From assembly GCF_025717005.1 (NCBI RefSeq), contig NZ_JAOVZU010000002.1, positions 221,480 through 285,479 of the forward strand: a stretch of 64,000 nucleotides of DNA, in the 5' to 3' direction. The translations under genes and the position numbers were made by a program. Position 1 is the first letter of the stretch; each line of letters opens with the position of its first letter. The notes under the pieces are model-generated. The model saw nothing but the letters and a program-made list of their open reading frames with translations. It did no database searches and was not told the origin of the DNA. This DNA is from Actinotalea endophytica (GTDB lineage: Bacteria > Actinomycetota > Actinomycetes > Actinomycetales > Cellulomonadaceae). Below, piece after piece: positions 1 to 64,000 of the stretch.

Positions 1-1407
1 GGTGGGCCCGGCAGCGCCAGTCGGTCCGGTGGGCGCCTGCGGCAGCTCGACCAGGAACGCCGCGCCGCCCTCGGGTGCGGGCCGGGCCGACACGCGGCCA
101 CCGAGCCGGACCACCAGGCCCGCCGCGAGCGAGAGCCCGATGCCCGACCCGCCGGCGCCGCGGTCCCGGTGGCGCTCGTGCAGCACGCCACGCTCGAACG
201 CCACCGGGTAGTCCTCGGGCGCCAGGCCCGGGCCACCGTCGCGCACCTCGAGGGTCGCGACGCCCGACCCGGCAGCGACCTCGATCACCAGGGGCCGTCC
301 CGCCGGCGTGGCCCGCAGCGCGTTGTCCGCCAGCAGGTCCAGCACCTGACGGACCCGCCGCGGGTCGGTGCGTACCGGCACGGGAGTGGCGGCGTGCACC
401 GTGACCGGCACGCCGGCCGACTCCCCGCGCGGTCCCCAGACGTCCGCCGCGGCACGGGCGACGGCGGCCAGGTCCACGTCGGTCACGTCGAGGGAGAAGT
501 CGTCCGCGCCGAGCCTCGCCAGGTCCAGCAGGTCGCCGACCAGCTGCTCGAGGCGCTCGGCCTCCGCCAGGATCGTGCCCGCGGCCCGTTGCGCCTGCTC
601 GCCCGTCGTGACGCCGTCCGCGATCGACTCCGCGAAACCCCGGACCGCCGTCAGCGGCGTCCGTAGCTCGTGCGAGACCGAGTGCAGGAACGCGCGCTGC
701 CGACCCTCGCTGTGGGCCAGGGAGTCGGCCAGCGCGTTCACGCTCGCGGCCACGTCGGCGACCTCCGTCGGTCCCTCGACGGGTGCGCGCAGGTCCCGCC
801 TGCCCTCCCGCATGCGGTGCGCGACGTCCGCGACCCGCCGCAGCGGACGGCTGATCACACCGGACAGGGCTGCGCCGGCGATGCCCGCGCCGAGCAGGCC
901 GACGAGGGCGGAGATCGTCACGGCGCGCGCGATCGAGGTGCGCAGGCCCGGCGCGTACGTCTGGACCAGGGCGAAGCCCGACGGGCCGACCGCGCGGCCC
1001 TCGACCAGCACGGTACGGCGGTCGACGACCACCGTCCGGGAGAGGTCCTCGGCACCGTCGGCGAGGCCCGTCCGGCGCACCACGGCCAGGGCCTCGGCCG
1101 GCCCGGTCAGCTCACCGTCGGCAGCGACGGCGACGACCGCGACGCCCTGCACGGTGAGGCTGGGACCGAGCTCGTCGACGAGGGTGCCCCAGCGATCGGT
1201 GGGCCGGTCGGCGAGGGCGAGGGCGAGCGCGTCGGCCTCGGCCGCGAGCGCAGCGTGCGCGGCCGTCCGACCGGCCTGGTTGAGGATCCTGGTCGCGACG
1301 AGGGCTGCGACCAGGGCGGCGACCAGAGCCACGACGAGGGAGGCGGCGGCGATCCGGCCGGCCAGCGTGCCGCGAACGCCGCCGCGCGGCGCGGCCGGGG
1401 CGCTCAC
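1..1407 (-). CDS. Two-component sensor histidine kinase, 3' end cut off by window
   Basis: Membrane sensor kinase that should phosphorylate the response regulator encoded just upstream. The reading frame stays open to the window edge, so the C-terminus is missing. Residues about 17-42 and 158-185 are membrane segments around an extracytoplasmic loop, followed by a HAMP-like stretch to about 235. The H-box reads SVSHELRTPL, with His246 as likely phosphoacceptor. An N-box (LADNALRATP) and G-boxes (DGGPGL, GSGIGLSLA) mark the ATPase domain. The GTG start overlaps the regulator's stop as GTGA, indicating translational coupling. The signal sensed is unknown; the two exported proteins in the same operon are candidates for sensing partners or outputs. 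Confidence 0.93.
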   Translation of the reverse strand, partial: MSAPAAPRGGVRGTLAGRIAAASLVVALVAALVAALVATRILNQAGRTAAHAALAAEADALALALADRPTDRWGTLVDELGPSLTVQGVAVVAVAADGELTGPAEALAVVRRTGLADGAEDLSRTVVVDRRTVLVEGRAVGPSGFALVQTYAPGLRTSIARAVTISALVGLLGAGIAGAALSGVISRPLRRVADVAHRMREGRRDLRAPVEGPTEVADVAASVNALADSLAHSEGRQRAFLHSVSHELRTPLTAVRGFAESIADGVTTGEQAQRAAGTILAEAERLEQLVGDLLDLARLGADDFSLDVTDVDLAAVARAAADVWGPRGESAGVPVTVHAATPVPVRTDPRRVRQVLDLLADNALRATPAGRPLVIEVAAGSGVATLEVRDGGPGLAPEDYPVAFERGVLHERHRDRGAGGSGIGLSLAAGLVVRLGGRVSARPAPEGGAAFLVELPQAPTGPTGAAGPT

Positions 1408-2090
1408 GACCGGCCGGCCCAGCCCGCGTAGCCCACGCCGCGCACCGTCCGGATCGGTGCGTCCTCGCCGAGCTTCGAGCGGAGCTGGGCGACGTGCACG
1501 TCGACGGTGCGGGTACCGGCTGCCGCGGCGTAGCCCCAGACCGTGGAGAGCAGCTCCTCCCGGGTGAAGACCCGGTCGGGGTGGGCGACGAGGTGGGCCA
1601 GCAGGTCGAACTCGGTGGGGGTGAGGTCGACCGGACGGTCGCAGACGCGCACCCGTCGGGTCTCCCGGTCCAGGCTCACCGCGCCGAGCTGCACGGCCGC
1701 CCGCGCGGGACCTGCGGCGCGGCGCAGCACGGTGCGCACGCGGGCGACCAGCTCGCGTGGGCTGAACGGCTTGGTGATGTAGTCGTCGGCGCCGAGCTCG
1801 AGGCCGAGAACGCGGTCCACCTCGTCGTCCCGCGCCGTGACGAACAGCACCGGTGTCCAGTCGTCCTCGCCGCGCAGGGTCCGGCAGACCTCGACGCCGT
1901 CCATCCCCGGCAGCCCGATGTCGAGCACGAGAGCGACCGGCCGGTGCGTGCGCACGGCCCGGAGCGCGTCGCGGCCGTCGCGGACCAGGTGCACGCCGAA
2001 GCCGTCCCGGCTCAGGTACAGCCGGATCAGCTCGGCGATCGCCTGGTCGTCCTCGGCGACCACCACCCAGCCGCGTGCCGGTTCGTCCAT
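1404..2090 (-). CDS. OmpR/PhoB-family response regulator
   Basis: DNA-binding response regulator of 228 residues, the normal family length. The receiver domain has the acidic pair around Asp14/Asp15, phosphoacceptor Asp57 in LVLDIGLPGMDG, Thr85 and Lys106 (ITKPF). The C-terminal half is a winged helix of the OmpR type (DLTPTEFDLLAHL, then RTVDVHVAQLRSKLG and IRTVRGVGY). It is the third gene of a four-gene unit: its start lies one base after the lipoprotein stop, and its stop overlaps the kinase start. Targets cannot be read from the window; control of its own operon is a reasonable guess. Confidence 0.96.
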   Translation of the reverse strand: MDEPARGWVVVAEDDQAIAELIRLYLSRDGFGVHLVRDGRDALRAVRTHRPVALVLDIGLPGMDGVEVCRTLRGEDDWTPVLFVTARDDEVDRVLGLELGADDYITKPFSPRELVARVRTVLRRAAGPARAAVQLGAVSLDRETRRVRVCDRPVDLTPTEFDLLAHLVAHPDRVFTREELLSTVWGYAAAAGTRTVDVHVAQLRSKLGEDAPIRTVRGVGYAGWAGRS

Positions 2091-2091
2091 C

Positions 2092-2400
2092 TCAGCCCTC
2101 GTTCTCGGCGATCTCCTGGTCGACAGCGTCCAGGAACTGCTCGGCCTCGTCCAGCACCGCCTCGGCCTCGTCCAGCGTGGCGCCGTCGACGGTGCCCGGG
2201 TCGGTCGTGGTGGTCCGGTCGGTCGTCGTGGCGGCCGAGGGATCCGTGGTCGTGGCGGCCGTGGCCGCGCTGGTGGTCGAGGGCCGGCTCCCGGAACCGT
2301 CGCCGGTCGTCGTCACGCGGGCGCCGCAGCCGCTCACCAGGACCGCCACGAGCACGGCGGGCACGGCCAGCGCGGCGGCCGCTCGCCCTGGCGCCCTCAT
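2092..2400 (-). CDS. Small Thr-rich lipoprotein
   Basis: Predicted lipoprotein of 102 residues. A short basic N-terminus and hydrophobic segment end in a lipobox LVSGC (Cys at about residue 25), followed by a linker of mostly Ser, Thr, Ala and Gly and an acidic helical tail (EAEAVLDEAEQFLDAVDQEIAENEG region). No family recognised. The ATG overlaps the stop of the upstream exported-protein gene as ATGA, and the response regulator begins one base after its stop, so it is firmly within the two-component operon. A surface-anchored accessory to the sensor kinase is plausible but unproven. Confidence 0.75.
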   Translation of the reverse strand: MRAPGRAAAALAVPAVLVAVLVSGCGARVTTTGDGSGSRPSTTSAATAATTTDPSAATTTDRTTTTDPGTVDGATLDEAEAVLDEAEQFLDAVDQEIAENEG

Positions 2401-2822
2401 CCCTCGACCTGGCTGCAGATCGTCGCGTCGAACCCCTCGAGGCGGTCGATCAGCGCCTCGATCTCGTCGACGTGGCCGAGCCGCTGGTCGGCGCGGAACT
2501 CCAGCCGCCGGGCGAGGTCGTCGTGCCCCTCGTCGGCGGCCTGCGCGGCGCGGTCGCGCACCCACGCCGCCGACCCGACCGTGTCGGCGTCGCCCTGGAT
2601 GCGGTCGAGGGTGGCCTGCGCCCGCTGCAGCACGTGCGGCAGGGTCTCGTCGCACAGGTGCTGCACGCGCGCGGCGTCGACCTCGATGGTCACGGTGCCG
2701 GAGTCGGTGCCCGAACCGCTCGGGTCGGACCCGTCCGTGGCGAGCGTGGTCAGGGTCGTGGGTGCGCTGCCCAGCGCGACGGCGAGGAGCGTCGCGGTGG
2801 CGGTCGTGGTGAGGCTCAGCAT
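2397..2822 (-). CDS. Exported helical protein of unknown function
   Basis: Protein of 141 residues, first gene of the two-component operon. An N-terminal hydrophobic stretch (about residues 1-26, ending near LATDGS) looks like a signal peptide without a lipobox. A short Gly/Ser/Thr/Asp linker leads into a mainly helical domain (about 50-141) with two Cys residues (HLCDE and TICSQ) that could form a disulfide after export. I do not recognise the family. The start was chosen at the ATG preceding the hydrophobic segment; a longer frame upstream is antisense to adenosine deaminase. It is coupled by ATGA to the lipoprotein gene. Confidence 0.7.
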   Translation of the reverse strand: MLSLTTTATATLLAVALGSAPTTLTTLATDGSDPSGSGTDSGTVTIEVDAARVQHLCDETLPHVLQRAQATLDRIQGDADTVGSAAWVRDRAAQAADEGHDDLARRLEFRADQRLGHVDEIEALIDRLEGFDATICSQVEG

Positions 2823-2951
2823 GTCGTCCCTCCGTCTTCCGGCACCCGGTCGGGCACCTGGTGACCACGCTGGACCAGGTGTGTCAGGCCGATGCGCGGA
2901 GAGTGTTCGGGGAATGTCAGGGCCTGGGCGGCGCTCGACTAGGCTCGAGGG

Positions 2952-4070
2952 GTGGAGCCCACCCGCGACGACCTCGCGGCGCTGCCCAAGGTCCTGCTGC
3001 ACGATCACCTCGACGGCGGGCTGCGCCCGACCACGGTCCTGGAGCTGGCGGACCGGATCGGTCATCGCCTGCCCGCCGGCGAGCCGGCCGCCCTGGGTGA
3101 CTGGTTCCTCGCGGCGGCGTCCGACGGTGTGCTCGAGGACTACCTGGAGACCTTCGAGCACACCATGGCCGTCATGCAGCAGGCGGACCACCTGAGCCGG
3201 GTCGCGGCCGAGGCGGTCGAGGACCTGGCGGCCGACGGTGTGGTGCACGCCGAGCTGAGGTACGCGCCCGAGCAGCACCAGCGCGACGGCCTGACCGGCG
3301 ACGAGGTGGTCGGCGCCGTGTCCGACGGGATCGTCGAGGGGATCGCGCGGGCGGCTGCCGCCGGGCGGCCGATCCGGGTGGTGCAGATCCTCACGATCAA
3401 GCGCAACGCCGACAACGGCGGCGCCACGGCCGAGCTCGCGCTGCGCTGGCGGCACGCCGGTGTGGCCGGCGCGGACCTCGCAGGCCCCGAGGCGGGCTAC
3501 CCGGTCGGCCGGCACCAGTACGCGCTGCGCCGCCTGCGGCGGGCGAGCTTCCCGGTCACCATCCACGCCGGCGAAGGGGCGGGGACGGACTCGATCGCCG
3601 AGGCGCTGCACGTCGGTGGCGCGGTGCGGATCGGGCACGGTGCGCGCCTGGTCGAGGACGTGACGTTCGGTGCCGCGACGCCCGACGACCCGTGGGGGCT
3701 CGCGGGTGCGCGGCTCGGCGAGCTGGCGCACTGGGTGCGTGACCAGCGCGTCCCGCTCGAGCTCTGCCCGACCTCGAACCTGCACACCGGTCTCGTGCCC
3801 GACCTCGCGGCGCACCCGGTCACCGCCCTGCATCGCCTCGGCCTCGCCGTGACGATCTCGACCGACAACCGCCTGATGTCGCGTACCTCGCTCACCGACG
3901 AGCTGTGGAACCTCGTGACGCAGGCCCGCTGGACCATGGACGACCTGCTCGCGGTGACCATGACCGCCGCACGCAGCGCGTTCGTGCACGCCGACGAGCG
4001 TGAGGCCCTCGTCGCCGATGTTCTCGAACCCGCCTGGAACCCCACCCCGAAGGGACGGCACAGCGCATGA
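2952..4070 (+). CDS. add: Adenosine deaminase
   Basis: Hydrolytic deaminase converting adenosine or deoxyadenosine to inosine or deoxyinosine, a cytosolic step of purine salvage. The 372-residue protein carries the metal-dependent hydrolase signatures: HDHLDGG (His17, His19) near the N-terminus, HAGEG near residue 205, IGHG after it, and the late STDNRL motif supplying the metal-binding Asp. The GTG start is supported by TAGGCT at 2940-2945, six bases upstream, the leaderless pattern common in this window. It overlaps deoC by ATGA, so the two salvage enzymes are co-translated: inosine products feed the phosphorylase at 7729-8565, and deoxyribose phosphate feeds DeoC. Confidence 0.95.
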
Positions 4071-4765
4071 CTCCCGATCGTGCATCCGTGGCCCGGATGA
4101 TCGACCACACCCTGCTCAAGCCCGAGGCGACGCCTGCGGACGTGGCCGCGCTGGTCGCGGAGGCGCGCCGGCTCGGCACCTACTCGGTGTGCGTGTCGCC
4201 GTCGATGCTGCCGATCGACCCGGCGACGCTCGGCGACGTCAAGGTCGCGACGGTCTGCGGCTTCCCGTCCGGCAAGCACCACAGCGAGATCAAGGCGGCC
4301 GAGGCCGCCCGCGCGGTGGCCGACGGTGCGGACGAAGTCGACATGGTGATCGACGTCGGAGCCGCCACCGAGGGCCGGTTCGACGACGTGCAGGCGGACA
4401 TCGCCGCGGTCCGCGCCGCGATCCCGGCGCCCACCGTGCTCAAGGTGATCATCGAGTCGGCGGCGCTGAGCGACGATGCGATCGTCGGCTGCTGCCGGGC
4501 CGCCGAGGCGGCCGGTGCGGACTTCGTCAAGACCTCGACCGGCTTCCACCCGTCCGGTGGCGCGAGCGAGCACGCGGTGCAGCTGATGGCGGCGACCGTC
4601 GGCGGCCGGCTCGGCGTCAAGGCGTCCGGCGGGATCCGGACCGGTGCCGCCGCGGCGGCGATGATCGCGGCGGGCGCGACCCGGCTCGGGGTCTCGGGCA
4701 GCGCCGCGGTCCTGGACACCCTGGACGCGCCCGCGGCCGAGCAGACCGACTCCGGCGGCTACTGA
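4067..4765 (+). CDS. deoC: Deoxyribose-phosphate aldolase
   Basis: Class I aldolase splitting 2-deoxyribose-5-phosphate into acetaldehyde and glyceraldehyde-3-phosphate, the last step of deoxynucleoside catabolism. At 232 residues it is of normal length. Visible family motifs are [11 protein letters not shown] at the N-terminus, [15 protein letters not shown] with the Schiff-base Lys (near residue 155), and VKASGGIR with the second Lys. The start overlaps the end of add (ATGA at 4067-4070). The neighbouring deaminase, phosphorylase and phosphosugar mutase make a coherent nucleoside salvage set. Confidence 0.97.
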
Positions 4766-4791
4766 CCGACCTGAGGAGGAAGGCGAGCCCG

Positions 4792-5556
4792 ATGGCCTAC
4801 CTGGAGCGGTCGGGGCCGATCGCGCTCGCGCACCGGGGCTTCTCGCGCAGCGGCCTGGAGAACTCCATGGCGGCGTTCCAGGCCGCCGTTGACCTCGGCT
4901 TCCGCTACGTCGAGACCGACGTGCACGCGACCGCCGACGGCGTCGCGATCGCGTTCCACGACGCGAGCCTGGACCGGGTGACGGACCGCACCGGCCGGGT
5001 CGCCGAGCTCACCTGGTCGCAGGTGCGCCGCGCCCGGATCGGCGGGGCCGAGCCCGTCCCGACCCTCGCCGAGGTGCTGCACTCCTGGCCCGACCTGCGG
5101 GTCAACATCGACGTCAAGTCGCCGTCGGCGATCGCTCCGACCGTCGCGGTGATCGAGCGCGAGAAGGCGCACGACCGGGTGCTGATCGGGTCGTTCTCCG
5201 ACGCGCGGCGCCGGGCGGTGCTCGCGGACCTGTCCCGGCCGGTGGCCACCTCGGCCGGGACCGGCTCGGTGGTGCGGTTCGTGCTCGGCACGCGGCTGGG
5301 CCTGCGCGGCGTGGTCGACCGCGTCGCGGGGCCGATCGACTGCCTGCAGGTCCCCGTCGCACAGTCCGGGATCACGGTGGTCGACCGGCGCACCGTGGAC
5401 GCCGCGCACGAGCGGGGTCTGCAGGTGCACGTGTGGACGGTGAACGAGCCCGCCGAGATGCGCCGCCTGCTCGACCTCGGTGTCGACGGTCTGGTCAGCG
5501 ACCGGGCCGATCTGCTGCGCGACGTCCTGGTCGAGCGCGGCGACTGGACGGACTGA
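4792..5556 (+). CDS. Glycerophosphodiester phosphodiesterase
   Basis: Hydrolyses glycerophosphodiesters from lipid turnover to glycerol-3-phosphate and an alcohol. The 254-residue protein has the N-terminal LAHRGFS catalytic His motif, the ENSMAAF and ETDVH acidic metal ligands, a second His in AFHDASLDR, NIDVK in the middle and a C-terminal VHVWTVNEP motif, all typical of GDPD barrels. There is no signal peptide, so it is probably cytosolic. The ATG is preceded by a strong GAGGAGGA ribosome site at 4773-4780, which rules out the much longer upstream frame. It follows deoC after 26 bases and may be the third gene of that unit. Confidence 0.93.
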   Translation: MAYLERSGPIALAHRGFSRSGLENSMAAFQAAVDLGFRYVETDVHATADGVAIAFHDASLDRVTDRTGRVAELTWSQVRRARIGGAEPVPTLAEVLHSWPDLRVNIDVKSPSAIAPTVAVIEREKAHDRVLIGSFSDARRRAVLADLSRPVATSAGTGSVVRFVLGTRLGLRGVVDRVAGPIDCLQVPVAQSGITVVDRRTVDAAHERGLQVHVWTVNEPAEMRRLLDLGVDGLVSDRADLLRDVLVERGDWTD

Positions 5557-5590
5557 TCACGGGGTGCCCGGGTTCCGGTAGCGTCCGCCC

Positions 5591-5944
5591 GTGATCAACG
5601 GCCGACCGAGGGGTTCTCGCGGGCTGCGGCCCGTCCTGGTGGCGATCGCCGTCGGCGGCGTGAGCGTCGGGGTGCTGGCCTCGTGCTCCACCGACGACGG
5701 CGCGGGCGGCATGAGCCCGACCACGGGTGCCATCGCCGCGTGCCTGACGGCGGCCGAGGAGCAGCTCGGCCTGGAGGTCGCGTCGGGGGTCGACGTCGGC
5801 GTCGAGGTCGACGAGCAGGGCTGGTGGGCGGTACGAGCCACCACGCACAGCGGTGCGGCGACGCAGACCCTGACCTGTACGGCGGTGCCGGACCCCGGAC
5901 CGCTCGGCGCGCGCGCCGCATCGTTCTCGGTCGACGAGGGCTGA
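5591..5944 (+). CDS. Small lipoprotein of unknown function
   Basis: Predicted lipoprotein of 117 residues. A basic N-terminus (INGRPRGSRGLR) and hydrophobic helix end in the lipobox VLASC near residue 32. A short Asp/Gly/Ser linker is followed by a compact domain with two further Cys residues (IAACL and LTCTAV) that might pair. No family recognised. The GTG start has TAGCGT at 5579-5584, six bases upstream, a leaderless promoter pattern, so it is probably transcribed on its own rather than with the phosphodiesterase 34 bases upstream. Confidence 0.75.
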   Translation: MINGRPRGSRGLRPVLVAIAVGGVSVGVLASCSTDDGAGGMSPTTGAIAACLTAAEEQLGLEVASGVDVGVEVDEQGWWAVRATTHSGAATQTLTCTAVPDPGPLGARAASFSVDEG

Positions 5945-5971
5945 CGCCTCCGCCTGAGCCACCCGCCCCGC

Positions 5972-7729
5972 TCAGCCCAGCCCGAGCGCAGCGGCGACGT
6001 CGGCGCGGACGGAGTCCAGCCGCTGCCGTGCAGCCCGACGCGCCTGGCCGACCGTCGCTTGAGGTGCGTCCTGCTCGACGGGCACGACGACCTCGAGGTA
6101 GCACTTGACCTTCGGCTCGGTGCCGGACGGCCGGATCACCACGCGGGTGCCGTCCGCGGCGAGCAGGCGCAGGCCGTCGGTCGGCGGCACCGGCGACGCC
6201 GGGTCGGGCTGGGCGAGATCGGTCACCTCGGTCACCGGTGAGCCGGCGAGCGAGGCCGGCGGCGCGGAGCGGACCCGCGCCATCGTCGCGGGGATCTGCT
6301 CGAGGTCGGCGAACCGCGCGGACAGCTGGTCGGTCAGGTGCAGCCCGTGCCGGCGGGCCAGGTCGTCGAGCAGGTCGACCAGGGTGCGGCCCTCGGCCTT
6401 GACCCCGGCGGCGAGCTGGGCCAGCAGGAGCGCGGCGGACAGCCCGTCCTTGTCCCGGACGTGCGGCGGGTCGCAGCAGTAGCCGAGGGCCTCTTCGTAG
6501 CCGAACACCAGCCCGTCGACGCGGGAGATCCACTTGAACCCGGTGAGGGTCCAGCGGTGGTCGAGGCCGTGGGCGGCGGCGATCCGGGCGAGCAGCCGGG
6601 AGGACACGATCGAGCACGCCAGCACGCCCTCGCCGCCCTCGTGCCTCGCGGCGGCCTGCGATCCCAGCAGCGCGCCGACCTCGTCGCCGTGCAGCATTCG
6701 CCAGGCCGCCGTGTGCGGGTCGCGCACCGCAGCGGCGCAACGGTCGGCGTCCGGGTCGTTCGCGATCACCAGGTCGGCGTCGACCCGGTCGGCGAGGGCG
6801 AGCGCGAGGTCGATCGCGCCGGCCTCCTCCGGGTTCGGGAAGGACACGGTCGGGAAGTCGGGGTCCGGCTCGGCCTGCTCCGCCACGACGTGCAGGTCGG
6901 TGAACCCCGCACCGCGCAGCACCTGCTCGACCAGGGCGCCGCCGACGCCGTGCAGCGGCGTGAGCACCACCCGCAGGTCGCGCGGACCGGAGTCGCGCAG
7001 CCCCGCGACGCCGTCGAGGTACGCGTCCACGACGTCCTCGCCGAGGACGGTCCAGCCCTCGGTGGCGCGGGACACGTCGGCGACCGCGCCGATCGCGGCG
7101 ATCCGCCGGGCGATCTCCGCGTCGTACGGCGGCACGATCTGGGCGCCCTGCCCGGCGTCGGTGACGACCCGCCCGCCGAGGTAGACCTTGTAGCCGTTGT
7201 CCTGCGGCGGGTTGTGGCTCGCGGTGACCATGACGCCGGCGTCGGCGCCCAGGTGCCGCACCGCGAACGCGAGCACCGGGGTCGGCAGGAGGCGCGGCAT
7301 GAGATAGGCCGAGCCGCCGGCCGCGGTGACGACGGCGGCGGTGTCCTGCGCGAACTGGTGCGACCCGTACCGGGCGTCGAAGCCGATCACGACCCGCGGT
7401 CCCGGCCGGTCTCCGCCGGGACCGGTCAGCACGCCGCCGAGCTGCTCGGTGAGCGTGTCGAGCAGGTAGCGGGTCAGGCCCGCGGCGGCCCGGATGACCA
7501 CGGCGCGGTTCATCCGGTTGGGTCCGCCGCCCAACGCCCCGCGCAGGCCGGCGGTGCCGAACTCGAGGGTGCCCGCGAACCGGTCGGCCAGGTCCTCGAC
7601 CGCCTCGGCGTCGGCCGCGTCGGCGCGGTCGAGCAGCGCCTGCAGCTCGGCGGCCGTCGCCGGGTCGGGGTCGTCGGCGATCCAGGCCCGGACCTGGTCG
7701 GCGAGCGCGGCGTCCAGGACGGCGGCCAT
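5972..7729 (-). CDS. Phosphohexomutase (phosphoglucomutase/phosphomannomutase)
   Basis: Interconverts hexose-1- and hexose-6-phosphates, or pentose phosphates, through a phosphoserine. The 585-residue protein has all four alpha-D-phosphohexomutase signatures: VTASHNPPQDNGYKVY with active-site Ser171, metal loop NDPDADR near 327, sugar-specificity loop GYEEALGY, and phosphate-binding RPSGTEPK near the C-terminus. It matches the mycobacterial PmmB type. The start shares one base with the phosphorylase stop (TGATG at 7729), so the pair is co-translated. That pairing suggests it handles ribose-1-phosphate or deoxyribose-1-phosphate released by the phosphorylase; sugar specificity is not readable. 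Confidence 0.93.
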   Translation of the reverse strand: MAAVLDAALADQVRAWIADDPDPATAAELQALLDRADAADAEAVEDLADRFAGTLEFGTAGLRGALGGGPNRMNRAVVIRAAAGLTRYLLDTLTEQLGGVLTGPGGDRPGPRVVIGFDARYGSHQFAQDTAAVVTAAGGSAYLMPRLLPTPVLAFAVRHLGADAGVMVTASHNPPQDNGYKVYLGGRVVTDAGQGAQIVPPYDAEIARRIAAIGAVADVSRATEGWTVLGEDVVDAYLDGVAGLRDSGPRDLRVVLTPLHGVGGALVEQVLRGAGFTDLHVVAEQAEPDPDFPTVSFPNPEEAGAIDLALALADRVDADLVIANDPDADRCAAAVRDPHTAAWRMLHGDEVGALLGSQAAARHEGGEGVLACSIVSSRLLARIAAAHGLDHRWTLTGFKWISRVDGLVFGYEEALGYCCDPPHVRDKDGLSAALLLAQLAAGVKAEGRTLVDLLDDLARRHGLHLTDQLSARFADLEQIPATMARVRSAPPASLAGSPVTEVTDLAQPDPASPVPPTDGLRLLAADGTRVVIRPSGTEPKVKCYLEVVVPVEQDAPQATVGQARRAARQRLDSVRADVAAALGLG

Positions 7730-8565
7730 CAGATCCGCCCCACGATCTCGGCGAGCAGCGCGCTGATCCGCGGCCCCGCCTCCCGGCCGGCCTCGATGAC
7801 CTCCTCGTGGGACAGCGGCACCGGGCTGATCCCGGCGGCCTGGTTCGTGACCAGCGAGATCGCCAGCACCTCCAGACCCGCGTGGCGCGCGGCGATCGCC
7901 TCGAGCGTGGTCGACATGCCGACCAGGTCAGCGCCGAGCACGCCGGCCATCCGGACCTCGGCGGGGGTCTCGTAGTGCGGCCCGCGGAACTGCGCGTAGA
8001 CGCCCTCCGGGAGCGTCGCGTCGACCTCGTGGGCGACGTCGCGCAGCCGCTGCGCGTACAGGTCGGTGAGGTCGACGAACGTCGCGCCCTCGAGCGGGGA
8101 CGTCGCGGTGAGGTTGAGGTGGTCCCGGATCAGGACCGGCTGCCCGGGCGCCCAGTCGGGCTGGAGCCCGCCGCAGCCGTTGGTGAGCACGATGGCGCGG
8201 GCACCGGTCGCGGCGGCGGTCCGCACGCCGTGCACCACGCGCCGCACGCCCTTGCCCTCGTACAGGTGGGTGCGCGAGCCGAGCACGAGGGCGTGCCGGT
8301 CGGTCCCGGCGAGCCGGATCGAGCGCGTCGTGGTGCCGTGGCCGGCGACCGCCGGGGCGCTGAACCCGGGGATCTCGGCCGACGGGATCTCGGCGACCAC
8401 CTCACCGAGCCGGTCGGCCGCGCCGTCCCAGCCGGAGCCGAGGACGAGTGCGAGGTCGTGGCGCGCCACCCCGGTGCGTTCCGCGATCACCGCGGCGGCG
8501 CGGGCCGCCACGTCGAAGGGGTCGGTGGTGGGGTCGTCGAGGTCTGCGGCGGTGCGGTCGGTCAT
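7729..8565 (-). CDS. Purine nucleoside phosphorylase
   Basis: Trimeric-type phosphorylase splitting (deoxy)guanosine and (deoxy)inosine into base and (deoxy)ribose-1-phosphate. The 278-residue protein has the phosphate loop LVLGSGWDG, the GHGTTTRSIRLAG and SRTHLYEG segments, the AQFRGPHYETPAE motif, the VGMSTTLEAIAA motif and the VTNQAAG base-recognition Asn region. The ATG at 8565 has TAGCCT (8573-8578 on the minus strand) seven bases upstream, suggesting a leaderless transcript; the longer frame upstream runs antisense into the next gene. It is coupled to the phosphohexomutase. Confidence 0.95.
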   Translation of the reverse strand: MTDRTAADLDDPTTDPFDVAARAAAVIAERTGVARHDLALVLGSGWDGAADRLGEVVAEIPSAEIPGFSAPAVAGHGTTTRSIRLAGTDRHALVLGSRTHLYEGKGVRRVVHGVRTAAATGARAIVLTNGCGGLQPDWAPGQPVLIRDHLNLTATSPLEGATFVDLTDLYAQRLRDVAHEVDATLPEGVYAQFRGPHYETPAEVRMAGVLGADLVGMSTTLEAIAARHAGLEVLAISLVTNQAAGISPVPLSHEEVIEAGREAGPRISALLAEIVGRI

Positions 8566-8677
8566 GACTCGCAGGCTAGTGCTCCGTGGGGGCCGGCGGT
8601 GCCTCGGGCCGGGTCGAGCGCGGGCCGGGTGCGGGTGCCCCCTGTCCGCGACGCCGCAGGGCGGGCACAATGTCCGT

Positions 8678-10129
8678 ATGACTGCACCAACGCCGGAGGC
8701 CGCCGCGACGCCGAGCCCGTCGGGCGACGCGCGACCGCCGCAGCGGGTCGTCGTCCTCGGCGGCGGCCCGGGGGGCTACGAGGCGGCCCTCGCGGCGCGC
8801 CGGGCCGGTGCCGACGTGACGCTGATCGAACGGCGCGGCGTCGGGGGCTCGGCGGTGCTCACCGACGTGGTGCCGTCCAAGACCCTGATCGCGACCGCGG
8901 AGTGGATGACCATCGCGGAGCGGGCGGGTGAGCTCGGCATCCACGTCGGCGACGGCACGTCGGCCCAGCAGGGGCTGCGGGTCGACCTGGCGCGGGTGAA
9001 CGAGCGCGTGGTGGAGCTCGCCCGCGCCCAGTCCACCGACATCGCCGACCGGCTCGAGCGCGACGGCGTGCGGGTCGTCGAGGGGACCGGTCGCCTCGAC
9101 GGTGCCGACCGGGTCCTGGTCGACGGGGGACCGGTGTTCGAGGCGGACGCGATCGTCGTCGCGGTGGGTGCCTCGCCGCGCGTCCTGCCCGAGGCGAAGC
9201 CGGACGGCGAGCGGGTCTTCCTGTGGACCCAGCTGTACCGGCTCACCGCGCTGCCCGAGCGGATGATCGTGGTCGGCTCGGGTGTGACGGGTGCGGAGTT
9301 CGCCGGGGCCTACAACGCGCTCGGCGCGGACGTCGTGCTGGTCTCCTCGCGCGAGCACGTGCTGCCCGGTGAGGACGCCGACGCCGCCGCCGTGCTCGAG
9401 AAGGTGTTCCGTTCCCGCGGGATGACCGTGCTGAACAAGTCCCGCGCGGTCGCGGCCCGGAACGTCGGTGACGGGGTCGAGGTCACCCTCGAGGACGGCC
9501 GCGTGGTCGAGGGCTCGCACGTGCTGATGGCGGTCGGCTCGATCCCGAACACCGACGGCATCGGCCTGGCCGAGGCCGGCGTGCGGCTGACCCGCTCGGG
9601 CCACGTCGAGGTCGACCGGGTCTCCCGGACCAACGTGCGCGGCATCTACGCGGCCGGGGACTGCACGGGCGTGCTGCCGCTCGCCTCGGTCGCCGCCGTG
9701 CAGGGACGGATCGCGATCGCGCACGCGCTGGGTGATGCGGTCCAGCCGTTCGACCGCAGCGTGATCGCGGCGAACATCTTCACCGCACCGGAGATCGCCA
9801 CCGTCGGGCTCTCCGAGCGCGAGCTGCAGGAGGGCGGCCACCGCTACGTGGTGAGCCACATGCCGCTGAACCGCAACCCGCGGGCCAAGATGCTCGGCAT
9901 CTCCGACGGGTTCGTGAAGGTGTTCGCACGCGAGGCGACCGGCATCGTCGTCGGCGGTGTCGTGGTGGCACCACGCGCCGGGGAGCTGGTCTTCCCGCTG
10001 TCGCTGGCGGTGACCCAGCGACTCACGGCGGACCAGGTCGCCCAGGCGCTCTCGGTGTACCCGTCGCTGTCCGGCACCTTGTCCGAGACCGCCCGGCTGG
10101 CGCACTCCCAGCGGTCCTGGGGCGCCTGA
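8678..10129 (+). CDS. lpdA: NAD(P)H quinone dehydrogenase, LpdA-like flavoprotein
   Basis: FAD-dependent pyridine nucleotide oxidoreductase of 483 residues. After a short Pro/Ala-rich leader come the FAD loop GGGPGGYEAAL, the NAD(P) loop VGSGVTGAEFAG, the FAD motif YAAGDCTG and a C-terminal dimerisation domain. The redox-active CxxxxC of true lipoamide dehydrogenases is absent: the matching segment reads GVGGSAVLTDVVPSK. That is the hallmark of the mycobacterial LpdA (Rv3303c) type, which reduces quinones rather than lipoamide. It is divergent from the phosphorylase gene. The ATG was chosen because it precedes the FAD loop by about 25 residues. Confidence 0.9.
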   Translation: MTAPTPEAAATPSPSGDARPPQRVVVLGGGPGGYEAALAARRAGADVTLIERRGVGGSAVLTDVVPSKTLIATAEWMTIAERAGELGIHVGDGTSAQQGLRVDLARVNERVVELARAQSTDIADRLERDGVRVVEGTGRLDGADRVLVDGGPVFEADAIVVAVGASPRVLPEAKPDGERVFLWTQLYRLTALPERMIVVGSGVTGAEFAGAYNALGADVVLVSSREHVLPGEDADAAAVLEKVFRSRGMTVLNKSRAVAARNVGDGVEVTLEDGRVVEGSHVLMAVGSIPNTDGIGLAEAGVRLTRSGHVEVDRVSRTNVRGIYAAGDCTGVLPLASVAAVQGRIAIAHALGDAVQPFDRSVIAANIFTAPEIATVGLSERELQEGGHRYVVSHMPLNRNPRAKMLGISDGFVKVFAREATGIVVGGVVVAPRAGELVFPLSLAVTQRLTADQVAQALSVYPSLSGTLSETARLAHSQRSWGA

Positions 10130-10159
10130 GCGGGCGCGCCGGTCCGTCGCCGGCGGGTC

Positions 10160-11497
10160 TCAGCCGAGCAGCGTCGACCCGAGGAACTCCCCGCCGGACA
10201 GCGCGGCGTCGGTGCCGATCCGGGCCACGCCGGGTGGCACGGCGAACAGCGCGGACCCGGTGTGCTTGAGGTACTCCGACAGCCGGTCCGCCGAGGCCAG
10301 GCGCTGCTGGACCGGGACGAAGCCGGTCCGCGGGTCGCGCACGTAGGCGATGAAGTACAGCCCGGCGTCCAGGTGCCCCTGCGCGTCGTTGCCGTCGGTG
10401 AACGTGTACCCGCGGCGCAGCATCCGCACGCCGTCGTTGGCGGACGGGTGGGCCAGGTGCACGTGGGAGGTGGCGTCGATGAGGGGTCGCCCGTCGCCGC
10501 CGGCCGCGGCGAAGTCGGGAGCGGTGTGCTCGGTGCCGCCGGACAGCGGCGCGCCCTCGCGCTTCGAGCGGCCGATCGTCGTCTCCTGCTCGCGCAGCGA
10601 CGTCCGGTCCCACGTCTCCATGAGCATCCGGATCCGGCGTCCGACGAAGTACGTGCCGCCGGTCATCCAGGCGGAGTCGCCCGCGTGCGCCTCGGCGTCG
10701 GAGGGCTGCACCCAGACGTGGTCCTCGAGTGCGGCGGCCTCCTCGGCCTTGACGTTGGCGGTGCCGTCCTTGAAGCCGAAGAGGTTGCGCGGTGTGGACT
10801 GCGCCGTGCTGGTGGCCGACGTCCGGCCGAAGCCGAGCTGGGTCCAGCGCACCCGGGCGGTGCCGAACGCGGCCCGGGACAGCGTGTGGATCGCGTGCAC
10901 GGCGACCTGGGGGTCGTCGGCGCACGCCTGGACCAGCAGGTCGCCGTCGCAGATCGCGGCGTCGAGCTGGTCGCCGGGGAAGTGCGGGAGCGCGGCCAGC
11001 GCGTCCGGCAGGTGCCCGGCGAGACCGAAGCGGTCGGTCCGCCCGTCCGTCCCGACGAACAGCGACCGGCCGAACCCGACCGTCACCGTGAGTCCGGACG
11101 CCGGCAGGTCGGCCGCCTCGCCGGTGTCCTCCGGCGGTGCGTCGTACGGCCCGGAGGCGAAACCCGTCGCGGTGGCGAACAGCCCCTGGGTGAGCCGCGC
11201 TGCGGTCGTCGTCCAGCGCCGGAGCAGGTCCACGAGTGCCGCGCGGTCGTCGGTGGTCAGGTCGAACGCCGCGAGGTACATCCGGTCCTGCTGCGGCGTG
11301 ACGATGCCGGCCTGGTGGGTCCCGGCGAACGGGTACGTGCGCTGCTCGGTCGCCAGGCCGGGGTCGGGCGCGCTCGCCCGGCCGCCGGCGAACCCCCCTG
11401 CGGCGAGCAGCCCGCCGAGGGCCAGTCCACCCGCGAGGGCACCGCGGCGGGAGACGCCCTGGTTGGCGACGTCCGGGCGGGTCGGCTCGTCGGTCAC
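10160..11497 (-). CDS. efeB: Deferrochelatase/peroxidase EfeB (DyP family, Tat-exported)
   Basis: Haem-containing dye-decolourising peroxidase of 445 residues, the third component of the EfeUOB iron system, acting outside the membrane. The N-terminus has a twin-arginine signal (SRRGALAGG then a hydrophobic run), so the folded haem protein would be exported by Tat. The DyP GxxDG-type motif is present as FGFKDGTANV, with a late RRGYTFTDG Arg segment. The GTG start lies two bases before the efeO stop end (GTG at 11497, efeO stop at 11500-11502). Order efeU-efeO-efeB on one strand matches the canonical operon. Confidence 0.95.
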   Translation of the reverse strand: MTDEPTRPDVANQGVSRRGALAGGLALGGLLAAGGFAGGRASAPDPGLATEQRTYPFAGTHQAGIVTPQQDRMYLAAFDLTTDDRAALVDLLRRWTTTAARLTQGLFATATGFASGPYDAPPEDTGEAADLPASGLTVTVGFGRSLFVGTDGRTDRFGLAGHLPDALAALPHFPGDQLDAAICDGDLLVQACADDPQVAVHAIHTLSRAAFGTARVRWTQLGFGRTSATSTAQSTPRNLFGFKDGTANVKAEEAAALEDHVWVQPSDAEAHAGDSAWMTGGTYFVGRRIRMLMETWDRTSLREQETTIGRSKREGAPLSGGTEHTAPDFAAAGGDGRPLIDATSHVHLAHPSANDGVRMLRRGYTFTDGNDAQGHLDAGLYFIAYVRDPRTGFVPVQQRLASADRLSEYLKHTGSALFAVPPGVARIGTDAALSGGEFLGSTLLG

Positions 11498-11499
11498 CG

Positions 11500-12678
11500 T
11501 CAGGCCCCCGTGACCACCGCGGTCAGCCCGGACAGCGGCTCGGCCAGCGCGTCCACGGCGGCGGCGAGCGCCTGGACCTCGTCGGTCGTGAGCTCGTCGT
11601 AGGCGCTGAAGCCGTTCTGGTACGAGCCGTGCTCGGCGAGCACCGCGTCGAGGGCGGCGAACCGGTCGTCGAGCTCGGCGACCAGGTCCGGGTCGGCCTG
11701 CTCGGCGACCGGGCGCAGCACGCCCAGCGCGACCTCGGCTCCGTCCACGTTCGCGGCGAGGTCCCACAGGTCGGTGTGCGACCAGATCTCCTCCTCGCCG
11801 GTGACCTTGCCGGTCGCGACCTCGTCGAGGAGCTCCTTGGCGCCGTTGGAGATCTGGAAGGCCTCGAACGTGAAGTCCGTGGCGGTGACCCGAGCGTGGA
11901 GCTCCTCGGTCTGCGCGACCAGGTCGTCGGCGGCCGCGGTGCGCTCGGCGTCGGTGAGCGCGACGTAGTCCTCGCCGCCGTTGGCCTCCGGGGCCGGCTG
12001 CCACAGATCCTTCTCGATCAGGTGCCAACCGCTCCAGGTCTCGCCCTCGGCCAGGTCCGCCTCGCGCGCGTCGAGCAGCGGGTCGAGGTCGCCGAACGAC
12101 TCCGCGACCGGCTCGATGCGCTCCCAGTGCACCCGAACGGTGGGGTAGAGCTCGCGCGCGCGGTCGTCGTCCCCGGCGGTGTAGGCCGCGGCGAACTCCT
12201 GGGTGCCGGCCAGCAGCGAGCCGACCTGGTCCTTGACGTACGCCAGGTAGTCCGCCTCGGCGGTCGCGAGCTGGTCGGCGACCGCGCCGGTGGGGCCGAC
12301 CTGCTCGCCGGAGTCGGTCACGGTGAACGCCGCCTGGATCCCGTCGCCGACCATCCCGGGCTTGCACGCGGTGAAGTACTCGCCCGGAGCGACCTGCGCG
12401 ACGAGGTCACGGGTCAGGCCCGGCCCGATGTTCTCGACCTCGGCGACGATCCGCAGCGCGTCGTCGGCGAGCAGGTAGAACTCGGTGGTCTCGTCGCCGG
12501 TGTTGGTCACCGAGAAGGTCAGCGTCCCGGACGGTGCCTCGGTTGCCGAGAGCTCGCACGCCGAGGCCGAGGAGTCGACGGTCAGCGCCCGGCCTTCGCC
12601 GGCGGGCGTGTTGGCCACGCACCCGGACAGCAGGACGGCGGCGGGGACGGCGAGGGCGAGCAGGCGTGCGCGGGGCAT
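11500..12678 (-). CDS. efeO: Iron uptake lipoprotein EfeO (cupredoxin plus M75 domain)
   Basis: Extracytoplasmic iron-binding component of the EfeUOB system, 392 residues. The signal ends in a lipobox LLSGC at about residue 20, so it is membrane-anchored. A cupredoxin-like domain (about 30-130, with TFSVTNTGDETTEFYL) precedes an imelysin/M75 domain carrying the HWERIEP metal site. The chosen ATG is preceded by GGAG eight bases upstream; a start ten codons earlier is possible but would put charged residues before the signal. It lies between efeU and efeB. Confidence 0.95.
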   Translation of the reverse strand: MPRARLLALAVPAAVLLSGCVANTPAGEGRALTVDSSASACELSATEAPSGTLTFSVTNTGDETTEFYLLADDALRIVAEVENIGPGLTRDLVAQVAPGEYFTACKPGMVGDGIQAAFTVTDSGEQVGPTGAVADQLATAEADYLAYVKDQVGSLLAGTQEFAAAYTAGDDDRARELYPTVRVHWERIEPVAESFGDLDPLLDAREADLAEGETWSGWHLIEKDLWQPAPEANGGEDYVALTDAERTAAADDLVAQTEELHARVTATDFTFEAFQISNGAKELLDEVATGKVTGEEEIWSHTDLWDLAANVDGAEVALGVLRPVAEQADPDLVAELDDRFAALDAVLAEHGSYQNGFSAYDELTTDEVQALAAAVDALAEPLSGLTAVVTGA

Positions 12679-12758
12679 GGGTGTCTCCGTGGGCGTGCAC
12701 GAGCGCACGGTGGCGCTCGGGGCGGGTGTGGTGGTGGGGGCCGGCTCGGCCGGGGTCG

Positions 12759-13607
12759 TCAGACGGTCGCAGGCTGCGTGCGAGCGGCCGGGGTGGGGGC
12801 CGGGGCGCCGAACCAGACGCGGCGCACGTAGAGCCAGCCGACCGGGAGCACGTAGGCCAGCCAGGCGATGGCCTGGAGCCAGGTGGTCTGCGGGGTGAAG
12901 TTGACCGTGCCGCGCAGCACGGTGCCGTACCAGCTGTCGGGCGGGATCGCTGCCGAGACGTCGAAGGCGAGCGACTCGCCGCCGGGCAGCAGTCCGGCCT
13001 CCTGGAGGTCGTGCACGCCGTACGCCAGCACGCCGCCCGCGACGACGACGAGGGCGAGACCGGTCCAGGCGAAGAAGCGTCGCAGGTCGACCCGCAGCGC
13101 ACCGCGGTACAGGGCCCAGCTGATCGCGACCGCGACGGCGAGGCCGAGCGCCGCGCCGAGCAGCGGGTCCGTGGTCGAGCCGGTGGCGCGGGCCGCCGCC
13201 CAGAGGAACAGCGCGGTCTCGAGGCCCTCTCGCCCGACGGCGAGCAGCGTCACGGTCAGGACGGCCGCGCCGCCGGCGGCCATCGCGGCGTCCAGGCGTC
13301 CGTGCAGCTCCGCCTTGAGGAAGCGCGCGGTGCGGGCCATCCAGAAGATCATCCAGGTGAGCAGGCCGACCGCGAGGATCGACAGCGTGCCGCCGATCGC
13401 CTCCTGGGCCTCGAAGGTGAGCCCGCGGGGCCCGAACGTCAGTGCCGCGCCGACCGCGAGGGAGACGCCGACGGCGAGCGCCACGCCGAGCCAGACCTGG
13501 CGCAGTGCGGCCCGGTGACCGGAACGCACCAGGTAGGCGACGAGGATGCTCACCACGAGGGCGGCCTCGAGGCCTTCACGCAGTCCGATCAGGAAGTTGG
13601 CCAGCAT
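12759..13607 (-). CDS. efeU: Iron permease EfeU (FTR1 family)
   Basis: Membrane permease of 282 residues for iron import, the first gene of the operon. It has about seven hydrophobic segments and the two iron-coordinating REGLE motifs of the FTR1/EfeU family (REGLEA at residues 10-15 and REGLET near 127). A ribosome site TGGAG lies six bases before the ATG. An iron-box-like palindrome sits just upstream at 13643-13661, consistent with repression by DtxR/IdeR under iron-replete conditions. A gap of 80 bases separates it from efeO. Confidence 0.95.
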   Translation of the reverse strand: MLANFLIGLREGLEAALVVSILVAYLVRSGHRAALRQVWLGVALAVGVSLAVGAALTFGPRGLTFEAQEAIGGTLSILAVGLLTWMIFWMARTARFLKAELHGRLDAAMAAGGAAVLTVTLLAVGREGLETALFLWAAARATGSTTDPLLGAALGLAVAVAISWALYRGALRVDLRRFFAWTGLALVVVAGGVLAYGVHDLQEAGLLPGGESLAFDVSAAIPPDSWYGTVLRGTVNFTPQTTWLQAIAWLAYVLPVGWLYVRRVWFGAPAPTPAARTQPATV

Positions 13608-13642
13608 CGGGCTCCAGACGGTCGGCGGGTGGGCGCACCCGG

Positions 13643-13661
13643 TGAGGTATGCCTAACTTCT
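13643..13661 (-). promoter_or_regulatory. Putative DtxR/IdeR iron box upstream of efeUOB
   Basis: On the minus strand the 19 bases read AGAAGTTAGGCATACCTCA. They match 13 of 19 positions of the classic iron box TTAGGTTAGGCTAACCTAA and keep the central GTTAGGC/ACCT half-sites. The site is 36 bases upstream of efeU, where a repressor would block transcription. The surrounding bases are AT-rich for this genome (13655-13690), as expected for a promoter. No DtxR gene lies in the window. Confidence 0.6.
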
Positions 13662-13745
13662 TTACGCAAGACTAGCGTTGCGAATATCGGGCGTGTCAAA
13701 CCTGGGCGCAGATCGGCCCCTCCGGGCTCCCGCTCGCCGGTCGGC

Positions 13746-14231
13746 TCAGCGTTCGACGAGGCGGCGCAGCTCCGGCCAGGACGCCGCGAACGCGCTGTGC
13801 AGCGGCCGCTCGGTCACGGAGTCCAGACCGACCCAGGCGATCGCCTCGCTCTCCGGGTCGGTCGGGCGAGGGTCCTGCGGTCCGGTCGTGCGAGCCACCA
13901 CGGTCGTGTAGGCCCAGTCCACGTGGTCGAGCACGCGCGTCGTGAGGACCTCGAGCGCGGCCGCGTCGATGCCGGCCTCCTCGACGGCCTCCCGGATCGC
14001 ACCGGTCACCGGGTCCTCACCCGGAGCGAGGGCGCCCCCGGGGATGCCCCAGGTGTCGCCCTGGTCGCTCCACGCGACCCGGTGCTGGAGCACCACCTCG
14101 ACTCCGGCCTCGCCGTCGGCGCGGGCCAGCAGCAGGCCCGCAGCGCCGTGCAGACCCCAGTGACGGCGTCCGCAGCGACACTCGACCCACGCGTCGCCGG
14201 CCTGCCGGTGCAGGCCCGGCCGGCCCGACAT
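13746..14231 (-). CDS. Nudix hydrolase
   Basis: Pyrophosphohydrolase of 161 residues with an intact Nudix box: GALAPGEDPVTGAIREAVEEAGI, spread over about residues 67-89 and matching Gx5Ex7REUxEExGU. Upstream of it an ECRCGRRHWG segment looks like half of a zinc-binding site. The ATG shares one base with the stop of the carboxylase alpha gene (TGATG at 14231), so it is translated with it. Substrate cannot be deduced; a house-cleaning role or hydrolysis of a CoA- or nucleotide-related by-product fits the context. Confidence 0.9.
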   Translation of the reverse strand: MSGRPGLHRQAGDAWVECRCGRRHWGLHGAAGLLLARADGEAGVEVVLQHRVAWSDQGDTWGIPGGALAPGEDPVTGAIREAVEEAGIDAAALEVLTTRVLDHVDWAYTTVVARTTGPQDPRPTDPESEAIAWVGLDSVTERPLHSAFAASWPELRRLVER

Positions 14232-16027
14232 CAGTCGACGATCTCGCAGATCGCGGTCCCCGCGCTGACCCCGCCGCCGACCTCGGCGGCCAGCGCGGTG
14301 ACCGTCCCGGCGCGGTGCGCGACCAGCGGTTGCTCCATCTTCATCGCCTCGAGCACCACCACCAGGTCGCCCTCGGCGACCACGGTGCCCTCGGCGACGG
14401 CGACCTTGACGATCGTCCCCTGCATCGGGGAGGCGAGCGTCGTCCCGCTCACCGCGGCCCGCGCGGGTGCTCGCCGCGTGCGGCGCTGCGCGCCCGGGCG
14501 GACGCTGCCGCGGCCCCGGCCCGGGACCAGCCCGAGGCCGGCCGGGAGCACGACCTCGATCCGCTTGCCACCGACCTCGACCACGACGCGTTCGGTGGCG
14601 TCGTCCGCCTCCGCCTCGGCGGACGCCGCGGCGTCCGGGGCCGGCCCGTCGGGTCGCAGGTCGCTCAGGCGCTCCGCGAACGCCGTCTCGATCCACCGGG
14701 TGTGCACCGAGAACGGTCCGCCGTCGGTCGGCACGAACGCGGCGTCCTCGAGCACGGCGCGGTGGAACGGGATCACGGTCGGGATCCCCTCGACCACGAG
14801 CTCGGCGAGCGCGCGCCGCGCCCGCTCGACCGCCTGGGTCCGGTCCGCGCCGGTCACGATGAGCTTCGCGATCATCGAGTCGAACGCACCCGAGACGGCG
14901 TCGCCCTCGACCACGCCGCTGTCCCAGCGCACGCCGGGCCCGGACGGCACGCGAAGCCGGGCGATCTTGCCGGGCATCGGCAGGAACCCGGCCGCCGGGT
15001 CCTCGCCGTTGATCCGGAACTCGATCGAGTGACCACGGGTCGGGACCTCGCTGTAGCCGAGCGGCTCGCCGGACGCGATCCGCAGCTGCTCGCGGACCAG
15101 GTCCACCCCGGTGACCTCCTCGGTGACCGGGTGCTCGACCTGGAGCCGGGTGTTGACCTCGAGGAACGACACCGTGCCGTCGCGGCCGACCAGGAACTCG
15201 CAGGTCCCGGCGCCGACGTAGCCCGCCTCGAGCAGGATCGCCTTCGACGCCCGGTGGAGGGTCGCGACCTGCTCGTCGGACAGGTACGGCGCCGGCGCCT
15301 CCTCGACGAGCTTCTGGTGCCTGCGCTGCAACGAGCAGTCGCGGGTCGAGACCACCACGACCGTGCCGTGCTCGTCCGCGAGGCACTGGGTCTCGACGTG
15401 CCGCGGCGAGTCGAGGTAGCGCTCGACGAAGCACTCGCCGCGCCCGAACGCCGCGGTCGCCTCGCGGACCGCGGACTCGTACAGCTCGGCGATCTCGTCG
15501 GCCGTGCGGGCCACCTTGAGGCCGCGGCCGCCACCGCCGAACGCGGCCTTGATGGCGATCGGCAGCCCGTGCTCGGCCGCGAAGGCCGCGACCTCGTCCG
15601 CACCCGACACCGGGTCCGGCGTCCCGGCCACGAGGGGCGCGCCGGCGCGCTGGGCGATGTGCCGGGCGCTGACCTTGTCGCCGAGGCTCTCGATCGCGGC
15701 GGGCGGCGGGCCGATCCAGGTCAGCCCGGCGTCGATGACCCGGGCAGCGAACTCGGCGTTCTCGGCGAGGAAGCCGTAGCCCGGGTGCACCGCGTCGGCC
15801 CCGGAACGTCGCGCGACGTCGAGCAGCTTGTCGATGTCGAGGTAGGTCTCCTGGGCACGGGCACCACCGAGGGCGAACGCCTCGTCGGCCAGCCGGACGT
15901 GCAGCGCCTCGCGGTCGGGGTCGGCGTAGACGGCGACGGAGGCCACGCGTGCGTCGGCGCACGCCCTGGCGATGCGAACGGCGATCTCACCGCGGTTGGC
16001 GATGAGCACCTTGCGGATCTCGGGCAC
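14231..16027 (-). CDS. accA3: Acyl-CoA carboxylase alpha subunit (biotin carboxylase plus biotin carrier)
   Basis: ATP-dependent biotin carboxylase fused to its biotin carrier domain, 598 residues, acting with the beta subunit at 21393-22997 to make malonyl- or methylmalonyl-CoA. The N-terminal [13 protein letters not shown] segment, ATP-grasp loop [10 protein letters not shown], the [11 protein letters not shown] segment and [10 protein letters not shown]-like catalytic region (CSLQRRHQK) mark biotin carboxylase. The C-terminus has EAMKM with biotinylated Lys563. The GTG start has TACGGT five bases upstream. Alpha and beta genes are separated here by the peptidase pair, maf and a DUF885 gene; the biotin ligase is at 23149. 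Confidence 0.94.
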
Positions 16028-16171
16028 GGCTCACCGTAACGTGCGGGTCTCGCTGCGCCCCTCCACGAGCCCGGGGCGCGGGCAAGACTGTGGGCTTCGA
16101 CAAGGGCCGTGCGGGCGGGTTTGTCGCCTTCCGACCAGGGGTCACCGGGCCGTTCCATGGCAGGCGACGGC

Positions 16172-16204
16172 GGTGCCGCTCGGGCCCTCCTCCCGTGCGG
16201 CACC
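16172..16204 (-). terminator. Weak hairpin 3' of the caspase-like gene
   Basis: GGTGCCGC at 16172-16179 pairs perfectly with GCGGCACC at 16197-16204 around a 17-base loop. It lies just beyond the stop of the caspase-like gene in the 228-base gap before the carboxylase gene. There is no T-tract, so termination is only a possibility. I see no gene in the rest of this gap. Confidence 0.25.
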
Positions 16205-16255
16205 TCCGGCGCGTCGCTCCGCGGACCTCAGGCCGCGGGTGTCACGAGCCGTGCC

Positions 16256-17677
16256 TCACTTCGCGTGCCCGGCCATCGCGATCTCGGCGGCGTGCGCGAG
16301 CGACTCCTCGACCAGCTCGCCGACCCCCCGGCCGTCGACCGACGCGAGCCGGCTCGCGAGGGCCTCGGCGTCGTCGAGCGACGCGAGCAGCCTGACGGCC
16401 CAGTCCGGCGGCGGGTCCGGGATCGGGTGCTTGATGAGGTGACCCTCGATCGCGAGGTACTTGTCGAGCAGCTCGCGGATGATGTCCGCGAGCGTCGGCG
16501 CCTTCGTCAAGTAGATCCCCGCGCCGCACCCCGACGGGGCGTCGCCGTACTGCGGGTCGTCGTAGTACGTGTCGTAGTCGTAGGCGTCGGAGTAGTCGAA
16601 CGCCTCGCGTGCGCTCACCCGGCCGTTGCCGTTCGCGTCCGGCTGGTGGGCCAGGCTCGCGCCGTAGGCGGTCGAGCCGTTGACCGACTCGAACCAGGCC
16701 CGGGCCCACTGGTCGAAGTGGGAGTCCCCGGCGCTCACCTTGTCGGCGGGGACCGCGCTCGCGAAGGAGGTCCGGTCGGCCCGGCTGTGGTCGAGCGTCG
16801 GCTGCAGGAACGCGCCCGAGTAGCACTGCTCCATGGTCACCACGAGGGTGCCGAACGGATCCATGCCGTCGAGCATCGTGGACCACTCGGCCGGCGTGAG
16901 CACCGAGGTCGAGTCGATGCACAGGCCGGACGGTGCGCCGTGGTTGTTGGTGTGCACGAAGAGCAGGCTGTCGGCGTTCATCCGGCCGCCGATCGTGGTC
17001 AGCGTCGACTGCAGGCTCGCCTTGGTCGCGGCGCTGGAGACGTTCATCTGGTACGGCGTCCCGTCGCCGACCCAGGTGGCCATGTCGGGGCCGTGGTAGT
17101 CGGTCGAGTCGATCGTGCCGTCGAAGCACAGCACGTAGACGTTCGACGCCGGGAAGCCGAACCGGTGGCACAGCACGCGGTAGGCGAACTCGATGTCCTC
17201 GACGTGGCGCCGGTTGCTGATCTGGCTGGTGAACAGCAGCGCGAACCGGTTGTCGTCGACGAGCCACGGGTGCTGCGGGACCGTCGACCAGTCGAACCTG
17301 CTGTAGAGGCTCGCCCGCGACTCCGCCATCGCCAGCGGCTCGTGGAAGTACTCGGGCCGCAGTCGTGGGTCGGCGACCTCCGGCGGGAACAGCGCCTCGG
17401 CGGTATGGACGATCGCGCCGTCGGCCGGGGAGTGGAACAGGTACCGGCACGGGTGGCCGAAGTTCGCTCCCGGCATCTGGTCCTCGAAGACCAGGATCGA
17501 GTCCTGCGGGACCTCGATCCGCCGGTCGACGAGGCTGAGCACGTCGCCCTTGCGCATCATCCGGGGCACGACGCCCAGGTGGTGGGTGGCGGCGTCATCG
17601 GGGGTGAGGGCCGCGAAGGCGTTCGCGCGTGCGCGTTCGAGGGTGTGTTCGTTGAGCTTCCTGCGGGGGTCCTTCAT
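16256..17677 (-). CDS. Caspase/legumain-like clan CD cysteine peptidase with shared N-terminal module and Ca-binding loop
   Basis: Predicted cytosolic cysteine peptidase, 473 residues, with no signal peptide or membrane segment. The central domain (about 145-330) has the clan CD layout: a strand then VHTNNHG with catalytic His246, then a strand and VVTMEQCYSG with catalytic Cys285, closest to family C13 and caspases. Residues 347-358 form a textbook EF-hand loop (D-N-N-S-E at positions 1, 3, 5, 9 and 12). Residues about 44-100 contain LVFEDQMPGANFGHPCRY, a module repeated in the 112-residue protein encoded 18 bases upstream. The C-terminal 90 residues are mostly helical. A strong GAGGAGG site precedes the ATG. 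Substrate and biological role are unknown; regulated proteolysis, cell death or immunity are possibilities. Confidence 0.8.
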   Translation of the reverse strand: MKDPRRKLNEHTLERARANAFAALTPDDAATHHLGVVPRMMRKGDVLSLVDRRIEVPQDSILVFEDQMPGANFGHPCRYLFHSPADGAIVHTAEALFPPEVADPRLRPEYFHEPLAMAESRASLYSRFDWSTVPQHPWLVDDNRFALLFTSQISNRRHVEDIEFAYRVLCHRFGFPASNVYVLCFDGTIDSTDYHGPDMATWVGDGTPYQMNVSSAATKASLQSTLTTIGGRMNADSLLFVHTNNHGAPSGLCIDSTSVLTPAEWSTMLDGMDPFGTLVVTMEQCYSGAFLQPTLDHSRADRTSFASAVPADKVSAGDSHFDQWARAWFESVNGSTAYGASLAHQPDANGNGRVSAREAFDYSDAYDYDTYYDDPQYGDAPSGCGAGIYLTKAPTLADIIRELLDKYLAIEGHLIKHPIPDPPPDWAVRLLASLDDAEALASRLASVDGRGVGELVEESLAHAAEIAMAGHAK

Positions 17678-17695
17678 GAGCTCCTCCTCGGAGCC

Positions 17696-18034
17696 TCAGG
17701 GCGGTGCGAGGTCCGCCCGCCCTTCCGGATCGACCGCGACGACCCACGTCTCCGGCAGGCGGCCGAACACGGGCGGGCGGTCGGCTGGGACGGTGAGCAC
17801 CAGCTCACCGGACTGCGCATCGACCAGCGCATATGTGCACGGGTGCAGCCAGTTGGCACCCGGCATCTCGTCCCGGAACACCAGGAGTGCAGGGCTGGTG
17901 AGGGAGTGCGTACGGGGGCCGACGACCACGTCGCCGGGCTCGCGCACCTCACGGTCCACGTAGACGACAGCCGGGCCTGACGGCCCCAGCGTCCGAGTGC
18001 CGAGGTCGACCGCTCTTCCTGCGTCGACGAGCAT
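17696..18034 (-). CDS. Small partner protein homologous to the peptidase N-terminal module
   Basis: Protein of 112 residues, first gene of the pair. Residues about 33-90 align with residues 43-100 of the downstream caspase-like peptidase, sharing GDV, LVFxDxMPGAN, HPC and Tyr with little else conserved. There is no signal peptide. I do not recognise the fold. A stand-alone copy of a peptidase's non-catalytic module often acts as an inhibitor, chaperone or recruitment partner; that is inference here. The ATG at 18034 has AAGGAG nine bases upstream, better than the longer frame starting at 18091. The peptidase start follows after 18 bases, so they should be co-transcribed. Confidence 0.72.
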   Translation of the reverse strand: MLVDAGRAVDLGTRTLGPSGPAVVYVDREVREPGDVVVGPRTHSLTSPALLVFRDEMPGANWLHPCTYALVDAQSGELVLTVPADRPPVFGRLPETWVVAVDPEGRADLAPP

Positions 18035-18107
18035 CGCGTGCTCCTTACGGCTCTGCACCGCCAGGATCACTCGCGGGAGGGTCGGCGGCAAGGCGTGGGC
18101 CTGGTTT

Positions 18108-18130
18108 TTTCCTGCGAATGTCGTGGGAAA
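18108..18130 (-). promoter_or_regulatory. AT-rich inverted repeat upstream of the peptidase pair
   Basis: TTTCC at 18108-18112 and GGAAA at 18126-18130 form an inverted repeat with a 13-base spacer within the only AT-rich stretch between the maf fusion and the small partner gene. It sits about 75 bases upstream of the partner's start. The position suits a promoter or operator. The arms are short, so the call is tentative. Confidence 0.3.
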
Positions 18131-18136
18131 TGCCTG

Positions 18137-19378
18137 CTACGTGTCGTGCCGCCACTCGTCCCGCAGCACGGCGTACACGTACTCGTCGGTCCACTCGCCC
18201 TTCCAGAACGCCGCGGAGCGGTGCTCCGCCTCGCGGCGCATGCCGACCCGCTCGAGCAGCCGCGCCGAGGCCGTGTTCCGGGCGTCGCAGTCGGCGACCA
18301 CCCGGTGCAGGCCGGCGCTGAACAGGTGGTCGACGAGCGCGTCGAGCGCCTCGGTGGCGTAGCCGCGGCCCTGCGCCGCACCCGCGAACGTCACGCCGAC
18401 CCGCGCCTGCTCGCCGTCCGGGTCGACCCGCACCGCGAGGTCGCCGACGTGCTCGCCGTCCGCCTCGACCGCGAGCTGGACCCAACGCCCCGGGCTCACC
18501 GGGTCGCGGCCGGCCACCTCGGCGACGAACGCGCGTGCCTGTGCGAGCGTGAACGGCGCGTCCCAGCTCTGGTACCTGGCGACCTCGGGCTCGGAGCGGT
18601 AGGCCGCGAGCGTCCGGGCGTGCTCGGCCGTCATCGAGCGGATCACCAGGCGCGGGGTCCGCAGCACGAAGCCCGTCCGGCCGGCGGCCGTGGTGGCGCC
18701 CGCGGTGGCACCGGGGCTGCCGGCCCACAGCGACGGCACCGTGACGTCGAGCCGGCCGAGGAGGTCGCGCAGCAGCGGCAGGCTCAGCCCGACGACGGTG
18801 TGGTGGTCGCCCTCGAGGCCCGTGACGAACGGCCCGCCGATCCCGTCGATCGTGAAGGCCCCGGCCACCGCCAGCGGCTCGCCGGTCGCGACGTACGCCT
18901 CGATCTCGGCGTCGGAGAGGTCGGCGAAGTGCACCACCGTCGACGCCGTCGCGCCGACCTCACCGGTCGCCCCGTCGCGCTCGTCGACCAGCCAGTGGCC
19001 GGTGTGCAGCACACCGCTGCGCCCGCGCATCCGCCGCCAGCGCGCGATCGCGTCCGCGGGGTCCGCCGGTTTGCCGAGTGCCTCGCCGTCGAGCTCGAGC
19101 AGCGAGTCGCAACCGAGCACCACGAGGTCGTCCGGCAGCTCGGTCCCGTGGTCGTCGTGCGGGACGTGCTCGAGCGTCGGCAGCACCGCGTGCGCCTTGG
19201 CGCGGGCCAGGGCGAGCACCGCGTCGGCCGGCGGGAGGGCCGCGCCGGCCTGCTCGGCCGCCGCGGCCAGCACCGCGTCCTCGTCCACGCCCGAGACCCG
19301 CACCACGGGCTCGATGCCCGCCGAACGCAAGGTCGACAGGCGTGCGGGCGAGGCGGAGGCGAGCAGCAGCGTCGTCAC
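18137..19378 (-). CDS. Maf nucleotide pyrophosphatase fused to a GNAT acetyltransferase
   Basis: Fusion protein of 413 residues. Residues 1 to about 220 are a Maf domain: ASASPARLSTLRSAGI at the start, the catalytic GCDSLLELDGEALGKP segment, and AGAFTIDGIGG late in the domain. Maf proteins hydrolyse non-canonical or modified nucleoside triphosphates. After a Gly/Ala/Thr linker, residues about 230-413 form a RimJ-like GNAT N-acetyltransferase (LRTPRLVIRSM, GAAQGRGYATEAL acetyl-CoA loop, NTASARLLERVGM). Most Maf proteins are stand-alone at about 200 residues. The GTG start has TAGCCT six bases upstream. In mycobacteria maf also sits between the carboxylase beta/epsilon genes and accA3. Confidence 0.92.
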   Translation of the reverse strand: MTTLLLASASPARLSTLRSAGIEPVVRVSGVDEDAVLAAAAEQAGAALPPADAVLALARAKAHAVLPTLEHVPHDDHGTELPDDLVVLGCDSLLELDGEALGKPADPADAIARWRRMRGRSGVLHTGHWLVDERDGATGEVGATASTVVHFADLSDAEIEAYVATGEPLAVAGAFTIDGIGGPFVTGLEGDHHTVVGLSLPLLRDLLGRLDVTVPSLWAGSPGATAGATTAAGRTGFVLRTPRLVIRSMTAEHARTLAAYRSEPEVARYQSWDAPFTLAQARAFVAEVAGRDPVSPGRWVQLAVEADGEHVGDLAVRVDPDGEQARVGVTFAGAAQGRGYATEALDALVDHLFSAGLHRVVADCDARNTASARLLERVGMRREAEHRSAAFWKGEWTDEYVYAVLRDEWRHDT

Positions 19379-19395
19379 GGGCCCAGGCTAGGTCG

Positions 19396-21126
19396 TCACG
19401 CGGTAGGTGCCGCGGCCGGTGCGAGCGCGTCGCGCAGCACGTCCAGACCGACCGACCCGAGGGCCAGCGCCGTGGCGTGGAACTCCTTGAGGTCCGGCTC
19501 GAGGCCCTGAGCGCGCCGTGCCGCGGCGGTCTCGTCCCGGATCGTCTCCCACAGCCGCTGGCCGATCTTGTAGGACGGCGCCTGGCCACCCCAACCGAGG
19601 TACCGGTTCCACTCGAACCGCACGAAGCCCTCGGGCATGTTGACGTTGGACTTGAGGAACTCGTACGCCTTGTCCGCGTCCCAGGTCCCGCCGCCCCAGC
19701 GCTCCGGGCACGGCTTGCCGAGGTGCACGCCGATGTCGAACACCACACGCGCCGCCCGCATCCGCTGACCGTCGAGCATGCCGAGCCGGTCGCCCGGGTC
19801 GTCCAGGAAGCCCAGCTCGGCCATCAGGCGCTCGGCGTACAGCGCCCAGCCCTCGCCGTGCCCGCTGACCCAGCACGCCAGCCGGCGCCACGAGTTGAGC
19901 GTGTCGCGCAGGTAGACCGCCTGGGCCACCTGCAGGTGATGGCCCGGCACGCCCTCGTGGTAGACGGTGGTCTTCTCGCGCCACGTGTTGAACGTCGTGA
20001 CCTCCGGCGGCACGGACCACCACATCCGACCCGGCCGGGAGAAGTCGTCCGACGGGCCGCTGTAGTAGATGCCACCTACCTGGGTCGGCGCGATCCGGCA
20101 CTCCAGGGTGTGCAACGGCTCGGCGATGTCGAAGTGCGCGCCGTCGAGCGCGTCGATCGCCGCGTCCGCGGTCTCCTGCATCCAGGCCTGCAGCGCCTCG
20201 GTGCCCCGGAGCGTGCGCGTCGGGTCGGCGTCCAGCACGGCGATCGCCTGCTCGACGCTCGCTCCGGGCCCGGCGATCTCGGCCGCGACGGCCTCCTGCT
20301 CGGCCACCACCCGGTCGAGCTCGGCCAGGCCCCACTCGTACGTCTCGTCGAGGTCGACCGTGGCGCCGAGGAACAGGCGCGACCAGAGCTGGTAGCGCTC
20401 GCGGCCGAACGCGTCCTCGGCCGGGGCGAGCGGCGTGAGCTCGTCGCGCAGGTACGCGGCGAGCTCACCGTAGGCGGCGCGCGCCGCGGCAGCACCGGCC
20501 TCGAGCCGGGACGCCAGCCCGGCCGGGTCGTCGGACTGGGCGAGCGCCTGCTCGGCTGCCGCGCCGCGCACCAGCTTGGTGAAGAAGGACTCGGACCCGG
20601 CGAGCTCGTCGGCCTGGCGCGCGCACTCCCGGACCTGGCGGATCGCCGCGACCCGGCCACGCGAGGCGGCCAGCTGCAGCGACGAGACCACCCCGGCCAT
20701 CGTGGTCGGCAGCGCCTCGAGCCGGGACGCGACGTTGCCCCACTGCTCGGCCGTGTCGGTCGGCATGAGGTCGAAGACGTCCCGCAGGTCCTGGACCGGC
20801 GACGCGATGTTGTTGAGCAGGCCGAGGAGCTCGTCCGCCTCGTGCAGCTCGAGCATCAGGCCGAGGCGCTCGCGCATCGCGGCGACCGTGACCCGGTCCG
20901 TGTCGTCGACCGGCTCGGCGTCCTCGAGCTGGGCCAGCGTCTCGCGCGCGGCGCGGGCGCCCGCCTCGTGGCCCGCGGGCGACAGGTCCGGCATGAGGTG
21001 GTCGTAGCCGGACAGGCCCATCACCGTCGCGCCGAGCGGGTTGAGCTCGGCGAGGGTGAGCACGTACTGGTCGGCGATCGCGTCGATCGCGCTGGGGGTC
21101 CTGGTGGGACGGGCGTCGTCAGTCAT
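19396..21126 (-). CDS. DUF885 family protein, probable zinc peptidase
   Basis: Protein of 576 residues belonging to the DUF885 family, whose members are predicted metallopeptidases. The diagnostic YHEGVPGHHLQ motif lies near residue 385 and later segments (GHGEGWALYAE, RAARVVFDIGVHLG) are typical. There is no signal peptide, so cytosolic. The ATG at 21126 has TAGGGT seven bases upstream (leaderless pattern); a GTG two codons earlier leaves no room for a promoter. It lies between maf and the carboxylase epsilon gene and has no obvious link to either. Confidence 0.85.
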   Translation of the reverse strand: MTDDARPTRTPSAIDAIADQYVLTLAELNPLGATVMGLSGYDHLMPDLSPAGHEAGARAARETLAQLEDAEPVDDTDRVTVAAMRERLGLMLELHEADELLGLLNNIASPVQDLRDVFDLMPTDTAEQWGNVASRLEALPTTMAGVVSSLQLAASRGRVAAIRQVRECARQADELAGSESFFTKLVRGAAAEQALAQSDDPAGLASRLEAGAAAARAAYGELAAYLRDELTPLAPAEDAFGRERYQLWSRLFLGATVDLDETYEWGLAELDRVVAEQEAVAAEIAGPGASVEQAIAVLDADPTRTLRGTEALQAWMQETADAAIDALDGAHFDIAEPLHTLECRIAPTQVGGIYYSGPSDDFSRPGRMWWSVPPEVTTFNTWREKTTVYHEGVPGHHLQVAQAVYLRDTLNSWRRLACWVSGHGEGWALYAERLMAELGFLDDPGDRLGMLDGQRMRAARVVFDIGVHLGKPCPERWGGGTWDADKAYEFLKSNVNMPEGFVRFEWNRYLGWGGQAPSYKIGQRLWETIRDETAAARRAQGLEPDLKEFHATALALGSVGLDVLRDALAPAAAPTA

Positions 21127-21171
21127 GGCCACGACCCTAGGGCCGCGCGGCCGGCCGGTCGTCCGGTTTGA

Positions 21172-21396
21172 TCAGCGCAGGCTCCAGCGCCACGCGTCGC
21201 CCCCGCGCGGGGGCGTGCCGGACAACCGGTGCACGGCGTCCCGCCAGCGGCGCCGGGCGTCGGTCTCGGACTCGTCGAGGTCGGCCACCGCGCGCACCGC
21301 GGCTCCCGCGCTCGCACCCGCCGCCAGGCCTGCGACCAGCGCGGCCAGCTCGAGCTCGTCCGGGGCCCCGCGGACCACCCTCACCTCGGGCGTCAC
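21172..21396 (-). CDS. accE: Acyl-CoA carboxylase epsilon subunit
   Basis: Small accessory subunit of 74 residues that in actinobacteria stabilises the alpha-beta carboxylase. The N-terminal [18 protein letters not shown] segment and the C-terminal basic/aromatic tail ([16 protein letters not shown]) are typical of AccE-type proteins, which are short and poorly conserved. The GTG overlaps the stop of the beta subunit as GTGA, so stoichiometric translation with it is expected. Recognition rests on motif and position. Confidence 0.85.
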
Positions 21397-22997
21397 AGCG
21401 GGATGTTCCCGTGCTTCTTGGCGGGCAGCGCGGCCCGCTTGGTGCGCAGCGTGCGCAGCGCCCGGACCACCTGCGTGCGGGTCTGCGACGGCGCGATCAC
21501 CGCGTCGACGTACCCGCGCTCGGCCGCGTCGTAGGGGTTCACCAGGGCCTCCTCGTAGTCCGCGACGAGCCGCGCCCGCTCGGCGTCGACGTCGCCGCCC
21601 GCGTCGGCCACGGACTTCAGCGCGGCCCGCTGGAGGATGTTCACCGCTCCGGACGCGCCCATCACGGCGATCTGTGCGGTGGGCCAGGCGAGGTTGACGT
21701 CCGCGCCCAGCTGCTTGGAGCCCATCACGATGTACGCGCCGCCGTAGGCCTTGCGCGTGATGATCGTGACCAGCGGCACGGTCGCCTCGGCGTAGGCGAA
21801 GATCAGCTTCGCGCCGCGGCGGATGATGCCGTTCCACTCCTGGTCGGTGCCCGGCAGGAAGCCCGGCACGTCGACGAAGGTGAGCACCGGGATGCCGAAC
21901 GCGTCGCAGGTCCGCACGAACCGCGCGGCCTTCTCCGCCGCGTTGATGTCGAGCGTGCCGGCCATCTGCAGCGGCTGGTTCGCCACCACCCCGACGGTGT
22001 GGCCCTCGACGTGGCCGAAGCCGATGATCACGTTCTGCGCGTACAGGGGCTGGACCTCGAACAGGTCACCGTGGTCGAGCACGTGCTCCACGACCGTGCG
22101 CATGTCGTACGGCTGGCTGTCGGAGTCCGGGACGAGGGTGTCGAGCTCGAGATCCTCCTCGGAGACGTCCAGCGCCTCGGGGCGCTCGACGTCCTCGGGC
22201 CAGACCGGTGCGTCCGAGAGGTTGTTGGACGGGAGGTAGCCGAGCAGCGTGCGCACGTAGTCGATCGCGTCGTCCTCGTCCGTGCCGAGGTAGTGCGCGA
22301 CGCCCGAGCGGGAGTTGTGCGTCTGGCCGCCGCCGAGCTCCTCGAAGCCGACGTCCTCGCCGGTGACCGCCCGGATCACGTCCGGACCGGTGATGAACAT
22401 GTTCGAGGTGCCGTCGGCCATGACGATGAAGTCGGTCAGGGCGGGGGAGTAGACGGCGCCGCCCGCGCTGGGTCCGAGGATGAGCGAGATCTGCGGGATC
22501 ACGCCGGAGGCCGCGACGTTGCGCCGGAAGATCTCGGCGAACTGGGTGAGGGCGGCCACGCCCTCCTGGATCCGCGCGCCGCCGCCGTCCAGGATGCCGA
22601 TCACCGGCATGCCGGTGCGCAGCGCGAGGTCCATGACCTTGGTGATCTTCTGGCCGTGCACCTCGCCGAGCGAACCGCCGAACACCGTGAAGTCCTGGCT
22701 GTAGACGGCGACCGGACGGCCGTCGACCGTCCCGTGGCCGGTGATGACGCCGTCGCCGGAGATGCGCCGTGCGTCCAGGCCGAAGTTCGTCGAGCGGTGC
22801 CGGACCAGCGCGTCGAGCTCGGTGAAGCTGCCCTCGTCGAGCAGGGTCTCGATCCGCTCGCGGGCGGTCTTCTTGCCCCTCGCGTGCTGCTTGGGAGCGG
22901 TGGCCTCCTCGGTCGCGGCGATCTCGGCGGTGCGGCGTTCGAGGTCGGCGAGGCGGTCGGCGGTCGTGGTCGTGGCGCGCACGGACTGGTCGGTCAC
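21393..22997 (-). CDS. accD5: Acyl-CoA carboxylase beta subunit (propionyl-CoA carboxylase type)
   Basis: Carboxyltransferase of 534 residues transferring CO2 from carboxybiotin to propionyl- or acetyl-CoA. Both crotonase-fold halves are complete: [23 protein letters not shown] and [16 protein letters not shown] in the first, [14 protein letters not shown] and [13 protein letters not shown] in the second. The GTG start has TAGCCT (23005-23010) seven bases upstream on the minus strand and no ribosome site, so it looks leaderless. A perfect palindrome lies directly behind that hexamer. It is coupled to accE and diverges from birA, whose product would biotinylate the alpha subunit. Confidence 0.95.
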
Positions 22998-23012
22998 TCG
23001 CAGCAGGCTAGT

Positions 23013-23027
23013 TGTCGGGACCCGACA
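23013..23027. promoter_or_regulatory. Perfect palindrome TGTCGGGACCCGACA at the carboxylase promoter
   Basis: Two seven-base arms flank a single central A. The palindrome begins three bases behind the -10-like hexamer of the carboxylase beta gene (23005-23010), within the region RNA polymerase must contact, so a bound dimer would repress that promoter. It is about 120 bases from the birA start. No regulator gene is adjacent, so the protein that binds is unknown. Confidence 0.5.
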
Positions 23028-23148
23028 TCCTGAGTGTGAATCCCGACCGTGTCGTCCTGGTCCGTTGTGCTGGATCGTACAAACCGGCATCGAACGGTGC
23101 TGCGCGGCTCCGAGCGTGCCGGGCAGCCCGACGGGCTAGCGTGGCGAC

Positions 23149-23985
23149 ATGGATCTCGGTGCGCGGGACCTCGTGGAGCGGCTGGTCGCGGTCGGGGCCG
23201 GTCGGGTCGAGGTGCGGGGCGCGGTGGGCTCGACCAACACCGAGCTCGCCGAGGCGGTGCGGGCCGACCCGGAGGCGTGGCCGGACCGGTCGGTCCTGGT
23301 GGCGGCCCACCAGCAGGCGGGCCGGGGGCGTTCCGGGCGGACCTGGACCACACCACCGGGCGTCGCGCTCACCGCGTCGGTGCTGCTGCGTCCGGACGTC
23401 CCGGCCGAGCTGCTCGGCTGGCTGCCGCTGATCGGTGGGCTGGCGGTCGCGGCCGGGCTGCGTGACCTCGGCGCGGCCGCCGAGGTGAAGTGGCCGAACG
23501 ACGTCCTGCTGCCGGCCGAGGGCGAGCTCGCGGGCTGGGGTGCCTACCGCAAGGTCGCCGGGGTGCTCGCGGACGTGGTGGCGGGCGACCGGGTCGCGGC
23601 CGACCAGCAGGTGCGTTCGGTGGTGCTCGGGTTCGGCGTGAACGTCTCCCAGGAGGCCGACCAGCTCCCGGTGGACAGTGCCACGTCGCTGCTGCTCGCT
23701 GGGGTCGCGGTCCGCCGGGACGACGTCCTCGCCGCGGTGCTGAGCCACCTGGTCGCGATGGACGAGGCCTGGCAGGCGGCCGGCGGCGACGCGACGGCCG
23801 CCGGGCTGACCGAGGCGTGGCGGGCGATGTCCGCCGCTCCGGGGGAGGTCGCCGTCGAGCTCCCGGGGGGCGAGCGGCTGGTCGGCGTGGTCGCAGGGCT
23901 CGCGCCGGACGGAGCGCTCCTGGTCGAGGCCGCCGGGCAGGTGCGGGCGGTCCACGCGGGGGACGTCCGGATACGCCGGACGTGA
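23149..23985 (+). CDS. birA: Biotin--[acetyl-CoA carboxylase] ligase
   Basis: Attaches biotin to the carrier Lys of acyl-CoA carboxylase through biotinyl-AMP. The 278-residue protein has the substrate segment GSTNTELAE, the ATP/biotin loop GRGRSGRTW, the KWPNDVLL motif and a C-terminal SH3-like domain. No N-terminal helix-turn-helix is present, so it is a ligase only (group I), not a repressor. ATG 23149 has TAGCGT six bases upstream, suggesting a leaderless transcript diverging from the carboxylase genes. Confidence 0.95.
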   Translation: MDLGARDLVERLVAVGAGRVEVRGAVGSTNTELAEAVRADPEAWPDRSVLVAAHQQAGRGRSGRTWTTPPGVALTASVLLRPDVPAELLGWLPLIGGLAVAAGLRDLGAAAEVKWPNDVLLPAEGELAGWGAYRKVAGVLADVVAGDRVAADQQVRSVVLGFGVNVSQEADQLPVDSATSLLLAGVAVRRDDVLAAVLSHLVAMDEAWQAAGGDATAAGLTEAWRAMSAAPGEVAVELPGGERLVGVVAGLAPDGALLVEAAGQVRAVHAGDVRIRRT

Positions 23986-24028
23986 CCCACCTCACACGGC
24001 TCGCTCCGCCGGGGGCTAGCCTGACGGG

Positions 24029-25039
24029 GTGGCCGAATCGCACGACGCCGGGCTACCCCCCGACCTGGTCGCCGCGCTGGCGGCGCTCGACGACGCGCTC
24101 CTCGGCGGCCCGCGTGACCTGACCGTCGAGGACGTGGCGCGGCTCGCGCACGTCCGCGAGGACGAGGTGCGGACCTTCTGGCACGCACTCGGCCTGCACC
24201 TGCCGGGCGCGGGCGAGGCCGGGTTCACCGCGGCGGATGCCGAGGTCATCGGCGCGTTCGTCGGTGCCAGCCGGGAGTTCGACCTGCGTCCCGACGCCGG
24301 GGTGTCGCTGGTCCGGGCGATGGGTCACTCGGTCGAGCGGCTCGTCGCGTGGCAGTCCGAGACGATCATCGAGCACCTGGTCGGCAGGTACGGGATCCGG
24401 GACAGCGAGGCCCGTCGGCTGCTGCTCGACCGGATGCTCGTGGTCAGCGGTCTGCTGGAGAAGGGACTGGTGCACGCCTGGCGCCGGCACGTCGCGGCGA
24501 TCGCGCTGCGCACGGCCGCCAACGCGGACCTCGCCGCCCCGGACGACGACGAGCTGCCGCTCACCCGGGCGGTCGGGCTCGCCGACGTCGTCGGCTTCAC
24601 CACCCGCACGGCGCACCTGGGCGCGGCGGCGCTCGCGGAGTACGTGCAGGGGTTCGAGGCTCGTGCGCGCGACGTGGTCACCGAGCACGGGGGACGGGTG
24701 ATCAAGACGGTGGGCGACGCGATCCTCTTCGTCGCGGACGACCCGGCGACCGGTGCCGAGGTCGCGCTCGGTCTGGTCAGGGCGTTCGGTCCGGAGACGG
24801 ACGCACCGCTGCGCGCCGGGCTGGTGTGGGGGCGCGTGCTCTCCCGGTTCGGCGACATCTTCGGGCCGTCGGTCTCGCTCGCGTCGCGGCTGTGCGACGA
24901 GGCGGGCCCGGGCCGCGTGCTCGTCGACGAGGTGACCGCGGCCAACCTCGCCGGACGGTTCCTCCTCGAGCCGCTCGAGGCCCGTGAGGTCGCCGGGATC
25001 GGAGAGCTGCGACCCAGCCTGCTCATCGCCGAGGGGTGA
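24029..25039 (+). CDS. Class III adenylate cyclase with N-terminal regulatory domain
   Basis: Predicted cytosolic cyclase of 336 residues. Residues about 1-165 are helical and resemble the autoregulatory domain of mycobacterial Rv1264/Rv2212-type cyclases. The C-terminal cyclase domain has the first metal Asp in LADVVGFTTR, the second in KTVGDAILF, and a GPSVSLASRL segment where the conserved Asn of the usual VNLAARL motif is Ser. That Asn-Arg pair stabilises the transition state, so activity or specificity may differ. GTG 24029 has TAGCCT six bases upstream (leaderless). It stands alone after birA. Confidence 0.88.
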   Translation: MAESHDAGLPPDLVAALAALDDALLGGPRDLTVEDVARLAHVREDEVRTFWHALGLHLPGAGEAGFTAADAEVIGAFVGASREFDLRPDAGVSLVRAMGHSVERLVAWQSETIIEHLVGRYGIRDSEARRLLLDRMLVVSGLLEKGLVHAWRRHVAAIALRTAANADLAAPDDDELPLTRAVGLADVVGFTTRTAHLGAAALAEYVQGFEARARDVVTEHGGRVIKTVGDAILFVADDPATGAEVALGLVRAFGPETDAPLRAGLVWGRVLSRFGDIFGPSVSLASRLCDEAGPGRVLVDEVTAANLAGRFLLEPLEAREVAGIGELRPSLLIAEG

Positions 25040-25058
25040 CGGACCGGGCCGCTCGGCG

Positions 25059-25808
25059 TCAGACCGGCTCGATCAGGTGGGGGCCGTCGTTGCGCACCGA
25101 GCTCACGTCGGTCGACACGGGCACCGCGGTCAGACCGGTCGGGGCGTCGCCGAGCAGCGCGAGCGCGTCCTGCGGGGTCCGGTCCGGGTCGAGCCACGCG
25201 GACCAACGGTCCGGCGTGACCAGCACCGGCTGGCGGTCGTGCAGCGGTCCGATCACGGGGTCGTCCGCGGGCGCACCGCCGGTGACGATCGTCATCGACA
25301 CGAGCCAACGGTGCGGGTCGTCGTCCGCGCGGGTCGGGTCGCGCCAGAACTCGTAGAGGCCGGCGAACGCCAGGAGGCCGCCGTCCGCCGGGTGGATCCA
25401 GTGCGGGGTCTTGCGGGTGCTCTTCGGCGCGCCCGCCGGCGGGTCGGTCCACTCGTAGTAGCCCTCGGCCGGGACGAGGCAGCGGCGTGCGGCGAGCGCC
25501 TTGCGGAAGGCGGGCTTCTCGGCGAGCGTCTCGATCCGCGCGTTGATCATCCGGGAGCCGACCGACGGGTCCTTGGCCCAGCCGGGGACCAGGCCCCAGC
25601 GGGCGAGGCGCAACGACCTGACCAGGTCGCCGTGCGTGCCGTCGGGGAGCTTCTCGGGCCGTTCGACGACGATCCGGACCGGGTCGGTCGGGGCGAGGTT
25701 CCAGGACGGCGGGAGGCCTGCGGCGTCCTCCGCGACGTCCTCGGGGTCGACTCCGAACGCGTCGGCCAGGTCCTGCGCCGCGCGGAACGAGGCGTAGCGC
25801 CCGCACAT
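25059..25808 (-). CDS. SOS response-associated peptidase (SRAP, YedK/HMCES-like)
   Basis: Protects abasic sites in single-stranded DNA by forming a thiazolidine crosslink through its N-terminal Cys. The 249-residue protein starts MCGRYA, giving Cys2 after Met removal, and has the family motifs WNLAPTD, RWGLVPGWAKD, INARIETL and CLVPAEGYYEW. It ends 19 bases after the cyclase stop on the opposite strand and diverges from the efflux gene at 25901. Confidence 0.95.
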   Translation of the reverse strand: MCGRYASFRAAQDLADAFGVDPEDVAEDAAGLPPSWNLAPTDPVRIVVERPEKLPDGTHGDLVRSLRLARWGLVPGWAKDPSVGSRMINARIETLAEKPAFRKALAARRCLVPAEGYYEWTDPPAGAPKSTRKTPHWIHPADGGLLAFAGLYEFWRDPTRADDDPHRWLVSMTIVTGGAPADDPVIGPLHDRQPVLVTPDRWSAWLDPDRTPQDALALLGDAPTGLTAVPVSTDVSSVRNDGPHLIEPV

Positions 25809-25900
25809 GGCCCCAGCATGGCGCGCGGCACCGACGCGCGCCGCGCCGGATCGTGGGATTGCGATGTCGAATCGATACGACGCGGGCCATACTTGTCCCC

Positions 25901-27193
25901 GTGCCCCATGAACCCGCCGGCTCGGCCGTGCCCGCGCGCGGTCGCACGGCCGTGACGGGCGCGGCGCCTCGCGGCGGGACCGCGCTCTTCGTCTTCCTCA
26001 CCGGGACGCTCGCGATGCTCCCGGCCGTGTCGATCGACATCTACCTCCCGTCGCTGCCGCGGGTCGCCGAGGACCTCGGCACGACGGTGGCCGGCGCGCA
26101 GTTCACCGTCACCGGGCTCGTGATGGGCCTCGCGGTCGGCCAGCTCGTGATGGGCCCGTGGTCGGATCGAGTGGGCCGCCGCACGCCGGCGATCACCGGC
26201 CTCGCGGCTCAGCTGGTCCTGTCGCTGCTGTGCGCGATCGCGCCGTCGATCGCGGTCCTCTCGGCGCTCCGGGTGCTCCAGGGGTTCACCGCGGCGGCCG
26301 CGAACGTCGTGTCGATGGCCACCATCCGGGACCGGTTCACCGGTGCCGACGCTGCCCGGTTGATGTCCCGGCTCATGCTCGTGATCGTCGCGGCGCCGCT
26401 GTTCGCGCCGACGATCGGCTCGTTGGTCGCTGCGCACTGGGGCTGGCGTGCCGTCTTCGTCGTCGTCGCCGGGGTCGCCGCGGTCGTGCTCGTGATCGTG
26501 ATCGTCGCGCTGCCCGAGACCCTGCCGCCCGAGCGTCGGCGCCGGCAGCGCCCGCTCGCCCTCGCTCGCGGCTACCTGGCCCTGCTGCAGGACCGACGGT
26601 TCATGGCGTTCGCGATCATCCCGGGCCTGGCCCAGGCGGTGATCATGGCGTACGTCTCGGGCTCCTCGTTCGTGCTGCAGGAGCAGTTCGGGCTGAGCGC
26701 GCAGTCGTTCGCGTTCGTCTTCGCGCTCGGCGGCATCGCGATCGTGATCGGCACGCAGACCAACGCGGCCCTGGTGCGCAGGGCCGGACCCGCGCGGCTG
26801 CTGCGCTCCGCCGCGCCGCTCGCGGTGCTCGGGGCCGGCGCGATGCTGCTGGTCGCGCTCGCCGACCTCGGCCGGGTGGCCGCGCTGCTGACCCCGCTCT
26901 GGCTGACCCTGATGATGCTCGGGTTCGTCACGGCGAACGCCTCGGCGCTCGCCCTGAGCCGGCACGGCGAGCGTGCCGGGACGGCCGCCGCGACGATCGG
27001 CTTCCTGCAGGGCGGGGTCGCCGGCGCGATCGGCTCGACCGTCGGGCTGCTCGGCGGCGACGCGGTCGCGATGTCGTCCGTGATCCTCGCCAGCACGTTG
27101 CTCGTGACCGGGGTGCTGGCGTTCGCGACGCCCGCCTACCGGCGGGACGGTTGGATCGCGATGGGCGCGGACCCCGAGGCGCTCGCGGACTGA
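25901..27193 (+). CDS. Bcr/CflA-type multidrug efflux MFS transporter
   Basis: Proton-driven exporter of 430 residues with about twelve membrane segments. The first helix region (TLAMLPAVSIDIYLPSLPRVAEDLG) and the GPWSDRVGRRTP loop between helices 2 and 3 are typical of the DHA1 Bcr/CflA group. Substrates cannot be read. The start was set at a GTG 16 codons into the open frame, before a short polar leader; CATACT lies seven bases upstream. Its stop codon is the first three bases of an 11-bp tandem repeat array. Confidence 0.9.
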   Translation: MPHEPAGSAVPARGRTAVTGAAPRGGTALFVFLTGTLAMLPAVSIDIYLPSLPRVAEDLGTTVAGAQFTVTGLVMGLAVGQLVMGPWSDRVGRRTPAITGLAAQLVLSLLCAIAPSIAVLSALRVLQGFTAAAANVVSMATIRDRFTGADAARLMSRLMLVIVAAPLFAPTIGSLVAAHWGWRAVFVVVAGVAAVVLVIVIVALPETLPPERRRRQRPLALARGYLALLQDRRFMAFAIIPGLAQAVIMAYVSGSSFVLQEQFGLSAQSFAFVFALGGIAIVIGTQTNAALVRRAGPARLLRSAAPLAVLGAGAMLLVALADLGRVAALLTPLWLTLMMLGFVTANASALALSRHGERAGTAAATIGFLQGGVAGAIGSTVGLLGGDAVAMSSVILASTLLVTGVLAFATPAYRRDGWIAMGADPEALAD

Positions 27194-27300
27194 GCCGGGA
27201 CCGATCCGGGACCGATCCGGGACTGAGCCGGGACGGAGCCGGGACTGGCCCGGGACTGAGCCGGGACGGAGCCGGGACTGAGCCGGGACTGAGCCGAGGC
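27191..27300. repeat. 11-bp tandem repeat, ten units
   Basis: Ten consecutive 11-base units fill exactly 110 bases. The commonest unit is TGAGCCGGGAC; others are CGATCCGGGAC, GGAGCCGGGAC, TGGCCCGGGAC and a degenerate final TGAGCCGAGGC. The efflux gene's TGA stop is the start of unit 1. The period is about one helical turn and not a multiple of three. No spacers, so not CRISPR. Confidence 0.95.
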
Positions 27301-27370
27301 GGACGGGCGCGGGGCCGTTGGCCTGCTCGGCGCGCATGGTCGCCCGGGCCGGCCGCCCTACCCTGTGCGC

Positions 27371-28585
27371 ATGGAGCGCTGGCAGCAGGTTGCCCGAGCC
27401 GCGGGGCTGGTCGGTGCCGACGGGGTCGTGCGGCCGACGGTGTTCGCCGAGATGAGCGCGCTCGCCGTGGCCACCGGCGCGATCAACCTCGGGCAGGGCT
27501 TCCCCGACACGGACGGCCCGGCACACGTGCGCGAGGCGGCCGTCGACGCCCTGCGCAGCGGCCGCAACCAGTACCCGCCGGGCGGCGGCGAACCGCTGCT
27601 CCGTGCGGCCATCGCGACCCACCAGGCGCGCTACTACGGCACGGACCTCGACCCGGCCACCCAGGTGCTGGTCACCACAGGAGCGACCGAGGCGATCGCG
27701 GCGAGCCTGCTGGCGCTGGTCGGGCCCGGCGAGGAGGTGCTCACGCTCGAGCCGTTCTACGACGCGTACGCCGGCGTGCTCGCGATGACCGGCGCCCGGC
27801 ACGTCACGGTGCCGCTGCTGCCGCAGGAGGGTCGGTTCGCCCTGGACGTCGAGCGGCTGCGCTCGGCCGTCGGTCCGGCCACCCGGATGATCCTGCTGAA
27901 CACCCCGCACAACCCGACCGGGACGGTGCTCACCGACGACGAGCTCGCCGCGGTCGCCGCGCTCGCCGTCGAGCGGGACCTGCTCGTGGTCACGGACGAG
28001 GTCTACGAGCACCTCGTGTTCGACGGTGTGCGACATGTCCCGGTCGCGACGCTGCCCGGCATGGCCGGGCGCACCCTGACGGTCTCGTCGGCAGGCAAGT
28101 CCCTGTCCCTGACCGGGTGGAAGGTCGGCTGGGTCACCGGGCCCGCGGCGCTGGTGAGCGCGGTCCGCACCGTGCAGCAGTACCTCACCTACGCGTCCGG
28201 TGCGCCGTTCCAGCCGGCCGTCGCAGCGGCGCTCGCGGACGACGACGGCCGCACCGAGCTGTGGTTGCGCGACCTCGCGGCCTCGCTCGCGCAGCGGCGC
28301 GACCTGCTGGTCGGGGGCCTGCGGTCGGCCGGGTTCGACGTGGTCGTGCCCCAGGGCACCTACTTCGTCGTGGCCGACGGTGCACCGCTCGGCTTCGACG
28401 AGGGCGTCGAGCTGTGCCGGCGGTTGCCCGAGCTCGCCGGCGTGGTGGCGGTGCCGGTGAGCGCGTTCTGCCGGGCGGGCTCGACCGCGGACCGTGCGCT
28501 GAGGTCGCGCGTGCGCTTCACCTTCGTCAAGCGCGCCGAGCTGCTCGCGGAGGCCGCCGACCGGCTGGGCCGGCTAGCGGGCTGA
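27371..28585 (+). CDS. Class I PLP-dependent aminotransferase (DapC/kynurenine aminotransferase-like)
   Basis: Aminotransferase of 404 residues. Motifs include INLGQGFPDTDGP, YPPGGGEPLLRAA, LNTPHNPTG, VVTDEVYEHL and the Schiff-base Lys in SSAGKSLSLTGWKVGW, with the carboxylate-binding Arg near SRVRFTFVK. It resembles the group containing mycobacterial N-succinyl-diaminopimelate aminotransferase and kynurenine aminotransferases; substrate is not certain. ATG 27371 has TACCCT six bases upstream (leaderless), preferred over an in-frame GTG two codons before. Its end overlaps the convergent exported-protein gene by 12 bases. Confidence 0.9.
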   Translation: MERWQQVARAAGLVGADGVVRPTVFAEMSALAVATGAINLGQGFPDTDGPAHVREAAVDALRSGRNQYPPGGGEPLLRAAIATHQARYYGTDLDPATQVLVTTGATEAIAASLLALVGPGEEVLTLEPFYDAYAGVLAMTGARHVTVPLLPQEGRFALDVERLRSAVGPATRMILLNTPHNPTGTVLTDDELAAVAALAVERDLLVVTDEVYEHLVFDGVRHVPVATLPGMAGRTLTVSSAGKSLSLTGWKVGWVTGPAALVSAVRTVQQYLTYASGAPFQPAVAAALADDDGRTELWLRDLAASLAQRRDLLVGGLRSAGFDVVVPQGTYFVVADGAPLGFDEGVELCRRLPELAGVVAVPVSAFCRAGSTADRALRSRVRFTFVKRAELLAEAADRLGRLAG

Positions 28586-29272
28586 CGCAGTCCGGCGACG
28601 CGCCGCGGCGATCGCGGTCACCAGGCCCGCGGCCAGCAGCAGGCCGACGAGCGCGGTGAGCGCCGCGACCGGCGGTGGCGAGGACGCGGAGAGCAGGGCG
28701 CCCGGCGCGGGGCTCGGGGTCGTCGCGCCGGAGGCCCGCAGGTCGGCCGCGTAGGAGCTGGTCGGGTAGGACGACGCGAGCGGGACGCCGTCCTCGCCGT
28801 CGCCGGCGAGCGTCACCAGGGTGGTGCCCTGCAACGCGAACCAGCGGGCGCGCTGGGGTTCCTCGACCAGGTCTCCCTGCCCGTCCCAGCTGACCAGGGC
28901 GCCGGCGACGACCGGGTCGCGCTCGGCACCGGTGATGGTGGGCGAGCCCGCGACCAGCTCGATCCGTAGCAGCCCGGCGGGGAGTCCGTTGTCCGTCCAC
29001 GGGACGACCCAGCCGGTCGTCGGGGTGATCACGGCGGCGTCTTCTGCGCCGTCGATCCACGCGTCGTCGAACTCGTGCACCGCGTGCGCCGCGGTGAGCC
29101 CGAGCCGGCTGGGCTCGAGGGCCTCAGCGCCGGAGAGGGACTTCGCGAGGTACGGCAGGCCGTTGACCCGGGCGAGCGCGCTGACCTCGGGCGGGACCTG
29201 CTCCTCGGCGTGCGCGGGCGCGGCGACGAGGAGGGTGAGCAAGGTCGCCAACGCGACCAGCACCGTCCGCAC
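28574..29272 (-). CDS. Secreted protein with C-terminal membrane anchor
   Basis: Protein of 232 residues with a clear signal peptide (cleavage likely after AAPAHA, near residue 22), an extracytoplasmic domain, a Ser/Pro-rich stalk near 185-198 and a C-terminal hydrophobic helix followed by basic residues (AAARRRTASAR). That layout is a surface protein anchored by its C-terminus. No family recognised. A strong AGGAGGTG site lies five bases before the GTG. The 3' end overlaps the aminotransferase gene by 12 bases, tail to tail. Confidence 0.8.
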   Translation of the reverse strand: MRTVLVALATLLTLLVAAPAHAEEQVPPEVSALARVNGLPYLAKSLSGAEALEPSRLGLTAAHAVHEFDDAWIDGAEDAAVITPTTGWVVPWTDNGLPAGLLRIELVAGSPTITGAERDPVVAGALVSWDGQGDLVEEPQRARWFALQGTTLVTLAGDGEDGVPLASSYPTSSYAADLRASGATTPSPAPGALLSASSPPPVAALTALVGLLLAAGLVTAIAAARRRTASAR

Positions 29273-29386
29273 CCCGCACCTCCTGGGCGCAGGGACGGCC
29301 CTCGCCCCTGCCCGACGACGGTACGAGGCCGCCCGGCTCGATCGCGAGCGCCGTGACCGTCCTGGTGCCGGGTCGTGACCGAACTG

Positions 29387-29971
29387 TCATCCCATGTCTG
29401 AGACGGCGCGTGCGGCGGCCTCGACCCGCGCGACATGAGCGGCCCAGCCGGCCGCATCGCGGTCCGGGAGGTTCGGCGCCGACGGGAGGTATCCGATCGC
29501 GCCGTCGAGCCCCTCGCGCAGGATGTCCGCCTGACCGGCGTGCCGCGCCATGTCGACCAGGAGGTGCACGGCGACGGCGTGGAGCGTCGGGTGCCGCCGC
29601 TCGGGCGACCACCACGGGACGGTGCCCACCGTGTCCAGCGGCAGCGCCGCGAGGGTCGCGTCCGCGTGCTCGGCCGACCGCCGGAACAGGTCCAGCACGT
29701 CGTCGGTCGACTCCTCGGCCGGGACCCACAGGTCCGCGTCCGGGTCGTCCGGGTGGAGGTCCCACGGCATCGGGATGCCGGACGGCCGGTCGAAGCAGTC
29801 CCCGAGGTAGCCGAGCTGGATGCAGGCGACGTGCTTGACCAGCCCGAGCAGGTTCGTGCCGGTGCCGACCAGCGGGCGGCGGGTGTCGTACCCGGAGAGT
29901 CCGTCGAGCTTGGCCAGCAGGACCTCGCGCTGGCCGGTGAGGTAGCGGTGCAGGGTGTCGGAGGCGTCCAT
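29387..29971 (-). CDS. DinB-like protein (DUF664)
   Basis: Protein of 194 residues of the DinB/DUF664 four-helix group, related to mycothiol-dependent or metal-dependent enzymes of actinobacteria. The [17 protein letters not shown] segment supplies the first metal-ligand His position and [18 protein letters not shown] the later His pair. The ATG was taken where the [15 protein letters not shown] helix begins. Function is unassigned for most members. It stands alone on the minus strand. Confidence 0.85.
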
Positions 29972-30121
29972 GGGCCCAGCCTCGCCCGAGGCGCCGACAC
30001 GCGTCGACGACAATCTCCGCGGCGCGGCTCGCGGCGCTGCGGGCGGGGTCTCGGTGGGACCGCGTGGGGGTTCGGTCCCGGGTGCGCGGGACTACGGTGG
30101 AGCCGACCTACAGGAGGCACC

Positions 30122-31837
30122 GTGACCCGCACGCCCGTCGACCCGACGACCACCCCGGCCTGGCAGGCCCTCGCCGCGCACCACGCTGCGCTCTCGCCGG
30201 ACCTGCGGGGCTGGTTCGCAGCGGACCCCGCCCGTGCTGACCGCTTCACGCACACCGTCGCCGACCTGCACGTCGACCTGTCGAAGAACCTCATCACCGA
30301 CGAGACGCTCGACCTGCTCGTGCAGCTCGCCGAGCAGGTCGGTCTGGCCGAGCGGGTCGAGGCGATGCTCACCGGCGAGCGGATCAACATCACCGAGAAC
30401 CGTGCGGTGCTGCACACCGCACTCCGCCGGCCTGCGGGCGCCACGCCGGGCCTCGTGGTCGACGGCCAGGACGTCGACGGCGACGTGCAGGCCGTGCTCG
30501 ACAAGGTCTACGAGTTCGCCGAGAAGGTTCGCTCGGGCGCGTGGACCGGTGTCACGGACAAGCCCGTCGCCACCGTCGTCAACATCGGTATCGGCGGTTC
30601 CGACCTCGGTCCGGTGATGGCGTACGAGGCGCTCAAGCCGTACGTCCAGCCCGGTCTGGAGGTGCGCTTCGTCTCGAACATCGACCCGACCGACCTGGCC
30701 GAGACCGTCGAGGACCTGGACCCGACCACGACGCTGTTCATCGTCGCGTCGAAGACCTTCACGACCCTCGAGACGCTGACCAACGCGCGCCTGGCGCGCG
30801 CGTGGCTGTGGCGGCGGCTGGTCGAGGTCGGTGCGATCGAGGACACCGACGAAGCCCGCACGGACGCGGTCGCGCAGCACTTCGTCGCGGTGTCCACGGC
30901 GCTGGACAAGGTCGCCGAGTTCGGCATCGACCCGTCCAACGCGTTCGGCTTCTGGGACTGGGTCGGCGGGCGCTACTCGATGGACTCGGCGATCGGCACG
31001 TCGCTCGCGATCGCGATCGGCCCGGACGCGTTCGGGCAGATGCTCGCCGGTTTCCACGCGGTCGACGAGCACCTGCGCTCGACGCCGTTCGCCCGGAACG
31101 TGCCCGTGCTGATGGGCCTGCTCAACGTCTGGTACACGAACTTCTTCGGCGCGCACACCCACGCCGTGCTGCCCTACGACCAGCACCTGCACCGGTTCGC
31201 GGCCTACCTCCAGCAGCTCACCATGGAGTCCAACGGCAAGTCCGTGCGGTGGGACGGCACCCCGGTGACCACCCAGACCGGCGAGGTCTTCTGGGGTGAG
31301 CCGGGTACGAACGGCCAGCACGCGTTCTACCAGCTCATCCACCAGGGCACCAGGCTGATCCCGGCCGACTTCATCGCGATGGCGCACCCTGCGCACCCGC
31401 TGGTCGACGTCGACGCGCCGGGCCGTCCCGACGTGCACGAGCTGTTCCTGTCCAACTTCTTCGCGCAGACCAAGGCGCTCGCCTTCGGCAAGACCGCCGA
31501 CGAGGTGCGGGCCGAGGGCACCGCCGAGGCGATCGTGCCTGCTCGGGTGTTCTCCGGGAACCGTCCGACCACGTCGATCATGGGCCCGTCGCTCACGCCG
31601 TCGGTGCTCGGTCAGCTCGTCGCCCTGTACGAGCACATCACCTTCGTGCAGGGGATCGTCTGGGGGATCGACTCGTTCGACCAGTGGGGGGTCGAGCTGG
31701 GCAAGAAGCTCGCGCTCGAGATCGCTCCCGCGGTCGCGGGGGACCGGGCGGCACTCGACGCGCAGGACCCGTCGACGCAGGCGCTCATCCGGTACTACCT
31801 CGCGCACCGGCGCGCCGTGCCCGACCTCGAGGACTGA
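30122..31837 (+). CDS. pgi: Glucose-6-phosphate isomerase
   Basis: Glycolytic enzyme interconverting glucose-6-phosphate and fructose-6-phosphate, 571 residues. Signatures are [18 protein letters not shown], the [12 protein letters not shown] phosphate loop, [11 protein letters not shown], the ESNGKSV segment and the late GVELGKKLA motif. GTG 30122 has a strong AGGAGG at 30112-30117. A short imperfect promoter region with the inverted repeat GGGACCG/CGGTCCC lies at 30056-30079. It would process glucose-6-phosphate from sugars released by the beta-glucosidase downstream. Confidence 0.97.
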
Positions 31838-31863
31838 ACGGGCCGGGCGGGACCAGCCGTCGC

Positions 31864-31893
31864 CGGGCGGGGCGCGCGGGGCGGCCCCGCCCG
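31864..31893. terminator. GC-rich hairpin between pgi and tetR
   Basis: CGGGCGGGG at 31864-31872 pairs with CCCCGCCCG at 31885-31893 around a 12-base loop, between two convergent genes. No T-tract follows, as is usual for actinobacterial terminators. It could serve both directions. Confidence 0.45.
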
Positions 31894-31932
31894 AGCGGGA
31901 TGGTCAGGTGCTGGGCCGGGTGACGGCTCGGC

Positions 31933-32580
31933 TCAGTACTCGAGCATGCGCCGGCGGCGCCGCCCGCCGACAGCCGCCGTGAGCACCGCCTCGATCGCGA
32001 AGGCGGAGGCGTAGGCGAGGTCGACCGCCTCGGGGTCGAGCAGCCACTGCACCTGCAGGCCGTCCATCACCGCCAGGACGGCCGCGGCTGCCGCGTCGAC
32101 CATGGCGTCGTCCGGCGGGTCGTCCGGGTCGCACACCTCGTGCAGCGCCTCGCGGATGTCCGAGCGCAGCTGGGTGTAGCGGCCGCGGAAGTACTCCTTG
32201 GCCGGGTGGTCGTCGGTCACCGAGTCGGCGGAGAGCACCGCGAAGGTCTGCACGATGCCGGGTCGCTCGGCGTTGCGGCGCGCCGTCGTCACGAGGTGGC
32301 GGAACAGGTCGAGCCCGCCGGGGATGTGCTGGTCCGCGAGGTGCTCGACGTCGGTGCGGTCGCGGTAGTCGAGCATCTCGAGCAGCAGCTGGTCCTTGGA
32401 CCCGAAGTGGTGCAGCACGCCCGCGTGGGTCATGCCGACCTGATCGGCGATCTCGGCGAGCGAGCCGTTCTTGTAACCGCGGGTGCCGAACGTGCTCATC
32501 GCGGCCCGCAGGATGTCCTCGCGGCGGCGGGCGGTCTCCTCGCGGGGCTTCTTCGCCCGCTGCGTCCCCGACGTGGCCAT
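31933..32580 (-). CDS. TetR-family transcriptional regulator
   Basis: Repressor of 215 residues. The N-terminal helix-turn-helix (ILRAAMSTFGTRGYKNGSLAEIADQVGMTHAGVLHHFGSK, about residues 22-62) is standard for TetR; the helical C-terminus binds an unknown ligand. ATG 32580 has TATGAT seven bases upstream (32588-32593), so a leaderless start is preferred over the ATG four codons earlier. A 24-base inverted repeat at 32605-32628 lies behind that promoter and before the divergent beta-glucosidase gene. It likely represses both genes, with a sugar or glycoside as inducer. Confidence 0.93.
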   Translation of the reverse strand: MATSGTQRAKKPREETARRREDILRAAMSTFGTRGYKNGSLAEIADQVGMTHAGVLHHFGSKDQLLLEMLDYRDRTDVEHLADQHIPGGLDLFRHLVTTARRNAERPGIVQTFAVLSADSVTDDHPAKEYFRGRYTQLRSDIREALHEVCDPDDPPDDAMVDAAAAAVLAVMDGLQVQWLLDPEAVDLAYASAFAIEAVLTAAVGGRRRRRMLEY

Positions 32581-32604
32581 GGCCGAGATCATATCGTGAT
32601 CCGA

Positions 32605-32628
32605 CTTGGTTACTGACCTGTAAGCAAG
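32605..32628. promoter_or_regulatory. Palindromic TetR operator between tetR and the beta-glucosidase gene
   Basis: CTTGGTTAC (32605-32613) and GTAAGCAAG (32620-32628) are inverted repeats matching at eight of nine positions around TGACCT. The site is in the middle of the divergent promoter region, 12 bases behind the regulator's TATGAT hexamer and just before TTGACT (32633-32638), a good -35 element for the beta-glucosidase gene. This is where a TetR dimer would shut both promoters. Confidence 0.75.
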
Positions 32629-32680
32629 TGTGGTTGACTGTCGCTCGCGACATCGACGTCCGACCTCAGAGGAGCCCTTG

Positions 32681-35158
32681 GTGACCACCGCTGCGCCGAC
32701 CACGGCCGGCCCGGACCTGGCCGATCTCGTGGCGCGGCTCGACCTCGAGACGAAGGTCGGGCTGCTCACCGGGGTCACGGCATGGCGACTGCGGGCGGTC
32801 GAGGAGATCGGGCTCCGGTCGCTCGTGATGTCCGACGGCCCCGCCGGCGTGCGCGGGACCGGCGAGGACCCCTCGGAGACCTCCGTGTCACTCCCGTCGC
32901 CGACCGCGCTCGCGGCCACCTGGGACCTCGACCTCGCCCGGCGTGTCGGTGCGCTCTTCGCTGCCGAGGCGCGGCGGCACGGCGTGGACGTGGTGCTCGC
33001 ACCGCAGGTCAACATCCAGCGCACGCCGGTCGCCGGGCGCCACTTCGAGTGCTACTCCGAGGACCCGCTGCTCACGTCCTCGATGGGTGGTGCGGTGGTG
33101 CGCGGCATGCAGGACGGGGGCGTGGCCGCCTGCCTCAAGCACTTCGTCGCGAACGACTCCGAGACCGACCGCACGACGTACCTGGCGACCGTGGACGAGC
33201 GGACCCTGCGCGAGGTGTACCTCGCGCCGTTCGAGCACGCGGTGCGCGAGGTCGGGGTCTGGTCGGTGATGGCCGCGTACAACCAGGTCGACGACGGCGT
33301 GCTCGCCGCTCCGGCGACCGAGCACACCCGTCTGCTGCGTGACGTGCTGAAGGACGAGTGGGGCTTCGACGGGGTCGTGGTGAGCGACTGGATGGCCGCC
33401 CGGCGCACCGTCGAGGCGGCGAACGGCGGCCTCGACGTGGTCATGCCCGGTCCGGGTGGTCCGTGGGAGCAGCGGCTCGTCGCGGCCGTGCGCGCCGGTG
33501 AGGTGCCCGAGCGCGAGATCGACGACAAGGTCGCCCGGGTGCTGCGGCTGGCGCGCCGCACGGGCGCGCTCGACCTCCCGCCGCGGCCCGTTCCCGTCGC
33601 GCACCCGGACCTGCCGCGTGAGCTCGCGGCGCAGGCCACCGTGGTGCTGCGCGACGCCGGTGCGCAGCTGCCGCTGGACCCGAGTGCGCTGCGGACGGTG
33701 CTGCTCGTCGGGCCCAACGCGGTGGACGCCTTCGTGCAGGGCGGCGGCAGCGCCCACGTCACGCCCGACCACGTCGTCACACCGGGCGACGGGCTGCGTG
33801 CGGCCCTTCCGGACGCCGACGTCACGGTGCTGCGTGGCGGAGCCGCGCGACGCCACGCACCCGAGCTCGACCTCGCCCGCTGCGCGGACCCCGGTACCGG
33901 GGCGCCAGGGATCCGCGTCACACGGCTCGGCCGCGGCGGGGTCGAGCTCGGGACCTCCGTGGTCACCTCCTGGGACGGCTGGGACCGGGACCCCGGGCCC
34001 GGGGTCGAGGACGTCCGGGTCGAGGCCGTGGTGCGCCTTCCTGAACCGGGCGACCACCTGCTCGAGGTCGGCACCGTGGGCCGGCACCGCGTCCTGGCCG
34101 ACGGTGTGCTCGTGACCGCCGACGACCGGCCGGTCGGGGCCGAGGTGGTGCTCGACTCGAGCATCAACAGCCCGGACGGCTGCCCGATCACGGTGGTCGG
34201 CCCGGCCGAGGTCCGCCTGACGGCCACCGCACAGGTCGTGTCCAGCGGGTTCGGGTCCGCGGCCCGGGCAGCGCTGCGGCACCGCCGCCCCGACGAGGAC
34301 GTGGATGCGGAGATCGCCGCCGCGGTCGAGGCGGCCGCCACGGTCGACTCCGGGGCGGTCGTCGTGGTGGTGGGCACCAACGACGAGGTCGAGTCGGAGG
34401 GCTGGGACCGGACCTCGCTCGCGCTGCCGGGGCGGCAGGACGAGCTCGTCGAGCGGATCCTCGACGTCGCTCCGGACGCGGTCGTGGTGGTCAACGCGGG
34501 CGCACCCGTGCTGCTGCCGTGGCTCGACCGGGCCCGCACGGTGCTGTGGACCTGGTTCCCGGGCCAGGACTGCGGGCAGGCGCTCGCGGACGTGCTGCTG
34601 GGCGTCACCGAGCCGGCCGGACGCCTGCCGTGGACGCTGCCCGCACGCGACGCGGACGTGCCCGTTCCCGACGCGGTCCCGGTGCACGGCGTCGTCGCCT
34701 ACGACGAGGGTGTGCACGTCGGCTACCGCGGCTGGCTGCGGGCCGGCACCCGGCCGGCCGCCCCCTTCGGTCACGGGCTCGGCTGGACGACCTGGGAGCA
34801 CCGCGACGTGGCGGTCGGCCGGAGCGACGGGGGACTCGACGTCACCGTCCGGGTGGCGAACACCGGCGAGCGTTCGGGCAGCGAGGTCGTCCAGGTCTAC
34901 CTCGAGCCGCCCGCCGGGCCGCACGGCGACCGACCGGTTCGCTGGCTCGGGGGGTTCGCTCGGATCGGCCTCGCGCCGGGGACCGAGCGGGACGTCGTGG
35001 TGCGGGTGCCCGAGCGCGCGCTGCAGGTCTGGGACGTGGCGGCGCACGCCTGGCGCACGCCCCCGGGCGACTACCGGGTGCTCACCGGCCGATCCGTGGC
35101 CGACGTGCGCCTGGTGACCACCGTCCACCTCGACCACGAGGAGGTGGGCCGGGGCTGA
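32681..35158 (+). CDS. Glycoside hydrolase family 3 beta-glucosidase
   Basis: Intracellular beta-glucosidase of 825 residues without a signal peptide. The N-terminal barrel has SDGPAGVRG, the substrate-binding KHFVANDSE segment, and the catalytic nucleophile Asp in VVSDWMAA. The alpha/beta sandwich domain and a C-terminal fibronectin III-like domain (SGSEVVQVYLEPP) follow. A stretch of about 130 residues between roughly 400 and 550 looks like a PA14-type insertion, which in GH3 enzymes shapes the substrate pocket. GTG 32681 has AGAGGAG seven bases upstream. It likely cleaves the oligosaccharide brought in by the ABC importer downstream. Confidence 0.92.
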   Translation: MTTAAPTTAGPDLADLVARLDLETKVGLLTGVTAWRLRAVEEIGLRSLVMSDGPAGVRGTGEDPSETSVSLPSPTALAATWDLDLARRVGALFAAEARRHGVDVVLAPQVNIQRTPVAGRHFECYSEDPLLTSSMGGAVVRGMQDGGVAACLKHFVANDSETDRTTYLATVDERTLREVYLAPFEHAVREVGVWSVMAAYNQVDDGVLAAPATEHTRLLRDVLKDEWGFDGVVVSDWMAARRTVEAANGGLDVVMPGPGGPWEQRLVAAVRAGEVPEREIDDKVARVLRLARRTGALDLPPRPVPVAHPDLPRELAAQATVVLRDAGAQLPLDPSALRTVLLVGPNAVDAFVQGGGSAHVTPDHVVTPGDGLRAALPDADVTVLRGGAARRHAPELDLARCADPGTGAPGIRVTRLGRGGVELGTSVVTSWDGWDRDPGPGVEDVRVEAVVRLPEPGDHLLEVGTVGRHRVLADGVLVTADDRPVGAEVVLDSSINSPDGCPITVVGPAEVRLTATAQVVSSGFGSAARAALRHRRPDEDVDAEIAAAVEAAATVDSGAVVVVVGTNDEVESEGWDRTSLALPGRQDELVERILDVAPDAVVVVNAGAPVLLPWLDRARTVLWTWFPGQDCGQALADVLLGVTEPAGRLPWTLPARDADVPVPDAVPVHGVVAYDEGVHVGYRGWLRAGTRPAAPFGHGLGWTTWEHRDVAVGRSDGGLDVTVRVANTGERSGSEVVQVYLEPPAGPHGDRPVRWLGGFARIGLAPGTERDVVVRVPERALQVWDVAAHAWRTPPGDYRVLTGRSVADVRLVTTVHLDHEEVGRG

Positions 35159-35279
35159 GCGGGCGGCCGGGGCACCCGGCCGGGGCAGGACGCTCGGCCC
35201 GCACGGGGCGAGCGAGGCGGTCACCCACGGGGACCGCTGACCGGATGAGCAGGGTCGGAATGTGCGAGGAGGCACAGAG

Positions 35280-36974
35280 ATGAACCGCAGAGCAGCGGGG
35301 ATCGTGGCCGGGCTGGCCGCAGTGGCGCTCGTCGCCGGGTGCAGCAGCAGCACCGGCGGGGACGACGCGACGCAGGGGGGCACCACCAGCGGTGGCGGCA
35401 GCGACGCCGTCCTGACCATCGGCATGCCCAACGGCACGTTGTCGGAGAACCAGAACCCGCTCGCCCCCACCGGGTCGGCGGCCAAGTCGCTCGGCTACGC
35501 CTGGGTGATCTACGAGTCCCTCATGCAGGTCAACGACCTGCACCCGTTGGACGACCCGACCCCGTGGCTGGCCACGGCGGTGGACTGGAACGACGACTAC
35601 ACCGTCGCCACCGTGACCGCGCGGGACGGCGTCAGCTGGAGCGACGGCGAGCCGTTCACGGCCGAGGACATCGCCTTCACGTTCAACCTGCTCATCGACT
35701 TCCCGGCGCTCAACGCCGACTTCCCCGAGCAGCTGGTCAGTGCGACCGCGGACGGCAGCACCGCGACCATCACGTTCAGCCGGTCCGAGTACGTGAACCA
35801 GGTGAAGCTCGACAAGACCGTGATCGTGCCCGAGCACATCTGGGCCGACGTCGAGGACCCGGTCACCTACACCGACACCGAGCCGGTGGGCACCGGGCCG
35901 TACCTGCTCGACTCCTGGACGCCGCAGGCGGCCACGCTCGTGCCGAACCCCGACTACTGGGGTGGCGAGCCGCAGGTGGCCAAGCTCCAGTACTCCTCGT
36001 ACAACGACAACAACGCTCTCATCACGGCGCTGACCACGGGCGAGGCGCAGTGGGGCTGGACCTTCATCGCCGACTACGAGAACGTCTACATCGCCCAGGA
36101 CCCCGAGCACTTCCACCAGGCGGCCGGCGGTGGCTTCGGCGTCGACGTGCTCTTCCTCAACAACGAGACCAAGCCGTTCAACGACGTGGCCTTCCGCAAG
36201 GCGCTGAACATGGTCGTGGACCGTGCCCAGATCAGCCAGCTCGCCGGCTCCGGCGTCTGGCCGGGGATCACGAGCGTGACCGGCATGCCGATGCCGTCCG
36301 GTGAGGACTACCTCGCCTCGGAGTACGCCGGCGAGGAGTACACGGTCGACGTCGACGGTGCCAAGCAGCTGCTCACCGACGCCGGGTACACCTGGGACGG
36401 CTCGGGCGCGCTGCTCGACCCGGACGGCGAGAAGGTCTCGTTCGAGCTGACCAACCCGGCCGGCTGGAACGACTACCTCACGGCGCTCGACCTGATCCGC
36501 CAGGCCGCCGAGCAGCTCGGGGCCGAGGCAAGCGTGGTGCCGGCGAACCAGGACGCCTGGTTCAACGACATCATCCCGCTCGGCAACTTCCAGGCCTCGC
36601 TGCACTGGACCGACGGCGGCGCCACGCCGTGGAACATGTACTCGAACATGATGGACGGCGCGCAGTACGTGCCGCTCGGCGAGACGGCGTCGTGGAACTT
36701 CGGCCGGTACTCGAACGACGAGGTCACCCAGGCGCTCGCCGAGTTCGCCGGCGCCTCGGACGACGCGTCGCGTCAGGCGGCCATCGAGGTCGTGCAGAAG
36801 CACTACGTCGAGGACGTGCCGGCCATGGTGATCTGGGCCAGGCCGTCGGTCGCGCAGTACTCGACCCAGAACTACACCGGGTTCCCCAGTGACGAGGACC
36901 CGTACGCCAACCCGCAGCCGACCGGCCCGCAGGCGGCGCAGATCGTGATGAAGCTGACCCCGACGCAGGACTGA
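35280..36974 (+). CDS. ABC importer substrate-binding lipoprotein, family 5
   Basis: Extracytoplasmic solute-binding lipoprotein of 564 residues, lipobox LVAGC at about residue 21 followed by a Ser/Gly/Thr linker. It has family 5 motifs ([45 protein letters not shown]). Family 5 proteins bind peptides, but a branch including cellobiose and beta-glucan binders works with glycosidases. The neighbouring GH3 enzyme favours a beta-glucoside. GAGGAGG precedes the ATG. A 15-bp hairpin follows the gene, consistent with higher expression of the binding protein than the membrane parts. Confidence 0.9.
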
Positions 36975-36989
36975 ACCAGGCCATGATCC

Positions 36990-37024
36990 GGTGCGGTGGG
37001 CGCACGACCTGCGCCCACCGCACC
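36990..37024 (+). other. Intercistronic perfect 15-bp hairpin after the binding-protein gene
   Basis: Bases 36990-37004 pair perfectly with 37010-37024 around the loop CGACC. It lies 16 bases after the binding-protein stop and 23 bases before the ATPase start, within the transport operon, and has no T-tract. Such structures usually protect the upstream message from 3' decay or attenuate downstream expression. Confidence 0.85.
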
Positions 37025-37047
37025 ACCCTGCGACCCGAGGTGACCCG

Positions 37048-38184
37048 ATGACAGACGTCTCCGCCCCCTCGCCCGTGCCGGGGCGCACACCCGCGGCCCG
37101 GCCGGAGGTGGGCTCTCCGGCACCGCTCGTGCTGAGCGCCGTCGGCCTGCGCAAGCACTTCCCGGTGCGCGGGATGCGCACCTCGGCCGTGGTGCACGCG
37201 GTGGACGACGTGGACCTCGACCTGCACCGAGGCGAGGTCGTGGCCCTGGTCGGGGAGTCCGGCTCGGGCAAGTCGACGATCGCCCGCGTGCTGGCCCACC
37301 TGATGCCGGCCACGGGAGGGGAGATCCGCCTGCACGGCGAGCCGGTCGTCGCCCGGCGCCGGCGCGACTTCCGGCGCTACGTGCACCGCGTCCAGATGAT
37401 CTTCCAGGACCCGTTCGCGTCCCTGAACCCGATCCACCCGGTGCGCTACACGCTCTCCCGGAGCCTGCGGCTGCATCGCGGCCGGATGCCGCGCGACGAG
37501 CACGAACGCGCCCTGCACGAGCTCCTCGCACGGGTACAGCTCACGCCACCGGAGCTCTACGTGGACAAGTACCCGCACGAGCTGTCCGGCGGTCAGCGCC
37601 AGCGGGTGGCGATCGCACGCGCTCTCGCGGCGGACCCCGAGGTGCTGCTCGCCGACGAGCCGATCTCGATGCTCGACGTCTCGATCCGGTTGGGGATCCT
37701 CAACCTGCTGCGGGACCTGCGCGACCGGCTGGACATCGCGATCCTCTACATCACCCACGACATCGCCTCGGCCCGGTACTTCGCGGACCGGACCGTGGTG
37801 CTCTACGCCGGGCGGGTCGTCGAGTCGGGCGACTCGGAGTCGGTCACCCAGGACCCGAAGCATCCCTACACCCAGCTGCTGATCGGCTCGGCACCGGACC
37901 CCGACGACCTGCAGGCCCGGGCGCGGGGTGCCCGCGGCGAGGCGCCGAGTCTCGTGACGCCCCCGCCGGGCTGCCGGTTCCACCCACGGTGCCCGTTCGC
38001 GGTCGAGCTGTGCCGCACGGCCGTCCCGCCGTTGACCGAGGTCGCCTCGGGACGGCGGGCCGCGTGCTGGGGCTACCCGGGTGACGACGCCGACGTCCCC
38101 GACGGGCTGGCCCGTCCGACGCTGGGCTCGATGCTCGACACCTACGGCGCGCGTCCCGGTCGCGAGGAGGGAGCGGACCGATGA
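37048..38184 (+). CDS. ABC importer ATPase (OppF-like)
   Basis: Nucleotide-binding subunit of 378 residues energising the importer. Walker A is GESGSGKST, the Q-loop QDPFASLNP, signature [16 protein letters not shown], Walker [15 protein letters not shown] and H-loop THD. The C-terminal segment [16 protein letters not shown] is the Cys-rich extension typical of oligopeptide/oligosaccharide importer ATPases and may hold an iron-sulfur cluster. The ATG is 73 bases after the binding-protein stop; the stop overlaps the first permease as ATGA. Confidence 0.95.
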
Positions 38185-39161
38185 GATTCGTCGTCCGTCG
38201 AGGCATCTTCTACCTGATCACCGCGTGGGCCGCGGTCACGATCAACTTCGTGCTGCCGCGCCTGATGCCGGGCGACCCGGTCGCCGCGCTCCTCGCCAAG
38301 AGCCAGGGTCAGATCGACTCGAGCGCCGAGGACGCGATCCGGTTGCTGTTCGGGCTGGACCAGGACGCCTCGATCTGGCAGCAGTACGTCGACTACTGGG
38401 GTCTCCTGCTGCACGGCAACCTCGGGGTGTCGTTCATGAACTTCCCCACGCCGGTGACCGAGGTCATCGCCCAGTCGCTGCCGTGGACGGTCGGGCTGGT
38501 CGGCATCGCGACGGTGATCAGCTTCACGCTCGGCACGCTGGTCGGGATGGGCATCGGGTGGCGGCGTGGTACCTGGGCGGACGGGCTGCTGCCGGCCACG
38601 ACGTTCTTCTCCGCCGTGCCGTACTTCTGGCTCGGCCTGATCGCGATCGCGCTGTTCTCCGTCACCCTCGGCTGGTTCCCGGCCAGCGGCAGCTACGACC
38701 GTTCGATGATCCCGGCGCTGACGCCCGAGTTCGCCGGCTCGGTGATCCGCTACGGGACGCTGCCGGCGTTCACCATCGTGCTCTCGTCGGTCTCCGGCTG
38801 GATCCTCGGGATGCGCAACATGATGGTGACCGTCTCCTCCGAGGACTACGTGACGGTCGCGCAGGCCAAGGGCCTGCCGGAGCGGTCCGTCGTGGTCGGG
38901 TACGCGGCGCGCAACGCGATCCTGCCGCAGATGTCGAGCTTCACCCTCGCCCTCGGCTTCATCGTCGGCGGGACCCTGATCATGGAGATGGTGTTCTCGT
39001 ACCAGGGCATCGGCTTCCTGCTCTACCAGGCGGTCGGCAACCACGACTACCCGCTGATGCAGGGCTGCTTCCTGGTCATCACGCTCGCCGTCCTGGTGGC
39101 GAACATGGCCGCGGACGTGATCTACGCCGTACTCGACCCGCGCACCCGGCAGGAGGGCTGA
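38181..39161 (+). CDS. ABC importer permease (DppB-like)
   Basis: Inner-membrane permease of 326 residues with about six segments. It has the N-terminal helix then [13 protein letters not shown] typical of DppB/OppB subunits, and the EAA-type loop [24 protein letters not shown] that docks on the ATPase. Start overlaps the ATPase stop (ATGA at 38181-38184). Second permease follows after one base. Confidence 0.95.
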
Positions 39162-39162
39162 C

Positions 39163-40157
39163 ATGGCCACCACCACGACGACCGCCGTCACGACCACGCC
39201 GACCCCCGACGGTGCGGGCACGCCGGCCATTCGTCGGCGTCAGCGGCTGCTCTTCCTTCGCAACGCCAAGGCCATGACCGGCCTGGTGATCATCGGTGTC
39301 TTCGCCGTGCTCGCGGTGATCGGGCCGTGGATCGCGCCGATGGACCCGGACGCGCTGTCCAGCGACGTGCTCTCGCCGCCATCGGCCGCGCACTGGCTCG
39401 GGACCGACCACCTGGGCAAGGACATCCTGTCGCAGATCATGGTCGGCACCCGGGGCGTGATGATCGTCGGGTTCACGGCCGGGATCCTCGCGACGGTCAT
39501 CGGTGTGCTGGTCGGGGTGACCGCCGGGTACATCGGCGGCGCGGGTGACGAGGCGCTCTCCGCGCTGTCGAACGTCTTCCTGGTCATCCCGCAGCTGCCG
39601 CTGATCATCGTGATCGCCGGCCAGCTGCCCAGCGCGGGCGGGCTCACGGTGGCCGCGGTGATCGCGGTGACGGGGTGGGCGTGGGGTGCGCGTGTGCTCC
39701 GCGCGCAGACCCTCTCGTTGCGCAGACGCGACTTCGTCGAGGCGGCCCGCGCGAACGGCGAGCGCACCTGGCGGATCCTCACGGCGGAGATCCTGCCGAA
39801 CCTGACCGCGATCATCGCGGCCGGGTTCGTCGGGACCGTGACGTTCGCGGTGATCTCGCAGATCACGCTGGCCTTCATCGGCGTGACGTCGGTGAGCGAC
39901 TGGAACTGGGGCACGATCCTCTTCTGGGCCCAGCAGAACCAGGCGCTCGCCCGCGGTGCGTGGTGGTGGTTCGCGCCGGCCGGGCTGTGCATCGCGCTGC
40001 TGGGCATGGGACTGACGCTGGTCAACTTCGGCATCGACGAGTTCGTCAACCCGCGGCTGCGCAGCACCGGCCTGCACGCCCGGGAGCTGCGCCGGCGCGG
40101 CATCCGCCCGCGGATCGGCTTCACGCCCGTGGTGCACGAGGCCGAGGAGGGCCGCCG

Positions 40158-40161
<4 letters not shown>
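39163..40161 (+). CDS. ABC importer permease (DppC-like)
   Basis: Second membrane subunit, 332 residues. A Thr-rich cytosolic leader precedes the first helix; GTDHLGKDILSQIMVGTRGVMIVGF is the characteristic DppC/OppC segment, and FVEAARANGERTWRILTAEILPN is the ATPase-docking loop. The ATG begins one base after the previous stop, and its stop overlaps the next gene as ATGA. With the DppB-like subunit it forms the translocation pore. Confidence 0.95.
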
Positions 40162-41219
<1,058 letters not shown>

Positions 41220-41231
41220 CGGCGCGGGCGC

Positions 41232-42059
41232 TCAGGCCTCGGCGACGTAGCCGGTGCCGACGCGGCGGAACCCGAGCCGGCGGTAGAGGGTCGCGACGCG
41301 CTCGTCCTCGGCGGTGAGGAACAGGGTGCCGATGCCGAGTGCCTCTGCGTCGGCGACCAGGGCGGAGGTGACGGCGCTGCCGAGGCCGTGACCCTGCAAC
41401 GACGGCAGCACGGCGACCCCGACGACCTCGGACACCCCGTCGACCGGGATGTGCCGGCCCGCTGCCACGACGCCGTGCTCGACGTGCTCGGCCACCACCA
41501 CCCGCGACGTGCCCGCCCTCAGCAGCGCCACGGCGTCGGCCGAGGGTTCGCGTGCGGCGGAGTCCCGGTCGGACGGCCCGGCCGGCGGGGTGCGCGGAGA
41601 ACCGAACGCGACGGCCTGGACGCCGCCGACCGCGCGCAGCAGGTGGGCGTCGCCCGGCCCGAGGACCCGCACCGTCACGCCGTCCGGCGCACCGCCGTCA
41701 GGAGCACCGACGTCCGGAGCGCCGTGGTCCGGCCCGGGCTCGGTGCGGACCATCAGAGGCAGCTCCTCGATCGTGGCCAGGGTGCCCTCCTCCCGGACGG
41801 CGGCCAGGAGTCCCGGTGCGGTGTCCGCGACCCACTCGAGGGCGAGCGGCACGTCCAGCGCGCGCATCCGGCGCAGCAGGTCGCCGACGGCCCGGGCGTC
41901 GATCGCTCCCGTGCCGCCCGGACGCGGTCGTGCGGAGAACTGCCAGCCTCCGGCGCGTCCCACGAACACGGTGAACGGTCCGACCTGCTCGACGGAGGCG
42001 AACGGGCGGGGCGCGGCGTCGTAGTAGCGCTCGACGGGCGTGAGGTCCACGACGCGCAT
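41232..42059 (-). CDS. GNAT-family N-acetyltransferase
   Basis: Protein of 275 residues. The C-terminal third holds the GNAT acetyl-CoA motif (VGVAVLPSLQGHGLGSAVTSALVADA) and the late TLYRRLGFRRVGTGYV segment; the N-terminal part is divergent and may be a second degenerate GNAT fold. A linker near residue 140 repeats GAPD three times. The start is the ATG before RVVDLTPVERYYDAAP; an upstream frame has no support. Substrate unknown. It diverges from the dehydrogenase gene. Confidence 0.82.
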   Translation of the reverse strand: MRVVDLTPVERYYDAAPRPFASVEQVGPFTVFVGRAGGWQFSARPRPGGTGAIDARAVGDLLRRMRALDVPLALEWVADTAPGLLAAVREEGTLATIEELPLMVRTEPGPDHGAPDVGAPDGGAPDGVTVRVLGPGDAHLLRAVGGVQAVAFGSPRTPPAGPSDRDSAAREPSADAVALLRAGTSRVVVAEHVEHGVVAAGRHIPVDGVSEVVGVAVLPSLQGHGLGSAVTSALVADAEALGIGTLFLTAEDERVATLYRRLGFRRVGTGYVAEA

Positions 42060-42061
42060 CG

Positions 42062-42189
42062 TGTCGGATCGCACGATGCCCGGCCATCCGATTTTCGCCG
42101 CGGCGACAGCACGTCGCCGCCGGAGCCGTCGTGCCCCCATGACACGGATCCGGCCGTGCGATACGACACCTGTCGGACATCCGGTGTCG
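42062..42189. promoter_or_regulatory. Repeated motif CGTGCGATnCGACAC between divergent genes
   Basis: The motif occurs once upstream of the acetyltransferase (minus strand, 42062-42075) and once upstream of the dehydrogenase (plus strand, 42155-42168), each facing its own gene and matching at 13 of 14 bases. The second copy also begins an inverted repeat CGACACC/GGTGTCG (42164-42170 and 42183-42189) ending two bases before the dehydrogenase -10-like TAGGTT. A shared regulator is possible. Confidence 0.4.
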
Positions 42190-42202
42190 CTAGGTTCGGG
42201 CC

Positions 42203-43153
42203 GTGCGCATCGTCTACCCGAGCCTTGACGGCGGTTTCGCGCAGTTCTTCTCCAGCGAGCCTTTGCGCTCGCGGCTCGAGGCGCTCGGCGAGCTCGAGGT
42301 CGCCGACGACGTCCCCGACCACGACGAGCTGCTGCGCAGGGTCGCCGGGTCTGACGTCGTGCTGCTGGCCACCCACCTCCCGGACGACGTGCTGCGGGCG
42401 GCGGCCGGCCGGCTGAAGCTGGTGTCGTTCACCGGGACCGGGGCGGCGTCGTACGTGTCGCTCTCCCTGGCCCGAGAGCTCGGCATCACGGTGACCAACG
42501 TGACGCACTACGGCGACCAGGCGGTCGCCGAGCTGACGCTGGGGCTGATCTTCGCCGCTGCCCGGGACCTGCCGGCCGGCGACCGCGCCGTGCGCACGGG
42601 CGAGTGGGACGGCTGGCTGGGCCGCGAGCTCGCGGGCGCGCGGCTCGCGGTGGTCGGGTTCGGCGGGATCGGCAGGCAGGTCGCGCGGCTCGGTGCAGCC
42701 CTGGGCATGGACGTGCTGGTGCACGGCAGGCGCGTCGACCGGACGCTGCTCGGGGAGATCCCGGCGCGCGAGGTCGGTCTGGCCGAGGCGTTCGAGCTCG
42801 GTGACGTCGTGAGCCTCCACCTGCCGCTGACCGAGGAGACCAGGCACGTGATCGGGCCGGACCTGCTCGAACGACTTCAACCAGGGTCAATCCTGGTGAA
42901 CACCGCACGTGGGGAGCTTCTGGCGCCAGGCGCCCTTGCCGCGCGGCTCGCTCGCGGCGACATCCGGGCCGCCCTGGACGTGTTCGACCCCGAGCCTCTC
43001 GCAGCCGACGACCCGCTCCTGAGCGTGCCGGGGACGGTTCTTGCGCCGCATCTCGGCTTCCGGACGCCCGGTGCGATCCGCCGCATGGCAGAGGGGGCGG
43101 TTGCGAGCGTCGAGGCGTTCGCGGCCGGCGCGGCGGTCAATGTGCTGACCTGA
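42203..43153 (+). CDS. D-2-hydroxyacid dehydrogenase
   Basis: NAD(P)-dependent dehydrogenase of 316 residues. The Rossmann loop is VVGFGGIGRQVA, and the catalytic triad is present as Arg in VNTARGELL, Glu in FDPEPL and His in LAPHLGF. Substrate cannot be told from family: glycerate, phosphoglycerate and other 2-hydroxyacids are all possible. GTG 42203 has TAGGTT (42191-42196) six bases upstream, a leaderless pattern. It is a single gene. Confidence 0.93.
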   Translation: MRIVYPSLDGGFAQFFSSEPLRSRLEALGELEVADDVPDHDELLRRVAGSDVVLLATHLPDDVLRAAAGRLKLVSFTGTGAASYVSLSLARELGITVTNVTHYGDQAVAELTLGLIFAAARDLPAGDRAVRTGEWDGWLGRELAGARLAVVGFGGIGRQVARLGAALGMDVLVHGRRVDRTLLGEIPAREVGLAEAFELGDVVSLHLPLTEETRHVIGPDLLERLQPGSILVNTARGELLAPGALAARLARGDIRAALDVFDPEPLAADDPLLSVPGTVLAPHLGFRTPGAIRRMAEGAVASVEAFAAGAAVNVLT

Positions 43154-43266
43154 GCGGACGGGTGGCTGTGTCGCGACCTGGCCGTACCGGTGGCGGGCTG
43201 ACCTGAGGTCGCGCGGCGGGGCTCGGCGTCCGGCGGCCGGCCGGGCCACCGACCTAGGCTGTGAGC

Positions 43267-43665
43267 ATGGCGGTGGGCGAGCTGACCTCTGCGCGGGTGG
43301 ACGCCTGGGTGTGGGCTGTCCGTCTCGCGCCGAGCCGAACCGCGGCATCGACGGCGTGCCGGGGCGGCCACGTGCGGGTCAACGGGGATCGCGCAAAGCC
43401 CGCCACCATGGTGAAGCCTGGTGACGAGGTGCGCGTTCGGCTCAGCCGAGGCCGGGGCGAGCTCAGCGACGAGCGGATCGTCGTGGTGCGCCGACTGCTG
43501 GTGAAGCGGGTGTCGGCATCGGTCGCCGTCGAGGCGTACGAGGACCGGACGCCACCGCCTCCGCCTCGGGAGGAACGGCCCGCGGCCGTCGCGGTCCGCG
43601 AGCGGGGGATGGGCCGACCCACCAAGCGCGACCGCCGCGCGATCGAGCGCCTCCGCGGTCACTGA
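43267..43665 (+). CDS. S4-domain RNA-binding protein, Hsp15-like
   Basis: Small basic protein of 132 residues. The N-terminal S4 domain (RVDAWVWAVRLAPSRTAASTACRGGHVRVNGDRAKPATMVKPGDEVRVR) resembles Hsp15/HslR, which rescues stalled 50S subunits with attached tRNA. The C-terminus is a Pro-rich and then Arg-rich tail (GMGRPTKRDRRAIERLRGH) probably binding RNA. ATG 43267 has TAGGCT six bases upstream; the in-frame GTG at 43261 would leave no spacer. Confidence 0.92.
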   Translation: MAVGELTSARVDAWVWAVRLAPSRTAASTACRGGHVRVNGDRAKPATMVKPGDEVRVRLSRGRGELSDERIVVVRRLLVKRVSASVAVEAYEDRTPPPPPREERPAAVAVRERGMGRPTKRDRRAIERLRGH

Positions 43666-43740
43666 GGACCGGGCGCACGAGCGCGACCGGCCGCGCTCGC
43701 CGGCGTTCGGCTGCGGCGTGCGGGCAGCTCGCGCGTTCGG

Positions 43741-43860
43741 CGCCGCGTCGGGACCGGACCCGCGGTAGGGCGGCGCGTCAGGGCCGGACCTGCGGCGAAG
43801 GGCCGCGTCCGGACGGGACCCGCGGTAATGCGGCGCGTGGGCCCAGAACCGCGTACGGCG
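43741..43860. repeat. 30-bp degenerate tandem repeat, four units
   Basis: Four 30-base units at 43741, 43771, 43801 and 43831 share GCGTC, GGACC and CGCGGTA-like blocks at fixed offsets; the last is most diverged. They lie in the 334-base gap between the S4-domain gene and the ArsR gene. The rest of the gap holds the ArsR operator region; I see no gene in it. The period is a multiple of three but neither strand has a credible start or composition for coding. Confidence 0.75.
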
Positions 43861-43964
43861 CTATGTGGTGAGCAGTCGGCGGAACTTCGAGACTTCTGCG
43901 CCGGCCGTCGTGCCGTTCGGTGTCCGGATCCTCCACGTTCGGGGCAGGTTGCGTCGCCCGTATA

Positions 43965-43994
43965 CAAGGAAATCCTTGTTCAAGGGTTATCTTG
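43965..43994. promoter_or_regulatory. Twin CAAGG operator boxes at the ArsR-luxS-nucleosidase promoter
   Basis: Two 14-base boxes, CAAGGAAATCCTTG (43965-43978) and CAAGGGTTATCTTG (43981-43994), are each inverted repeats and resemble each other, 16 bases centre to centre. The second also sits inside TTCAAG/CTTGAA (43979-43996) and contains TATCTT, the -10-like hexamer six bases before the regulator's GTG. Binding here would block transcription of the downstream genes, so autoregulation by the ArsR protein is the simplest reading. Confidence 0.75.
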
Positions 43995-43999
43995 AATAC

Positions 44000-44275
44000 G
44001 TGACGGACGAGCTCGATGGTGTCTTCCGGGCCCTGGCGGACCCCACCAGGCGGGCGATCCTTGACCGGTTGGCCGGGAGCGACCTGACGGTCGGCGAGCT
44101 GGCAGAGCCGTTCGCGATGAGCACGCAGGCCGTCTCTCAGCACCTGGCCGTGCTCGAGCGCGCCGGCCTCGTGGTGCGGGGCCGGGAGGCGCAGTGGCGC
44201 ACGGCGAGCCTCGACCCGCGCCCGCTTCGCGTCGCCCAGGGCTGGATCGCCGAGTTCGGCCGCTTCTGGGCGTGA
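44000..44275 (+). CDS. ArsR-family regulator heading the luxS operon
   Basis: Winged-helix repressor of 91 residues: [19 protein letters not shown], then the recognition region [19 protein letters not shown] and a wing ([13 protein letters not shown]). There are no Cys pairs of the metal-sensing type. GTG 44000 has TATCTT six bases upstream; the longer frame crosses the operators and is rejected. The next gene, luxS, starts 60 bases later. The pairing suggests it senses a methyl-cycle metabolite such as S-adenosylhomocysteine, as the ArsR-family SahR does in Proteobacteria; this is inference. Confidence 0.88.
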
Positions 44276-44334
44276 CCGACGCCCGGACGGGACCGACGGG
44301 CGCACAATGGGGACCCGTCGTCGAAGGGATCAGC

Positions 44335-44805
44335 GTGACCGAGCACCCACGCCGCAACGTCGAGTCGTTCAACCTTGACCACCGGGCGGTCGCCGCCCCG
44401 TACCTGAGGGTCGCGGACCGGAAGGTGCTCCCGGAAGGCGACGAGCTGACGAAGATCGACGTGCGGTTCTGCCAGCCGAACGTCGAGCACCTCGAGATGC
44501 CCGTGGTGCACTCGCTCGAGCACCTCGTCGCCGAGCACTCCCGCGACCACACCGACGCGGTGATCGACTTCTCGCCGATGGGCTGCCAGACCGGGTTCTA
44601 CCTGCTGCTCCAGGGGCACTGGGAGGTGCCGGCGGTCGCCGAGCTGCTCGCGGCGACCCTGTCGGACGTGCTCACGGCCGAGGAGGTACCTGCGGCCAAC
44701 GAGGTGCAGTGCGGCTGGGGCGCCAACCACACGCTCAGCGGGGCGCAGGACGCGGCACGGCGATTCCTCTCGCGCCGCGACGAGTGGGAGCAGGTCATGG
44801 CGTGA
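44335..44805 (+). CDS. luxS: S-ribosylhomocysteine lyase
   Basis: Converts S-ribosylhomocysteine to homocysteine and the AI-2 precursor DPD. The 156-residue protein has the metal site HSLEH (His59, Glu62, His63) with third ligand Cys126 in NEVQC, and the catalytic Cys84 in PMGCQTGFY. An AAGGGAT ribosome site precedes the GTG. It overlaps the nucleosidase gene, which makes its substrate, as GTGA. Its stop lies at 44803-44805. Confidence 0.97.
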
Positions 44806-45491
44806 CCGACGCGCTCGTGATCGTCGCGATGGGGGCCGAGGCCGAGCCGTTCCGGCAGCGGGCGAGCAGCGCCGGGCCGGTCCGGGAGGTGGGCCACGCC
44901 GAGCACAGCGACCTGGTGCTCGCCGGCCGGGAGGTGCGGCTGGTCGCGAGTGGCATCGGGCTGGTCCGGGCCGCCGTGGCTCTGACGCTCGCGTTGCAGG
45001 AGGTCGGGCCGGTCGTGGTGATCAGCGCCGGGAGCGCCGGCGGGGTCGGGATGAACGTGCACGTCGGCGACGTGGTCGTCGGTGACGCCTACACGTTCCA
45101 CAGCGCGGACGCGACGGCGTTCGGCTACGAGCGGGGACAGGTCCCCGGCATGCCTGTGGTGTTCCCCGCATCGGCCGCGCACGTCGAGGCCGCGCGTGCT
45201 CTCACGCTGCCGGACGGGACGGTGCGCACCGGGCTGATGCTGTCCGGCGACTCGTTCGTCGACGCGCGGACGGTCGACGAGGTGCGTGGGGCCTTCCCCG
45301 GCGCGCTGTCGACCGACATGGAGACCACAGCGCTGGCGCAGGCGAGCTACCTCGCCGGGGTGCCGTTCGTCTCCGTGCGTGGGGTCTCCGACCTGTGCGG
45401 GCCGATCGCGGGCGACGACTTCCGTACCCACGTCGACGACGCGGCCGACCGCTCCGCGCGGATCGTGGAGGCCCTGCTCGACGCGGTCTGA
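44802..45491 (+). CDS. mtnN: 5'-Methylthioadenosine/S-adenosylhomocysteine nucleosidase
   Basis: Hydrolyses S-adenosylhomocysteine to adenine and S-ribosylhomocysteine, and methylthioadenosine to adenine and methylthioribose. The 229-residue protein has the AMGAEAEPF catalytic Glu region, [19 protein letters not shown] with the ribose-binding Met-Glu, and the VRGVSDLCG Asp motif. Its GTG overlaps luxS, giving a two-step recycling cassette; adenine can then enter salvage. Confidence 0.94.
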
Positions 45492-45571
45492 CGGCGCCCG
45501 TCGTCCGAGCGCGCCTTCCCGGTGCCGGCGGGTGGGGGATCGCCGGACGCTTCGCGCGGCCACCTCGGCCG

Positions 45572-45841
45572 TCAGGGCTCGATGTCGAAGATCACCGCCC
45601 CGATCGGCTGGGCGTCGTCGACCTCGACGTGCGTCACGCGCGCGAACCTGGGGCCTTCGTGCGACCAGGCGACCAGCGCCTCGATCGCGGCCGTGTCCCC
45701 CTCGGCGTGGGCCTCCACGGATCCGTCGGAGCGGTTCCGGACCCAGCCGACGAGGCCCAGGCTGCGTGCCTCGTGGGCCATCGACCAGCGGAAGCCCACG
45801 CCCTGGACGAGTCCGTGCACCCGGATGCGTCGTGCGATCAC
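45572..45841 (-). CDS. acyP: Acylphosphatase
   Basis: Hydrolyses acyl phosphates such as carbamoyl phosphate or 1,3-bisphosphoglycerate. The 89-residue protein has both signatures: VHGLVQGVGFRWSM with catalytic Arg18 and WVRNRSDGSVE with catalytic Asn36. The only in-frame start is the GTG at 45841, with GGAGG unusually close to it. It converges with the nucleosidase gene, 80 bases away, and diverges from the DUF2892 gene. Confidence 0.93.
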   Translation of the reverse strand: MIARRIRVHGLVQGVGFRWSMAHEARSLGLVGWVRNRSDGSVEAHAEGDTAAIEALVAWSHEGPRFARVTHVEVDDAQPIGAVIFDIEP

Positions 45842-45872
45842 CCCTCCAGTGTGACGAATCCCGGCGCGAGCG

Positions 45873-45891
45873 GTATACCTGGGGGGGTATA
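45873..45891. promoter_or_regulatory. CsoR/CstR-like G-tract operator before the DUF2892 gene
   Basis: GTATACCTGGGGGGGTATA is an imperfect palindrome with TATACC/GGTATA ends around a G-tract, the layout of CsoR/CstR/FrmR-family operators. It is 56 bases before the DUF2892 start. A closely similar 19-mer lies before the NifX-like gene at 50380-50398. No CsoR-family gene is in the window. Confidence 0.6.
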
Positions 45892-45947
45892 TGGAGCGCC
45901 AGCGGCGCCGAGCCGACGAGCGCTGGACCGAGACACCTGGAGACGTC

Positions 45948-46163
45948 ATGACCGCCAACATGGGCACCACCGACCGCATCGTCCGCGCCGTTGCTGGGGT
46001 CGCGCTGGTCGTCGCTGCCTTCGTCGCCGGGATCGGGAGCGTGCTGGGCATCGTGCTGGCGGTGCTCGCCGTCGTGATGCTCGCGACGTCGGCCGTCTCG
46101 TTCTGCCCGCTCTACAAGGTGTTCGGCCTGAGCACCCGCCCGGCGGCGTCGAAGCAGGCCTGA
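45948..46163 (+). CDS. DUF2892 inner-membrane protein (YgaP-like)
   Basis: Membrane protein of 71 residues with two hydrophobic helices (about 13-35 and 36-55) joined by a tight turn and ending with FCPLYKVFGLST, the Cys-Pro motif of DUF2892 proteins. In many bacteria these sit with rhodaneses and are controlled by persulfide or copper sensors. The ATG is preceded by GGAG. A CsoR/CstR-like operator lies upstream, consistent with sulfur or metal stress control. Confidence 0.85.
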   Translation: MTANMGTTDRIVRAVAGVALVVAAFVAGIGSVLGIVLAVLAVVMLATSAVSFCPLYKVFGLSTRPAASKQA

Positions 46164-46195
46164 ACCCCGTCATGCCGCGGCCCTAGGCTTCGGCC

Positions 46196-46687
46196 ATGAC
46201 GATCCTGGAGCACCCCGCCGTCGCGCGGGTGAGGTCGACGTTGGCGGCCGCCGGTGCGGGCGGTGAGGTCGTGGTGCTCGACGAGCACGCGAGGACCGCG
46301 GTGGCCGCGGCCGAACAGCTCGGGGTGGGGGTGGCCCAGATCGCCAACTCCCTGGTGTTCGCGGTGCCCCAGGACGACGGCGGCCGGGACGCGGTCCTCG
46401 TGCTCACCTCGGGCGCCCACCGCGTCGACACCGACGCGGTGGCGAGCTTCCTCGGAGTGGCGCGCCTCGACCGCGCCGACGCCGACCTGGTTCGCGAGCG
46501 GACCGGCTTCGCGATCGGCGGGGTCGCCCCGGTCGGTCACGCGACGCCGCTGCGCACGCTCGTGGACGTGGCGCTCGCCGAGCACGACGAGGTCTGGGCC
46601 GCCGCAGGGCACCCGCGCACCGTGTTCCCGACCACCTTCGACGAGCTGGTCCGGATCACGGGCGGGACACCCGCGACGGTGACCTGA
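46196..46687 (+). CDS. YbaK/EbsC-family aminoacyl-tRNA deacylase
   Basis: Editing-type protein of 163 residues that likely hydrolyses misacylated tRNA (Cys- or Ala-tRNAPro). It has the YbaK fold segments AQIANSLVFAV, LVLTSGAHRVD, GFAIGGVAPVGH and the late AAAGHPRTVFPTTFDELVRITGG. ATG 46196 has TAGGCT six bases upstream, indicating leaderless transcription apart from the DUF2892 gene. Confidence 0.93.
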   Translation: MTILEHPAVARVRSTLAAAGAGGEVVVLDEHARTAVAAAEQLGVGVAQIANSLVFAVPQDDGGRDAVLVLTSGAHRVDTDAVASFLGVARLDRADADLVRERTGFAIGGVAPVGHATPLRTLVDVALAEHDEVWAAAGHPRTVFPTTFDELVRITGGTPATVT

Positions 46688-46786
46688 GAGGCCCGTGGCC
46701 GGAGCCGCCCGGCGCGGGCCGGTTCCCGGGCCCGGGTCTGCCCGCACCGGTCCGCGGCGCGTGGGTCCGGGCCCACCTGGCGCGGC

Positions 46787-47659
46787 TCAGGAGCTGACGT
46801 CGGCCGTGCTGAACCGGGCCCAGGCGGCTGCGGCGAAGACGGCCGTGTAGGCGGCCGCGGACGCGACGCCGGGGCCGAGGTCGCCGAGGTTGACCGGGTC
46901 CCGCAGCACGGCCGCGTAGTCGAGCCAGTAGTGCGTGGGCAGGAAGCGGTGGATCGCGGCGAGCTGGGAGAGCTGGTCCAGGATCTGGCTCACGACCGTG
47001 ACCACGAGCACCGTGATGCCCGCCGCGATCGGCTGCTCGGTCATCGTCGAGACGAAGAGGCCGATCGCGCCGAGCGCCACGAGGCAGATCGTCAGGTAGC
47101 AGCAGACCAGAGCGAGTCGCGCGAGCCCCGCCCAGAACCCCAGGCTCGAGCCGGACAGCGTGACGAAGTCGCCCGCGCCGAACAGCGCGAGACCGATCAG
47201 GGCGCCGACGCCGGCGACGACCGCCACCGCGGCGAAGGTGAACACCGCGATCCCACCGAGCTTCACGGCGAGCAGCCGGGCGCGGTCCACCGGTGTGACG
47301 AGCAGGTACCGCAGGGTGCCCAGGTTGGCCTCCCCGGCCACCGCGTCGCCGGCGATCGCCGACACCGCGATCGGCAGGAAGAACGGCAGCTCGACCGTCA
47401 GCGCGGCCAACGCGACGAACAGGCCGTTGTCGGTGATCTGACCGAAGACGAACGAGTCTCCCTCGCCCGCTCCCGAGGTCTTGATCACCACCGCGATCAG
47501 CACCGGGACGCTCGCGAGGATCAGGCCGCCGACCCAGTTGCGCCGCCGGCCGAAGATCAGCCACAGCTCGGAGCGGAACAGCCGACCGAAGGCGCCCGCC
47601 GCGCGCGCGGTGCGGGCCGGGCCGGCCTCCGCGGTGGGCTCGAGCTCAACCGCTGACAT
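46787..47659 (-). CDS. ABC transporter permease (ABC-2 type)
   Basis: Membrane protein of 290 residues with six predicted helices: a cytosolic N-terminus (FRSELWLIFGRRRNWVGG), then segments near 45, 80, 125, 170, 205 and 265. The layout and GxxRYLLVTPVDRARLLAVK segment fit ABC-2 permeases. It overlaps the ATPase gene by 14 bases and is the last gene of a three-gene unit. Substrate unknown; export or self-protection is typical. Confidence 0.9.
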   Translation of the reverse strand: MSAVELEPTAEAGPARTARAAGAFGRLFRSELWLIFGRRRNWVGGLILASVPVLIAVVIKTSGAGEGDSFVFGQITDNGLFVALAALTVELPFFLPIAVSAIAGDAVAGEANLGTLRYLLVTPVDRARLLAVKLGGIAVFTFAAVAVVAGVGALIGLALFGAGDFVTLSGSSLGFWAGLARLALVCCYLTICLVALGAIGLFVSTMTEQPIAAGITVLVVTVVSQILDQLSQLAAIHRFLPTHYWLDYAAVLRDPVNLGDLGPGVASAAAYTAVFAAAAWARFSTADVSS

Positions 47660-48662
47660 CGAAGCCCTCCCCGGTGAGGTGCACGAAGAGCTCCTCGAGG
47701 TCCGTCCCGGTGGTGCCGAAGCCGGTCACCGGGACGCCTGCGTGGACCAGCGCCGCGACCAGCGCCGCGGGGTCCTGGTCACCGAGCAGCGCACCCGCGC
47801 CGTCCGCGGAGACGAGGACCTCGGTCATGCCGAGCCTGGTCAGGACCGACGCCGCCTCGTGCCGGGCGGTCGTGGTGACGATCGCCCGGGCGGCGCCCTG
47901 GCGGCGCAGCGCGCCGAGGCTGTCCTGAGCGACCAGACGCCCCCGGTGCATCACCCCGACGTGTGTGCAGACCTGCTCGACCTCGCTCAGCAGGTGGGTG
48001 GACAGCACGACCGTGGTCCCACCCGAGGCGAGCTCGGCGAGCAGGGTGCGCACCTCGCGGGTGCCCTGCGGGTCCAGGCCGTTGGTGGGCTCGTCGAGCA
48101 CGAGCAGCTCGCGTGGGCGCAGCAGAGCGGCGGCGATGCCGAGCCGCTGCCGCATGCCCAACGAGTAGTGCCGGTATCGCTTGGCCGCGGCCGCGGTCAG
48201 ACCCACCCGGTCGAGTGCCGCGAGCACGCGATCCTTCGCCGTGGCGGCCGGTGCGGTGCGGTCGGCGGCGTCGAGCCGCATCAGGTTGTCCCAGCCGGAC
48301 AGGTACGGGTGGAACGCGGGCCCCTCGACCAGCGCGCCGATCCGGGGGAGGACCTCGCCCGCCGCCGCCGGCATGGTCCGGCCGAGGAGGTCCGCACTGC
48401 CGGCCGTGGGCCGCAGCAGCCCGAGCAGCATCCGGATGGTCGTGGTCTTGCCGGACCCGTTCGGCCCGAGGAACCCGTAGACGGCGCCGGTCGGCACGTG
48501 CAGGTCGATGCCGTCCACCGCGAGCTGCCCCGAGCGGAAGCGCTTGGTCAGGCCGGACGTCGAGACGGCCGCTGTGCCGTGGTGGGACATGCCATCTGCC
48601 GGAACGCCGATGGCCTGCTCGGCGGGGGCCGGGGCTGGACCCGCGCCGTCGGTGACGCTCAC
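47646..48662 (-). CDS. ABC transporter ATPase
   Basis: Nucleotide-binding subunit of 338 residues, partner of the permease that follows. Walker A is GPNGSGKTT, signature HYSLGMRQRLGIAAAL, Walker B LLVLDEPTNGLD, H-loop STH. The first 30 residues are an Ala/Pro-rich leader, so an internal ATG at residue 25 (MSHHGTAAV) is an alternative start. The GTG overlaps the LolA-like gene stop as GTGA. Confidence 0.93.
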   Translation of the reverse strand: MSVTDGAGPAPAPAEQAIGVPADGMSHHGTAAVSTSGLTKRFRSGQLAVDGIDLHVPTGAVYGFLGPNGSGKTTTIRMLLGLLRPTAGSADLLGRTMPAAAGEVLPRIGALVEGPAFHPYLSGWDNLMRLDAADRTAPAATAKDRVLAALDRVGLTAAAAKRYRHYSLGMRQRLGIAAALLRPRELLVLDEPTNGLDPQGTREVRTLLAELASGGTTVVLSTHLLSEVEQVCTHVGVMHRGRLVAQDSLGALRRQGAARAIVTTTARHEAASVLTRLGMTEVLVSADGAGALLGDQDPAALVAALVHAGVPVTGFGTTGTDLEELFVHLTGEGFDVSG

Positions 48663-49882
48663 CGGGTGCTGGAGGCCGCGACCTCGAGAGTCGCCCGGTC
48701 GACGGCGCCGACGATCGTGCGTCCGTCGTCGGTGAGCAGCACGGAGAGCAGGTTCGTGGTGAGCAGCCGGCCGCTGCCCCAGTCGCCGCTCACCTGCGGC
48801 ATCGCAGTGAGCAGGGCCGAGAGCGTCGGGTCGGCCGAGTCGGCCGCCTGGGCCTCGGCGCCCGCGAGGTCCGTGGCGGACCCGCTCAGCACGAGCACGC
48901 TCGCCCAGCCCTCACCGACCACCTGCGGCGTGGCCCGGGAGGCGGGGTCCTCGCCGGTGCCGGCGCCGGTGCCGGCGCCGGACTTGCCGGCTCCGGAGAG
49001 CAGGTCGGGCTCGGTGACGGTGGCGCCCGCGGGCGGCGTGAAGGTGAAGACCGACGGGTCGGGCGCGGTGAACGACACGGAGGTGTAGCCGACCGTCAGA
49101 GCCGGCTCACCGGTCACCGTGGACGTGACGGTCAGCTGGGTCGGGACGCGCTCGGCGGCGTCGATCGCGATCGTGACCGAGGCGATCAGCGTCCCGGGGT
49201 CGGTCGGGGTGAGCACGAGCTGGTAGGCCGGTCGCCCGGCGACGCGCGTCGCGGGCCCCGTGGTCACCTGAGTCGTGGGCTCGAGCGCGGCGAGGACCAG
49301 CGTGCTGAGCTGGTCGGGTGTGAGATTCGCGAGCGCTGCGCGGGGGTCGGTCGCTGCGGCGCCGTCGAGCACGGAGGGCGTGTCCTCGCCCGTCGCGCCG
49401 GGGTGGGCCGCGGCCAGGGCGTCGCGCGCTGCGGCGAGCTCGGCGTCGGTCGGCGGCACGACGTGCGTGACGGTGCTGTCGTCGCTGGACCAGACCCAGA
49501 GCTGGGTCCCGTCGGTGACCACGTCGGTCTCGCCGAGCGAGCCGAGCGCGGCGACCCGCAGGCCGTCGTGCGAGGCCCACACCCGCAGGGTCGTGGTGCC
49601 GTCGAGGAGGTCGGCGACGCCGAGACCGGAGCCGTGCGGCCCGGCGACCGAAGGCAGCGACGGGAGGCCGAGGTCGGCGTCGACCACGACGGTGCCCTGG
49701 ACCGCGGTGACGTCGGCGCCCTGCAGATCGGTGAGCAGCTGCTCCGCGGTCTTGTCGGGCAGGTCGACGCTCGCGGCCACCGCCGGCGCCAGCAGCGTCG
49801 TCCCGATCACTGCGCCGGCCACCGCGACGGGCAGCAACCAGCGGACGGAGCGTGCGTGAGCGAACCCTGCTCGACCGGACAT
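48659..49882 (-). CDS. LolA/RseB-like exported protein
   Basis: Exported protein of 407 residues with a signal-type N-terminal helix (SVRWLLPVAVAGAVIGTTLLAPAVAAS region). The mature part resembles the LolA/LppX/RseB-like beta fold of actinobacterial proteins (LRVWASHDGLRVAALG, ATRVAGRPAYQLVLTP, VGYTSVSFTAPDPSVFTFTPPAGA). A Gly/Ala/Thr run near 300 is encoded by a 12-bp repeat. It overlaps the ABC ATPase gene. Since the host has no outer membrane, a lipid- or protein-binding role with the ABC system is more likely than lipoprotein shuttling to an outer membrane. Confidence 0.8.
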   Translation of the reverse strand: MSGRAGFAHARSVRWLLPVAVAGAVIGTTLLAPAVAASVDLPDKTAEQLLTDLQGADVTAVQGTVVVDADLGLPSLPSVAGPHGSGLGVADLLDGTTTLRVWASHDGLRVAALGSLGETDVVTDGTQLWVWSSDDSTVTHVVPPTDAELAAARDALAAAHPGATGEDTPSVLDGAAATDPRAALANLTPDQLSTLVLAALEPTTQVTTGPATRVAGRPAYQLVLTPTDPGTLIASVTIAIDAAERVPTQLTVTSTVTGEPALTVGYTSVSFTAPDPSVFTFTPPAGATVTEPDLLSGAGKSGAGTGAGTGEDPASRATPQVVGEGWASVLVLSGSATDLAGAEAQAADSADPTLSALLTAMPQVSGDWGSGRLLTTNLLSVLLTDDGRTIVGAVDRATLEVAASSTR

Positions 49883-49955
49883 GGCTCGATTCTCCCTCCG
49901 GTTCTCGCGGGCCGTCGACGCTTCGGTGGGGAGGCCTCGTGAAGGTGACGAGGGC

Positions 49956-50357
49956 TCAGCAGCCCTGCATGTCCTCCGCGGCGGGCTCGACCGGCGTGAC
50001 GTCACCCGTCACCCGGCCGGCCACCTCGACGACGGCGTCCTCGGCCGACCCCTGGGCGCCGAGCGCGACGACCAGCCCCATCTTGCCGAGCATGTTGACC
50101 ATCGGCGGGCCCATGTGCGACGCGGCCACGGCCTGGGCGCCCTTGCCGAGCAGGAAGCGCGCGATGCGGCCGTGGTGGCTGCCGTGCGGGCCCTCGTCGT
50201 GCAGCACGTCCCAGCCGACCGCGTCCTCGGTCCACGAGACGACGGCACCGTCCCGCACGGTCGCCGTGGCGACCACGGTGGCCTTGCCCCAGCTGTGGTC
50301 GACCTGGCGGTCACCGGTCACCGGGACGCAGACCACGACCCCGCCCTGCTCGCTCAT
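49956..50357 (-). CDS. NifX/NifB-family iron-molybdenum cluster-binding protein
   Basis: Protein of 133 residues of the dinitrogenase FeMo-cofactor biosynthesis family. Family traits are VVVCVPVTGDRQVDHSWGKA, the RIARFLLGKGAQAVAASHMGPPMVNMLGKMGLVVALGAQG stretch and a C-terminal GDVTPVEP tail. No nitrogenase gene is present; such stand-alone proteins occur widely and probably bind metal or iron-sulfur clusters. Strong AAGGAGG before the ATG. A CsoR/CstR-like operator is 22 bases upstream. Confidence 0.85.
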   Translation of the reverse strand: MSEQGGVVVCVPVTGDRQVDHSWGKATVVATATVRDGAVVSWTEDAVGWDVLHDEGPHGSHHGRIARFLLGKGAQAVAASHMGPPMVNMLGKMGLVVALGAQGSAEDAVVEVAGRVTGDVTPVEPAAEDMQGC

Positions 50358-50379
50358 CCGTTCCTCCTTGCGGTACCCG

Positions 50380-50398
50380 GAACACCTCCGGGGGTATC
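50380..50398. promoter_or_regulatory. CsoR/CstR-like G-tract operator before the NifX-like gene
   Basis: GAACACCTCCGGGGGTATC matches 14 of 19 positions of the site at 45873-45891 when both are read on the plus strand, keeping CACC/GGGGGTAT. It is 22 bases upstream of the NifX-like start. Confidence 0.55.
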
Positions 50399-50463
50399 AC
50401 CAGGGTGCCACCACGAGCCGGGGGTGCACGCGCCACAGGTCCTGCCGCGGCAAGGGCCGGACA

Positions 50464-50497
50464 CGGAGTGGGTCGGAGGACGGAGCGGGTCGGAGGA
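50464..50497. repeat. 17-bp direct repeat, two copies
   Basis: CGGAGTGGGTCGGAGGA and CGGAGCGGGTCGGAGGA are adjacent and differ at one base. They lie in the 198-base gap between the NifX-like gene and the downstream lipoprotein gene. No gene seen here. Confidence 0.8.
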
Positions 50498-50555
50498 CGG
50501 GGCAGCCGGCACCGCCGACCGCGCGGGCCGGCCGCCTGAGGTGCGCCGTCGTCCG

Positions 50556-51419
50556 TCAGCCCGCGGGTTCGAGCAGCAGGCCGTCGTCCTGGAGCGTCCG
50601 GGCGCCGCACGTCACGCCGTACGCCGCTTGCGCCATCGGGTCGTCCTTGGGGTAGGTCGTGGTCGTGGTCGCCCCGTTGGTGGCCGTCAGACCGTCGATC
50701 AGGATCCGGGTTGACGCCACCGTCGTGGTGTTGCCCGACGTGGTCGCGAGCAGACCGAGCAGGCCGGTCGGGGTCGAGCCGTCGGTCGAGCAACCGACAC
50801 CCGTGCCGTAGCCGGTGAAGCCCAACGAGAACTCGTACTGGCTCCCCTGGGCGTTCAGCACCGGCCGGACCTGGCAGTCGAGCACGCGGAAGAGCAGCAC
50901 CGTCCGCCCGTCGGTGGCGAGCGCCACGACCGTCGTGCTGTCGACCGGGGTGATGAGTACCTCGCGACCCTCGGCACCGCCGGCCAGCGCGAACGTCGTA
51001 CCGAACGAACCGCCGGCGGCGGTGCTCACGCCGAAGACGACCTGATCGCCTCCCGCTGCGATCCACCCGGTGTCCGGCCGGCCGTCGCCGTCCACGTCGG
51101 GGACCTCGCGGGTGGTCGCGCCCGAGGGCTCGGCCATGGTGGTGTCCGCGCACCCCGCGGCGGCGGTCGCGGTGGCGGAGCCGCTCCCGCTCGAGGCGGC
51201 CGAGCTCGAGGCCGTCGCCGACGTCGTGCCTGACGCCTCGGTCGACGTGTCGGACGTGCTGCTCGTCGCAGCGCCGCTCGTGGTCGGAGAGGCTGCGCCC
51301 GACGCGCTGCACGCCCCGAGCGTGACGGCGAGGACAGCGGCGAGGGCGGACGCCCCCGCGAACGCGCGGGTGCGGCGGGGCCGTGGCCCGGACGCAACGG
51401 GGCGGGACCGGTCGATCAT
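50556..51419 (-). CDS. Lipoprotein with Ser/Thr linker, FG-GAP-like
   Basis: Predicted lipoprotein of 287 residues. A basic N-terminus and hydrophobic helix end in the lipobox TLGAC (Cys near residue 37). A linker of about 50 Ser, Thr, Ala and Gly residues follows, then a globular domain beginning DVDGDGRPDTGW, the Asp-rich loop of FG-GAP-type calcium repeats, with several Cys residues. Function unknown; probably a cell-surface protein. Single gene. Confidence 0.78.
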   Translation of the reverse strand: MIDRSRPVASGPRPRRTRAFAGASALAAVLAVTLGACSASGAASPTTSGAATSSTSDTSTEASGTTSATASSSAASSGSGSATATAAAGCADTTMAEPSGATTREVPDVDGDGRPDTGWIAAGGDQVVFGVSTAAGGSFGTTFALAGGAEGREVLITPVDSTTVVALATDGRTVLLFRVLDCQVRPVLNAQGSQYEFSLGFTGYGTGVGCSTDGSTPTGLLGLLATTSGNTTTVASTRILIDGLTATNGATTTTTYPKDDPMAQAAYGVTCGARTLQDDGLLLEPAG

Positions 51420-51586
51420 GGTGCTCCTCTCCGGACGCGGGAGGTCTGGCCGCGCCCGTTACGGCCTACACCCGCGTCGGAGGGCGCGCGAACGCGATCG
51501 TCCAGCCGGCCCCCAGCGGACGCCCAGGCGGGTCGCGGTCTCGCGTGGTGCCCGGTGGACCGTGGGTCGCGGCTCGGCGCGGCGCC

Positions 51587-52417
51587 TCAGTCGAGGAACA
51601 GCGCGCGCAGGCGGCGGGTCGTCAGGATCACGCCCAACCCGGCCATCGCGACGAAGTAGCCGACGTGCAGGGCAGTGCCGGAGTCGAGCGCCCCGATCGT
51701 GAGGTTGCGGACCAGCTCGACGGCGTGCCACAGCGGCATCGCCTGGATCAGCCACTGCAGCGGCACCGGGTACACGGTGAGCGGGTAGAAGGTGGCCGAG
51801 AACAGGAACATCGGAAGCATCACGATGTTGATCCAGTCCATCTGCTGGAAGGTCGACATGTAGCTCGTGATGGCCATGCCAAGGCTCGCGAAGCCGAAGG
51901 CGATGAGCAGCACGGCGGGCAGCGTGAGCACCGCCGTCCAGGACTGGTTCAGGCCCATGACCTGCATCACCGTGAGGAACCCGGCGGCATAGAGCACCCC
52001 GCGCAGCAGCGCGTAGGAGATCTCGCCGAGGGCCACGTCGAGCGGCCCGAGCGAGGTCGACATCATCGCCTGGTACAGCTTGCCGAAGTGCATCTTGAAG
52101 AAGACGTTCCAGGTCGAGTCGTACACCGCGCCGTTCATCGCGGAGACCGCGAGCAGCGCTGGGGCGATGTACGCCGGGTAGGAGATCTGCTGCCCGGTGT
52201 CCAGCGTGATGTCGCCCACGAAGGTGCCGAGCCCGTAGCCCATGGCGAGCAGGAAGAACACCGGCTCGAAGAACCCGGAGACCACGACGACCCACGTGCT
52301 CGACCTGGCGGCGAGCAGACCGCGGGACAGGACCGACCCGGCGTTACCGGCGTAGAGCGCGCGCAGCCCGCCGCGATTCTCGCGGGTGCCTTCGGTGCGT
52401 TCGGTCGTGGTGCTCAT
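51587..52417 (-). CDS. ABC-2 type permease, second of pair (DrrC-like)
   Basis: Membrane protein of 276 residues with about six helices, of the daunorubicin-type exporter group. The segments GFFEPVFFLLAMGYGLG, KLYQAMMSTSLGPLDVALGE and LPMFLFSATFYPLTVYPVPLQWLIQAMPLWHAVELVR are typical. It overlaps the first permease gene as ATGA. With that permease and the ATPase at 53259 it forms an exporter for an unknown, probably hydrophobic, compound. Confidence 0.92.
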   Translation of the reverse strand: MSTTTERTEGTRENRGGLRALYAGNAGSVLSRGLLAARSSTWVVVVSGFFEPVFFLLAMGYGLGTFVGDITLDTGQQISYPAYIAPALLAVSAMNGAVYDSTWNVFFKMHFGKLYQAMMSTSLGPLDVALGEISYALLRGVLYAAGFLTVMQVMGLNQSWTAVLTLPAVLLIAFGFASLGMAITSYMSTFQQMDWINIVMLPMFLFSATFYPLTVYPVPLQWLIQAMPLWHAVELVRNLTIGALDSGTALHVGYFVAMAGLGVILTTRRLRALFLD

Positions 52418-53262
52418 CCGCGCATCCTCGCCACGAAGGTGCGCCGGGCGAGCACCCAGCCGGCAGCTGTCATCCCCGCGAGGATGCCGAGGTGGGCCGC
52501 GATGGTCGCGCCGGACATGGGCGCGCCGTAGGACACCCACCGACCGAGCTCGGAGGCGTGCCACAGCGGGGAGATCCAGCCGATCCAGGCGAGCCACTGC
52601 GGCAGCGTGTCGAGCGGGTAGAACGTGCCGGAGAACAGGAACATCGGCGTGAAGACGAACCGCTGGACCGCGGCGAACTGGCCCGCGTCGTCCTTGAGCG
52701 AGGCCGAGAAGGCGAGCAACGGGAGCCCGAACGCGAGGCCGCCGAGCACACCGACGAACGGCAGCACCGCGGCGGCCCAGGGGCGCCCGACCGCGCCGAA
52801 CGCCAGCATGAGGCCCGCGTAGGCGACCGCCGTGAAGAGCATCCGTGCCATCGCGGCGAGCACGAGGCCGCCGACGATCTGGTGCGGTGCGAGCGGCGAG
52901 GCGTTCATCCCCCAGAAGATCCGGCGCCACTTGAAGCCCGCCATCACCGTGTACGTGAACTCCTCGGTGGGCACGGTGGTCGCGGCGGTCGCCAGCAGCG
53001 CCGGGGCGACGAACACGAGGTAGCGAACCGGACCGTCGGGTCCGTCGGCCACGGGAGCGTCGAGGAACGCGGCCAGCCCGAGGCCGATGCCGAGCAGGTA
53101 CACCAGAGGTGAACCCACCCCGCCGATCACGATCGTCCAGCCGTAGGCCCGCATCGCGCGGATCTGGTGCTCGGCGACGTACAGCGCGCCGAACCGGCGC
53201 GGGCGCCTGGCGGCCTCGATCGCCGAGGCGGCCGCAGGGGAGACGACGTCGGTGGCGCTCAC
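52414..53262 (-). CDS. ABC-2 type permease, first of pair (DrrB-like)
   Basis: Membrane protein of 282 residues, related to the next permease (shared TPMFLFSGTFYPLDTLPQW-type segment, suggesting gene duplication). The GTG overlaps the ATPase stop as GTGA; the stop overlaps the second permease as ATGA. Six helices are predicted. The long upstream frame is antisense to the GalT-like gene. Confidence 0.92.
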   Translation of the reverse strand: MSATDVVSPAAASAIEAARRPRRFGALYVAEHQIRAMRAYGWTIVIGGVGSPLVYLLGIGLGLAAFLDAPVADGPDGPVRYLVFVAPALLATAATTVPTEEFTYTVMAGFKWRRIFWGMNASPLAPHQIVGGLVLAAMARMLFTAVAYAGLMLAFGAVGRPWAAAVLPFVGVLGGLAFGLPLLAFSASLKDDAGQFAAVQRFVFTPMFLFSGTFYPLDTLPQWLAWIGWISPLWHASELGRWVSYGAPMSGATIAAHLGILAGMTAAGWVLARRTFVARMRG

Positions 53263-54185
53263 TCGATCAGGCTCCGTCCGGTGAGCCGGAGGAAGACGTC
53301 CTCCAGGCTGGACCGGCGCACCAGGCTGGTGGTCGGGTGCAGCCCGAGACGGCTGACCTGCTCGAGCACCGCCTCGCCGTCCGCCGCGTAGACCAGCACG
53401 CGGTCGGGCAGGATCTCGATCCGGTCGCCGAGCCCGGCGATCTGCTCGGCGGCGGACTCGTTGCGCGACGCGCCGAAGCGCAGCTCGACCACCTCGCGCG
53501 AGGAGTACTGCCGGATCAGCTCGGCGGGCGAGCCCTCGGCCATGATCCGGCCGTGGTCGACCACGACGAGGCGGTCGCACAGCTGCTCGGCCTCGTCCAT
53601 GTAGTGCGTGGTGAGCACGAGGGTCGTCCCGCGCTCCTTGAGACGGAACAGGCGGTCCCACAGCACGTGCCGTGCCTGCGGGTCGAGCCCGGTGGTCGGC
53701 TCGTCGAGCATGAGCACGAGCGGGTCGTTGACCAGGGCGCGGGCGATCGTGAGGCGGCGCTTCATGCCGCCGGACAGGTCGTCCACCTTGACCTTGGCCT
53801 TCTCCTCGAGCTGGGCGAAGGTGAGCAGCTCGTCGGCCCGCTGCGCGCAGACGGCGCGCGGGATCCCGAAGTAACGGCCGTAGACGATGAGGTTGTCCCG
53901 GACCCGCAGCTCGGTGTCGAGGTTGTCCTCCTGGGGCACGACGCCGAGCCGGGCCCGGATCTCCGGACCGTGGGTGTCCGGGTCCAGCCCGAGCACGCGC
54001 AGCTCGCCCGCGGTGCGGGTCGAGACGGCGCCGACCATCCGCATGGTGGTGGACTTGCCGGCCCCGTTGGGCCCGAGCAGGCCGAACGACTCGCCCGGGG
54101 CGACCTCGATGTCGATGCCGTCGACCGCGACGAGATCGCCGTAGTGCTTGGTCAGGCCGGTGGCGGAGATGACGGGTTCGGGCAC
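53259..54185 (-). CDS. ABC exporter ATPase (DrrA/NodI-like)
   Basis: Nucleotide-binding subunit of 308 residues. Walker A is GPNGAGKST, Q-loop VVPQEDNLD, signature DLSGGMKRRLTIARAL, Walker B VLMLDEPTTGLDPQ, H-loop TTHYMDEAE. The C-terminal domain is of the DrrA/NodI type. The GTG at 54185 begins VPEPVI. The divergent region to 54316 should hold promoters for this operon and the GalT-like gene. Confidence 0.94.
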   Translation of the reverse strand: MPEPVISATGLTKHYGDLVAVDGIDIEVAPGESFGLLGPNGAGKSTTMRMVGAVSTRTAGELRVLGLDPDTHGPEIRARLGVVPQEDNLDTELRVRDNLIVYGRYFGIPRAVCAQRADELLTFAQLEEKAKVKVDDLSGGMKRRLTIARALVNDPLVLMLDEPTTGLDPQARHVLWDRLFRLKERGTTLVLTTHYMDEAEQLCDRLVVVDHGRIMAEGSPAELIRQYSSREVVELRFGASRNESAAEQIAGLGDRIEILPDRVLVYAADGEAVLEQVSRLGLHPTTSLVRRSSLEDVFLRLTGRSLIE

Positions 54186-54316
54186 GAGCGAGAACGGTAC
54201 CGACGGGGTGTGACACGAGGCGAACGGATATGCGGTCCGAGCCCCCGCCCGAGCGGGTACCCGCGTCGTCCGCCCGGGCGACCCCGAGCCACCGGTCGCG
54301 GACTAGGGTTGCGCTC

Positions 54317-54361
54317 GTGCCCCCAGCCGCTCGCCCGCCCCGCACCGAGGCCGCCCGATGA
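54317..54361 (+). CDS. Possible leaderless leader peptide of 14 residues
   Basis: A GTG at 54317 lies seven bases after TAGGGT (54304-54309), the leaderless pattern seen at many genes here, but opens only a 14-codon frame (VPPAARPPRTEAAR). Its TGA overlaps the ATG of the GalT-like gene as ATGA. It may serve to deliver ribosomes to the main gene. Short and uncharacterised, so tentative. Confidence 0.4.
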   Translation: MPPAARPPRTEAAR

Positions 54362-55677
54362 GCCACCACTCGCACGGCAGTGAGCCGCTGGTCCGGCTGC
54401 CGGACGGCACCGTCAAGCAGGTGTCGCCGCTGACCGGGACCGTGGTCTGGACGGTGCCCGGCCGCGGCCGGCGACCGATCGCGACCCGGCAGGACGCCCG
54501 GGTCCGGCTCGAGCCCGACGAGGCGGGCCGGCTCTGCTCGTTCTGCGAGGAGCGCTACCTCGACACGCCGCCGGAGAAGGCCCGGCTGGTGCTCGCCGAC
54601 GACGGGCCCCGGGTGGTCGAGCACGTGCCCGCGCCCGCCCTGTTCGACACGGTCGCCGAGCTCCGCCGGGTGCCGAACCTGTACGAGATCCTGTCGGTCG
54701 AGTACTGGCGCGCGAACCACGGGTACACCCCACCGCCCGACGTGCTGGCCCGCGCGACGGCCTACACGGCCGATCCGGTGGGGCGGGCGCACGTGCTCGA
54801 CATGCTCGGCCGGCGTGCCGCCGACACCGGTCTGGCCACGGTGTGGGCCACCGAGCCGGAGGTCGAGCGCCTCTCCCAGGCCGTCGACCTGTTCGCCGGG
54901 TCGCACGACGTGGTGGTCGCCCGGCGGCACGTGGTCGAGGGAGCGCGCTACCTGGACGAGCTCGCCGCCGCCGGGACGCTCACGCCGGACGAGCACGAGC
55001 GGTACCTCGCGTTCACGGTGGACGCCATGCGGTCGCTCTACGCGTCGCAGCCCTCGGCCCGCTACGTCGCGGTGTTCCAGAACTGGCTGCGGCCGGCCGG
55101 TGCGTCGTTCGACCACCTGCACAAGCAGCTCGTCGCGATCGACGAGTACGGCCCGCAGACCGAGCGGGAGCTCGCCCGGCTCGCGGTCGAGCCCGACGTC
55201 TACACCACGGCGATCCTCGACCACGCGGCCGCGCACAAGCTCGTCGTCGCGGAGAACGCGCACGCCGTCGCGGTGGCCGGGGTCGGGCACCGGTACCCGG
55301 CGCTCGAGGTCTACTCATGCAGTGACCGGCACCTGCCGTGGGACCACAGCGCGGCCGAGCTGCGGGGCTTCTCCGACCTGCTGCACGCACTGCACGCGGC
55401 GACCGGCTCGGACGTGCCGACCAACGAGGAGTGGCACTACCGTCCGCCGGCGGCCGTCGAGCCGATGCCATGGCACGTCGTGCTGAAGTGGCGGGTCTCC
55501 ACCCTGGCCGGCTTCGAGGGCGGCACGAAGATCAACGTGAACACGATCGACCCGTTCACGCTGCGGGACCGGACGGTCGCGGCGCTGCAGCGGCTGCGCG
55601 ACGCCGGCAAGGTCGCTCGGATGGCGCTCGGCGACGAGTGCTCGCACGAGCTCGGCGTGCTCCGCTACGCGGACTGA
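54358..55677 (+). CDS. DUF4921 family protein, GalT-like nucleotidyltransferase
   Basis: Protein of 439 residues related to galactose-1-phosphate uridylyltransferases. A CSFCEE zinc pair (Cys60, Cys63) and the catalytic HIT-type motif FDHLHKQL (His253, His255, Gln257) are present. The CEERY and VPNLYEILSVEYW segments mark DUF4921. Hexose-1-phosphate or other sugar-phosphate substrates are possible. Only a weak GAGG precedes the ATG; a 14-codon leaderless frame overlaps it and may drive its translation. Confidence 0.82.
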   Translation: MSHHSHGSEPLVRLPDGTVKQVSPLTGTVVWTVPGRGRRPIATRQDARVRLEPDEAGRLCSFCEERYLDTPPEKARLVLADDGPRVVEHVPAPALFDTVAELRRVPNLYEILSVEYWRANHGYTPPPDVLARATAYTADPVGRAHVLDMLGRRAADTGLATVWATEPEVERLSQAVDLFAGSHDVVVARRHVVEGARYLDELAAAGTLTPDEHERYLAFTVDAMRSLYASQPSARYVAVFQNWLRPAGASFDHLHKQLVAIDEYGPQTERELARLAVEPDVYTTAILDHAAAHKLVVAENAHAVAVAGVGHRYPALEVYSCSDRHLPWDHSAAELRGFSDLLHALHAATGSDVPTNEEWHYRPPAAVEPMPWHVVLKWRVSTLAGFEGGTKINVNTIDPFTLRDRTVAALQRLRDAGKVARMALGDECSHELGVLRYAD

Positions 55678-55725
55678 GCCCCGCGCGCGGCACCTGCCCG
55701 GTGCGTCCTGAGTCGCCGCCCCCGT

Positions 55726-56607
55726 TCAGGCCCCGTCGAGCTCCGCGAGTCGCGGCACCACGGGTGCGACGCGCTCACGGATCCACTCCGACGGCGCGGT
55801 CTTCGGCGGTCGCACGATCATGGTGTCCACGCCGAGGTCGGCGAACGGTCCCACCCGGGCGACGAACCCGTCGAGGTCCCCGGAGTCCAGCTCGGGGGCG
55901 GACGTGAGCGCCGTGACCCGGATCTCGGCCGGGTCGCGACCCACGTCCGCGCAGTGGCCGCGCAGCACCGCGAGCTTGTGCGCCATCTCCTCCCGGTCGG
56001 ACACGAACAGGTTGCACGCGTCCGCGTACTGCGCGACGAGCCGCAGCGTCTTGCGCTCGCCGGAGCCGCCGACCATCACGGTGGGGTGGTGCAGCGGGAG
56101 CGGCCGGCACACCGTCTCGGCGAGGCGGTAGTGGGTGCCCTCGTACGGCCCCTCGTCGGCGGGGTCGAACATCTGCGCGCAGATCTGCAGCGTCTCCTCG
56201 AGGCGCTCGAACCGCTCCGCGAGCGGGGGGAACGGCACGCCGAGCGCGTCGTGCTCGCGCTCGTACCAGGCGGCGCCGAGGCCGAGCGCCGCGCGTCCGC
56301 CGGACAGCACGTCGAGGGTCGCGACCGTCTTCGCCAGCAGGCCGGGGTACCGGTAGGTCACCCCCGTGACGAGCACGCCGAGCTCGACCGTCTCGGTTCG
56401 CCCCGCGAGGTAGCCGAGCGTCGTGTAGGCCTCGAGCATCGGGTCGGTGTGCGGGAACCCGGCGCGCTCCATCTGGAAGAAGTGGTCCATCACCGACAGC
56501 CACGCGACGCCGGCGCGTTCCACCTCCTCGCCGACCCGCGCGAGCTCGTCGCGCAGCTGGGGCGGCTCGACACCGTCGAACCGCATGGCGTGGACCCCGA
56601 CCTTCAT
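55726..56607 (-). CDS. LLM-class F420-dependent oxidoreductase
   Basis: Luciferase-like protein of 293 residues, probably using coenzyme F420 as usual in actinobacteria. Features are the GVHAMRFDG start, VSVMDHFFQ region (WLSVMDHFF), LGVLVTGVTYRYPGLLAKTVATLDVLSGGRAALGLGAAW and the PTVMVGGSGERKTLRL substrate/cofactor loop. GGAG precedes the ATG. Substrate unknown. It diverges from the VOC gene. Confidence 0.92.
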   Translation of the reverse strand: MKVGVHAMRFDGVEPPQLRDELARVGEEVERAGVAWLSVMDHFFQMERAGFPHTDPMLEAYTTLGYLAGRTETVELGVLVTGVTYRYPGLLAKTVATLDVLSGGRAALGLGAAWYEREHDALGVPFPPLAERFERLEETLQICAQMFDPADEGPYEGTHYRLAETVCRPLPLHHPTVMVGGSGERKTLRLVAQYADACNLFVSDREEMAHKLAVLRGHCADVGRDPAEIRVTALTSAPELDSGDLDGFVARVGPFADLGVDTMIVRPPKTAPSEWIRERVAPVVPRLAELDGA

Positions 56608-56784
56608 CGACCGCTCCGTCCCCTGTCGCCTCGGCCGACCTCCCGCGGGGGTGCAGGACCGCCCCGGGACCGGCCGCTCCGCGCAGCGTCTCACCGTGCC
56701 GGTCGAGCCGCGACCGCGGGCCTCGGCCAGCAGTGGTGGTGCGCCGAGGCCGGTGGTGTCATGGAGGTGGTCGAGGAGGCGACG

Positions 56785-57165
56785 ATGGTCCGGACCCGGC
56801 TCAGTGCGACGGTGCTCGACTCGCGCGAGCCCGAGCGGCTCGCGGGCTTCTACCAGGCCCTGCTGGGCTGGGAGGTCTCCGCGCAGGACCCGACGTGGGT
56901 CATGCTGCGTGCCCCGGGCGGGGGACCGGGTCTGTCCTTCCAGCTCGAGCCGATCCACGAGCAGCCCACCTGGCCGGCCGAGCCGGGAGCCGGGCAGATG
57001 CAGATGCACCTCGACATCGGGGTCGACGACGTCGCCGCGGGCGTGGCGCTCGCCGAGAGCCTCGGTGCGCGCCTCGCGGACTGGCAGCCCCAGGAGGAGG
57101 TCCGGGTGATGCTCGACCCCGAGGGCCACCCGTTCTGCCTGTTCCCGCTCGCGACGCCGAGCTGA
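56785..57165 (+). CDS. VOC (glyoxalase/dioxygenase) family protein
   Basis: Protein of 126 residues with the two beta-alpha-beta-beta-beta halves of the VOC fold (RLSATVLDSREPERLAGFYQALLGWEV and MQMHLDIGVDDVAAGVALAESLGARL, ending DPEGHPFCLFPL). His at HLDIGV and HPFCLF may bind a metal. The start at 56785 is preferred over 56761 because GAGGAGG lies five bases upstream. Confidence 0.88.
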   Translation: MVRTRLSATVLDSREPERLAGFYQALLGWEVSAQDPTWVMLRAPGGGPGLSFQLEPIHEQPTWPAEPGAGQMQMHLDIGVDDVAAGVALAESLGARLADWQPQEEVRVMLDPEGHPFCLFPLATPS

Positions 57166-57301
57166 GCCGACGAACGCTGCGCCCTCGGCGGAATCCGGTC
57201 GACGCGTGTCGGTGGTCGCGGTCATGCTTGACCCGGACCCGAGCGGGGGAATGCACGACGGCGCGCTTCGGTCCTCCACTCCGCGACCGAAGGGCGCCAC
57301 C

Positions 57302-58837
57302 ATGACCGAACGCACCGAGCAGACCGAGCTGGTGGCGAGTCCCGTCGGCGGGCCGGCCGACGCCGCACCGGTGGGCGGCCGGACGGCCACGTCCGGTCCC
57401 GCGCCCACCGCACCCGAACGCATGGGCCGGCGCGAGCGCACCGCCGTCGCCGTGCTGCTGACCAGCACCTTCGTGGTGATCCTCAACGAGACGATCATGG
57501 GTGTGGCGCTGCCGCGCCTGATGACCGACCTCGCGATCACGGCCGCGACCGCGCAGTGGCTGTCCACGGCGTTCATGCTCACCATGGCGGTCGTCATCCC
57601 GGTGACCGGCTTCGTGCTCCAGCGCACCACCACACGGGCCGCGTTCCTCACCGCGATGGGCCTGTTCAGCCTCGGCACCCTGGCCTGCGCGCTCGCGCCC
57701 GGGTTCGAGGTCCTCGTGGTCGGGCGCGTGGTCCAGGCCTCCGGCACCGCGATCATGCTGCCGCTGCTCATGACGACCGTGATGACCGTCACGCCCCCCG
57801 CCTCGCGTGGCCGGACGATGGGCAACATCTCGGTGGTCATCTCGGTCGCGCCGGCGATCGGGCCGACCCTGTCCGGGCTGATCCTGTCGGTGCTGCCGTG
57901 GCGCGCGATGTTCTGGCTGGTGCTGCCGATCGCGCTGGTCGCGCTCGCGGTCGGGGCGTGGCGGCTCCCGGTGCTCAACGAACCGCGGTACGCCCGCGTG
58001 GACGTGGTCTCGGTGGTGCTCTCCGCGCTCGGGTTCGGCGGCGTGGTGCTCGGGCTGAGCCGGTTCGGCGAGTCCGCGACGGCCGGCCTTGGCGCCGCCG
58101 TGGTGCCGCTGGTGGTCGGGCTGATCGCGGTGTCGCTGTTCGTCGCGCGGCAGGTGTGGCTGCAGCGGACCGACGGCGCCCTGCTCGACCTGCGGGTCTT
58201 CGCCTCGGGGACCTTCACGGTCGCCGTGGTCGTGATGGCGCTGAGCATGCTCGCGCTTTTCGGCACGATCATCCTGCTGCCGATCTACACCCAGCAGGTG
58301 CTCGGGCTCGACGTGCTCGCGACCGGGCTGATGCTGCTGCCCGGCGGCCTGCTCATGGGGCTGCTCGCCCCGCTGGTGGGACGGGCCTACGACCGGGTGG
58401 GTCCGCGGCCCCTGCTGGTACCCGCGTCCGTGCTGGTGAGCCTCTCGCTGTGGGGCTTCGCGACGGTCGGTGAGGAGACCGCGTGGTGGTTCGTGCTGGC
58501 CTGCCACGTGGTGCTGAGCCTCGGCCTCGCACTGATGTTCACCCCGTTGTTCACGGCGGCGCTCGGCGCGGTCCCCGCGCCGCTGTACTCGCACGGGAGC
58601 GCCATGGTCGCCACGATCCAGCAGGTGGCCGGGGCGGCGGGCACCGCATTGTTCGTCACGGTGCTCACTGCGACGGCGACCGGGGCGGCGGGCGACGGAG
58701 CGGTCGGGGCGACCGCGGCCGGGGTGCACGCGGCCTTCCTGGTCGGCGCGGGGCTGAGCCTCCTCGCGATCCCGGCGACCATGCTCGTGCGCGTGGCGGA
58801 GTCCGACGGAAGCGGCGCCGGGGCGTCGGTGCACTGA
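57302..58837 (+). CDS. DHA2-family MFS efflux transporter (EmrB/QacA-like)
   Basis: Multidrug exporter of 511 residues with about fourteen hydrophobic segments. The first has VVILNETIMGVALPRLMTDL, the DHA2 signature; the segment GRVVQASGTAIMLPLLMTTVM and the antiporter motif region VISVAPAIGPTLSG follow. An AAGGG site precedes the ATG; a frame extending to 57206 has no support. Substrates unknown. The 136-base region upstream probably holds its promoter. Confidence 0.92.
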   Translation: MTERTEQTELVASPVGGPADAAPVGGRTATSGPAPTAPERMGRRERTAVAVLLTSTFVVILNETIMGVALPRLMTDLAITAATAQWLSTAFMLTMAVVIPVTGFVLQRTTTRAAFLTAMGLFSLGTLACALAPGFEVLVVGRVVQASGTAIMLPLLMTTVMTVTPPASRGRTMGNISVVISVAPAIGPTLSGLILSVLPWRAMFWLVLPIALVALAVGAWRLPVLNEPRYARVDVVSVVLSALGFGGVVLGLSRFGESATAGLGAAVVPLVVGLIAVSLFVARQVWLQRTDGALLDLRVFASGTFTVAVVVMALSMLALFGTIILLPIYTQQVLGLDVLATGLMLLPGGLLMGLLAPLVGRAYDRVGPRPLLVPASVLVSLSLWGFATVGEETAWWFVLACHVVLSLGLALMFTPLFTAALGAVPAPLYSHGSAMVATIQQVAGAAGTALFVTVLTATATGAAGDGAVGATAAGVHAAFLVGAGLSLLAIPATMLVRVAESDGSGAGASVH

Positions 58838-58932
58838 CGCGCGGGCGCCGCGGCCGGGTCCCGGTCGCGACGGATGCGCCGGCGGGTTCGGCGCCGCGCC
58901 GGGCCGAGTCGGCCAGGGGGCGCTGCCGACGG

Positions 58933-59256
58933 TCAGTGGCTGTGCGGCACGCCCTGCTCGTGCAGGCGCTCGTGCTCCTCGCGAGCGGCCTGGCGGGCGG
59001 CGATGCGAGCGGCGACCTCCTCGCGGCGCAGCGGCGGCACCGTCGAGGGCGGGTTGCGGCGCTCGGGCAGGTCGGCGAGGGCCTGGGCGGTCGCGGCCGC
59101 GACCGCGGTGACGGCGGCGTCGAACGCCTCGCGAGTCACGTCGGTGACCTTCGTGATGCCCGTGACCTTGCGGACGTACTGGACCGCCGCGGCGTCGATC
59201 TCGTCACGCGTGGCGGGCGGCTCGAGCCCGCGCAGGGTGGTGATGTTGCGGCACAT
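58933..59256 (-). CDS. DUF2277 family protein
   Basis: Protein of 107 residues beginning MCRNITTLRGLEPPATRDEI, the conserved start of DUF2277 proteins, with a helical C-terminus and His-rich end (GVPHSH). Family function is unknown; a link to DNA repair or nucleic acids has been guessed but is not supported here. ATG 59256 has TAGCGT six bases upstream on its strand. Confidence 0.9.
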   Translation of the reverse strand: MCRNITTLRGLEPPATRDEIDAAAVQYVRKVTGITKVTDVTREAFDAAVTAVAAATAQALADLPERRNPPSTVPPLRREEVAARIAARQAAREEHERLHEQGVPHSH

Positions 59257-59331
59257 GCCACGACGCTACGCGGGCCTGGTCGAAGGGGCCTGCGGTCAAC
59301 GCCTGCGCCGGCGTGGTCGGCTCGGCCTCGG

Positions 59332-59464
59332 GACAGGGGTTTCGGGTCGAGACAGGGGTTTCGGGTCGAGACAGGGGTTTCGGGTCGAGACAGGGGCCCA
59401 GACACCCCTGCCTCGGCGCCGAGCCCCGGTCTGGGCGCAGAGCCCCTGCCTCGGCGCCGAGACG
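59332..59464. repeat. 19-bp tandem repeat, seven units
   Basis: Three identical units GACAGGGGTTTCGGGTCGA at 59332, 59351 and 59370 are followed by four diverged units on the same 19-base period, two of which carry the palindrome CTCGGCGCCGAG. It opens the 492-base non-coding stretch from 59257 to 59748. There are no spacers, so it is not a CRISPR array. A frame across it would shift at each unit. Confidence 0.85.
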
Positions 59465-59522
59465 GCTGCCCCGATGGCCCGGCAGCGGCCCTCGCACCCC
59501 ACCCGGGTGTGCTCGTCGGGAT

Positions 59523-59568
59523 GTGGGGACACCGACGGCGGAGGAACGCCCGCCGTCGGTGTCCCCAC
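59523..59568. other. Perfect 19-bp hairpin in the repeat cluster
   Basis: Bases 59523-59541 pair perfectly with 59550-59568 around the loop AGGAACGC. A second short palindrome, TTGCCGT/ACGGCAA, lies at 59580-59595. It may be a bidirectional terminator for the flanking convergent or tandem genes, or a REP-like element. Confidence 0.85.
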
Positions 59569-59632
59569 GCACCTCGGCGTTGCCGTCAACGGCAAGGCCT
59601 CACCGCTGCGTCAGTAGCTGACTGCTGTCCCC

Positions 59633-59763
59633 GTCAGAACCGCGTGGCCGCCTGCGTCAGAGCCGCACGGTCGCCGGCGTCGGAACCGCACGGTCGCCTG
59701 CGTCGGAACCGCGCGGCCGCCTGCGTCGGAACCGCGCGGTCGCCTGCGTCAGAGCCGCGCGAG
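59633..59763. repeat. 23-bp tandem repeat reaching into the 3' end of the AAA+ gene
   Basis: Five full 23-base units (consensus GTCGGAACCGCGCGGTCGCC then TGC) start at 59633, 59656, 59679, 59702 and 59725. A sixth, partial unit begins at 59748 and contains the AAA+ gene's stop codon and last codons. The array therefore seems to have grown by duplication of the gene's 3' end. Confidence 0.9.
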
Positions 59764-61029
59764 GGACTCGATGTCCTCGAGGAACTCGCGCTGCACCTCG
59801 TCCGAGACCGTCGCCTTGGTGCCGCCGATCGCCTCGAGGTAGTCGGCGGTGGTCGGTCCCGCGTCGGACTCGGCCGCTCCGGCGTCGAGCGAGCGCTCGA
59901 GCGCATGCTGGGAGGCCTTGCGGGCGGCGAACTCGATGTCGGCGGGGGAGAAGCCCTGGCTCGCCTGCACCAGGGCCGTGAGGTCGACACCTTCCGCGGC
60001 CTGCGGCACCATCGCGCGCCAGATCGCCTCGCGGGCGTCGGCGTCCGGCAGCCCGATCGGGATGACGTAGTCGAACCGGCCGTGCCGCAGGAAGGCAGGG
60101 TCCAGCGCCCGGATGAAGTTGGTCGCGACCACGAGCAGGCGGTCCGACTGCTCGCGGAACGCAGGGATGATCTTCAGGAGCTCGTTCGTGACGCCCTGCA
60201 GCGGCGACGGCGGCTCACCGCCGCGCTTCGCGGCGATCTCCTCGACCTCGTCGATGAAGACCACCGCGTGCTCGAGCTCGGCGACCTTGTCGAACGTGGT
60301 CCGCAGCGCGCCGGCCAGGCCCTGGGGATCGCCGGCCAGCCGGGACGGGAACACCTCGACGAAGCTCCACTCCAGCCGCGACGCGATCGCCTTCGCGAAC
60401 GTGGTCTTGCCGGTCCCAGGCGGGCCGAACAGCACGACGGCGCGCGGCGGCACGATGCCGTACCGCTCGGCCAGGTCCGGCCGGGCCAGCGGGAGCACCA
60501 GACGACGCTCGATCAGCTCCTTCTCGTGCCGCATGCCGCCCACGGCCTCCCAGCGGCCGCGCGGCAGCACCCGGCCGCCGAGCTCGGCGAGCGCACCGAG
60601 CTCCTCGCGCTGCACCGGGATGCGGCGCTCGAGGTAGCGGCGGGTCGCCCGGATCTCGTAGCCCTGGGACAGGAACGGCTCGGTGCGCTCGCTCGACTCG
60701 TTGAGCAGCACCGACATCTTGCTCAGCCCGTGCGGCGCCATGGCCTTCTCGACCGCGGCGAGCATCGCCGAACCGATGCCCTTGCCACGCCAGTCCGCGC
60801 GCGTCGTGTGGAACACGATCCAGCCCTGCTCGTGCGCAGCGCGGCCCACCGAGACGCCGACGATCTCGTCACCGGCCACGGCCACCACGGCCTGGTCCAT
60901 CCGGCACGAGGCCAGGACCTCCGCCAAGGAGTAGACCGGGGCCTCCCCGTCGCGGTGCACCGCCTCCCAGAGCTGGAGCACGCCGTCCAGGTCGTCGGAG
61001 TGGAACTCACGCAGCCGCCAGCCGGGCAT
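59749..61029 (-). CDS. GNAT acetyltransferase fused to AAA+ ATPase
   Basis: Fusion protein of 426 residues. Residues about 1-140 are a GNAT domain (VAVAGDEIVGVSVG, then RADWRGKGIGSAML acetyl-CoA loop, FLSQGYEIRATRRYLERRI). Residues about 165-426 are a classic AAA+ ATPase of the FtsH/Cdc48 type: Walker A GPPGTGKTT (Lys208), Walker B VVFIDEVEEI, and the second region of homology ALDPAFLRHGRFDYVIPIGLPD. No peptidase or membrane part. GAGGAGG precedes the ATG. It lies 15 bases after the PP2C gene stop and is probably co-transcribed. Remodelling coupled to acetylation is a guess. Confidence 0.92.
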   Translation of the reverse strand: MPGWRLREFHSDDLDGVLQLWEAVHRDGEAPVYSLAEVLASCRMDQAVVAVAGDEIVGVSVGRAAHEQGWIVFHTTRADWRGKGIGSAMLAAVEKAMAPHGLSKMSVLLNESSERTEPFLSQGYEIRATRRYLERRIPVQREELGALAELGGRVLPRGRWEAVGGMRHEKELIERRLVLPLARPDLAERYGIVPPRAVVLFGPPGTGKTTFAKAIASRLEWSFVEVFPSRLAGDPQGLAGALRTTFDKVAELEHAVVFIDEVEEIAAKRGGEPPSPLQGVTNELLKIIPAFREQSDRLLVVATNFIRALDPAFLRHGRFDYVIPIGLPDADAREAIWRAMVPQAAEGVDLTALVQASQGFSPADIEFAARKASQHALERSLDAGAAESDAGPTTADYLEAIGGTKATVSDEVQREFLEDIESLARL

Positions 61030-61044
61030 CGATCCTCCTCGGGA

Positions 61045-62010
61045 TCAGTCTGGGTCGGTCTCGTCGGTCTCGGTCGACTCGTCGGTCACGCCCGACTCAT
61101 CGGTCGGCTCGGCGTCGGCCTCGTCGGCCTCGTCAGGTTCGTCAGCCTCCGGCATCGCCACGGTGTCGACCGGCGGCTCGACCCAGTCCGGGTCCGCCGC
61201 GCCGACGACCCGCGTCTCGACCGGCTCCCAGTCGGCGACCACGTCGCAGACCACGACCGTCACGTTGTCGTGCGTGTCCGCGTCCAGCGCGGCGGCGACC
61301 AGCGCGTCCGCGACCGCCTCGACGTCGGGGTCGGAGCGCAGCAGGTCGAGCACCTCGTCCTCGAGCAGGTAGTCGGTCAGGCCGTCGCTGCACAGCAGCC
61401 AGCGGTCGCCCTCGCGGCAGTCCTGGTGCAGCACCGCCAGGTGCGTCGCGTCGTCGGCGGCGCCCGCCAGGGACTGCAGGATCAGGTTGCGCTGCGGGTG
61501 CAGCCACGCGTCCTCGGGCTCGAGCAGGCCCGAGTCGACCAGCAGCTGGACGTAGGAGTCGTCGTGCGTCACGCGGGTGCCGGCACCGTCGCGCACCAGG
61601 TACGCGCGGGAGTCGCCGATGTGGGCGACCCGAACCGCGTCGGCACCGCAGAACAGGCCGGTGAAGGTGGTCGCCATCCCGGTCAGGCGAGGGTCGCGGG
61701 CGCGCTGCGCGAGCTCCTCGTTCGCGTCGGCGACCAGGCCCTGCAGAGCGTCGTCGTCGACGTCGTGCAGGTCCCGGCCGGTCAGGCCCGCGATCAGCAC
61801 CTCGCTCACGGCCCGGGAGGCGACATCGCCACCGGCGTGCCCGCCCACGCCGTCCGCGACGAACGCGAAGCCCTCACCGACGCCGGCGGAGTCCTGGTTC
61901 GAGGCTCGGTGCGGCCCGGTGATCGACCGCAGCGCGACCCGCAGGCCGAGCGCCGGGGCAGCGGCGTCCGGCGTCGCGGGCAGCTCCTGGCGCGCGGTCA
62001 CGGGGGCCAT
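61045..62010 (-). CDS. PP2C-family serine/threonine phosphatase
   Basis: Metal-dependent phosphatase of 321 residues. PP2C motifs are RASNQDSAGV, FVADGVGGHAGGDVAS, AHIGDSRAYL, LLCSDGLTDYL and HDNVTVVV, with the metal-binding Asp residues intact. After the catalytic domain comes an acidic tail of about 70 residues rich in Asp, Glu and Thr (ADEPDEADEADAEPTDE region). No membrane helix, so cytosolic. It probably reverses Ser/Thr kinase phosphorylation; no kinase gene is in the window. Confidence 0.94.
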   Translation of the reverse strand: MAPVTARQELPATPDAAAPALGLRVALRSITGPHRASNQDSAGVGEGFAFVADGVGGHAGGDVASRAVSEVLIAGLTGRDLHDVDDDALQGLVADANEELAQRARDPRLTGMATTFTGLFCGADAVRVAHIGDSRAYLVRDGAGTRVTHDDSYVQLLVDSGLLEPEDAWLHPQRNLILQSLAGAADDATHLAVLHQDCREGDRWLLCSDGLTDYLLEDEVLDLLRSDPDVEAVADALVAAALDADTHDNVTVVVCDVVADWEPVETRVVGAADPDWVEPPVDTVAMPEADEPDEADEADAEPTDESGVTDESTETDETDPD

Positions 62011-62201
62011 CCTGCCAAGCGCACGGGCCCGTCGGGTAACCCGCGCGTGTCGGGCTCCGGGTCACAGGTCCCGGGTCTGCCCTCGTCAGCGGGTTTGTGC
62101 GGACAAGAGCGCGGTCATCGGGCCCAAGGTCACCCCTCGCGGTCGCACGACGCGCCTAGCGTGCGAGACGACACCGTTGTCGAGCCCACCCTGGGGTGAC
62201 T

Positions 62202-64000
<1,799 letters not shown>

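Follow-up and report, generated by a model that had tools for sequence, protein, structure and literature searches.

With moderate confidence, we regard two adjacent genes in a 64,000-nucleotide stretch of Actinotalea endophytica DNA (the whole stretch that was analyzed, hereafter the window) as a horizontally moved unit that encodes a cytosolic legumain-type peptidase with an N-terminal prodomain and a matching inhibitor that would act in trans. The unit is rare, with members in distantly related bacteria and a single one on an archaeal plasmid, and its small protein is most likely a brake matched to its enzyme.

The two genes and the family of the peptidase

The peptidase gene (16256..17677, minus strand) encodes a 473-amino-acid protein of family C13 with an N-terminal module, and the gene for a stand-alone copy of that module (17696..18034, minus strand; 112 amino acids from its ATG) encodes a candidate peptidase inhibitor. 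They are separated by 18 bases (17678..17695, minus strand) in which a Shine-Dalgarno-like GAGGAGG can be read; a scan for promoters and terminators found nothing. The coordinates, lengths and spacing given in an earlier note on this DNA, as well as its placement of the catalytic motifs VHTNNHG (His246) and MEQCYSG (Cys285), are correct, and its view that both proteins are cytosolic is reasonable, since neither has a strongly hydrophobic N-terminal segment. Among close relatives dN/dS lies between 0.06 and 0.38 in seven comparisons for each gene (one of them the window against locus L006); by this measure, both the peptidase gene and the small gene are under purifying selection.

Pfam PF01650 (Peptidase_C13) matches the window peptidase at 33.0 bits (curated cut-off 22.8; E 5.9e-8) and also matches 27 of 29 relatives at E 0.01. 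When a profile of the 29 relatives was compared with solved structures it found legumains, the best (E 3e-18) being a plant legumain, and by this match the central domain (residues 141-394; 16496..17257, minus strand), delimited from profile and structure matches, has the legumain fold. His246 (codon 16940..16942, minus strand) and Gly247 are present in 29 of 29 aligned rows and Cys285 (codon 16823..16825, minus strand) in 28, the remaining row (L021) being truncated there; these residues align with the catalytic His and Cys of legumain. The earlier note had described the protein as caspase/legumain-like and of clan CD. The clan assignment holds, with a structural match behind it, and can be narrowed to the legumain family C13; the caspase part falls away, as the window protein has no match to caspase family C14 at E 10. 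The C14 profile matches two of the 29 relatives at E 0.01, and NCBIfam caspase_w_EACC1, which does not match the window protein, also matches two (best E 1.1e-5).

Arg44, His45, Ser216 and Asp231 make up the S1 pocket of legumain, which takes Asn and, at low pH, also Asp (PMC4357240). Profile alignment with plant legumains gives Arg157, His158, Ser315 and Asp322 as the counterparts in the window peptidase. Arg157 is conserved in 28 of 29 rows, His158 in 18 (all the cytosolic rows), Ser315 in 28 (one row truncated) and Asp322 in 23 (five rows have Asn and one is truncated), and each of the 17 complete cytosolic rows has all four. We take the human legumain numbers to correspond to the aligned letters in this way, and infer from the conserved pocket that window-type peptidases would prefer Asn or Asp (Asx).

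Residues 347-358 (DANGNGRVSARE; 16604..16639, minus strand) form an EF-hand-like loop and thus a candidate calcium site; Asp347 and Glu358 are present in 28 of 29 rows, the other row being truncated, and Pfam EF-hand_5 matches two of the 29 members. Calcium control has been described for metacaspases and gingipains (PMC4357240), and the loop, which lies within the catalytic domain, suggests such control here, with calcium as a candidate trigger. The linker before the domain (residues 116-139) has pLDDT below 50 in the predicted structure. As regards a C-terminal prodomain of the LSAM type, residues 395-473 are predicted to be largely helical with pLDDT of about 40-63, and alignments of pro-legumain chains stop at peptidase residues 392-394.

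A module in cis and in trans

The N-terminal (cis) module comprises peptidase residues 1-112 (17342..17677, minus strand) and is made of helices followed by strands, as judged from BLASTP, profile-profile comparison and predicted structure. The earlier note had called the small protein a homologue of this module, and both comparisons bear it out: BLASTP between the two window proteins gives 36% identity over 70 amino acids (E 3e-10), and alignment of cis and trans modules, profile against profile, gives E 1.1e-31 over 96 columns, which at the level of sequence is not a chance similarity. The trans module has a confidently predicted structure (mean pLDDT 93.4, pTM 0.86).

Each copy contains a conserved stretch which is mostly coil and lies between strands in both predicted structures. 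The stretch in the cis module (residues 66-79, DQMPGANFGHPCRY; 17441..17482, minus strand) is, from its conservation and the model, a candidate reactive-site loop with Asn72, and that in the trans module (residues 55-66, DEMPGANWLHPC; 17837..17872, minus strand) contains Asn61. The trans loop is predicted with confidence; the shape of the cis loop is unsure, because residues 72-76 have pLDDT below 50. The loop Asn is present in 55 of 56 modules (L067, the sole exception, has Asp), and it is the module's one near-invariant polar loop residue that would fit an Asx-type S1 pocket. The apparent invariance is inflated, since the genome collection was scanned with the patterns N[FW][GA]HPC[RE]Y and FH[EM]P[LV][AK]M[AI], so that one module per scanned locus may match by construction. 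We therefore counted by hand the 26 modules that the pattern did not require (the other module of a scanned locus, or modules of loci found otherwise, and including those of the window and L003, whose cis copies gave the pattern); 25 have Asn and one has Asp, and all 26 have the His. Over 24 rows, residues 60-80 have the lowest mean entropy of five stretches (1.20; the catalytic domain has 1.90), and so appear more conserved than expected for a propeptide, an effect that is partly by construction of the scan pattern. Four loci (L035, L062, L067 and L088) lie outside the alignment used for the conservation counts, the entropies and the module and peptidase trees.

The Cys of the HPC motif is kept in 35 of 35 cis modules and is replaced by Ala in four of 20 trans modules (L012, L013, L015 and L018), so that the roles of the two copies are not exactly the same, a difference that our main explanation leaves unexplained. 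Locking of the catalytic Cys by a propeptide cysteine has been discussed for Kgp (PMC3677877) and reported for cathepsin X (PMC7863939); by analogy, the Cys of the cis module could possibly be a thiol lock.

No inhibitor family was among the matches listed when 18 trans modules were compared with Pfam at E 10, nor among those listed for NCBIfam at E 1. Nothing in the PDB or viral libraries matched the fold of the small protein at E 0.001; the fold matches listed include no cystatin, no staphostatin and no SpeB pro-region, which excludes nothing.

Conserved pairing of the two genes

By tblastn and inspection of the open reading frames around each locus, a stand-alone module gene adjoins the peptidase gene on the same strand in 20 loci (the window, L003, L006 to L018, L020, L021, L022, L027 and L066). 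The co-occurrence that the earlier note had proposed as a check on its pairing is thus borne out. The small gene comes first in 14 of these loci and second in six (L010, L011, L012, L013, L015 and L017), and the spacing varies between an overlap of 4 bases and a gap of 393. In the peptidase tree, the cytosolic peptidases (19 rows) all lie on one side of a branch with 100/100 support; L021, too short for the tree, makes 20. Nineteen of these 20 are paired, the exception being L019, as against one of 15 on the secreted branch (L022). Membership of the latter was assigned by the tree (L022, L023, L024, L025, L026, L028, L029, L030, L031, L033 and L034) or by similarity (L035, L062, L067 and L088, with L067 also by its leader); "secreted" here is a hydropathy measure, and L033 is cut at its start, with the leader out of view. 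Since 14 of the 15 secreted-branch peptidases, and L019 as well, lack a stand-alone copy, the enzyme can exist without the partner.

A search of the 30 source genomes with a module profile gave 52 matches, which were sorted by hand. Thirty-three lie in peptidases, 18 are stand-alone and in each case beside a peptidase gene, and the remaining one (L032) has no catalytic domain within its 16 kb locus. This last module (L032:7854-8567), the only match in its genome, looks secreted and has a C-terminal tail that by eye resembles a sorting signal.

Immediate neighbours of the pair that belong to a shared gene family were seen only within a single genus. The idea of a third conserved partner was examined by clustering open reading frames from the loci, many of which are from incomplete draft genomes, and was rejected: the clusters were the pair, frames that overlap it, synteny (within Elioraea: L009, L014 and L021) and two further groups (one in L006, L012, L013 and L033, another in L006, L007 and L023). 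Where positions were compared, these lie at least 1 kb from the pair. Four peptidases (L003:7998-10412, L020:3884-6226, L027:8428-10689 and L066:6040-8331) are extended at the C-terminus by about 350 residues. The extension of L003 resembles part of an S8 family peptidase encoded on a plasmid of Paracoccus zhejiangensis (29.8% identity over 39% of the query), and it has a His- and Cys-rich end and no clear Pfam match.

Origin of the stand-alone copy

Trans modules and catalytic domains appear to have been inherited together. Their pairwise distances correlate with r 0.75 over 16 loci (L021, which is truncated, and L003, L013 and L066, which are not in both alignments, are omitted), and none of 20,000 permutations was as high. 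After near copies were dropped (omitting L011, L014 and L015 as well) r was 0.72 over 13 loci, again with none of 20,000 permutations as high. These correlations support co-inheritance.

In the module tree the cytosolic pairs have their cis and trans modules in separate parts, and the trans module of Prevotella (L022) has the cis module of the same locus as its sister (99/99). Forcing all trans modules into one group, as a single origin would require, was rejected (p-AU 0.00075), a test in which gene conversion in Prevotella could mimic the result and in which long branches are present. Unless one of these two effects is misleading, the Prevotella grouping and this rejection indicate that the stand-alone copy arose at least twice, the second time by a separate duplication in Prevotella. 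The Prevotella trans module has a lipoprotein-like leader (LGAC, by eye) and its enzyme a hydrophobic leader; judged from these leaders, the partner follows its enzyme's compartment. Two more small genes with nearly the same lipoprotein-like leader, and no Pfam match, precede the trans-module gene (L022:2425-3295).

Distribution and insertion into this genome

The pair was found in one of 150 genomes of the window's family and in one of 396 of its phylum, the window's own each time, and a profile search likewise returned one of 296 genomes, again the window's own. Scanning the genome collection with a two-row alignment yielded 30 loci, whose titles name Nocardioides, Microbacterium, Frankiaceae, Elioraea, Propionivibrio, Methylococcaceae, Anaerolineae, Acidobacteria, Geobacter, Flavipsychrobacter, Bacteroidales, Prevotella and others; single taxon labels may be wrong, because many of the loci are metagenome draft genomes. 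One relative is on plasmid pMETHO01 of the archaeon Methanomethylovorans hollandica. This archaeal member and a Bacteroidales member are sisters (100/100), and their relation therefore suggests transfer between domains.

The pair is an insertion in the A. endophytica genome. Its Maf-type flanking gene is present in 18 of 19 same-genus genomes searched (the window's own included), and in 16 of the 17 others a biotin-carboxylase-type gene adjoins it with no pair between; in the 17th that gene is beyond the fetched stretch (gene names are by eye). Similarity to the closest of these genomes (L069) ends near 16140 and resumes near 18136, which by eye gives the approximate extent of the insertion (16140..18136), and the G+C content is 68-72% in the pair against 71-78% outside. 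Gain of the pair by this genome as a two-gene cassette is the simplest reading.

Two other features of the window were noted by eye. The frame next to the insertion (18137-19378, minus strand; 413 codons) apparently fuses Maf-like and GNAT-like domains, and most same-genus genomes match only about its residues 1-230 to 1-260; further away (10160-13607, minus strand) are genes like an iron-uptake EfeUOB-type set together with a Tat-exported peroxidase.

Membership of a known anti-phage defence system was rejected, as neither the window proteins nor the methanogen relative has a PADLOC match at E 1, and a phage origin was rejected with no PHROGs match at E 1. Scans of viral contigs found no relative; two phage records contain a remote C13 stretch at 22% coverage.

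Comparison with known systems

Legumains have been studied mostly in eukaryotes. Legumain itself (asparaginyl endopeptidase, C13, clan CD) lacks the N-terminal module found in this group, most members of which, unlike legumain, look cytosolic and have an EF-hand-like loop and a companion gene; legumain's own prodomain is C-terminal (PMC4357240). A protease gene likewise adjoins a small gene in the SpeB-Spi, staphopain-staphostatin and Bacteroides C10-inhibitor pairs, and the Bacteroides partners can be lipoproteins encoded up- or downstream of the protease (PMC2873492, PMC3462683). Spi, a propeptide analogue encoded beside SpeB, resembles SpeB's own propeptide (PMC2873492, PMC3462683), much as the small protein here resembles the N-terminal module of its neighbouring peptidase, a module that would be the pro-region. 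The likeness has limits: SpeB-type (C10) enzymes have a papain-like fold and are not of clan CD, the Bacteroides and staphylococcal inhibitors are not propeptide-like, and the small protein here, in contrast to the SpeB-Spi case, has no Pfam inhibitor family among the matches listed.

Within clan CD, the gingipain RgpB (C25) has an N-terminal prodomain which, produced recombinantly on its own, inhibits in trans (PMC3677877). That prodomain has about 200 residues, places Arg in S1 and shows non-competitive kinetics, and its comparison with the module here is not built on sequence. To our knowledge it has no natural stand-alone copy. Stand-alone propeptide-like proteins of the I29 group (CTLA-2alpha, crammer and BCPI) also inhibit in trans (PMC4089206, PMC3551606); these are animal proteins whose targets are papain-family enzymes. 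We know of no I29 propeptide-like inhibitor that is a gene neighbour of its target. The pair can also be set beside toxin-antitoxin systems, in that it consists of two genes and is sporadic and inserted, with toxicity only hypothetical.

Among the open-licence papers listed in searches on C13 or clan CD in prokaryotes, none describes such a pair in its title or the opening of its abstract, and the part of a survey of polymorphic toxin systems that was available (PMC3482391) contains neither "legumain" nor "C13". Family C13 is already known; what seems new is to meet a protease and its propeptide-like companion in this clan and this part of the cell, for which we found no earlier description.

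Proposed function of the pair

The earlier note had suggested that the partner inhibits, scaffolds or presents something to the protease. Pairing, co-inheritance and one apparently independent duplication support this as a class, and inhibition seems to us the best of the three. Given the S1 residues, the loop Asn and the precedents of prodomains and SpeB-Spi, the simplest reading is that the cis module is a prodomain and the trans module an inhibitor resembling it. The large gene would thus produce a cytosolic, Asn/Asp-preferring peptidase kept quiet by a built-in prodomain. The small gene would supply this module as a protein of its own, a propeptide-like inhibitor that occupies the same site in trans and so protects the cell from enzyme whose own module has been lost or displaced, with calcium as a candidate trigger through the EF-hand-like loop. 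The most likely contact would be the conserved loop (D..P..N[WF].H), whose Asn (Asn72 in cis, Asn61 in trans) may occupy the S1 pocket and mimic a substrate there. Such a placement has parallels in Arg126 of the RgpB prodomain, which occupies S1 as a substrate mimic (PMC4357240), and in Asn39 of cystatin E, which occupies S1 of legumain (PMC7863939). Gingipain propeptides inhibit in trans, with a Ki of 12 nM for RgpB, and do so with non-competitive rather than competitive kinetics (PMC3677877); coming from the nearest precedent in the clan, this speaks against a plain substrate mimic.

Other roles for the small protein fit parts of the same evidence. If the module were a docking or sensing part, the small protein could be an adaptor that brings substrates, or a subunit of a mixed complex needed for activity; a needed subunit should rarely be absent, and the lack of a separate copy beside nearly all secreted-branch peptidases makes this unlikely in our estimation. 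We find it harder still to believe that the small protein is a substrate, cut for example after the conserved Asn to yield a signal or effector, with the cis module as an autocleavage site. That Asn would suit a legumain S1 pocket and the conserved coil loop could be cut, but the same loop motif is kept inside the peptidase itself in 29 of 29 aligned members, and the partner conserves a whole fold, beyond what a cleavage peptide needs. Homology to a neighbouring gene, taken alone, would also fit a recent domain duplication whose leftover has no role for the peptidase. This we regard as very improbable, given purifying selection in all seven comparisons, the position of 18 of the 19 non-peptidase modules in the 30 genomes beside a peptidase gene, the different parts of the tree in which cytosolic cis and trans modules lie, and the second, separate case in Prevotella.

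A broader version of the inhibitor reading, which we put forward only tentatively and think rather doubtful as a whole, is that the pair would be a cross-domain, legumain-based cassette for cell death or growth arrest. Its prodomain brake would act both in cis and in trans, a lipoprotein antidote would have been re-invented in the secreted branch, the trans copy would be a clan CD inhibitor family with Asn as P1 mimic, and the cis copy might in addition lock the catalytic Cys through its thiol.

A prokaryotic branch of the legumains with an N-terminal module and a stand-alone copy of it makes it possible to test directly how a clan CD enzyme can be kept inactive in the cytosol, and how a propeptide turns into an antidote, with parts that are small and apparently soluble and in an arrangement that apparently had two origins. 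Should the inhibitor reading be true, the small proteins would be a new protein inhibitor family for asparaginyl endopeptidases, and if they act as a brake the two genes would represent a type of protease control pair that is new.
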